DNA of 30,247 nucleotides from a virus. Below, piece by piece: positions 1 to 30,247 of the stretch. Position numbers and translations under genes: made by a program. Under the pieces are notes generated by a model. The model had not been told where the DNA came from. It did not search any database and was given only the letters and a program-made list of their open reading frames with translations. Location of the stretch: IMG/VR virus record IMGVR_UViG_3300030943_000128, positions 1 to 30,247 of that record; one strand, 5' to 3'. The first letter of the stretch is position 1. Each line of letters opens with the position of its first letter.

Positions 1-557
1 TCTGTCTCGTCGGCGTCCCAGGCTGCGGCCCTGGCTGCGGCCCAGGCTGCGGCCCAGGCTGCGTCCCTGGCTGCGGCCCTGGCTGCGGCCCAGGCTGCGG
101 CCAGGGCTGCGGCCCTGGCTGCGGCCCAGGCTGCGGCCCAGGCTGCGTCCCTGGCTGCGGCCCTGGCTGCGGCCCAGGCTGCGGCCCAGGCTGCGTCCCA
201 GGCTGCGTCCCAGGCTGCGGCCAGTTCCTCATCCGTCGCGTTGCCATAGGCATGCGCCTCGGCAACATCAATAGCACGCAGGGAGCGCGGATCGGTCATC
301 AGGTGCTGAACCTGCCGAGCGCACCAGACTGCGTAGAGCCGTATCTCCCGGTCATATCCCTTGACCGCGCGCAGGCACCACAGCGCATCTTCCAGCCCGT
401 TGGAATCGAGGATGGCGGTAATCGCCAGCGGCTCATCATCGGCTTCGGTCTTGCCAAGGTGGCGAAGCAACTTCAGCCAGCCCGTGAGGGTGCCGTCTTC
501 ACTCGGACGGATGCCGCAGGGACCGCATGCGCGGATGGCGTTGAGGGTGGTATGCAT
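1..557 (-). CDS. Alanine-rich tetrapeptide-repeat phage protein, 3' end off the window
   Basis: Leftward gene open from its start to the left edge (185 codons visible, no stop), so it is partial. I chose ATG at 557 because GGAG lies 6 nt upstream; an in-frame ATG at 569 has no ribosome-binding site. The first ~110 residues form a normal-looking globular domain rich in Trp, Leu and Arg (segments such as ALWCLRAV and IRLYAVWCARQV). The rest is about 17 tetrads of the form xAA(W/R) with x = D or A, which should make a long alanine helix. I recall similar uncharacterised proteins from phages and proteobacteria; no biochemical role is known to me. It is divergent from the Cro-like gene and has its own strong promoter, in the place where a lambda-type phage would have its repressor. 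Confident as a gene, ignorant of function. Confidence 0.8.
   Translation of the reverse strand, partial: MHTTLNAIRACGPCGIRPSEDGTLTGWLKLLRHLGKTEADDEPLAITAILDSNGLEDALWCLRAVKGYDREIRLYAVWCARQVQHLMTDPRSLRAIDVAEAHAYGNATDEELAAAWDAAWDAAWAAAWAAARAAARDAAWAAAWAAARAAALAAAWAAARAAARDAAWAAAWAAARAAAWDADET
22..224. repeat. 12-bp tandem repeat array coding for xAA(W/R) tetrads
   Basis: Sixteen complete 12-bp units of consensus GCTGCGGCCCAG (plus-strand reading) and one partial. There is higher-order structure: units 1-6 (22-93) are identical to units 8-13 (106-177), a 72-bp perfect direct repeat with an 84-bp period. This points to recent unequal recombination or slippage. The period is a multiple of three, so copy-number change keeps the reading frame. 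Confidence 0.93.
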
Positions 558-597
558 GTCGTTCTCCATTCGGTTGATCAGTGCTGCTGATGTATGG

Positions 598-626
598 ACT
601 ATGCGCCTAAAAATAATCCTTGTCAA
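598..626 (-). promoter_or_regulatory. Leftward sigma70-type promoter
   Basis: On the minus strand, TTGACA (626-621), a 17-bp spacer, then CATAGT (603-598). The -35 is a perfect consensus and the -10 matches 4 of 6. It lies about 40 bp upstream of the leftward gene starting at 557. Its -35 occupies the same bases as the rightward promoter's -35, so the two promoters should be mutually exclusive. Confidence 0.7.
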
Positions 627-636
627 CAAATATTTT
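610..636. promoter_or_regulatory. Candidate operator: imperfect 27-bp inverted repeat over both -35 boxes
   Basis: Half-site 610-622 pairs with 624-636 in 10 of 13 positions, with outer arms AAAATA/TATTTT and inner arms TTG/CAA around one central base. It is centred on the shared -35 region of two divergent promoters. This is a natural site for the Cro/YdaS-like protein encoded just downstream; that assignment is inference. Confidence 0.5.
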
Positions 637-648
637 TGCGTGTAGTAT
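620..648 (+). promoter_or_regulatory. Rightward sigma70-type promoter for the early operon
   Basis: TTGTCA (620-625), a 17-bp spacer, TAGTAT (643-648). Only seven bases separate the -10 from the ATG at 656, so transcription should begin on or next to that start codon and give a leaderless mRNA. Confidence 0.75.
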
Positions 649-655
649 TTGCGGC

Positions 656-889
656 ATGGATAAAACTAAGCAGGCTTTGCGCAAGGCAATCGCTCTATTA
701 GGTGGACGTACTGCATTTGCTAGTCGCATGAAAACATCCCCGCAAAGGGTGGACTATTGGACTAGCGATAACGGGCAAGTTACCGCCGAAGTATGCCCGA
801 CGATTGAGCGTGAAACAGAGCGCAAGGTTACATGCGAACAACTTCGGCCAGATGTGGATTGGGCTTATTTGAGGGAGTGCGCGAAATGA
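656..889 (+). CDS. YdaS/Cro-like HTH transcriptional regulator
   Basis: A 77-residue DNA-binding protein. The N-terminal ~40 residues carry a helix-turn-helix with the YdaS/Cro pattern (KAIALLGGRTAFASRM, then SPQRVDYW as recognition helix). The tail ...CPTIERETERKVTCEQLRPD is typical of the family, which recognises short phage operators. I chose ATG 656 rather than an upstream in-frame start at 620 because homologous proteins begin here and because the promoter -10 ends at 648. No Shine-Dalgarno precedes it. The stop overlaps the next ATG (ATGA), which suggests translational coupling. Probably the first gene of the early rightward transcript and an autoregulator of the divergent switch. Confidence 0.82.
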   Translation: MDKTKQALRKAIALLGGRTAFASRMKTSPQRVDYWTSDNGQVTAEVCPTIERETERKVTCEQLRPDVDWAYLRECAK

Positions 890-1101
890 AAAATATAAAA
901 CCGACGATGGAAACGATACGGGAGATGGCGGAAACAATGCGCGGCTATGCAAACGAGTTAGACGCACAAGCTGATCGAATGCAGAAAGACAATGATCTTA
1001 CAAGAGCAGGAGAATGCCTAAGTATTGTGCGCAATTGTTTCAATAATTTGCGCATTGATTTACTGGTTATTCGCCCTCTTCGAGAGTATGAGAAAAAATG
1101 A
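886..1101 (+). CDS. Small hypothetical phage protein
   Basis: A 71-residue protein, charged and apparently all-helical, with Met/Glu/Arg-rich segments (ETIREMAETM) and a second helix near RNCFNNLRIDLLVI. ATG 886 overlaps the previous stop (ATGA), and a GAGGGA ribosome-binding site lies about 9 nt upstream. Its own stop overlaps the start of the VRR-NUC gene. I do not recognise a family. The coupling on both sides supports it as a real gene. Confidence 0.7.
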   Translation: MKNIKPTMETIREMAETMRGYANELDAQADRMQKDNDLTRAGECLSIVRNCFNNLRIDLLVIRPLREYEKK

Positions 1102-1661
1102 AACCGCGCGGCCGTCCCTCCCTGAAGCAAACCATCCGCACCGGCGCCATAAACTGCGCCTTCCTAGCCGCTGCCAGTCCGCGCGAACTGTCGGCCGATG
1201 CTTTGGCTATGGCGACAATTCCGACAGTAACGAGCCACGTCAATCCGCTGAAGAATCGTAAGGCTAAGACAGCCGGCATCCCCTACGAATCGCAAGTGCA
1301 AGCCGAGATAATCACTTATTTACAGACGCGCCCCGATGTTGGATGCATCATTCGATTTAACTCGGGGACCATGCGCGAGGGTAGCAGATTAATCCGCATG
1401 AATACGATCTATCTTAAGGCTTGGTGCGAGCAGTTGCAGGAGAACATTTACGCGCGATTGCCGGACCTACAGGCAATGCACAAGCCATCGGGTAGGCTGA
1501 TTGCTATCGAGGTCAAGCGCGTAGGTTGGAAGCGTCCTAGCGACGTTCGGGAGCATCAGCAAGCGCTATATCTAGATCACGTTCGGCGCTGCGGTGGCAT
1601 CGCTGGATTCTGTAGGTCTGTTGAGGACGTGATTAAACTACTTGGAGAGGTGAGAGCATGA
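1098..1661 (+). CDS. VRR-NUC domain nuclease
   Basis: A 187-residue PD-(D/E)xK superfamily nuclease of the VRR-NUC type, usually acting on branched or flapped DNA in replication and recombination. The N-terminal ~60 residues are a basic extension. The nuclease core then shows the family signatures in order: a helix with QAE (E70), the RFNSG strand (86-90), PDLQA with the metal-binding D123, EVK with E138 and K140, then a Q-containing helix (HQQALYLDHVR) and the closing SVEDV. All catalytic positions are present, so it should be active. ATG 1098 overlaps the previous TGA. The neighbouring CHC2 zinc protein and VirE helicase fit a replication context. Confidence 0.86.
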   Translation: MKPRGRPSLKQTIRTGAINCAFLAAASPRELSADALAMATIPTVTSHVNPLKNRKAKTAGIPYESQVQAEIITYLQTRPDVGCIIRFNSGTMREGSRLIRMNTIYLKAWCEQLQENIYARLPDLQAMHKPSGRLIAIEVKRVGWKRPSDVREHQQALYLDHVRRCGGIAGFCRSVEDVIKLLGEVRA

Positions 1662-1924
1662 ACTGTGCGATAGGTGACTTGGCAATCATGGTGCGCCGTG
1701 ATCCGCTTAACCCACAATATGTAGGTTGCCTATTTGATGTAATAGGCCCTGATTCCAGAGGCATGAATGGATGGTGGTTAATTCAATTGTCAGGACGAAA
1801 GCCTTTTATGCTGCATGGGAAAATGCGGATTGAATGCAACTGCCCGGACAATGCACTCCGTCCCATCCGCCCCGACGCCGAGCCGGAGTCCACCACAACC
1901 ACGCGCGAGCTTGCGGAACAGTGA
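1658..1924 (+). CDS. Hypothetical phage protein with conserved RPIRPD tail
   Basis: An 88-residue protein starting at an ATGA overlap with the nuclease gene. The first ~65 residues look like a small beta fold (GDLAIMVRRD, GCLFDVIGP, WWLIQL). A segment CNCPDNALRPIRPD follows, a signature I recall in many proteobacterial phage hypotheticals, ending in a polar, Thr/Glu-rich tail. No function is known to me. The two cysteines and the aspartate could bind metal, but that is only a possibility. Confidence 0.75.
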   Translation: MNCAIGDLAIMVRRDPLNPQYVGCLFDVIGPDSRGMNGWWLIQLSGRKPFMLHGKMRIECNCPDNALRPIRPDAEPESTTTTRELAEQ

Positions 1925-2055
1925 AACACGCCCACTGCTGCGCCTTGTTCGTCCTCGTGCCTATGTTCCTATTCGGCACGGCTCTCTGCGGCCTTGGAGC
2001 GGCTATGGCAGGGATTGCGGGGGCCGTGAATGATTGGTTTCTGGAGAGATTATGA
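1921..2055 (+). CDS. Very small single-span membrane protein
   Basis: A 44-residue ORF starting with GTG at 1921 inside the previous stop (GTGA) and ending inside the next start (ATGA). After a short polar head it is almost wholly hydrophobic, with Leu, Val, Phe, Ala and Gly runs from about residue 7 to 34 and a charged tail (NDWFLERL). It should insert in the inner membrane. No family recognised. The GTG start has only a weak ribosome-binding site, consistent with coupled translation. Confidence 0.55.
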   Translation: MKHAHCCALFVLVPMFLFGTALCGLGAAMAGIAGAVNDWFLERL

Positions 2056-2300
2056 ACAAAGACGATTACAACCAATGGGAGCAAAAACTTACACCGTTGC
2101 CATGTCCGTTTTGTGGCAAGCGCCCTAAAGTGTATCCGATTGATCCATCTATCGAGGGTGATGCATTCGGACAGGTACGGTGCCAGAATCAGCGTTGTCC
2201 AGTTAATCCGGTTTGCAATGATGAATCGTTGCAATCCGACATGCGAGGACCAGGCGCTTATAAAGATTTGGCAATAAAACGGTGGAACCGAAGAAAATGA
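2052..2300 (+). CDS. Lar-like restriction alleviation / zinc-ribbon protein
   Basis: An 82-residue protein. PLPCPFCG supplies C18 and C21, and RCQNQRCP supplies C44 and C49, giving a four-cysteine zinc ribbon. It ends in the W-N-R-R motif typical of the Lar_restr_allev family. Lar of the Rac prophage modulates host type I restriction-modification to protect unmodified DNA; whether this member does so is inference. ATG 2052 has a GGAGAG ribosome-binding site and overlaps the previous stop. Its position in the early region, before a methyltransferase, fits protection of incoming DNA. Confidence 0.75.
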   Translation: MNKDDYNQWEQKLTPLPCPFCGKRPKVYPIDPSIEGDAFGQVRCQNQRCPVNPVCNDESLQSDMRGPGAYKDLAIKRWNRRK

Positions 2301-2737
2301 CCGCTGAAGCTCTCCTATCCCGCTTGCAACATGTCCGAAAGTCCGGCACAGGACGGTGGCGCGCGCAATGTCCGGCACACTCTGGCGGCACTGGCAATCG
2401 CTCGGCACTGAGCATATACGAGACTCCGGACGGTGCTGTTCTGATGCATTGCCACGCGCGGGGATGCGCTTCTACTGAGATAGCCGGCGCTGTCGGGCTG
2501 GATTTGTCGGAGCTATTCCCACCACGCGCAACTCTAGAAAAGGGTGGCAAACCGATTACCAAACCGTGGATAGCCCGCGATGTGCTGAAAGTGCTGGACA
2601 TGGATTTGCGCCTGGCTTACGTGCTGTTTCGTGACATTGAAGTCGGGCGAGTACCGTTGAATTACACGGCAGAGAAAGCTAAGACAGCTAAGGATCGGAT
2701 TGGGCGGCTTATTAGTGAGTTGGACCGGGCTACTTGA
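2297..2737 (+). CDS. CHC2-type zinc finger primase-like protein
   Basis: A 146-residue protein whose N-terminal ~75 residues match the zinc-binding domain of phage primases: RWRAQCPAH (C25, H28), SALSIYET, and CHARGC (C52, C57), then AVGLDLSELFPPR. This domain reads template sequence for primer synthesis. The remaining half is a helical segment with no TOPRIM or prim-pol catalytic motif, so it is a zinc finger only. I chose ATG 2297, which overlaps the upstream stop, over an in-frame GTG at 2282. It probably works with the VirE-type helicase about 1.6 kb downstream. Last gene before a fresh promoter. Confidence 0.8.
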   Translation: MTAEALLSRLQHVRKSGTGRWRAQCPAHSGGTGNRSALSIYETPDGAVLMHCHARGCASTEIAGAVGLDLSELFPPRATLEKGGKPITKPWIARDVLKVLDMDLRLAYVLFRDIEVGRVPLNYTAEKAKTAKDRIGRLISELDRAT

Positions 2738-2808
2738 TCGCGCCCCTCAATGACTAGCCGGCTATAAACGTTGCGGGAGTGGCGGATAAAAGTTGCGCTA
2801 AATAACTG

Positions 2809-2837
2809 TTGACTTAGTTACACAGTTTATATAAGAT
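2809..2837 (+). promoter_or_regulatory. Sigma70-type promoter upstream of the second alanine-repeat gene
   Basis: TTGACT (2809-2814), a 17-bp spacer, TAAGAT (2832-2837) in an AT-rich pocket. The predicted transcript start is near 2844, directly at the foot of a hairpin. The 134-bp gap that holds this promoter is the first break in the coupled gene chain. Confidence 0.7.
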
Positions 2838-2844
2838 GCCATTT

Positions 2845-2859
2845 CCCGCATAGTGCGGG
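2845..2859 (+). promoter_or_regulatory. 5'-leader hairpin ending just before the ribosome-binding site
   Basis: CCCGCA (2845-2850), loop TAG, TGCGGG (2854-2859): a perfect 6-bp GC-rich stem at the predicted 5' end of the mRNA. The GGAGAG ribosome-binding site follows two bases later (2862-2867). Such 5'-terminal stems protect transcripts from decay; a translational role is also possible. Confidence 0.55.
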
Positions 2860-2871
2860 CCGGAGAGAATA

Positions 2872-3453
2872 ATGAGAGCATGGCATTTTGTAGGCGCAAC
2901 ACTACGCGATGGTGCGGCAATTCCGGCTGATGGCGAAAAACTGGTATTCCATGATCAGCCAATCATGTGTATGCAGGGATTTCACGCATCTATCGATCCG
3001 TTCGACGCGCTGCAATACGCGCCGGGAGGAACGCTTTGTCTTGTCGAGTGCGGTGGGACCATCATCAAGGGCGATGACAAACTCGTGTGTACTGAGCGCA
3101 CCATAATTGCGCGCATGGACGCAACAGAAATGTTGCGCTACTTCTCGTGTATGCAAGCGCTGTCCGTGGTTCATCTTTGGGATGCTCCAGATGTGTTGCT
3201 TGATTACCTAATGACTGGCGATGAAAGTATTCGGGATGCGGCCTGGGATGCGGCCTGGGATGCGGCCTGGGATGCGGCCTGTGCTGCGGCCTGTGCTGCG
3301 GCCTGGGATGCGGCCTGTGCTGCGGTCAGGGCTGCGGCCTGTGCTGCGGTCAGGGCTGCGGCCCGGGATGCGGCCTGGGATGCGGCCTGGGATGCGGCCA
3401 GATCGGACTTTAACTGGCTCGTCGTTGAGTGCTTTTCGGACTTTCTGCCATAA
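2872..3453 (+). CDS. Phage protein with N-terminal DUF-type domain and xAA(W/C/R) repeat tail
   Basis: A 193-residue protein. Residues 1-120 are a compact domain starting [14 protein letters not shown] and containing [13 protein letters not shown] and a Val/Ile-rich core. I recall this kind of start from uncharacterised phage proteins, possibly of the DUF7666 type, but cannot confirm it. Residues 122-177 are 14 tandem tetrads ([12 protein letters not shown] and variants), followed by a short nonrepetitive tail (FNWLVVECF). The tetrads should form an alanine-rich helix with Trp, Cys or Arg along one side. It has its own promoter, a 5' hairpin and a good GGAGAG site, so it is probably well expressed. 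It parallels the leftward repeat protein at the left edge. Confidence 0.8.
3235..3402. repeat. Second 12-bp tandem repeat array, 14 units
   Basis: Fourteen 12-bp units related to GATGCGGCCTGG. The codons differ systematically from the array at 22-224 (GCG GCC here, GCA GCC there), so each array appears homogenised internally and is not a recent copy of the other. Other reading frames also stay open through this array, which creates misleading ORFs on both strands. Confidence 0.9.
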
Positions 3454-3630
3454 GTGCTAACAGTCAAAGAAGCTGCCGCCGAACTAAAAGTCACGCCGGC
3501 ACAAATCCATAACAGGTTAGATCGTGGAACGCTGCGTGGGAAACTGCGCGGCGGGATATGGTTCATCTATCGGGACCGTCTATTCCGCGCCACGTTCAAA
3601 CCGGGCAGGCCGCGCAAGGTGGGCGCATGA
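3454..3630 (+). CDS. Small excisionase/MerR-like HTH protein
   Basis: A 58-residue protein with a GTG start directly after the previous TAA. The sequence [20 protein letters not shown] gives a helix-turn-helix of the HTH_17 kind. DRGTLRG and WFIYRDRL follow, matching the wing and the helix that closes such folds. Xis-type recombination directionality factors and small regulators share this shape. Its stop overlaps the methyltransferase start (ATGA), so the two are probably co-translated. With no integrase in view, a regulatory or DNA-architectural role is as likely as excision. The ribosome-binding site is weak. Confidence 0.66.
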
Positions 3631-4346
3631 GCAAACCATTGGCAATCGACCTGTTCTGTGGCCTCGGCGGCTGGACTGAAGGCCTGCTTTCCGAGGGCTG
3701 GCACGTGATCGGTTTCGACATCGAGCGCCACCACTACGGCGATGCCAAATACCCCGCGCAACTGGTGATTCAGGACGTGCTGACCTTGCACGGCAAGCAG
3801 TTCAAGGATGCCGCCCTGATCGTCGCCAGCCCGCCATGCCAGGCCTACAGTTACCGGGCAATGCCCTGGAAGCGGGCCAAGGCTCTGCCGCCTCCGGACA
3901 ATTCGCTATTCGAGGCGTGCTTCCGGATTCAGCGCGAGGCATGCGAAGCGGCAGGCAGGCACATTCCTTTGATTGTTGAAAACGTCAGAGGGGCGCAAAA
4001 GTGGGTGGGGCGGTCGCGCTGGAATTATGGATCGTTTCACCTTTGGGGCGATGTGCCTGCTTTGATGCCTATAACTGGATGGGGTAGGAAAAATAGCGGG
4101 GGTTCATGGTTTGGAATTCAATCTTGCAAGACACAGAAACCGCGCAATGATCCTCGCGTTAACAACAATCCAGTGAGCGAAGGAACGAAAATCGGGGGCG
4201 ATTGGTTCAACGATAGAACGCCAGGTTCTCACGCGATGATGGGTTCAAAGAGCAAAGCCCGCAAAGCCCGCAAAGCCGCATCAGCGCAGATAGCCAAGAT
4301 TCCGCTGCCGCTTTCCACCTACATCGCCAGGACGTTCAAGCCATGA
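3627..4346 (+). CDS. DNA (cytosine-5-)-methyltransferase, short phage type
   Basis: A 239-residue enzyme that should transfer a methyl group from S-adenosylmethionine to cytosine C5. Motif I is DLFCGLGGW (residues 8-16), motif IV is SPPCQ with the catalytic C71, and motif VI is ENV (118-120). The usual QxRxR motif VIII and a clear GNSV motif X are not visible. The C-terminus (IPLPLSTYIARTF) may stand in for the last helix. Most Dcm-type enzymes are longer than 300 residues, so the target-recognition part is reduced. ATG 3627 overlaps the preceding stop and follows an AAGGTGG site; an upstream in-frame start at 3558 would overlap the HTH gene heavily. No cognate nuclease is nearby, so it probably protects phage DNA from host restriction. 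Confidence 0.86.
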   Translation: MSKPLAIDLFCGLGGWTEGLLSEGWHVIGFDIERHHYGDAKYPAQLVIQDVLTLHGKQFKDAALIVASPPCQAYSYRAMPWKRAKALPPPDNSLFEACFRIQREACEAAGRHIPLIVENVRGAQKWVGRSRWNYGSFHLWGDVPALMPITGWGRKNSGGSWFGIQSCKTQKPRNDPRVNNNPVSEGTKIGGDWFNDRTPGSHAMMGSKSKARKARKAASAQIAKIPLPLSTYIARTFKP

Positions 4347-5578
4347 GCGATATGCAAGAGCCGCCAATGGGGCATCCTGCTATCGAGGACTTGCCTGACG
4401 AACCTTTGCCGCCATCGGTATTGATGAACTGGCGCGGGATTCTCGAATGCAACAAAGATGGCGCGCCGCACAATAATCTTGACAACGTGGTTAGGATAAT
4501 CGAGAACGATCCGGACTTGCGCGGCGCTATTTGGTATGACGAATTCCTTGATGCCATTGTCACAACTTGGCAGGGACCGCGCCGCAAGTGGAAGGATCAT
4601 GACGATATAAAGTTGCAGCTTTACGTGCAGCGCCATATTGGATTGACACGAATTTCGCCGGCTACCTGCCACGATGCCGCGCTTGCTGCTGCTTTCGAGA
4701 ATATCCAGAACGAATGTAAAACCTATTTAACGGGCTGCAAATGGGATGGAACGCCGCGCCTTGACTATGTGATGGCCGAAGCCTTCGGGGCCGCTGAGGG
4801 GTCGTATAGCGCCTCTGTCGGGCGTTGCTGGTTCATTAGCATGGTGGCCCGGGTAATGCGCCCAGGCTGCAAGGTGGATACGGTGCCGGTTCTTGAGGGC
4901 GCACAAGGCGTTGGTAAGTCCAGTGCCCTAGCCATCATCGGCGGGAAGTGGTTTGTCGAATGCCACGAATCCGTACTGACCAAGGATTTTTTCGGGGTGC
5001 TAGACGGCCACATGCTGGTTGAGATTGCCGAAATGCACTCTTTCACTCGCTCCGAAGTCGAGCGCGTCAAAGGGCTAATTAGCTGCCAGGTGGACCGATA
5101 CCGCAAAGCCTACGGTCGAAACACCGAGGATCACCCCCGGCAATCCGTACTCGCATGCACCACCAATCGCGATGACTGGCAGCGCGACGATACTGGCGCG
5201 CGCAGATTCTGGCCTATCTTGTGCGGCGCAATAAATCTGGATTACCTGATAGCAAACCGCGACCAGCTATTCGCTGAGGCCGTCCGCTTGTTCCAAGATG
5301 GTGCGTCATGGTGGGATGTTCCCGATGATGCTCAACGTGAGCAAGTCGAAGCCCGGCGCGATGTTGATTCATGGGAGGACACAATCAGCATATGGCTTGT
5401 TGGCCGGGACCGCGTAACCACTACGGAAATCCTGAAGGACGGATTAAACATCGAAATTTCCAAGCATGATCAGATGATGCAGAAGCGAATTGGCCGAATT
5501 ATGCGGTGTTTGGGCTGGAGACAGGTTGTAATGAAGGACGGAGCGCGCAGTAAACGTGCTTGGTACAAATTGCCGTAG
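4343..5578 (+). CDS. VirE-family (virulence-associated E) P-loop helicase
   Basis: A 411-residue replicative-type ATPase. Walker A is EGAQGVGKSS (185-194), Walker B is in MLVEIAE (224-230), and an arginine-finger region TGARRFWP lies at 284-291. The intervening ACTTNRDDW is the usual family signature. The first ~180 residues are a helical N-terminal domain, and the last ~70 form a winged-helix-like DNA-binding tail. In phages and satellites these proteins open the origin together with a primase. No primase catalytic motif is seen here, but a separate CHC2 finger protein is encoded upstream. The start overlaps the methyltransferase stop (ATGA). The iteron-like cluster begins at its very end. 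Confidence 0.86.
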   Translation: MSDMQEPPMGHPAIEDLPDEPLPPSVLMNWRGILECNKDGAPHNNLDNVVRIIENDPDLRGAIWYDEFLDAIVTTWQGPRRKWKDHDDIKLQLYVQRHIGLTRISPATCHDAALAAAFENIQNECKTYLTGCKWDGTPRLDYVMAEAFGAAEGSYSASVGRCWFISMVARVMRPGCKVDTVPVLEGAQGVGKSSALAIIGGKWFVECHESVLTKDFFGVLDGHMLVEIAEMHSFTRSEVERVKGLISCQVDRYRKAYGRNTEDHPRQSVLACTTNRDDWQRDDTGARRFWPILCGAINLDYLIANRDQLFAEAVRLFQDGASWWDVPDDAQREQVEARRDVDSWEDTISIWLVGRDRVTTTEILKDGLNIEISKHDQMMQKRIGRIMRCLGWRQVVMKDGARSKRAWYKLP

Positions 5579-5740
5579 AACGCGTAGAATCTCTACACGT
5601 AATAAGTTGATGATTATTAAAGTATTCTACACATTCTACACATTCTACACTTAACGGATACTAATATACGCGCACGCACGCGCAGCCACACTTTTAGAAG
5701 TTATGTGTTCTACGCGTAGAGACGTGTTGCACGTGTAGAG
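5573..5740. other. Candidate replication origin: iteron-like TCTACAC cluster
   Basis: At least eight copies of a TCTAC(A/G)C(G) family occur in both orientations. They include three tandem 9-bp ATTCTACAC repeats (5624-5650), CTCTACACGT at 5591-5600 with its exact reverse complement at 5731-5740, CGCGTAGAA at 5581-5589, and the perfect palindrome TCTACGCGTAGA (5709-5720). An AT-rich stretch lies between them (5600-5626), and a strictly alternating purine-pyrimidine run spans 5664-5684. The cluster lies immediately after the VirE-type helicase gene, where phage origins are common. It contains no gene. Confidence 0.6.
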
Positions 5741-5766
5741 GATCGGTATCTAAATATGCTAATGGA

Positions 5767-5970
5767 ATGCTGATGTTTGCTGATTCAGAGTTTGTCCTAC
5801 AAGTTATGCGCGAACATCCGAACGCGAGCATACGTTCCTGGGCGTGTCGATTGGGCTGGATTCACCCGAATGGCAGGCCGCAAGAGTGGCGAGTTCACAA
5901 GGGAATTATGATATTGGCATCTGCTGGCTACATTAGGAAGAAGGATGGGAAATGGGTGCTGATTAAGTGA
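5767..5970 (+). CDS. Small winged-helix-type DNA-binding protein
   Basis: A 67-residue protein with the pattern of a winged helix: DSEFVLQVMREHPNAS, then RSWACRLGW, then a recognition helix region (EWRVHKGIMILASAGY) and a short wing (IRKKDGKWVL). It directly follows the iteron-like cluster, so an origin-binding or replication-regulator role is attractive but unproven. The start could be ATG 5767 or ATG 5773; neither has a convincing ribosome-binding site. Confidence 0.62.
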   Translation: MLMFADSEFVLQVMREHPNASIRSWACRLGWIHPNGRPQEWRVHKGIMILASAGYIRKKDGKWVLIK

Positions 5971-6029
5971 GTAGGGCCGTAAATTGTCACTTTCGTTGTT
6001 TTTATGCAACATAACTAGGAGCATGACAA

Positions 6030-6422
6030 ATGGATAACGCAAACGCAGCGAATAATCAGCGAGTCGATTACCTGATAGGCGCGCAAGACGGTGGCGGCCC
6101 ATCGCAGAAACTTTACGATGGTCCGACTGTCGCAAAGAGCGATGATGACCGTTCTGCATGCCGCAGCGAGGTTCCTAAATCGATGCGTGACGACATGGAT
6201 GCGACTGGTCAATCAGTGATCCTCGACGCGCGCCGGCTGCGGTTCTGCGTTGAGCATCGAGCATGGCCGCATACCACTGAGCATAGCTTCAATGCCTCGA
6301 TGGGCTGCTTGGGCGAACCGAAATATTGGATGACAGTATCCACCGACGATGCGACGCATACATTCACGTCGCCTGACCCCATCAAGTGCATCGACCTTGC
6401 GATGCGGAGTGTGGGGAAATAG
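6030..6422 (+). CDS. Hypothetical phage protein
   Basis: A 130-residue protein with an AGGAG site 8 nt before ATG 6030. The first ~60 residues are polar, Asn/Asp-rich and likely disordered. The second half (FCVEHRAWPH, GCLGEPKYWMTV, FTSPDPIKCIDLAM) looks folded and includes two Cys and two His residues. I recognise no family. A 59-bp gap upstream separates it from the winged-helix gene. Confidence 0.65.
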   Translation: MDNANAANNQRVDYLIGAQDGGGPSQKLYDGPTVAKSDDDRSACRSEVPKSMRDDMDATGQSVILDARRLRFCVEHRAWPHTTEHSFNASMGCLGEPKYWMTVSTDDATHTFTSPDPIKCIDLAMRSVGK

Positions 6423-6456
6423 TAAGGATGCATTACGACAGTTACAATTTACACGC

Positions 6457-6485
6457 TTGACAGGCGGGCCGGATTGGCACATAGT
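6457..6485 (+). promoter_or_regulatory. Sigma70-type promoter for the 53-residue gene
   Basis: TTGACA (6457-6462), a 17-bp spacer, CATAGT (6480-6485), the same -35 and -10 hexamers as the leftward promoter at 598-626. Seven bases separate the -10 from ATG 6493, so the mRNA would be leaderless or nearly so. Confidence 0.62.
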
Positions 6486-6492
6486 AGCAGCC

Positions 6493-6654
6493 ATGAACAC
6501 GAACGCACCAACAGATGATGACCTCTGCGCCAGCTACCTGCGCGAGTTCGAGGAAATGCAGCAAGCGGTCCGCGAGCATCCGGACAGGCATTACAATGTT
6601 CTTTCGATCAACAACGAACGCCAAGGAAAGGAGGCACATGATGCGAAGTCATAA
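6493..6654 (+). CDS. Small acidic hypothetical protein
   Basis: A 53-residue protein (MNTNAPTDDDLCASYLREF...) that is acidic at the N-terminus and helical in the middle (SYLREFEEMQQAVREH). There is no Shine-Dalgarno, and the promoter places the transcript start at the ATG. I do not recognise it. A longer reading from 6349 would overlap the previous gene in another frame and is unlikely. Confidence 0.52.
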   Translation: MNTNAPTDDDLCASYLREFEEMQQAVREHPDRHYNVLSINNERQGKEAHDAKS

Positions 6655-6697
6655 GTTCACCGCTCGCGCTCAATGCGCAAAATCGACCTTCGTCTGA
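6641..6697 (+). CDS. Putative 18-residue peptide behind a near-perfect ribosome-binding site
   Basis: AAAGGAGG (6627-6634) is the strongest Shine-Dalgarno in the early region. It stands 6 nt from ATG 6641, which opens a basic 18-residue frame (MRSHKFTARAQCAKSTFV). This overlaps the end of the 53-residue gene in another frame. A further frame, ATG 6673 to TAG 6774 (33 residues), overlaps it. Either may be a leader peptide or a decayed gene. Low confidence. Confidence 0.3.
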   Translation: MRSHKFTARAQCAKSTFV

Positions 6698-6868
6698 ACG
6701 ACCAGCGCCTGGCGGCCCTTACGCTCCCACAACGGGGCGGGCAAGGGCGCAACAAAGTGATTAACCAACCGTAGCACGCACGATAGATCGCAGCCAATGC
6801 GCTCAAAGCCGGTGAAAGTCCGGCACTAATTCGAAACCGTTTTTCAACGTGGTAACCGAGGAGTGAAT

Positions 6869-7084
6869 ATGGCACAGCAACAGCAGAAACAGGGTGCGAA
6901 GGGGCAAAAGATCGGAAGAAACAAGCGCCGTCCTTGCTATCACATGCAGGCATATCGGACTGCGGCTAACCGTGATCGCCGCATAAAGAAGGCAGAACGC
7001 GACCGGCAGGCTGGCAGCGGTCGTATCCATCCGTCTGCACGTGAGCGTAATCGTGCAGCGCGCAATCTGAGCCGTGCATCATGA
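6869..7084 (+). CDS. Small, very basic hypothetical protein
   Basis: A 71-residue protein with a Gln-rich start (AQQQQKQG) and a strongly basic body (IGRNKRRP, RDRRIKKAERDRQ, RERNRAARN). That composition suggests a nucleic acid binder, but no fold is recognised. I chose ATG 6869, with GAGGAG 5 nt upstream, over an in-frame GTG at 6863 that would sit inside that site. A 5-bp GC hairpin (6808-6812 with 6820-6824) lies upstream in an otherwise empty stretch. Confidence 0.6.
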   Translation: MAQQQQKQGAKGQKIGRNKRRPCYHMQAYRTAANRDRRIKKAERDRQAGSGRIHPSARERNRAARNLSRAS

Positions 7085-7245
7085 CCTACACCGAAGAGCA
7101 GAAAAAAGAAGCCCGCCGCGTGATCGCAGCCGTCGAAGAGTCCACCGGCCCGCTCACCGATCACAACAAGGCGGAACTGTTGCGCGATAACTTCGACTGG
7201 CTGCATACGGACGAAGAGGCGCTCGAACTGGTGAGGCATCTTTGA
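7081..7245 (+). CDS. Small hypothetical protein
   Basis: A 54-residue helical, acidic protein (MTYTEEQKKEARRVIAAVEE..., then HNKAELLRDNFDWLHTDEEALELVRHL). It starts in an ATGA overlap with the basic protein gene and ends in a TTGA overlap with the next gene. The continuous coupling supports it as real. Function unknown. Confidence 0.6.
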   Translation: MTYTEEQKKEARRVIAAVEESTGPLTDHNKAELLRDNFDWLHTDEEALELVRHL

Positions 7246-7436
7246 TCCCAGACGCCTCCAAGCACAACGCCAGCCCGGACTATGCGCGCACGCTACTGCG
7301 ACGATCCGGACTGACTCAGGCCGCATGCGCCGCTCTCCTGGGCATCGGCTACCGCACGTTCAAGAGGCATCTTGCGGAGGGTGCGCCGTATGTGGTGCAG
7401 TTTGCGCTGGAGTGCCTGGCGAAGGGGACGAAATGA
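7242..7436 (+). CDS. Small HTH (XRE/Cro-type) DNA-binding protein
   Basis: A 64-residue protein with TTG start at 7242 overlapping the previous stop; GAGG lies about 8 nt upstream. Residues ~15-45 (YARTLLRRSGLTQAACAALL, then GIGYRTFKRHL) form a clear helix-turn-helix. The tail YVVQFALECLA is one I recall in phage regulators of this size. It may control later gene expression, since it lies shortly before the terminase promoter. No other start codon preserves the HTH as fully. Confidence 0.68.
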   Translation: MIPDASKHNASPDYARTLLRRSGLTQAACAALLGIGYRTFKRHLAEGAPYVVQFALECLAKGTK

Positions 7437-7594
7437 AGATGGTCATCCGGGTTCTTGTGGCGTTGATGCTTCTGTACGCCCTGCCGTTCGTGGCGTTTCT
7501 TGATTGGGCTGGCAGTGACAATGATCTGCTTACCTCGTTTCGCAATACGTGGATCGAATACAAATCGATGATTCATATTCGGACGCCATACTGA
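7433..7594 (+). CDS. Small membrane or exported protein
   Basis: A 53-residue protein with a hydrophobic N-terminal segment (VIRVLVALMLLYALPFVAFL, residues 4-23) and a polar tail with Trp and Tyr. This could be one transmembrane span or an uncleaved signal. ATG 7433 overlaps the previous stop and an AAGGGG site precedes it. No family recognised. Confidence 0.55.
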   Translation: MKMVIRVLVALMLLYALPFVAFLDWAGSDNDLLTSFRNTWIEYKSMIHIRTPY

Positions 7595-7675
7595 TGACCA
7601 AGCGCCACGCCCGCCTCGCCAGCGCTGATTGTCACGGAGATTGTTGTGGTGATTGACTGGTTGATCGGAGATTAA

Positions 7676-7924
7676 ATGAGCGAACAGAAGAAGGATGGCG
7701 GGCCGGCGTTTCCAGCGCATCCGCATCAAAAGGGAAGCGACTACGAAAAATATGCCGGCATATCACTGCGCGCCTACATAGCCACGGCGGCTTTGCAGGG
7801 GATACTAGCCCAAGGCGGACTGGGTAACTTGCAGGATGTAGCCGACAGAACTCGTGGTGGAGGCATTGAAGTTAGCGCCGCAATCGCATTCGCAGACAAA
7901 CTCATCGCGGAGCTGGCCAAATGA
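7676..7924 (+). CDS. Conserved hypothetical phage protein (DGGPAFP family)
   Basis: An 82-residue protein beginning MSEQKKDGGPAFPAHPHQ and containing GISLRAYIATAALQG, then an Ala-rich helix ending in AIAFADKLIAEL. This architecture (GGPAFP, then G-x-S/T-L-R-x-Y-x-A, then an A-D-x-x-I helix) is one I recall as common in proteobacterial phage genomes, always without known function. A GGAG site precedes ATG 7676. The stop overlaps the next start. Confidence 0.72.
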   Translation: MSEQKKDGGPAFPAHPHQKGSDYEKYAGISLRAYIATAALQGILAQGGLGNLQDVADRTRGGGIEVSAAIAFADKLIAELAK

Positions 7925-8091
7925 CTCCGGAACTTGAAGAGCTTGCAAGAAAAGCCGGATTCCCCGTGCAATCAAAAGCATGGTATTACTGGGATGCTTT
8001 AGAAAAGTTTGCCGCTCTTGTCCAGATGCAGGCATTTTCAGATATTCTGCGCGTAAAAGAGTTGAGTGCAAAGTACGGGGTGAAGCCTTGA
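7921..8091 (+). CDS. Small hypothetical protein ending at the ncRNA promoter
   Basis: A 56-residue protein (MTPELEELARKAGF..., AWYYWDALEKFAALVQMQ, ILRVKELSAKYGVKP), predicted helical. It starts in an ATGA overlap. Its last codons overlap the -35 box of the promoter at 8088, so the coding chain stops exactly where the noncoding transcription unit begins. Function unknown. Confidence 0.6.
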   Translation: MTPELEELARKAGFPVQSKAWYYWDALEKFAALVQMQAFSDILRVKELSAKYGVKP

Positions 8092-8116
8092 CTTCAGCGA
8101 CGATCCGCGCTAGAGT
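8088..8116 (+). promoter_or_regulatory. Sigma70-type promoter for the structured RNA
   Basis: TTGACT (8088-8093), a 17-bp spacer, TAGAGT (8111-8116). The predicted start is near 8120-8124, at the foot of the first hairpin. The following ~650 bases contain no plausible gene. Confidence 0.6.
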
Positions 8117-8529
8117 TTGGGCTTACCCGTAAGCCTGTGCAAATGTGTACCTCCGCAGGTCGGATGCGCGACAGTTCCGAAAAAAGTCGCAACAACTAAC
8201 CGTAGCAGATGGACGGCCGAAAGCTGGAAGCCAGCAAGTAGGCCGGTAGTTTCGTCAAGATGAAGGCGGATTGTGCGGCGGTCTCTCCTGAGGATTCCAG
8301 CCCCGGAACAGGATGTAGAACGAGGGGTCGATAGTCCGCCCCCATGTTGGTGCAGCGCCAAGAAGTAAGCGGCCTGGGGTCATTCCCCTCAGCGCGAAGC
8401 CCGGAGCGTACCGGGGGCCGCTTTCTTGTTGGTGATTGCGTATGCAAGAACGCTGCGCCCATGATTCAATGACGCGTAGGATGCCGGAGATCAGCGCCGG
8501 CCGCCAACAACTTTTGCGGTAGTAACAAT

Positions 8530-8601
8530 ATTGGCGTAGCTCAATGAGAGTGCCGGAAGGAACGCCGGACATGCAGGCATCAAATCCTGCCGCCAGTACC
8601 A
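8530..8601 (+). tRNA. tRNA-like element, probably non-decoding
   Basis: 72 nt with a full 7-bp acceptor stem (8530-8536 with 8591-8597, one G-U), then A and an encoded CCA (8598-8601). The D arm is short (GCTC with GAGT, 5-nt loop). The T stem is perfect (GCAGG with CCTGC) with an 8-nt loop containing ATCAAAT. The anticodon arm pairs only CCGG with CCGG around an 8-nt loop without the invariant U33. The stems are kept while all three loops are abnormal. It may be a decayed tRNA or a structural tRNA mimic inside the larger RNA. Confidence 0.5.
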
Positions 8602-8656
8602 AATTCGGCCCGCACAGCCGAATGCGCGGTTCTCCTCCCTTTCCGCGCGTAGTCCT

Positions 8657-8692
8657 AATCCCGGCCACCGCGTTGCGAGCCGGGATTTTTTT
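8657..8692 (+). terminator. Strong intrinsic terminator
   Basis: AATCCCGGC (8657-8665) pairs with GCCGGGATT (8679-8687), a 9-bp stem with a 13-nt loop, followed by a run of seven T (8686-8692). It ends the noncoding transcription unit just before the terminase promoter. Confidence 0.88.
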
Positions 8693-8701
8693 GCTCATAA
8701 C

Positions 8702-8771
8702 TGTCGAATTATCAACACTGTCATAATCTCAACACATGTCGAAAACTTGACACTGTTGAGAATCTGACATA
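8702..8771. repeat. Two imperfect 35-bp direct repeats over the terminase promoter
   Basis: TGTCGAA recurs at 8702 and 8737, and ACACTGT at 8715 and 8750, both with a spacing of 35 bp. An 8-bp inverted repeat (TCTCAACA 8727-8734, TGTTGAGA 8754-8761) overlaps them and flanks the -35 box. These are candidate binding sites for a late regulator. Confidence 0.5.
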
Positions 8772-8775
8772 TAAG
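8747..8775 (+). promoter_or_regulatory. Terminase/structural operon promoter
   Basis: TTGACA (8747-8752), a 17-bp spacer, TATAAG (8770-8775): the closest match to consensus in the window. ATG 8781 follows the -10 by five bases, so transcription should start on the first codon. Confidence 0.78.
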
Positions 8776-8780
8776 GGGGA

Positions 8781-9173
8781 ATGGCTAAGCCCGAAAACGA
8801 GCAAATGACGGCAAAGGAGCTAACCTCCTACAAAGGCTATACATTCCCCAAAGGAGCATGGCGCAATGCCTTGTTTCGCCAGTTTCAGCGGATTGACGAA
8901 GAGCAACCGCTGCCAGAGGGTGAAAAGCACCCCGAGCCGAAGCCAATCCTTGACCGGATCGCCTACAGGTTCTTAAAGCTTTGCATCAGTGCCGGTCATG
9001 ATGATCTAGGCTTCTTTAAAGAGCTTGCAGACCGCTTGGACGGCAAGGCACCGCAAGCCATTGCCCTGACCGATGACGAAGGCGCACCGGTCCGTTTGGA
9101 GCGTGTGGTTCGCCAGATTATCGACCCGCCCTCCCTGCCTGCGCCTATCCCGGACCACAAGACGTTGCAATGA
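8781..9173 (+). CDS. Terminase small subunit (probable)
   Basis: A 130-residue protein directly before the large terminase and overlapping it (ATGA). It contains FPKGAWRNALFRQFQRIDEE, a central helical segment (ILDRIAYRFLKLCI) and FKELADRLDGKAPQAI. I know this arrangement from proteins annotated as small terminase subunits or DNA-binding packaging proteins. It would recognise the pac site and present DNA to the large subunit. AAGGGGGA abuts ATG 8781 with no spacer, so initiation may be leaderless; ATG 8805 is an alternative start. Identity rests mostly on position. Confidence 0.72.
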   Translation: MAKPENEQMTAKELTSYKGYTFPKGAWRNALFRQFQRIDEEQPLPEGEKHPEPKPILDRIAYRFLKLCISAGHDDLGFFKELADRLDGKAPQAIALTDDEGAPVRLERVVRQIIDPPSLPAPIPDHKTLQ

Positions 9174-10405
9174 CTGAACTAGTCATCAACACCCCGCGCG
9201 CCTTGGTTCCCCTGTTGGACCCGGCCCGCTACAAGGGCGCGCACGGTGGACGCGGCAGCGGAAAGTCGCACTTCTTCGCTGAATTGATGATTGAGGAGAA
9301 CGCGACGCAGCGGCTTGACAATGTATGCCTTCGCGAGATTCAAAAGTCGCTCGAATTCTCTGTCAAAAAGCTGCTTGAAATGAAAATAGAGGCGCTAAAT
9401 GTCGGCTCATATTTCGAAGTACAGGACAAACGAATCCTGACGAAAAATGGCGGCGTGATCATCTTTGAAGGCTTGCAGAATCACACGGCAGACTCAATCA
9501 AGTCGCTGGAAGGATTCGATAGGGCATGGGTCGAAGAGGCGCAGAGTCTTAGCCAGCGTTCGTTAGACATTCTGCGCCCGACCATCCGCAAAGAAGGATC
9601 GGAAATGTGGTTTAGCTGGAATCCGAACTTCGCCAGCGATCCGGTAGATGTGCTATTGCGCGGCGCATTCCCGCCGCCTGATGCTGAAGTTGTGCGCGTG
9701 AGTTACCGCGATAATCCGTGGCTTCCCGATGTGCTGCGCGATGAACTGGACTATGACCAGCGCCGCGACCCTGATAAATTCGCTCACATTTGGATGGGCG
9801 AATACCAGCGCAACAGCGAGGCCCGCGTATTCCGAAACTGGAAAATTGAGGAATTCGACGCACCGCCTGGTGCGATGTTCCGTCTGGGTGCTGACTGGGG
9901 ATTCTCTGTCGATCCGTCCGTATTAGTGCGCTGTCACATTGAAGGAAAAATCCTCTATGTGGACTATGAAGCATATATGGTGGGCTGCGAGATTGACAAC
10001 CTGCCCGATTTGTTTCGCGGCGTCCCTGATGCTGAAAAGTGGTTTATCACGGCCGACAGCGCACGCCCTGAAACCATAAGTTACATGCAGAAGCATGGCT
10101 TCCCGCGCATCAACAAGGCAATCAAGGGCGCGAAGTCGCTAGAGGAAGGCGTTGAATTCCTGAAAGCCTTCGACATCATCGTCCATCCTCGCTGCGTGCA
10201 TCTGATCGACGAATTGACCTTGTATTCGTACAAGGTTGATCCGCTCACGAATCAGGTCATGCCGATCCTGAGCGACAAAGACAATCACGTTATCGACAGC
10301 CTGCGCTATGCCTGCGAGGGTGCGCGTCGGGCCAAGCCGGTTATCAAGCGCAACGTTGTGGAACGCTCCGAACGGGCACAAGGGGCTGGGGCGTGGATGT
10401 CATGA
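9170..10405 (+). CDS. Terminase large subunit (Terminase_3 type)
   Basis: A 411-residue packaging motor and nuclease. Walker A is GGRGSGKS (26-33), Walker B with the catalytic glutamates is DRAWVEE (117-123), and the coupling motif SWNP lies at 149-152. The nuclease half shows its acidic positions in ADWGFSVDP (about 238-247), TADSARPE (about 292-299) and HVIDSLRYA (about 370-378). All ATPase and nuclease signatures are intact, and the length is normal for headful (pac) phages. The start overlaps the small subunit stop. It acts at the portal to pump DNA into the procapsid. Confidence 0.95.
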   Translation: MTELVINTPRALVPLLDPARYKGAHGGRGSGKSHFFAELMIEENATQRLDNVCLREIQKSLEFSVKKLLEMKIEALNVGSYFEVQDKRILTKNGGVIIFEGLQNHTADSIKSLEGFDRAWVEEAQSLSQRSLDILRPTIRKEGSEMWFSWNPNFASDPVDVLLRGAFPPPDAEVVRVSYRDNPWLPDVLRDELDYDQRRDPDKFAHIWMGEYQRNSEARVFRNWKIEEFDAPPGAMFRLGADWGFSVDPSVLVRCHIEGKILYVDYEAYMVGCEIDNLPDLFRGVPDAEKWFITADSARPETISYMQKHGFPRINKAIKGAKSLEEGVEFLKAFDIIVHPRCVHLIDELTLYSYKVDPLTNQVMPILSDKDNHVIDSLRYACEGARRAKPVIKRNVVERSERAQGAGAWMS

Positions 10406-10581
10406 AAATACGAATCGAATTTGCAAGCCGGTTTTTCTGCGTGTTTTTCCAGAACCGCTGGTATGACATAAGCCGCGATGAAATCATCACGCGTCAGTTT
10501 TTCATCCGCGTTTACAAATTTGGATATAAAACCGGTCATGGCTTTATCTCCCCAAAATCTCCTGTGCGAGTGTACGGATGA
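10402..10581 (+). CDS. Small hypothetical protein
   Basis: A 59-residue basic protein rich in Phe, Tyr and Arg (MKIRIEFASRFFCVFFQNRW...). ATG 10402 overlaps the terminase stop and its stop overlaps the next start (both ATGA). An in-frame ATG nine bases upstream is less likely. It lies between packaging genes, but I see no domain. Confidence 0.6.
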   Translation: MKIRIEFASRFFCVFFQNRWYDISRDEIITRQFFIRVYKFGYKTGHGFISPKSPVRVYG

Positions 10582-10901
10582 AACCCGGGCGCCGCGAACT
10601 AGGTTCGGCTACCTGCCGCATCGCCATCCCCACCGGCCTACCTGAGCATATGCAGGAATCCGCCCGGGAGATTATCGACGTGACAGCATCCAACCCGCGA
10701 AAGGGACACGCTACGAGCCTGCTCTACAAGGTATGCGAGGAGGCGGATCGCACTTGCACTACGCTGATATTGACCGCCAAACCGTTTCAAGATGGCATGA
10801 CCGAGGAGCAACTTATTACCTGGTACTCGCGCTTTGGATTCATCCCGATACAGGACGAGCCGGTCATCATGGCTAGACAGGTGCAACATGTCATCCATTG
10901 A
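10578..10901 (+). CDS. GNAT-family N-acetyltransferase-like protein
   Basis: A 107-residue protein with the core of a GNAT fold. The acetyl-CoA loop region is NPRKGHATSLL (39-49), a strand follows (TTLILTA), and LITWYSRFGFIPI (79-91) is the typical late helix and beta-bulge. It lacks the first strands of larger GNATs. Small GNAT genes beside terminase or portal are frequent in phages; the substrate is unknown. It starts in an ATGA overlap, and its last 14 bases overlap the portal gene. Confidence 0.72.
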   Translation: MKPGRRELGSATCRIAIPTGLPEHMQESAREIIDVTASNPRKGHATSLLYKVCEEADRTCTTLILTAKPFQDGMTEEQLITWYSRFGFIPIQDEPVIMARQVQHVIH

Positions 10902-13167
10902 CCAAAAAGCGCCGGTCGTTGACGTAGAAGAAGGCGAACCGCTAGACGATGAAGCCGCCGAAGTGGCAGGGTCGGGCGACTCCGATCAGGAAATCCTTGA
11001 CGAAGCCTTGGACCGCTACAGGCTTTGCGTCGATGCCAGCAGCGAAAACGAGAGTCTTGCAGTTGATGACTTGCGATTCCTTGCTGGAGAGCAATGGCCC
11101 GCCGCAGCCAAGGCGCAACGCCTACAGGAACGCCGGCCAGCCCTGACCATCAATACGCTGCCGACCTACCTGCACCAAGTAACCAACGACCAGTTGCAGA
11201 ACAAGGTAAGTATCCACGTGCACCCGGTGGACGATGATGCGGATACGGATGTGGCGGAAGTGCTGGAAGGCTTGGTTCGGCATATCGAATACGACTCAAA
11301 TTCCGAAACTTGCTATGACACAGCGGTAAATGGCGCGAGTGCTATTGGCTTCGGATATTTCCGCGTAGTGACTGAGTTTTGCGACGAAAAATCGTTCGAC
11401 CAAGATTTGCGATTCAAGCGGATTCGCAATCACCTGTCCGTCAAACTTGATCCGTTGAGCACCGAGCTAGACGGCTCGGACATGCAGTACGCTTTTATAG
11501 AATCCCCGATGGCTGTATCGGACTTCAAGCGCGAATATCCGAAGGCTAAGGCGTCTGATTCAACGCAGTTCGGCAATCACATGCAGTTCGCGGGATGGCT
11601 CGATAAAGAGACTGTGTTGGTCTGCGAGTACTATCGAATCGTCAAGAAAACTAAGACGCTTTACCTTGCGACGGACGGAAAAGGCTACTTCAAAGAAGAA
11701 AAATTAGAGCCTGGCGTAAGGCTCACATCGAAGAAGCGCGAAACCACCGAATGCACCGTCGAATGGTTCAAAATCACGTCTAGCGATGTGCTAGAGCGGA
11801 CTATTATCAAGTGCAAATGGATTCCCGTTTTCCCTGTCTACGGCGACGAAATAGACATCGAAGGCAAGGTTATACGGATGGGGATTATCCGCCGCGCCAA
11901 AGACCCATCGCAGATGTACAACTATTGGATGACTTCGGCTACCGAAGAAGTCGCCATGCGCAATAAGACGCCATACATTGGCGCTGTCGGGCAGTTTGAA
12001 ACGCAGTCCGAGCAATGGCAGGACGCGAACAATCGTACCTATTCCACGCTGGAATATGACCCGGTCACTGTAGACAACACGCTTGCCCCAGCACCACAAC
12101 GCCAGCCAATGGCCGATGTGCCTGTCGGCGTGTTGGCGATGGCAGGGCATGCACGGGACAACATCAAGGCCACTACGGGGCTATTTGATAGCTCTTTGGG
12201 TGCGCGTGGAAATGCCACTTCTGGTATACAGGAAAAAGCGCAGCAGCGGCAGGGCGACACAGCGAATTTCCACTATACGAACAATCGAAACATGACGGTT
12301 CGGCATGCGGGCCGTTGCCTGATTGACATGATTCCGTATTACTACGACACCGAGCGCGTGATACGGATCATGAACGAGGATGGGACCGCAGATCGCGCCA
12401 CCATCAATCAGCCGATACCACTGGAGCAACGTAAACAGGACCCGGAGACTGGCGCGATCAAGACAGTGCTTAATGATCTGACAGTCGGGAAATATGACGT
12501 AGCTATCAGCGCCGGCCCAGGTTACGACACACTACGGCAAGAATCGCTAGACGGCATGATTGCCATGTCGCAGTCGTGGCCGAAGCTGATGGACGTGGCC
12601 GGCGACAAGGTGATTGCCGCGATGGATTGGCCCGGATCAACCGAGATTGCCGAGCGCGTCAAAAAGACGTTGGCGCCCGGTATTGCCGACGATGAAGAAA
12701 ACAAAAACGAGCCGATCATCCAGACGCCGCATGGTCCGTTGCCACTGTCGCAAGCATCGCAAGCAATCGCTACGATGGATCAGACCATGCAGCAGATGCA
12801 TGAACGTGTACAAGAACTTGAGAAACTTGGCGAAGAAAACAAAGCCGCTGAAATTGCCGTGAAGCGCAAGGAAGTCGAAGTCAAGGACAAAGAAGCGACT
12901 ACGCACCGAATCACCGCCGATGCTGATTTACTGCGCGCCGAAGCTGAAGCGCAAGCGGCTGGAATCAATGTGCAGACTTTAATCGGCGCAGGTATCAAGG
13001 ATGCTCTTTCGCAGCTAATGGACATGCCAATAGAGCAGGTGGCAGGGCTGGCAGATCATCCAGAGTTGCAACCACAGGCAGGTGGTGCAATGCCTCCGGG
13101 TATGCCGCCGAATGGCGCTCCTGTAGCTGCCGCTGCACCTGAACTACCCGCAGGACCAATGCAATAA
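10888..13167 (+). CDS. Portal protein, P22 type
   Basis: A 759-residue protein, close to the ~725 residues of P22 gp1. It forms the dodecameric ring at the head vertex through which DNA passes. It starts with an acidic tail (EEGEPLDDEAAE), then a helical segment leading to FLAGEQWP and RPALTINTLP, which are familiar from this family. The core holds GASAIGFGYFRV and the ATTGLFDSSLG region. The C-terminal quarter is a long coiled coil (QELEKLGEENKAAEI onward) like the P22 barrel, then a Pro/Ala/Gly-rich tail. I chose ATG 10888, with AGGTG upstream; the longer frame from 10834 would overlap the GNAT gene more. Confidence 0.9.
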   Translation: MSSIDQKAPVVDVEEGEPLDDEAAEVAGSGDSDQEILDEALDRYRLCVDASSENESLAVDDLRFLAGEQWPAAAKAQRLQERRPALTINTLPTYLHQVTNDQLQNKVSIHVHPVDDDADTDVAEVLEGLVRHIEYDSNSETCYDTAVNGASAIGFGYFRVVTEFCDEKSFDQDLRFKRIRNHLSVKLDPLSTELDGSDMQYAFIESPMAVSDFKREYPKAKASDSTQFGNHMQFAGWLDKETVLVCEYYRIVKKTKTLYLATDGKGYFKEEKLEPGVRLTSKKRETTECTVEWFKITSSDVLERTIIKCKWIPVFPVYGDEIDIEGKVIRMGIIRRAKDPSQMYNYWMTSATEEVAMRNKTPYIGAVGQFETQSEQWQDANNRTYSTLEYDPVTVDNTLAPAPQRQPMADVPVGVLAMAGHARDNIKATTGLFDSSLGARGNATSGIQEKAQQRQGDTANFHYTNNRNMTVRHAGRCLIDMIPYYYDTERVIRIMNEDGTADRATINQPIPLEQRKQDPETGAIKTVLNDLTVGKYDVAISAGPGYDTLRQESLDGMIAMSQSWPKLMDVAGDKVIAAMDWPGSTEIAERVKKTLAPGIADDEENKNEPIIQTPHGPLPLSQASQAIATMDQTMQQMHERVQELEKLGEENKAAEIAVKRKEVEVKDKEATTHRITADADLLRAEAEAQAAGINVQTLIGAGIKDALSQLMDMPIEQVAGLADHPELQPQAGGAMPPGMPPNGAPVAAAAPELPAGPMQ

Positions 13168-13209
13168 CCCGAAGCGCCCGGACGGCGTTTAACCTTCATG
13201 GAGTTGACC

Positions 13210-14061
13210 ATGCCTGATGTGAACGAAGTTGCAGAAACATTTGAAGTCCCGGCCCCTACTGAAAAGGAAGTGACCGGGGAAGTTGCGCCCGTTGAGACCG
13301 AAGAAGGTCAGGATAACGGTGAGGTGAAAGCCGAAGAGACAGAGGAAACACCGGAGCAAGTCGAAGCGAAGCATAAGAGCCGGAACCAAAGGCGACTGGA
13401 ACGCGCGAAAACCCGTGCGACCGTTGCCGAAACCGAGGCCCGTATGTTGCGCGAAGAACTTGCAACACTGCGCAGTAAGCCAGCAGTTACCACGGAAGAT
13501 AAAGAGCCTGCACGTGAAGATTACGAGGATTACGAAAGCTTCGTTAAAGCGACCGCCAAGTATGAAGGTCGCCAAGAAGCGCGCGCCATTCTCAAAGCCG
13601 AACGCGAGGCAAACCAAGGTAAGGAAAAGCAGAGCCAAGCCGCCGACGATTATGCAAAAGTAGCGAAAGCATGGACGGACCGCGAAGCCGCATTCTCGAA
13701 GGAAACCAAGGATTATGAAGAAGTGACCACGGCATATGTGGAGGATGGGATAGAAGCCCTGTCGCCCGCTGCACGTCGCTTAATCGTTGAATCCGATGCA
13801 GGCCCGGCTGTGCTTTATCACCTTGGCAATGATTCCGATTTGGCAGAGCGCATTGCGGGGCTTTCTCCGATCAAGCAAGTTGCCGAACTTGGCAGGCTCG
13901 AAGCGAAATTTAGCGCGCCTGCTAAGAAACCATCCAATGCACCCCCCCCGGCTACTCCCGCGCGAGCCAGCAAAACAGTCACGAAAGACGTTACCAAAAT
14001 GTCGATTGATGAACTGAACAAGTTTGCTGGATCACAAGGGAGTGTTTGGGGCCGTAAATAA
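13210..14061 (+). CDS. Scaffolding protein (probable)
   Basis: A 283-residue, highly charged, mostly helical protein between portal and coat, the scaffold position. The first ~55 residues are acidic and Glu/Thr/Val-rich. A coiled coil follows (SRNQRRLERAKTRATVAETE, then EARMLREEL), then more helix, an Ala/Pro-rich linker and a Lys-containing C-terminus (TKDVTKMSIDELNKF). P22 scaffold is 303 residues and binds coat through a basic C-terminal helix-turn-helix. ATG 13210 has GGAG 6 nt upstream. A C8 homopolymer (13942-13949) lies in the linker. Confidence 0.82.
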   Translation: MPDVNEVAETFEVPAPTEKEVTGEVAPVETEEGQDNGEVKAEETEETPEQVEAKHKSRNQRRLERAKTRATVAETEARMLREELATLRSKPAVTTEDKEPAREDYEDYESFVKATAKYEGRQEARAILKAEREANQGKEKQSQAADDYAKVAKAWTDREAAFSKETKDYEEVTTAYVEDGIEALSPAARRLIVESDAGPAVLYHLGNDSDLAERIAGLSPIKQVAELGRLEAKFSAPAKKPSNAPPPATPARASKTVTKDVTKMSIDELNKFAGSQGSVWGRK

Positions 14062-14070
14062 AGGACCATC

Positions 14071-15288
14071 ATGTCAAACGTACTTGTCACCAGTAGCATC
14101 GTTGCAAAGCGAGCGCTGCCGATCCTCGAAAACATGCTGACTTTTGCGAAGGCTTGCAATCGTGAGTATCAAGAGGAATTCGACGGCAACATGTCGCGCG
14201 GCTATGCGCCGGGCGTAACCATCAACATCAAGAAGCCGCCGCGCTATATGTACCGCGCTGGTGCAGTCGCCAATCCGCAGGCGACCGTCGAAACCACCGT
14301 CCCGCTGACTCTCAGCCAAGGCGGTTGCGACATTGCGTTGTCGAGTCTGGAACTGACTTTGTCTGTGACTCAGCTTGACAAGAAGATTGCGGCGGCTATC
14401 GCTCCGGTAGCCAATGAAATCGACCGCCAAGGTTTGGCGCTGGCTCACTTCGCCACCTTCAACACGCTGAATCCGGCAGGCGCGCAGCCAAATACCCAAG
14501 CGCTTTCCGTTAATGCGATTGCAACCATGCAGCAACGCCTAAATGAAATGGCCGCGCCGGTCAAGGACAATCAGCGCGCGCTGGTCATGAATCCGTCTTT
14601 GCAGGCAGCCCTGCTGCAAGGCTATTCCGGCATGTTCAACAAGGTTAGCAGTATCGGTGACCAGAACACCACCGGCGCGATGAACAACCAGTTCGGCCTC
14701 AATCCAGACATGGATCAAAACGTGGACGTTCATACCAATGGCACGCAGGTTGTGACCGGGACGAACGTCAACGCGGCGAACCAGATTGGTTCCAACATCG
14801 TTGTAGTCGGCCTGGGCGGCACCATTACTCGCGGCACTGTGATTACCCTGCCTGGCGTCTTTGCGGTCAACCCGCAGAGCCGTACCACGACCGGCACGCT
14901 GGCGCAATTCGTAGTGACTGCCGACTGTGCTGCCGCCGCGACTACCATCCCGGTAAGCCCGGCGCTGGTGACTTCTGGAGCATTCCAGAACGTGACAGCG
15001 TCGCCAACCAACGGTCAGCCTTTCCTGATTGTCGGCGCGGCTTCTACCGCCTACGCGACTAACGTCGCCTTCCACTCGGATGCTTTCACGCTGGCGATGG
15101 TGCCGATGTGGTCGCCCGGTCCGAAGGGTGTTATCAGCGTTGAGCAGATGACGCACAACGGATTTACCGTCAAGGTCACTCAGTTTTATGACGGTATCAA
15201 CGACAAAATGATCATGCGTATTGACGTGCTGTTCGGATATGCCGCGACTTATCCGGAACTGGCAGTCAAGTACTACACCCTGAACTAA
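14071..15288 (+). CDS. Major capsid (coat) protein, P22 gp5-like
   Basis: A 405-residue HK97-fold coat protein (P22 gp5 is 430). The N-terminal helix (KRALPILENMLTFAKACNREYQEEF) and then GVTINIKKPPRY are typical of the P22_CoatProtein family. A long insertion-like region rich in Thr, Val and Asn occupies roughly residues 215-300, where P22 carries its I-domain. The C-terminal strands (TVKVTQFYDGINDKMIMRID, VLFGYAATYPELAVKY) are characteristic. AAGGA precedes ATG 14071. It should be the most abundant virion protein and assembles on the upstream scaffold. Confidence 0.93.
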   Translation: MSNVLVTSSIVAKRALPILENMLTFAKACNREYQEEFDGNMSRGYAPGVTINIKKPPRYMYRAGAVANPQATVETTVPLTLSQGGCDIALSSLELTLSVTQLDKKIAAAIAPVANEIDRQGLALAHFATFNTLNPAGAQPNTQALSVNAIATMQQRLNEMAAPVKDNQRALVMNPSLQAALLQGYSGMFNKVSSIGDQNTTGAMNNQFGLNPDMDQNVDVHTNGTQVVTGTNVNAANQIGSNIVVVGLGGTITRGTVITLPGVFAVNPQSRTTTGTLAQFVVTADCAAAATTIPVSPALVTSGAFQNVTASPTNGQPFLIVGAASTAYATNVAFHSDAFTLAMVPMWSPGPKGVISVEQMTHNGFTVKVTQFYDGINDKMIMRIDVLFGYAATYPELAVKYYTLN

Positions 15289-15300
15289 GGAGCCAACACC

Positions 15301-16017
15301 ATGTCAGTATTTCTTACCCGAGCCTATCAAGGCTTTTTGGCATCTTCGACCAATCCGGTTACTTTCCCAGATGTTACCGAAGCGGCCCTTATCGCGCAGG
15401 GTCTTGCCACGGCCGGCCCCGCATCCTCAGTGCCTTCCGCCTACATCGGCCAAACTCAATTGGGCGGTCAAGGTGGAGCGATTGCCAATATTCCGAATAC
15501 GGGTATTGGCACCCCTGCGTTTTTGCAGGGTCCGGCGATCATCACCAATATCGCTCTCGGCAGCGCAGCCCTAACCGGCTATGAAACTGCGGGCGTCGCG
15601 CCAGTTTCCGGGCAGTGGAATTTCTCGGAAATCCTGGTTCCTTACATCAATACTTGGAAGGGTATCGGTGTACTGAATGGCACCACCGTGGGCACCAACA
15701 ACCACATGGTGGCGCTGTGGGGCAGTAACGGTGCCCTGCTGGCAAACTCGGCGGTTGCTGGTGCCGTGACTGCGGGCGCGAGCATCATGCAGAACCGTGA
15801 CTTCCTGGTGCCGGTCACTCTGGCCCCGGGGCGCTATTTCATCGGCGTACAGGCCAACGGCGTAACGGATACCCTGCGCCATGTGCTTGCGGCGAACGGT
15901 TCAAACATCATGTGCGGTAGCGTGGCGGGTGTCTTTGGCACTCCTCCCGCAACCATCACGGTCCCGACCACCTTTACCACCGCCATCGCGGTAATTTCGC
16001 AGATGTACACGACTTAA
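15301..16017 (+). CDS. Structural protein downstream of coat, possible head decoration
   Basis: A 238-residue, beta-rich protein of Gly, Ala, Thr and Val with few charges. The C-terminal 150 residues (QWNFSEILVPYI, MVALWGSNGALLANS, VTLAPGRYFIGVQANG) look like a beta-sandwich. AAGGAG precedes ATG 15301. It has no counterpart in P22 at this position. A decoration or coat-stabilising role is inferred only from position and composition. A strong hairpin follows the stop. Confidence 0.62.
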   Translation: MSVFLTRAYQGFLASSTNPVTFPDVTEAALIAQGLATAGPASSVPSAYIGQTQLGGQGGAIANIPNTGIGTPAFLQGPAIITNIALGSAALTGYETAGVAPVSGQWNFSEILVPYINTWKGIGVLNGTTVGTNNHMVALWGSNGALLANSAVAGAVTAGASIMQNRDFLVPVTLAPGRYFIGVQANGVTDTLRHVLAANGSNIMCGSVAGVFGTPPATITVPTTFTTAIAVISQMYTT

Positions 16018-16026
16018 TGCGAATAC

Positions 16027-16053
16027 GTGGGCCGGCTCACAAGGCTGGCCCAC
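16027..16053 (+). promoter_or_regulatory. Strong intercistronic hairpin without U tract
   Basis: GTGGGCC (16027-16033) pairs with GGCCCAC (16047-16053), extended by three inner pairs (16034-16036 with 16044-16046, one G-U), with a 7-nt loop. No T run follows; an AAGGAG site for the next gene does. It probably sets mRNA stability or partial termination between abundant head genes and lower-level tail genes. Confidence 0.6.
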
Positions 16054-16066
16054 ACAAGGAGAAATC

Positions 16067-16315
16067 ATGGAATATCCAGCATTTATCAAGCATGCGGAAA
16101 CCGATCCAATCCCGGCCGCATACGTTCAAAACGAAGCCGAACACCACGCCCAACTGATCGGGTGGGGCCACCCAGGTCTGCCCGGCTATGGCGACGAAAA
16201 GGAAGCACTGCAAAAGCAACTGGATGCCGCTGGCGTCGATTACGATAAGCGGTGGGGCGTCGAGCGACTCAAGCAGGCAGTTACCGAAATCAAGCCTGTT
16301 GAGGTCAAGAAATGA
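16067..16315 (+). CDS. Small hypothetical protein with HeH/LEM-like C-terminus
   Basis: An 82-residue protein with AAGGAG before ATG 16067. The N-terminal half is polar with an H-A-E-T-D-P segment. The C-terminal half (KQLDAAGVDYDKRWGVERLKQAV) resembles the short helix-extended loop-helix motif often found near phage head genes. The role is unknown; it may be a minor head component. The stop overlaps the next ATG. Confidence 0.62.
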   Translation: MEYPAFIKHAETDPIPAAYVQNEAEHHAQLIGWGHPGLPGYGDEKEALQKQLDAAGVDYDKRWGVERLKQAVTEIKPVEVKK

Positions 16316-16698
16316 CCATATCCGCGCCCCAAGGTATCCCGTTTCTGCCTTGCGGGAATTCCATCCGAATCGATGCGGTTACGCCGACCGCGCCGGCTGC
16401 GGTACAGGTTCCACTTTTCGCGGCTGGCGGAAATGTCGAGATCACGCAGGCCGTGCAGATGCGTATCCGTATTTCCGGTAGCCAAGTGGGCGATGTATCT
16501 ATCGGCTATGGCGCTAGTGCGGCGGAAGCGATCAACAATGCGGCTGCATTTCCGACTGCGGCAGGCACCGGGACAAAATCAATCCAGATGAGCGCCGGGA
16601 CGATTGAATTATTCACGTTTACTGCCGGTACGTTCTTTACCGCTCTTTCCAGCGCGGGCACGATTCAAGTACATCTGACTCCCGGAGGCGGTTACTAA
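16312..16698 (+). CDS. Hypothetical structural protein
   Basis: A 128-residue, uncharged, Ala/Gly/Thr-rich protein with alternating hydrophobic strands (AVQMRIRISGS, VSIGYGASAAEA, IELFTFTAGTFF), likely a small beta-sandwich ending in GGGY. It overlaps the preceding gene by ATGA, and the next gene starts directly after its stop. Probably a virion component by context; no family recognised. Confidence 0.62.
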   Translation: MTISAPQGIPFLPCGNSIRIDAVTPTAPAAVQVPLFAAGGNVEITQAVQMRIRISGSQVGDVSIGYGASAAEAINNAAAFPTAAGTGTKSIQMSAGTIELFTFTAGTFFTALSSAGTIQVHLTPGGGY

Positions 16699-17406
16699 AT
16701 GCCAAGCCCAACCACAGCCGGCACGCTGATTAATAGCGCCCTGCGTTTGGGCAATTTGATCGGCATTGATGCACAACTCGGGGCAGCGCAACAGGCGGAA
16801 GCGCTGCTCATTTTCAATGACTTGCTGGAGCAATTCAGCACTGAGAATCTGGCCGTATGGGACTCTCCAAATCAGAATTTCACGCTGATTCCTGGTCAGG
16901 CAATGCATACCATAGGGCCCTCTGGCGACTTCAACACAACGCGCCCGGTGGATATTTTTTCCCCGATGTATACCACGGTAAACGGGGTAACTTTCCCCTG
17001 TACTGCGATGACGCAGCAGGAATATAACCTCATCGCGATCAAGGGGCAGACGCAGAGCTATCCTAATCGTTTTCTGTACGTGAATGAATACCCGCTTGCA
17101 CAGATCACCTTTTGGCCGGTGCCTAGCGCGGCGAACACAATCACGCTTTCATTTGGTCGCTTGCTGGTAGCTGCTGCGAGTACCGCGACCGTGCTTAGCT
17201 TCCCGCCCGGCTATGCGAAGGCTTTCAAGTATCGTCTGCATTGCGATCTAACGCCACTGTTCGGGAAAGAACCGAAAGCCAGCGTGGTGAAAGAAAAAGA
17301 TAAGGCAATATCGCTCATCATGAAGGCTAACGTCACGCCGCGAGTGTCGCAGATGGACCCGGCATTGATGCAGAATAACGCGGTCCCTTGGCAGCGCGGC
17401 TGGTAA
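16699..17406 (+). CDS. gp4-like head-tail connector / tail accessory factor
   Basis: A 235-residue protein in the position of P22 gp4, the adaptor ring that binds the portal and closes the packaged head. It begins TTAGTLINSALRLGNLIG, then QAEALLIFNDLLEQFSTENL, a helix pair familiar from this adaptor family. A beta-rich middle follows (NFTLIPGQAMHTIG, GDFNTTRPVDI), then FLYVNEYPLAQITFWPVP and a C-terminal helix rich in Lys. P22 gp4 is shorter (about 166), but proteins of this length are common in related podophages. The stop overlaps the gp10-like start (TAATG). Confidence 0.78.
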   Translation: MPSPTTAGTLINSALRLGNLIGIDAQLGAAQQAEALLIFNDLLEQFSTENLAVWDSPNQNFTLIPGQAMHTIGPSGDFNTTRPVDIFSPMYTTVNGVTFPCTAMTQQEYNLIAIKGQTQSYPNRFLYVNEYPLAQITFWPVPSAANTITLSFGRLLVAAASTATVLSFPPGYAKAFKYRLHCDLTPLFGKEPKASVVKEKDKAISLIMKANVTPRVSQMDPALMQNNAVPWQRGW

Positions 17407-19055
17407 TGCGTATACCTGTTTTCGGGGCCGGTCTACGTGCAACCTCTGCCTATATCACGGCAAAGGGGATGCAGAACTGCTATGCCGAACCTCGTCCGCA
17501 GGGTGAGAAATCGTCCGTTGTGGGCATCGGAATGTGCGGGCGTACGCTGTTCGTTGACTTCGGCGCAACACCACCGCGCGGTGGCTGGTGGATGGAAACC
17601 GGCGTGCTTGCCTATGTAGTCCATCGCAATACGCTGTACTCGATCAACAACGCAGGCGTCAAGGTAAATCTGGGGACACTGCTGACCCAGACCGGCCGTG
17701 TCTCGATGATAGACAACGGCTCGCAGTTAATGATTGTCGATGGCACTGCGGGATATATCTATTCAACGGTTGCAATCACTGCGACGCCCAAGGCAGTAAC
17801 TGGGATCGCCATAGACGCTACAGGAACGGTCGCTACGGTCACCACTGGCGTTGCGCATGGTCTGACTACCGGAAACCTTGTTACGCTCACTGGATTCACG
17901 CCAGCGGCTTACAACGGCTCGTATACGACTACCGTTCTTAGCCCGACCACGTTTAGCTTTGTGATCGACGTAAGCCCTGGCGGACCGTCCACGATTCAGG
18001 GAACCTACACTATCCCGAGTTTCGCGCAGATCACTAGCCCGAGTTTCCCGGCGAATCCTGTTACCTGCACGTTTCTAGCTGGCACATTCGTTGTGCAATC
18101 GCTGAATACTGGCCGATTCTTTGCATCTGCGCCATACGATGGACTCTCCGGCTATGCGCTTAACTCTGCATCTGCTGCAAACGCGCCAAATCCGATGCGG
18201 GCGATATGGACGGTCAATGGACAACTATTTTTGCTCTGCGCGGCGCATACGGAATATTGGGGCGCATCGGGCGGTCAGGACTTCTTGTTCTCGCAAGTAC
18301 AGGGCACAGGCAGTGAGTGGGGTCTAGCGGCTACGTGGAGTGTGGCACGCTACGGCAATACTATCGCTTGCCTAATGAAAAACCGCAACAATCAGGTGCG
18401 TATTGCTGAGATTGTCGGCTATCTCCCGCAGCCACTTTCCACGCCTGACGTTGACAAGATAATCAACGGTTACGCGAATACCTCGGATGCGACGGCCTAT
18501 ACCTTCATGCTTGGCGGGCATCCGATGTACGTGGTTAGCTTCCCGAGCGCTGGTTATACATGGATGTACGATAGTCTGTCCAAACAATGGTCATCGCGCA
18601 AGAGCTACGGCATTACCCGCGACCTTGGCGAGTTCGGATTTAACTATCTGGAAAACACGATTATTGCCGATTACAACACTGGTCGTCTGTACCGCCTGGC
18701 CCCTTCGACGTTCACCGATAACGGTGCGCCGATTGAGATTCAAATCGTTACTGAAACGATTGCTGATCCTGACCTTAACCTAATCACGGTGGACAGGTTC
18801 CGGATTGACGTACAGGTAGGCGTCGGCGCGACCGTTGACCCTGGCAGCAATCCGCAGATCGGCCTAGAAGTCTCGCGCGACAACGGCAATACGTGGGGCG
18901 CGCAGATGCTTAGAACGCTAGGCGCTATCGGCAATTACACGCAGATTGTCGAATGGGATTGGCTCGGGACTGCGGCGAATTTCGTGTTTCGCTTGAGCAT
19001 GACTGATCCTGTGCAATTCACGCTGATTAGCGCATGCATCAACCCGGATAATTGA
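17406..19055 (+). CDS. gp10-like packaged DNA stabilisation / tail hub protein
   Basis: A 549-residue protein (P22 gp10 is 472). It begins RIPVFGAGLRATSAYITAKG, NCYAEPRP and GMCGRTLF, which fit the Phage_stabilise family, then alternating beta repeats (AYVVHRNTLYSIN) of a propeller-like hub. Residues about 127-200 hold an extra domain with the pattern HGLTTGNLVTLTG, then AAYNGSYTTTV, resembling the FCCH-type beta modules found in many phage proteins. It would sit between the gp4 ring and the tail tip and retain DNA in the head. ATG 17406 is chosen because it overlaps the previous stop. Confidence 0.83.
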   Translation: MRIPVFGAGLRATSAYITAKGMQNCYAEPRPQGEKSSVVGIGMCGRTLFVDFGATPPRGGWWMETGVLAYVVHRNTLYSINNAGVKVNLGTLLTQTGRVSMIDNGSQLMIVDGTAGYIYSTVAITATPKAVTGIAIDATGTVATVTTGVAHGLTTGNLVTLTGFTPAAYNGSYTTTVLSPTTFSFVIDVSPGGPSTIQGTYTIPSFAQITSPSFPANPVTCTFLAGTFVVQSLNTGRFFASAPYDGLSGYALNSASAANAPNPMRAIWTVNGQLFLLCAAHTEYWGASGGQDFLFSQVQGTGSEWGLAATWSVARYGNTIACLMKNRNNQVRIAEIVGYLPQPLSTPDVDKIINGYANTSDATAYTFMLGGHPMYVVSFPSAGYTWMYDSLSKQWSSRKSYGITRDLGEFGFNYLENTIIADYNTGRLYRLAPSTFTDNGAPIEIQIVTETIADPDLNLITVDRFRIDVQVGVGATVDPGSNPQIGLEVSRDNGNTWGAQMLRTLGAIGNYTQIVEWDWLGTAANFVFRLSMTDPVQFTLISACINPDN

Positions 19056-19056
19056 T

Positions 19057-19341
19057 ATGGCACTCATCAACAAACCACCTGACGGCGCAGTAGATTTGCT
19101 GGTCATCAACCCAGATGGCAAGCCAGAATTGCGGTCGCAGGCGCTTGGTTGGCCCCCGTTCTTTAGCGCATGCTTTACGCTGCTGGCAACCATGACATTG
19201 AGCGGCACGACTGCAAAACGCCCGGCCATTGTGTTTCCCGGCCAGCCCTATTTTGATACGTCCCTAGGCGCGAACGGGAAGCCGATATGGGCTAACAAAG
19301 GCTCTACAGGGTGGGTAGATGCCACTGGGGCGGCAGTATGA
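19057..19341 (+). CDS. Small structural-type protein in the gp26 position
   Basis: A 94-residue protein that starts one base after the gp10-like stop. The first half is polar and hydrophobic mixed (AVDLLVINPDGKPELRSQ, FSACFTLLATMTL). The end, PGQPYFDTSLGANGKPIWANKG then GWVDATG, is a module I recall from phage head-fibre and tail proteins. P22 encodes its tail needle gp26 here (233 residues, coiled coil), but this protein is short and shows no coiled coil. Function unknown, probably a virion part. Confidence 0.62.
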   Translation: MALINKPPDGAVDLLVINPDGKPELRSQALGWPPFFSACFTLLATMTLSGTTAKRPAIVFPGQPYFDTSLGANGKPIWANKGSTGWVDATGAAV

Positions 19342-19838
19342 TCACTTCCCCCATGACTCCCATCTTTGACGATTACGGAGGCGTGCGCGACGTTTATCTG
19401 ACCCTGGCGCGCACTCACGATAAAGAACTAGTCCGCTCTGTCGTGGAAAACGCGGACATTATGCCGATGGTATGGGATGGGCACGGTCCACCGCCTATCC
19501 CGATGCATGAATCTATCTATCACCTTGCCGCTCGGGTAGATGGCGAACTAGTCGGCCTGATTACCTTCATTCCCATCAATTCCGTGACTTGGAATCCACA
19601 CGTAAATATGCTAATTCGGGGTCGAGGAATTGGCACGGAAGTTGTAAAACATGGTATAAGTTGGATGTTCAATAACACGGAATGCATCAAGATTGTAGCC
19701 TTTCCCCCTGCATATAACCGGGCAATGATCCGCGTCTTTGAAAAGAGCGGTTTGTTGGTTGAAGGCCGATCACCCAAAAGCTTTAAATTCAATGGCACGG
19801 TATTTGACCGGCTGTTGATGGGCATCGGAAAGGGTTAA
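19338..19838 (+). CDS. gp14-like GNAT-fold virion assembly protein
   Basis: A 166-residue protein with a GNAT fold. ESIYHLAARVDGELVGLITF supplies the central strands, RGRGIGTEVVKHGI (94-107) is the acetyl-CoA binding motif, and NRAMIRVFEKSGL is the late helix. P22 gp14 lies in the same place between the tail genes and gp7 and belongs to a GNAT-like family. I chose ATG 19338, which overlaps the previous stop, over the upstream in-frame start at 19311. It may modify a virion or host protein; the substrate is unknown. Confidence 0.8.
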   Translation: MITSPMTPIFDDYGGVRDVYLTLARTHDKELVRSVVENADIMPMVWDGHGPPPIPMHESIYHLAARVDGELVGLITFIPINSVTWNPHVNMLIRGRGIGTEVVKHGISWMFNNTECIKIVAFPPAYNRAMIRVFEKSGLLVEGRSPKSFKFNGTVFDRLLMGIGKG

Positions 19839-19839
19839 T

Positions 19840-20721
19840 ATGTGGGGTGCTATAGCTACTGGTGTAATCGGCGCAATCAGCGCAAGTAACAGCGCATCCG
19901 CTGCCGGGAAGGCCGCAGGATTGCAGGGTGAAGCCGCAAGCGCCGCCGCCGCGCTCGCCAAGGATCAAGCAACACAGGCCCGCAGCGATAACAAGCCGTA
20001 TGCAGCCATCGGCACGTCAGCGACGAACCGCCTTAACTATCTGATGGGTTTCAGCCCATACGACAAGAACGCGGCGCTTGATGCATGGCAAAAATACAAT
20101 GGCGTGAACCTCGCCGATCAGCCTCCCGGATGGTCGCCAAGCAACCTTGATCAGTTCGTTGCAGAACACCCGCAGGTTGCGCCCACTACCAATTCTGGCG
20201 ATCTGACGCGCTCGTTTACCACCGCCGATCTGAACGCCGATCCGGTATACAAAGCGGCTACTGACTTCGGGATACAGCAGGGAACACAGGGCATCAATAA
20301 CGCTGCCTTGGCAAACGGTAGTTACGACTCCGGGGCCACGCTCAAGGCTCTGACACGCTTCGCCACGAACTACGGTGGCACACAAGCGGCTGGCGCGCAA
20401 TCCCGTTTTACGCAAGGGCAGCAGCAGCAATACGGCATGCTCAGTGGACAGCAGGCGGTCGGACAGAACGCCAACAATGCGAACGCTGGCATTAGCTCGA
20501 ATAGCACGGCGGCGCAAGGTAACTACGGCACGCAGGCAGCGAACGCCGGGGCCGCTGGTGTAGTCGGCGGCGCGAATGCATGGAGCGGACTTGGGACCAG
20601 CGTGGGCAACGCCTATAACCAATATCAGAGCAATCAAACGCTCCAAGCATTGCTTGCGCAGAATCAGCCGAACGCGGGCGGCTATCAGCAGGGCGTCGAT
20701 TACTTCCGGAGTCAACTGTAA
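19840..20721 (+). CDS. Ejection protein in the gp7 position
   Basis: A 293-residue protein rich in Ala, Gly, Asn and Gln. It starts with a hydrophobic glycine-rich segment (IATGVIGAISASNSASAAGK) that could insert in membrane, continues with helices containing many Gln and Asn, and ends QGVDYFRSQL. In P22 the three ejected proteins gp7, gp20 and gp16 are encoded in this order and form a conduit across the periplasm. The assignment is by position, composition and the N-terminal membrane-type segment, since these proteins diverge quickly. Confidence 0.72.
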   Translation: MWGAIATGVIGAISASNSASAAGKAAGLQGEAASAAAALAKDQATQARSDNKPYAAIGTSATNRLNYLMGFSPYDKNAALDAWQKYNGVNLADQPPGWSPSNLDQFVAEHPQVAPTTNSGDLTRSFTTADLNADPVYKAATDFGIQQGTQGINNAALANGSYDSGATLKALTRFATNYGGTQAAGAQSRFTQGQQQQYGMLSGQQAVGQNANNANAGISSNSTAAQGNYGTQAANAGAAGVVGGANAWSGLGTSVGNAYNQYQSNQTLQALLAQNQPNAGGYQQGVDYFRSQL

Positions 20722-22094
20722 TGGCAATTGATCCGTCGATCATCCTTGGAATTCGGCCGCAAGCGGCATCTACCTTTGCCGATCCTATGGAGACATACTC
20801 CAAGGGTCTGACTCTGCGTACGCTGATGGGTCAAGGGCAATTGCAGGACTTGCAATTGAAGCAGGCGCAGCAATCGCAAACAGATGATCAGACATTGCGC
20901 GCACTCACGGCTGGCGCGATTGATCCGACTACGGGCGTACTCGATCCTAAGAAGCTGCTTGGATCAATGTACAAGGGCGGTCTTGTCAAGCAGGCGCAGG
21001 CGTATGAAAAAGGATCACTAGAGAACGACAAGAGCCGCGCAGAAGTCGGAAAAATAGGCGCTGAAACTGGCAAGATTAGTTCTGAGGCGGTTGGCGGAAC
21101 GCTTAAGAATTTCCAGTCAATGGTGCCGCAACTATCCAGCCCGCAAGCAATTGCCGCTTGGTATACCGCGCAATACAAAGACCCGATTATCGGCCCATTC
21201 CTACAGAGCCAGCAGCCACTAGAAGCGGCGCTGCAACACGTTCCGCAAAATCCCGCAGACATTGCAGCATGGCAACAAAACGCCGGCCTGAACATGGAGC
21301 AAGCGATACAACATAAAGAGCATATCGCTACCTTGGCGGAAACTGTGCGCAACAACATGGCGCAGAACCGGGCCAGCATGATCAGCGCGGGTGCTGCTGC
21401 AAGTAATGCCGGTACTGCTGCGGCCCGTTTGAAATTTGAGCAATCGCAACCACAGGGGCAAGTGCTACCGGAACAGGGCGTCATTGTCGATAAGCGGACC
21501 GGCATATCAATTCCGATCACCGACAGGACAACGGGCGCACCGCTTGCGCCGAAAGACAAACTTACTGAGTCGCAAGGTAAGGCATCCGGGATGGCCCTGC
21601 GCGCGCAACGTGCAAACGATATTCTTAACACGCTTGAGGATTCCGGTCAGAAAAATCGCGGCAATATCAAGCAGGCAGCAGGCGGAATGCCATTCGTCGG
21701 GCGCGCTCTTGAGACTGGCGTAAATATGTTGCCGGGTGCTTTGGGAGGACCGAGTTCTGATCAGCAAAGAGTCGAACAGGCACGGCGAGACTTTGTAAAT
21801 GCTGCCCTGCGCGTTGAATCTGGCGCATCCATCAGCGAAAGCGAATTCAGGAACGCAGAGGCGCAATATTTCCCGATGCCTGGCGATAGTCCGGACGTGA
21901 TCGCACAGAAGCGCCAATCACGCGCAAATGAGATTGAAGGGCTGAGGGTGCAGGCTGGCCCAGGTACGAATAAAGTAACGTCCCTGCCAAAGGCGGATGC
22001 ACCGGTAAAGATCAAAGGGGATGATGGATATAACGCACTCCCTAAGGGCGCTCAGTATATCGGCCCGGATGGTATCGCAAGGATAAAACCATAA
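20721..22094 (+). CDS. Ejection protein in the gp20 position
   Basis: A 457-residue protein (P22 gp20 is 471) that starts in a TAATG overlap. It is mostly helical, Gln- and Ala-rich (LRTLMGQGQLQDLQLKQAQQ near the start), with long stretches of low hydrophobicity and a glycine-containing segment near AAGGMPFVGRALETGVNM. The final part (NALPKGAQYIGPDGIARIKP) is a short beta module often seen at the end of phage structural proteins. It is probably injected with the DNA; position is the main evidence. Confidence 0.72.
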   Translation: MAIDPSIILGIRPQAASTFADPMETYSKGLTLRTLMGQGQLQDLQLKQAQQSQTDDQTLRALTAGAIDPTTGVLDPKKLLGSMYKGGLVKQAQAYEKGSLENDKSRAEVGKIGAETGKISSEAVGGTLKNFQSMVPQLSSPQAIAAWYTAQYKDPIIGPFLQSQQPLEAALQHVPQNPADIAAWQQNAGLNMEQAIQHKEHIATLAETVRNNMAQNRASMISAGAAASNAGTAAARLKFEQSQPQGQVLPEQGVIVDKRTGISIPITDRTTGAPLAPKDKLTESQGKASGMALRAQRANDILNTLEDSGQKNRGNIKQAAGGMPFVGRALETGVNMLPGALGGPSSDQQRVEQARRDFVNAALRVESGASISESEFRNAEAQYFPMPGDSPDVIAQKRQSRANEIEGLRVQAGPGTNKVTSLPKADAPVKIKGDDGYNALPKGAQYIGPDGIARIKP

Positions 22095-24226
22095 TGGGCT
22101 GGCAAGACGGAATCCCAGTAGAGCAAGCAGCCAATGCGCAGCCAGCATGGATGCAAGGGAAACCAGTTGCCGAAATTAAACCTGCTGATCCTGAGCAGGG
22201 CACAGACCGTGCTGCACTGCTTTCTAGCATCCCGATGCGGCTCGCCAAGGGGCTGAAAGATACGATAGATGGACCGGCGCAATCGCTGTCCGAAGCGGTT
22301 CCGGGGGCAGTTAATCGCGCTGGCGATGCGGTAACAGAGGGCATTTGGTCTATCCCTGTAGTCGGTCCATTCCTGAAGAATTCCGGCTTGCTAGGCGTTA
22401 AGCCAAGCGAAGTAAGCAAGGACATACAGCAGTCAAACGCAGAATATGAGCAGGCACGGCAGACTACAGCGCCCAAGACCCTACGCGACCTATTGCTGCA
22501 ATCCAAGGCTGATCCGGGCTTTGATGCCGCTAGATTCGCTGGAAATGTCCTAGGCCCCGGTAATCGGCTGATTCCGGGCGGTTCTGCCACGACCACGCTA
22601 GGCCGCGCTGGCATGGGTGCCGTACAAGGTGCCGCTGCCGCCGCAATACAGCCCGTTACAGCCCCCGGAGACTATGCGACAGCTAAGGCTACCCAAATAG
22701 GCGTAGGAGGGCTTGCTGGCGGCATTCTGGCACCTGTAATCGGCAAGGTAACTGATGTTGCTGCCGTGAAGTTGGGCGCACTGGCCGACAAGTTCAAAAC
22801 GATGCTATCCCCCCGCGATCTGGAAAAAGAGGCGGATATTGTCATCAAGCAGGAATTCGCGGCGCAGGGCATTGACATAAGCACGCTGCCGAAGAATATC
22901 CTTGATAGCGTCAAGGCTGACGTTCAAACCGCCATGAAGGCCGGAAAACTGACCAAGCCCGAAGAGATTGTGCGAAAGGCTGACTTTGCGGCGCTGGACA
23001 TGCAGCCGACAGCCGGACAGATTACCCGCGATCCTACGCAATTCGCGCAAGAGAAAAACCTACGCGGCATAGTCGGCGCTGGCGAACCCTTGGCGAACAG
23101 GTTCAACCAACAAAACGCGCAATTGATTGACAATCTGAATACGCGTGGGGCCGCTGCTGCGCCTGGGGCATTGCAGACTAGCGAGGCGGTTATGGGTAAA
23201 CTATCTGCGGGCGATGCTGCCAGAAAAGCCGCAACTGATGCGCTATATTCTTCAGCGCGTGACTCAGAGGGAAGGGCGGCGGCATTGAATCCGCAAGCCT
23301 TTGCAACTGCCGCTAATGATGCACTGGATAGCGGTATGCTTGGGCATACGCTGCCGGGGCAGGCGCGCGCAATCCTAAATGATGTGGCTACCGGGAAAAT
23401 TCCTCTAAATGTCAATACCGCAGAGCAAATCAAGACGGTTCTCGGCAGTATGTCGCGCGGGGCTAGTGTTACTGACGCTGAGCGGTTGGCGCTCTCCAAG
23501 GTCCGCGATGCGCTGGACAATACGCCGGTTGCTAGTCAGATGGGAGAGGACGCAATCAAGGCATTTAACCTAGCGCGCGGCGCACATTCTGTTCGCATGC
23601 AATTGCAGGAAAAGGTCCCCGCCCTAGCTGCTGCCGTAGAAAAAGAAGCCCCGGATAAGTTCTTTCAAAAGTACGTATTGGGCGGCGATGTGCGGGACCT
23701 TAAGGCGCTCTCTGGCGTGCTGAAAAAAGAAGCGCCGGACGCGATTGACCAGATCAAGGCACAGATTGTTGACCATCTGAAAACCAAGGCTCTAAATCAG
23801 GCAAATGATGAGGTTGGCATATTCTCTCAGTCGGCCTATAACAAGGCGCTAGACAATCTGACGGATAAACTTCCGGCATTTTTCAGCAAGCAAGAGATTG
23901 CCGACCTTCAGCGGGTGGGCCGCGTATCGTCATACATCCAAGCGCAACCGGCTGGCGCAGCGGTCAATAACTCGAATACCGCAAGCGCGGCGATGAACCT
24001 TCTATCGAAGATTGGCAAGGTTCCGAAAGTCGGCGGCTACGTGAATAGCTATCTGCTTAAGCCTCTGCAAAACTCCGCAGACCAGGCGGCGGTAGATGCC
24101 TCACTTGCCGCAAAGCTTTCGACAAAAGCGCCCGAAACTTCGTCCGCAACGATACGCGCGCTGCTTGACAAGGGGCGGTATCCATTGGTTGTCGGTGCGG
24201 GTGCCGCCATAGGTGCGCAGCAATGA
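22094..24226 (+). CDS. Large ejection protein in the gp16 position
   Basis: A 710-residue protein (P22 gp16 is 609) that starts in a TAATG overlap. After a polar N-terminus it has a Gly/Ala-rich, weakly hydrophobic region (about residues 170-220, around GMGAVQGAAAAAIQPV and GVGGLAGGILAPVIGKV) that could cross a membrane. A long helical domain follows, and it ends in another small hydrophobic segment (YPLVVGAGAAIGAQQ). I see no lysozyme or transglycosylase motif. Expected to be ejected into the cell at infection; identity is by synteny. Confidence 0.74.
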   Translation: MGWQDGIPVEQAANAQPAWMQGKPVAEIKPADPEQGTDRAALLSSIPMRLAKGLKDTIDGPAQSLSEAVPGAVNRAGDAVTEGIWSIPVVGPFLKNSGLLGVKPSEVSKDIQQSNAEYEQARQTTAPKTLRDLLLQSKADPGFDAARFAGNVLGPGNRLIPGGSATTTLGRAGMGAVQGAAAAAIQPVTAPGDYATAKATQIGVGGLAGGILAPVIGKVTDVAAVKLGALADKFKTMLSPRDLEKEADIVIKQEFAAQGIDISTLPKNILDSVKADVQTAMKAGKLTKPEEIVRKADFAALDMQPTAGQITRDPTQFAQEKNLRGIVGAGEPLANRFNQQNAQLIDNLNTRGAAAAPGALQTSEAVMGKLSAGDAARKAATDALYSSARDSEGRAAALNPQAFATAANDALDSGMLGHTLPGQARAILNDVATGKIPLNVNTAEQIKTVLGSMSRGASVTDAERLALSKVRDALDNTPVASQMGEDAIKAFNLARGAHSVRMQLQEKVPALAAAVEKEAPDKFFQKYVLGGDVRDLKALSGVLKKEAPDAIDQIKAQIVDHLKTKALNQANDEVGIFSQSAYNKALDNLTDKLPAFFSKQEIADLQRVGRVSSYIQAQPAGAAVNNSNTASAAMNLLSKIGKVPKVGGYVNSYLLKPLQNSADQAAVDASLAAKLSTKAPETSSATIRALLDKGRYPLVVGAGAAIGAQQ

Positions 24227-24301
24227 CCAAACTACAGGCGCGATGCATACCGCGAGAATTTGCTCTAGCGTCATGCCCCATAGTCTACACCAAGGATAAT
24301 C

Positions 24302-25705
24302 ATGGCCGTTAATCCCTCAAGTCTCGGCGGTCCGAAGCCTCAATACGAGGATGCGAACGGCATCCCGGCGAGCGGCTACAAACTCTTTTGGTATGTCGGC
24401 GGCTCGACCAGTACCAAGCAGAACACGTACACCGATGCGACCGGAGCAACGCCGAACGCGAACCCGATTATCCTGAATTCATTGGGCGAACCACCTAGCG
24501 GGGTGTTTTTCACTGCCGGGCTGACTTATACAGCCGTCTTTGCTCTTCCAACTGATACCGATCCGCCGACTACGCCAATTTGGTCAGTGCCGAATATCAA
24601 GGGCATCAACGACACAACCGTATCGCAAAGCCAGTGGGTAAGCGGTCCTACGCCTACGTTTATTAGCGGGACTAGCTTTACGCTGGCTGGTGACCAAACG
24701 TCTATTTTCACAGTCGGGCTTCGGCTGCAAATTGTTGATGCGTCCACGACCAAGTACAGAACAATTTCAATCTCCAGCTATGACGGCGTTTCGCTTACTA
24801 CGGTTACCGTTGTAAACTATGGGGCGGCTCTAACTAGTCCGCTCTCTGCTGTCTCGTATGGGCTGCTCAGTCCGTCGAATACCTCATTGCCATTTGTCCC
24901 TGTACTAGTCACGGCGCGCGCCAGCAATACCATCTTGCTTAAGGCCGATCAAAACTCGGCATTCATCGCAACCGGCACATTCACCCAGACGCTTACCGCT
25001 GCTGCAACGCTCGACGCTGGCTGGTATGTAGACTATCGCAACGACAATACAACTTCCGGCATTATCACGCTGGACCCAAACGGCGGCGAACTGATAGACG
25101 GACTGGCGACAATCAACCTATACCCAGGCGAGGCTTGCCGCATCTTTTGCGATGGGGCGGCATTCAAGACGGAAGGGCGGTCTACGGGTCAAGTTTTCAT
25201 TGCGACGTATACGGCTGCTGCCGTTGCGACACTGGACATTACCGGACTGCCGCAGGAATTCCGCACCCTGCTGATACAAATTCTTGATCTGATTCCAGCG
25301 ACGGCAGCTACGAATCTGTTCGCAAGAATCTCCCAAGCTACCGTATTTAAAACTGGCGCGGCTGACTATGGGCATTGTCGGTTAGACGTGACAAATGCCG
25401 GCGTGGTAACTGGTAGCGGCTCTGGCGCGGATAACTCAATAATCCTTGCGGGCGCTTTGGGTGCTGCTGCCGGACTGACTGGTGAGTATCGGATATTCAA
25501 CAACGGCGGAACTACTTCAACCAAAAAGCATATTTGGTCATTCAGCTACACTACCAGTGGGCCATCAAGTGACAGCGCTTCAGGGCAAGGATCGTATGCT
25601 GGCGTAACCTCTGGAACGCCTAACGCAGCGGTAGATGGAATACGATTCGGCATGACTGCGGGCAATATAACCAGCGCAGTATTTACCCTTTACGGCATCA
25701 GATAA
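24302..25705 (+). CDS. Tail fibre with head-binding type N-terminus
   Basis: A 467-residue protein with AAGGA before its ATG. The first ~100 residues (SGYKLFWYVGGSTSTKQNTY, ATPNANPIILNSLGEP, VFFTAGLTYTAVF) match the module that anchors podophage fibres and tailspikes to the virion. The middle is beta-rich, and the last ~60 residues end in GITSAVF-like strands (AGNITSAVFTLYGIR). No catalytic tailspike motif is seen, so it is more likely a fibre than an enzyme. The gap before it (24227-24301) holds nothing I can identify. A shorter copy of its tip is encoded at 27465. Confidence 0.83.
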   Translation: MAVNPSSLGGPKPQYEDANGIPASGYKLFWYVGGSTSTKQNTYTDATGATPNANPIILNSLGEPPSGVFFTAGLTYTAVFALPTDTDPPTTPIWSVPNIKGINDTTVSQSQWVSGPTPTFISGTSFTLAGDQTSIFTVGLRLQIVDASTTKYRTISISSYDGVSLTTVTVVNYGAALTSPLSAVSYGLLSPSNTSLPFVPVLVTARASNTILLKADQNSAFIATGTFTQTLTAAATLDAGWYVDYRNDNTTSGIITLDPNGGELIDGLATINLYPGEACRIFCDGAAFKTEGRSTGQVFIATYTAAAVATLDITGLPQEFRTLLIQILDLIPATAATNLFARISQATVFKTGAADYGHCRLDVTNAGVVTGSGSGADNSIILAGALGAAAGLTGEYRIFNNGGTTSTKKHIWSFSYTTSGPSSDSASGQGSYAGVTSGTPNAAVDGIRFGMTAGNITSAVFTLYGIR

Positions 25706-26664
25706 TGAGCGTCAATCTACTCCTAGCCGCCGTAATCACCGCATCCGCCGCAGCCGGTCCCTCGTACACGCCCGCTGCCGGAATGGACGGAAATTACAGT
25801 ACGTTCTATTCGTCGGCGGGATCGTCTGGAACATTCTTTACCGCTGTGTTTCACGAAAAATCAAGCGTCTATCAGGTGAATGCGCAGGCGGTCCCGGGAT
25901 ATTCTGATCGCGTGACTAACCTGGCCGTGCAATGCGACGGTGCGACAGTGGGTTACACGAACAGCAATGGCACGTTCAATTTCCCATCCGGATCGGCATG
26001 CGCACAAGTGGAACTTTACTCAGCCGGAAACGCGCTCTCTTTCACGGAAATTCAACTGTATGGCACGCCGATTACCCGGGCCGCGCTGAATATCGTGTTT
26101 GCTGGCGACTCTCTGACGGCCGGGAATGGCGGATCGCAACCGTACACCACATGGGCGGTCCTGTCGCTCCAGCAGGCCGGCTATGACGTGAAGTACGCCA
26201 ATCTCGGGATAGGCGGGCAGACGGCGGCAACCTTGCTGGCGAACGCTTCAACGATTGACTCGCGTTACGATGCCGGCCGGGTGAATATCGCGGCGCTGGA
26301 GATTGGTACAAATGATATGTATTTTGGCGCGACTGCTGCGGCCACGTATAGCACCCTGCAAAGTCTCTGGGCGGGGCGCAAGGCATACGGATTCAAGGTC
26401 GTGGCATTTACTATCACGCCGCGCAATAATACCTACACGCCGGCCAATTTCGAGACCTCGCGCAACACATTGAGCGACAGCATCCGCTCCAGTCGGCCAG
26501 CGCTGGTTGATTCCGTGGTTGACATTGGCGGTAGTACCCCGATGGGCAATCCGTCTTTCCTTGCCGATCCAACTTACTACAATGCGGACCAAGTACATTA
26601 CACGGACATAGGTTACAACATCATGGGCAGCATGTTCAGTAGCACCATCGTAAATTTGCAGTGA
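25705..26664 (+). CDS. SGNH/GDSL hydrolase, probably tail-associated
   Basis: A 319-residue protein starting in a TAATG overlap with the fibre. Residues 1-125 form a beta-rich N-terminal domain that may attach it to the virion. The hydrolase half has all SGNH blocks: GDSLTAG with nucleophile S136, GIGGQT with G170 or G171, GTND with N203, and DQVH with D295 and H298. Such enzymes remove acetyl or other ester groups from polysaccharides. I infer it deacetylates a capsule or O-antigen at the cell surface. The first residues are mildly hydrophobic, but I see no clear cleaved signal peptide. Confidence 0.84.
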   Translation: MSVNLLLAAVITASAAAGPSYTPAAGMDGNYSTFYSSAGSSGTFFTAVFHEKSSVYQVNAQAVPGYSDRVTNLAVQCDGATVGYTNSNGTFNFPSGSACAQVELYSAGNALSFTEIQLYGTPITRAALNIVFAGDSLTAGNGGSQPYTTWAVLSLQQAGYDVKYANLGIGGQTAATLLANASTIDSRYDAGRVNIAALEIGTNDMYFGATAAATYSTLQSLWAGRKAYGFKVVAFTITPRNNTYTPANFETSRNTLSDSIRSSRPALVDSVVDIGGSTPMGNPSFLADPTYYNADQVHYTDIGYNIMGSMFSSTIVNLQ

Positions 26665-26674
26665 ATGGAATATC

Positions 26675-27463
26675 ATGACTTATCGAGGAGCAGCACCTAC
26701 AGGCGCGATTGCGGGTCCTGCCGCTACCGTCAACGGTAATCAAATATCTACGATCCTCGGGCAATCGGCAATCCCATTTATCAGCCCATCAAGCGGGACA
26801 ATGGGAAACAACGGCGCGCTGACGGCGATTACCGCTCTACCGCTGGTGTATGCCAACTGCTATATGTGGTTCACCGCGAACCAGATCGCTGCCGGTGTCG
26901 CTGCCGGCTGGTACTTCACGCAGATGTCCAGCGCCACGGCCGGCACGGTGTTCAACAACACCTACACCAGCGGCAAGCCCACGATCCCGGCCAGCCCGAC
27001 CGCTTTTGTCACGACCGGCCCCGGCGCGTTCACTGGAGATACCGCCGAGGAATTCGGGCCGACCATCGCGGTGCCGGCCAACTCGATGGGGCCGAACGGC
27101 GCGCTCAGGATCACCACCTACTGGGCCGCCACGAACAACGCCAACACCAAGACTACCCGGGTGCGGTTTTCCGGGAATGCGGGCACGCAGTATCTCTCTT
27201 CCACCAGCATCATTTCCCAGGCCCTCGGCGCGGATCAGCGCAACATCACCAATCGCGGCGTAGCGAATTCGCAGGTCGGAAATTACAACGTGATTCTCGG
27301 CGGCGCCGGCAGCTTCGGCGTCAACGGCGGCGCGGCGGTGTTCACGACTTCGGCGGTGGATACGACCGCTGCGACTTCGGTTGTCGTGTCATTACAAAAG
27401 GCCGTTGCGACTGATAACCTTGTGCTTGAGTACTATCAAGTCGAACTAATGTACGGGGCATAA
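26675..27463 (+). CDS. Tail/fibre-associated structural protein
   Basis: A 262-residue beta-rich protein. The motif SPSSGTMGNNGALTAITALP and then YANCYMWFTANQIAAG are familiar to me from uncharacterised phage tail-region proteins. The body (GPTIAVPANSMGPNGALRIT, TTRVRFSGNAG) looks like a jelly-roll or lectin-type domain. Bases about 26870-27370 use G or C at almost every third codon position, unlike the rest of the region, which opens long false frames there. This suggests that part came from a GC-rich source. Role probably host binding; unproven. Confidence 0.68.
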   Translation: MTYRGAAPTGAIAGPAATVNGNQISTILGQSAIPFISPSSGTMGNNGALTAITALPLVYANCYMWFTANQIAAGVAAGWYFTQMSSATAGTVFNNTYTSGKPTIPASPTAFVTTGPGAFTGDTAEEFGPTIAVPANSMGPNGALRITTYWAATNNANTKTTRVRFSGNAGTQYLSSTSIISQALGADQRNITNRGVANSQVGNYNVILGGAGSFGVNGGAAVFTTSAVDTTAATSVVVSLQKAVATDNLVLEYYQVELMYGA

Positions 27464-27464
27464 A

Positions 27465-27650
27465 ATGACAAAATTTGAATGCTCATATACCGCCACTACA
27501 CCAGCGCTTACATATGCTTCCGGGGCGGGGTCTTATGTCGGAGTCACGAGCGGAACACCTGCCGCCGCTATTGATGGACTGCGTTTCATGATGGGCGCCG
27601 GCAACATCACCAGCGGAACTTTCAGCCTTTACGGAATCAAGAAATCCTAA
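27465..27650 (+). CDS. 61-residue protein matching the fibre tip
   Basis: Residues from GSY to the end (GSYVGVTSGTPAAAIDGLRF, then GAGNITSGTFSLYGIK) match the C-terminus of the 467-residue fibre in 28 of 38 positions. The DNA differs at many silent sites, so this is an old duplication or an import from a related phage. It begins two bases after the previous gene ends. It may be a free-standing fibre-tip subunit or the remnant of a swapped fibre gene. Confidence 0.65.
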   Translation: MTKFECSYTATTPALTYASGAGSYVGVTSGTPAAAIDGLRFMMGAGNITSGTFSLYGIKKS

Positions 27651-27663
27651 CCTCGGAGTCTCC

Positions 27664-28377
27664 ATGCGACGCCTCATAGCTCTTCTGCTCTGCCTGCTCT
27701 GTCCGACCTCGTTCGCGGTCTCGCAATACGAATCGCACTTCAATGTGCGCATGGCGATTGTCGATGCACAAAAACAGTTGCTCGGTACTGGGCACGTGCT
27801 ACTCGTGGGGGACTCAAACAGAGAGGAATTCTGGTGGAACTATACTGGCCCATGCTACAACATCAATGCCGGCATGGGCGGCGCGACGATTTCCGACATT
27901 GCCTCACGTGCTGCCGCGATGGCCGCGAATACGCAGCCGCATTTGACCTTTATCAGCATCGGTACGAACGACCTTCAGGCAGGCTCGTCCAATGCGGCGA
28001 ATTGGGCATCCATCCCGGCCAACATACGGGCTATCGTAAACGCTTTCACTCCCTATGGACGCGTGGTCGTATTTCCCGTTCCCCCTTTTGGCCCGGGATT
28101 TGCAAACAGCACGGTGGGTGGCGCATCGCAAGCGCTTGCAGACAGAGCGGACATCAATGCAATGATTCTGACCGGGATCACTGGCACAGGAGCAAGTTGG
28201 GATTGGGCGTGGCCGAACACGATCACGATCGGCGGTACCGGTGACGGCAACGTCACCAATGCCTATGCGGTTCCTGGCGCGCTCCAAGGCGACGATACCC
28301 ATTTCTCTCCGGCTACGCAGTACTCTCTATATCTGCGTGACGAGGTATGGCGCCAGTATCTTGGCGTAGGCTGTTAG
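27664..28377 (+). CDS. Secreted SGNH/GDSL hydrolase
   Basis: A 237-residue protein with a classic signal peptide: MRR, then a Leu-rich core (LIALLLCLLCP), then SFA before a likely cleavage site near residue 18. The mature part has all SGNH blocks: GDSN with S51, GMGG (70-73), GTND with N102, and DDTH with D210 and H213. An export signal is unusual for a virion protein. It suggests an enzyme made in the infected or lysogenic cell and released to the periplasm or outside, perhaps altering the cell's own surface. It is distinct from the SGNH protein at 25705 in length and N-terminal design. Confidence 0.8.
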   Translation: MRRLIALLLCLLCPTSFAVSQYESHFNVRMAIVDAQKQLLGTGHVLLVGDSNREEFWWNYTGPCYNINAGMGGATISDIASRAAAMAANTQPHLTFISIGTNDLQAGSSNAANWASIPANIRAIVNAFTPYGRVVVFPVPPFGPGFANSTVGGASQALADRADINAMILTGITGTGASWDWAWPNTITIGGTGDGNVTNAYAVPGALQGDDTHFSPATQYSLYLRDEVWRQYLGVGC

Positions 28378-28380
28378 AAA

Positions 28381-28472
28381 AGACGGGGCGACCACCGGCG
28401 TTCCACCGCCGATAGCCCCTTAGTTCGCTTGCACGAACCAGGACAAGGCCCCGCCACTGTGTACACAGCGGC
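28381..28472 (+). ncRNA. Hairpin-rich intergenic region before the small membrane genes
   Basis: The 165-bp gap folds into several helices: GGGGC (28385-28389) with GCCCC (28415-28419) enclosing CGGCG (28396-28400) with CGCCG (28407-28411); GTTCG (28423-28427) with CGAAC (28434-28438); and the perfect palindrome CTGTGTACACAG (28457-28468), with CCGC (28451-28454) and GCGG (28468-28471) around it. No T run follows any stem. It could be a 5' leader, a processing site or an antitermination element. Confidence 0.45.
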
Positions 28473-28542
28473 ACCACCTTAACCCGGTTCCCGATGGGAT
28501 GTAATAACCCAAAAGGACTACATGTGATTACGGGAATACAAT

Positions 28543-28773
28543 ATGGCTTTCAGGATCAACATGGATGAACATGTCAAGACCGGCATTGATATTTTGGCAT
28601 GGTCGGGGGTGCTTGCCGTGATCCTTGGGCTAATCCCCATTGTGTCGGCAGTTCTTTCGCTCGTATGGCTAGGTATGAGAATTTTTGAGGGTATTCCAAC
28701 GTTCCTCGATACGCTGGAAAACCTGAAAAAACGTTGGAAGAACCGGCGCGGCGGGTCCGCGAGTCTTGATTAA
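28543..28773 (+). CDS. Holin-like small membrane protein
   Basis: A 76-residue protein with a polar N-terminus, a hydrophobic stretch of about 35 residues from ILAWSGVLAVILGLIP to VSAVLSLVWLGMRIF that can form one or two membrane spans, then a basic tail (LKKRWKNRRGG). Size, topology and basic tail match phage holins, but no endolysin gene is visible nearby, so the role is tentative. The ribosome-binding site is weak (GGGAA). Confidence 0.55.
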   Translation: MAFRINMDEHVKTGIDILAWSGVLAVILGLIPIVSAVLSLVWLGMRIFEGIPTFLDTLENLKKRWKNRRGGSASLD

Positions 28774-28782
28774 GGAGTTACC

Positions 28783-29073
28783 ATGAACGCATACGCCTGG
28801 GCAAAACTGCTGATGAACGCAGGCCCAATGATCCAATTTGCAATCCAGTTTGTAGAAGCGGCTTTCGGCCCTGCCAAGGGTGTGGGCGCTCAGAAGTTGA
28901 GCAGCGCGGTCAAGATCATTGCCGCGATGGCCCCGGATGTTGGCGCAGCAATCGCACAGACTCCGGAGCAGGCAACCCATCTGGAATCCGTCATCAATAC
29001 CGGCGTTGCCGTCATGAAGGCTGGCGCTGCTGTCATGGCCGCTCAGCAGACCGCTACCGTCGCTACTCCCTAA
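28783..29073 (+). CDS. Hypothetical protein, Ala-rich helical
   Basis: A 96-residue protein with AAGGAGT before ATG 28783. It has an N-terminal amphipathic region (AKLLMNAGPMIQFAIQFVE), a KLSSAVKIIAAMAPDV helix, and an Ala/Val-rich, weakly hydrophobic C-terminus (VAVMKAGAAVMAAQQTA). I have seen similar proteins near phage lysis genes, without known function. It lies 9 bases after the holin-like gene, so it is co-transcribed. Confidence 0.62.
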   Translation: MNAYAWAKLLMNAGPMIQFAIQFVEAAFGPAKGVGAQKLSSAVKIIAAMAPDVGAAIAQTPEQATHLESVINTGVAVMKAGAAVMAAQQTATVATP

Positions 29074-29125
29074 GTTTCCTAGCGTACATACGCGGGTCAC
29101 AGAACAGGGGTATGATGGGTACGCT

Positions 29126-29422
29126 ATGGAAATTCATATCCATCATTATCATCACTTCGACGCAGAAGCCCTGTCTATCATTGGAGAAATAATTATGACC
29201 GCTGCATCTGATGTTACTGCTGCAATTGCTACCCTGTCCGCCGATCTGACCGCCAAGCAAGACGAACTGTCTGTCGGGATCAAGGCGCTGATCGATGACA
29301 TTACCGCATTGCAAGCATCCGGTAATGGCGCGGCTACTTCCGCCGATCTGGACGGCTTCATTTCCTCGCTGCAAGGATTGGATGCTACCGTCAAGGCTAT
29401 CCCGGTTCCTGCCGTACCGTGA
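29126..29422 (+). CDS. Hypothetical coiled-coil-like protein
   Basis: Up to 98 residues. From MTAASDVTAAIATLSADL onward it is a helical, heptad-like segment with few aromatic residues. The first 23 residues (MEIHIHHYHHFD...) are His-rich. Two starts are possible: 29126, or ATG 29195 with GGAG upstream, giving 75 residues. The long form resembles phage proteins that start with a short beta strand before a coiled coil, so I keep it with reservation. Function unknown. Confidence 0.58.
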   Translation: MEIHIHHYHHFDAEALSIIGEIIMTAASDVTAAIATLSADLTAKQDELSVGIKALIDDITALQASGNGAATSADLDGFISSLQGLDATVKAIPVPAVP

Positions 29423-29559
29423 GCGCCGTTCTGATTCTCCTAATCATCGCGCTGGTCTGCTGGTTTCTGGCGGCTATTCCGCTGCCATTTGCCAATCCGA
29501 TTCAGTTGGGATGGTTGGGGATGTTCTTCTACGGGCTGACGATTCTTATCGGGCGCTAG
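29419..29559 (+). CDS. 46-residue two-span membrane protein
   Basis: GTG 29419 overlaps the previous stop (GTGA). The protein is nearly all hydrophobic in two blocks (VLILLIIALVCWFLAAI and LGWLGMFFYGLTILIG) separated by PLPFANPIQ. It should be a small hairpin in the membrane, as in some phage holins or antiholins. Too short for any family call. Confidence 0.55.
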   Translation: MSAVLILLIIALVCWFLAAIPLPFANPIQLGWLGMFFYGLTILIGR

Positions 29560-29563
29560 TGTA

Positions 29564-29827
29564 GTGAGCGATGCAGTCATAATAGCCATATTGCAGGCCA
29601 CGCCACCTACGTTGATGGCGGGTGCTGCTTTACTGGTTGGATGGCTGAATCGCAGACAGATCGCTACTGTTGTCGCTGTAGTCCCGAAGATTGCGGAACT
29701 TGAGAAAAACACCAATAGCATTAAGGATGCATTGGTTGCATCTACCCGAGAAACAGCATTGCTAGAAGGTCACGAAGCCGGCCGCATCGCCGGGAAAGCC
29801 GAAGAAAAGCAGGATGCTAAGGCCTGA
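29564..29827 (+). CDS. Membrane-anchored protein with periplasmic or cytoplasmic helix
   Basis: An 87-residue protein with GTG start at 29564. One transmembrane span (about residues 4-27, VIIAILQATPP then LMAGAALLVGWL) is followed by a coiled-coil-like segment (AELEKNTNSIKDALVAS) and a charged tail. The layout resembles i-spanins and other lysis accessory proteins, but nothing decisive is present. Its last 11 bases overlap the end of the convergent leftward gene. Confidence 0.55.
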   Translation: MSDAVIIAILQATPPTLMAGAALLVGWLNRRQIATVVAVVPKIAELEKNTNSIKDALVASTRETALLEGHEAGRIAGKAEEKQDAKA

Positions 29828-30005
29828 TATGCGTCCCATCCGCCCGTAACGATAGCCAGAATCCCTGCTTGTTCTTGCGCATACCCTTGGCGGTCATCTG
29901 CTCGATGGTTAGGCATGTTCGGCCGATGGTGAATGAGCCTGTGCGGTGCAGAGAGTAGGCGCGTGCGGAGTTGAATACTTCGCCGCATAGGGTGCAGAGT
30001 ATCAC
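29817..30005 (-). CDS. Small zinc-finger-like phage protein
   Basis: A 62-residue leftward protein with GTG start at 30005 overlapping the stop of the upstream leftward gene. It has CTLCGEVF, then SLHRTGSF and a third Cys in GRTCL, which could bind zinc. The end (EQMTAKGMRKNKQGFWLS) is a signature I recall in a family of small phage proteins of unknown function. It is transcribed against the lysis-type block, so it belongs to a separate transcription unit that enters from the right edge. Confidence 0.68.
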   Translation of the reverse strand: MILCTLCGEVFNSARAYSLHRTGSFTIGRTCLTIEQMTAKGMRKNKQGFWLSLRADGTHIRP

Positions 30006-30214
30006 TTCGGCGCTTCCCTAGTCGCCTGCAAGCAAATCCCCATCTTCCGGAACGCGCACATAGGCGAGGGCAGAACGTATAGCCCTATCTCAAACGTTCC
30101 ATTGACGGAATCCTTCGCGCATATCCAGTATGTGCCGGCCTCTTCAGTTCCGCCAGTCACCCAGGCATGCGGGAATTCCTTCTGTAGCTGGTCGATGCAA
30201 CGCGGCATGTCCAT
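30002..30214 (-). CDS. Small hypothetical phage protein
   Basis: A 70-residue leftward protein. ATG 30214 has AGGA about 8 nt upstream. It contains paired cysteines far apart and a beta-type core (THAWVTGG-like start, TYWICAKD, TFEIGLYVLP). Its stop overlaps the next leftward start (GTGA), so the two are coupled. Any promoter lies beyond the right edge. No family recognised. Confidence 0.6.
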   Translation of the reverse strand: MDMPRCIDQLQKEFPHAWVTGGTEEAGTYWICAKDSVNGTFEIGLYVLPSPMCAFRKMGICLQATREAPK

Positions 30215-30247
30215 GTCAGTGTCCTATGTACGGTGAGAAAATCTGTG

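Follow-up and report, generated by a model that had tools for sequence, protein, structure and literature searches.

A phage RNA family that is almost certainly real and missing from Rfam 15 has a member upstream of the terminase genes in the window, by which we mean the whole stretch of DNA analysed, an IMG/VR virus record of 30,247 bases. The record encodes a helicase/primase, a methyltransferase and a late module in which a small protein comes first, followed by the large terminase, portal and scaffold. The conserved part of the RNA is about 60 nt long, and its common layout, 5' to 3', is a helix of variable sequence (P0), AA (two or three bases), hairpin A, an arm (B) of 25–176 nt across relatives, AA or AU, hairpin C, and the second strand of P0, which in nearly all scan matches follows hairpin C directly with zero bases between. 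In the family, hairpin A is GCGCA GGCUGA UGCGC and hairpin C is GCCGG AGAUCAGC[AG] CCGGC. A first-pass annotation made from the letters alone had proposed a structured non-coding RNA gene at this place; the gene is borne out by its homologues, and most of the hand-paired helices on which the proposal was built are at chance level.

Among 86 loci fetched through their terminases (80 with a related large terminase and 6 with a related small one) just one match turned up, 23 nt long (GCCGGAGATCAGCGCCGGCC...), lying 5' of the terminase in locus L062, and the hairpin shared by the window and L062 also lies between tRNA genes of a Salmonella phage-plasmid. Scanning viral contigs with a 19-mer signature (one position free) gave at least 120 stretches, against roughly one that we estimate from the collection size to be expected by chance. 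An independent scan by hairpin A alone, in which hairpin C was therefore not imposed by the search, returned the identical layout with compensating stem changes in hairpin C, and when loci were fetched by hairpin C only, 96 of 100 had the whole domain according to a covariance model. This model (R1) covers P0 and hairpins A and C and was built without the window; the tool itself describes its E-values as rough. Among genome contigs, the lowest score of a true member is at least 37.9 bits, the exceptions being a contig-end fragment and one divergent arrangement, and chance matches to the signature alone reach at most 28.9 bits. A second shared hairpin (TGACAGCCGGGAAAGACCGGCA) was considered as a family element and set aside, being present in just 6 of 146 loci. 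The hairpin (T)GACAGCCGGGAAAGACCGGC lies within about 200 nt of the domain in L096, L200, L220, L241, L297 and L062.

Covariation among homologues had been put forward by the first-pass annotation as a check on the RNA, and it is strong. In a MAFFT alignment of 37 diverse members, 93.8% of the alignment cells at the 25 tested pairs are standard pairs and 17 of the 25 change on both sides (9.0 in shuffles); the covariation score is 0.403, compared with 0.116 for shuffled alignments (reached in 0 of 500) and at most 0.121 for slid ones. The inner seven P0 pairs of 210 members (1470 pairs) include 1411 Watson-Crick, 41 G-U and 6 A-C pairs, and the preponderance of G-U over A-C indicates that the structure forms as RNA on this strand. 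Folding of the whole domain averages z -2.08 relative to shuffles. In most members the loop of hairpin A (GCUGA) is a perfect complement of the loop of hairpin C (UCAGC), a count that is biased for loop A because this was partly a selection criterion. The two loops may pair with each other; they hardly vary, no compensatory pair was found between them, and the covariation statistic is no higher than in permutations.

Within the window the RNA is probably made from a late-leader promoter and ends at 8692, 5' of the terminase genes (Table 1). The first-pass annotation saw no plausible gene here, and the searches agree, neither strand of 8092–8780 encoding a protein of known family (four ORFs tested, no Pfam or PHROGs match). 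The terminator that it described is recovered by RNAfold as a 9-bp stem with a 13-base loop followed by seven T; a consensus terminator scan missed it, as that scan permits loops of at most 8. The promoter is present in motif and spacing, and one such site is what shuffled sequence yields. As evidence of structure the dozen helices fail, the 539-nt RNA without its terminator folding with z -1.6 when coding stretches of the window reach -3.1; with a promoter no rarer than in shuffles and an unexceptional folding energy, that evidence alone was insufficient, and it is the homologues, not the hand-drawn helices, that support a new class of structured phage RNA. The 9-bp helix held to be most telling (8349–8357 with 8451–8459) has one strand outside the domain and the other inside it and clashes with the homologue-supported fold; we reject it because in the family-consistent fold its inside bases pair within arm B (8453–8458 with 8474–8479). 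The abutting helix ending at 8423 is real and is the upstream helix P-1 (8367–8374 with 8416–8423), which stops 2 nt short of P0. The P0/A/B/C domain, a second partner of P0 and a CCA cloverleaf at 8530–8601 had all been overlooked.

Table 1. Parts of the leader RNA in the window
Feature	Position	Strand	Evidence
Sigma-70-like promoter TTGACT-17-TAGAGT, putative late-leader promoter	8088..8116	+	Position only; not above shuffles (mean 0.7)
Leader RNA 5' part, no conserved element recognised	8117..8355	+	Folding z -0.8 (8117–8425)
Anti-P0 CGCCAA, copy of P0 3' strand	8356..8361	+	Family-wide excess of such copies over permutation
Helix P-1, AAGCGGCC (8367–8374) / GGCCGCTT (8416–8423), with two inner hairpins	8367..8423	+	Folding
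Conserved RNA domain, whole covariance model match	8426..8510	+	45.7 bits, E 1.5e-9, window-free model
P0 5' strand TTGTTGGTG	8426..8434	+	Covariance model match, folding; P0 covaries strongly across the family
Hairpin A position, TTGC GTAT GCAA	8436..8447	+	Folding, family comparison
Variable arm B, hairpin CTGCGC (8453–8458) / GCGTAG (8474–8479)	8453..8479	+	Folding
Hairpin C, GCCGG AGATCAGCG CCGGC, conserved signature	8483..8501	+	Signature scans, covariance model match
P0 3' strand CGCCAACAA	8502..8510	+	Directly abuts hairpin C (8501), no unpaired base; covariance model, folding
Cloverleaf: 7-bp acceptor, U8-A9, discriminator A, encoded CCA	8530..8601	+	Relaxed cloverleaf scan
Two hairpins between cloverleaf and terminator	8603..8648	+	Folding
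Intrinsic-terminator-like hairpin AATCCCGGC...GCCGGGATT followed by T7	8656..8692	+	Folding; weak match to anti-hemB terminator half

The member of the family in the window is divergent. Its hairpin A has the loop GTAT in place of the GCUGA typical of relatives, and GCTGA does not occur in 8117–8692, though the loop of hairpin C is TCAGC. A window-type P0 was not found in other viral contigs, and among phages and plasmids DNA homology to the leader is limited to the hairpin. By cmscan, the whole window is without a match at threshold to any Rfam 15 family; a permissive Rfam search of 7900–8800 returned an anti-hemB terminator half as its best match, followed by weak matches such as rydB. The gene in the small-terminase position (8781–9173) is without a match in Pfam or PHROGs, and such relatives as it has in viral contigs are distant (36–53% identity over parts).

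The covariance model places the domain in P1 (twice), HK620, HK629, PAJU2, phiEt88, Klebsiella phage Magnus (Taipeivirus) and Acidovorax phage AP1, and it is also present in mEp460, IME207 and SSU5-like phage-plasmids; overall it occurs across hundreds of phages of Gamma- and Betaproteobacteria. BLAST searches with two domain queries touched 182 and 369 phage records; among complete E. coli genomes, 1187 of 5426, about a fifth, have a match to related sequences (840 for the P1-type RNA alone), with no annotated feature under the E. coli matches listed. Members in genome contigs belong to Gamma- and Betaproteobacteria, one Bradyrhizobium and a few metagenome bins. Random species samples searched with strict filters gave at least 7 of 398 Pseudomonadota, a lower bound, 0 of 149 Actinomycetota and, among Bacillota, the seed bin alone. 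The domain is always intergenic or beneath small hypothetical ORFs, in contexts that include Q-lysis late leaders, positions upstream of terminase genes, tRNA islands, immunity regions and the inside of a structural cluster adjoining an 'immunity to superinfection' gene, and no protein gene is common to all inspected contexts. Terminators lie within 300 nt downstream at 27% of domains, compared with 7–9% otherwise, with a peak at 28–32 nt. CRISPR spacers in type I-E-like arrays match hairpin C in L331 (3713–3732), L340 (1189–1208; this spacer also covers P0) and L408, which are genome contigs of Marinospirillum, Pseudomonas oligotrophica and Modicisalibacter, and these three spacers are independent evidence that hosts meet the element in invaders. 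A sizeable piece of phage biology thus appears to lack annotation, the family being present in P1, lambdoid phages, phage-plasmids and virulent phages with no annotation in the inspected records.

Two arrangements of multiple copies are worth recording. The P1 copies (L212 3007–3141 and 3436–3537; 65.6–66.2 kb of the record) sit beside tRNA-Asn and tRNA-Thr, are both unannotated, and have repeated unit boundaries (ACAACAGGTAAG). L162 (11255–11591, minus strand) contains two complete domains in direct tandem that differ from each other in P0 and in arm B.

Arm B is hypervariable and is exchanged. The 146 arms examined fall into 126 clusters, and arms are unrelated in 46 of 48 locus pairs whose upstream flanks are at least 80% identical and in 17 of 18 pairs with alike downstream flanks. 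Conversely, mEp460, a lambdoid phage, and IME207, a virulent siphophage, both have an arm identical to the 79-nt arm of P1 copy 1; their domains share about 97% identity with that of P1, and likeness among these phages ends at the domain edges. Strong covariation, transfer among unrelated phages and a hypervariable part together make an arms-race pattern, and the family may represent an RNA arm of phage-host or phage-phage conflict.

We consider it probable that this is a mobile accessory RNA acting in trans, with the variable part setting its specificity. The fuller explanation that we favour, if tentatively, is that this undescribed phage RNA family, with its member in the window, behaves as a self-contained, mobile trans-acting RNA 'moron' with exchangeable specificity. 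The frame (P0, A and C, with C stacked on P0) would keep the RNA compact and stable and display the variable part, pairing of loops A and C would probably aid the stability of the frame, and the variable part, exchanged as a cassette, would determine the target. An RNA-handling factor of the host or of a rival phage would be a more likely target than the phage's own packaging or late genes.

A base-pairing regulatory RNA, in which the arm is a seed for host or rival-phage mRNAs and the frame is merely protective, is an unlikely alternative with some points in its favour. The arms are weakly structured, as expected of a seed, being on average no more stable than shuffles (mean folding z -0.46), and there are prophage precedents: small RNAs with variable ends (PMC13192938), and an antisense RNA that excludes other phages (PMC7067206). 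However, no antisense target of the arms rises above shuffles in a small phage DNA set with copies of the element set aside, the strongest matches tracing to two false domain calls inside genes, and the seed is, in most families of such RNAs, a short conserved element, whereas here whole arms of 25–176 nt are replaced.

Upstream of the domain, helices of at least 10 bp ending within 8 nt of P0 are present in 39% of 185 unique upstream regions, compared with 7% of controls. The bases 5' of P-1 often duplicate the P0 3' strand, and the P0 5' strand has two options, pairing backwards to extend P-1 or forwards to close the domain. Extensions of P-1 by at least 7 pairs occur at 36 of 126 loci, compared with 12.5 when P0 is permuted among loci (maximum 22 in 300 permutations), and because the sequence of P0 varies, this three-strand match is itself a covariation signal. 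In the window, 8356–8374 can pair with 8416–8434 (the P-1 3' and P0 5' strands) at 17 of 19 positions. The RNA may therefore be bistable, either as a switch or as part of a folding pathway. The inner end of P-1 keeps AUUG/CAGU (with a U-G pair) while the rest varies at 28 of 185 loci and 5 of 552 controls, with examples in L164, L208 and L151. In L298 and L307 a TTGACA/TACATT promoter-like site is directly 5' of P0, as if the RNA began there without P-1.

Bistability, like a constitutive position in the leader, would be compatible with action in cis as well. The lambda pR' leader (6S) is a lambdoid late leader running from the late promoter to a terminator before the lysis genes, and the domain occupies the same place in HK620 and HK629; in the HK620 annotation it lies between the late promoter pR' and the terminator tQ, before the lysis genes, and in the window it lies between promoter and terminator. 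A cis-acting late-operon leader, timing terminator read-through before lysis or terminase genes by means of the two mutually exclusive partners of P0, is nonetheless improbable, as many copies are outside late leaders (P1, IME207, mEp460, CSP3 and Magnus) and the P0 3' strand has no alternative partner downstream, and so no link to the terminator. The lambda late leader is not itself a member: phage lambda has no match to the model, and elsewhere the domain sits at many places.

A link to tRNAs, which had been raised only by analogy with GOLLD, proved to be real, with enrichment both around and inside the domain. Same-strand tRNA genes start within 60 nt downstream at 12 of 210 members, compared with 0.12% of random positions, and within 600 nt at 24 of 210, and no opposite-strand downstream tRNA genes were found among the 210. 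At ten loci a same-strand tRNA begins 3–10 nt downstream of P0, and tRNA islands with the domain are present in P1, SSU5-like elements, ST4 and SOVA965. Outside called tRNAs, complete T-arms have a density of 0.26 per kb within arm B and 0.30 per kb over the 150 nt upstream, compared with 0.012 in control DNA, and are thus more than 20 times commoner, although only a minority of arms contain tRNA pieces. The window contains exactly one relaxed CCA cloverleaf (0.025 expected per strand), 20 nt past the domain; neither ARAGORN nor the Rfam tRNA model calls it, and with its degenerate D and T loops it could be a decayed tRNA or a tRNA mimic. L089 (2664–2795), a Salmonella SSU5-like phage-plasmid, has, between tRNA-Asn and the RNA domain, a tRNA-like gene whose D and T arms are intact and which has CCA but a long insert in the anticodon region.

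The close spacing at those ten loci and the several tRNA islands are what would be expected if the RNA were a phage tRNA helper, a processing or stability domain for adjoining tRNAs, but an immediate downstream tRNA is found in only 12 of 210 members, and one within 600 nt in 24, making this distinctly improbable. For a mobile RNA acting in trans, tRNA pieces recur in the variable parts, and on that ground the likeliest single type of target would be a host enzyme or defence directed at tRNAs, with the RNA as its lure or competitor. Even so, identifying the target as a host factor or defence that is tRNA-directed or otherwise handles RNA is doubtful when taken by itself; mimicry of anticodon arms was rejected as a general arm property, being barely enriched (10 observed and 4.7 expected), and this together with the small number of arms containing tRNA pieces weakens a general tRNA-lure model. 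It is possible, if again rather unlikely, that the family is a general RNA system of counter-defence or phage competition, with one bistable frame and swapped specificity cassettes, some of them derived from tRNAs; if so, it would be the RNA counterpart of exchangeable anti-defence proteins, matched to the enzymes of hosts or rivals.

The phi29 pRNA has a helical stem plus two hairpins with complementary loops, an arrangement that the present RNA resembles, and the domain adjoins the terminase in the window, L062 and Aeromonas phage 62AhydR11PP; a packaging role of this type, which the first-pass annotation had allowed for by analogy, is very unlikely, the RNA being in 1 of 80 loci with a 70–76% identical terminase (L062, when 68 of the 80 include at least 1.5 kb upstream) and, unlike pRNA, mobile, accessory and not bound to one packaging motor, occurring with unrelated packaging modules, far from terminases and often in two copies per genome.

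T4 RNAs C and D are comparable as stable RNAs of unknown role within a phage tRNA cluster; they have no match to the model even with filters off. A retron non-coding RNA was also rejected, no reverse transcriptase being present among the annotated neighbours at 16 phage loci. L092 carries an RT-15 RNA (RF03018, 143 bits) at 6593–6775 on the minus strand of the same viral contig as a domain, more than 5 kb from it.

Membership of GOLLD, ROOL or HEARO, also floated by the first-pass annotation, is contradicted by cmscan against all of Rfam 15, where none is found at gathering or even at E 10. GOLLD and ROOL (PMC12286853) are structured RNAs of phages and prophages with unknown function, often near tRNA islands, and have a conserved part, a variable linker able to hold tRNAs, kissing loops and homo-oligomeric cages. 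The present family is likewise phage-borne, near tRNAs and built of conserved and variable parts, with putative kissing loops; it differs in having no sequence or model match to them, in a conserved part of about 60 nt compared with several hundred, and in its occurrence in Gamma- and Betaproteobacteria and their phages. It is a small proteobacterial counterpart to the GOLLD/ROOL puzzle of why phages keep structured RNAs beside tRNAs, and its presence in P1, HK620 and HK629 makes it testable in laboratory E. coli. The Pas sRNAs and STnc100 (2026 preprint PMC13192938) are similarly encoded by prophages, in the neighbourhood of tRNAs, Q and lysis genes; the Rfam family of STnc100 was not matched here, and the Pas RNAs differ in having Hfq-type terminator ends and narrow hosts, largely pathogenic Escherichia and Shigella. 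These two articles are the nearest literature found, and neither describes a P0/A/B/C RNA in its accessible parts. No published description was found by a search whose reach stops short of subscription papers and most preprints, and the only publication containing the signature sequences was an unrelated whale study.

The E. coli RNA rydB (RF00118) has the hairpin C signature CCGGAGATAAGCGCCGG in common with the family, without hairpin A and without P0 in register. It was rejected as a chromosomal member, K-12 rydB scoring 13.8 bits with R1 through the hairpin only, and the window reaches 18.9 bits with the Rfam rydB model, for which gathering is 50. The K-12 rydB hairpin (L465 3214–3281, minus strand) is almost identical to hairpin C, and the two are possibly a common protein-binding motif.
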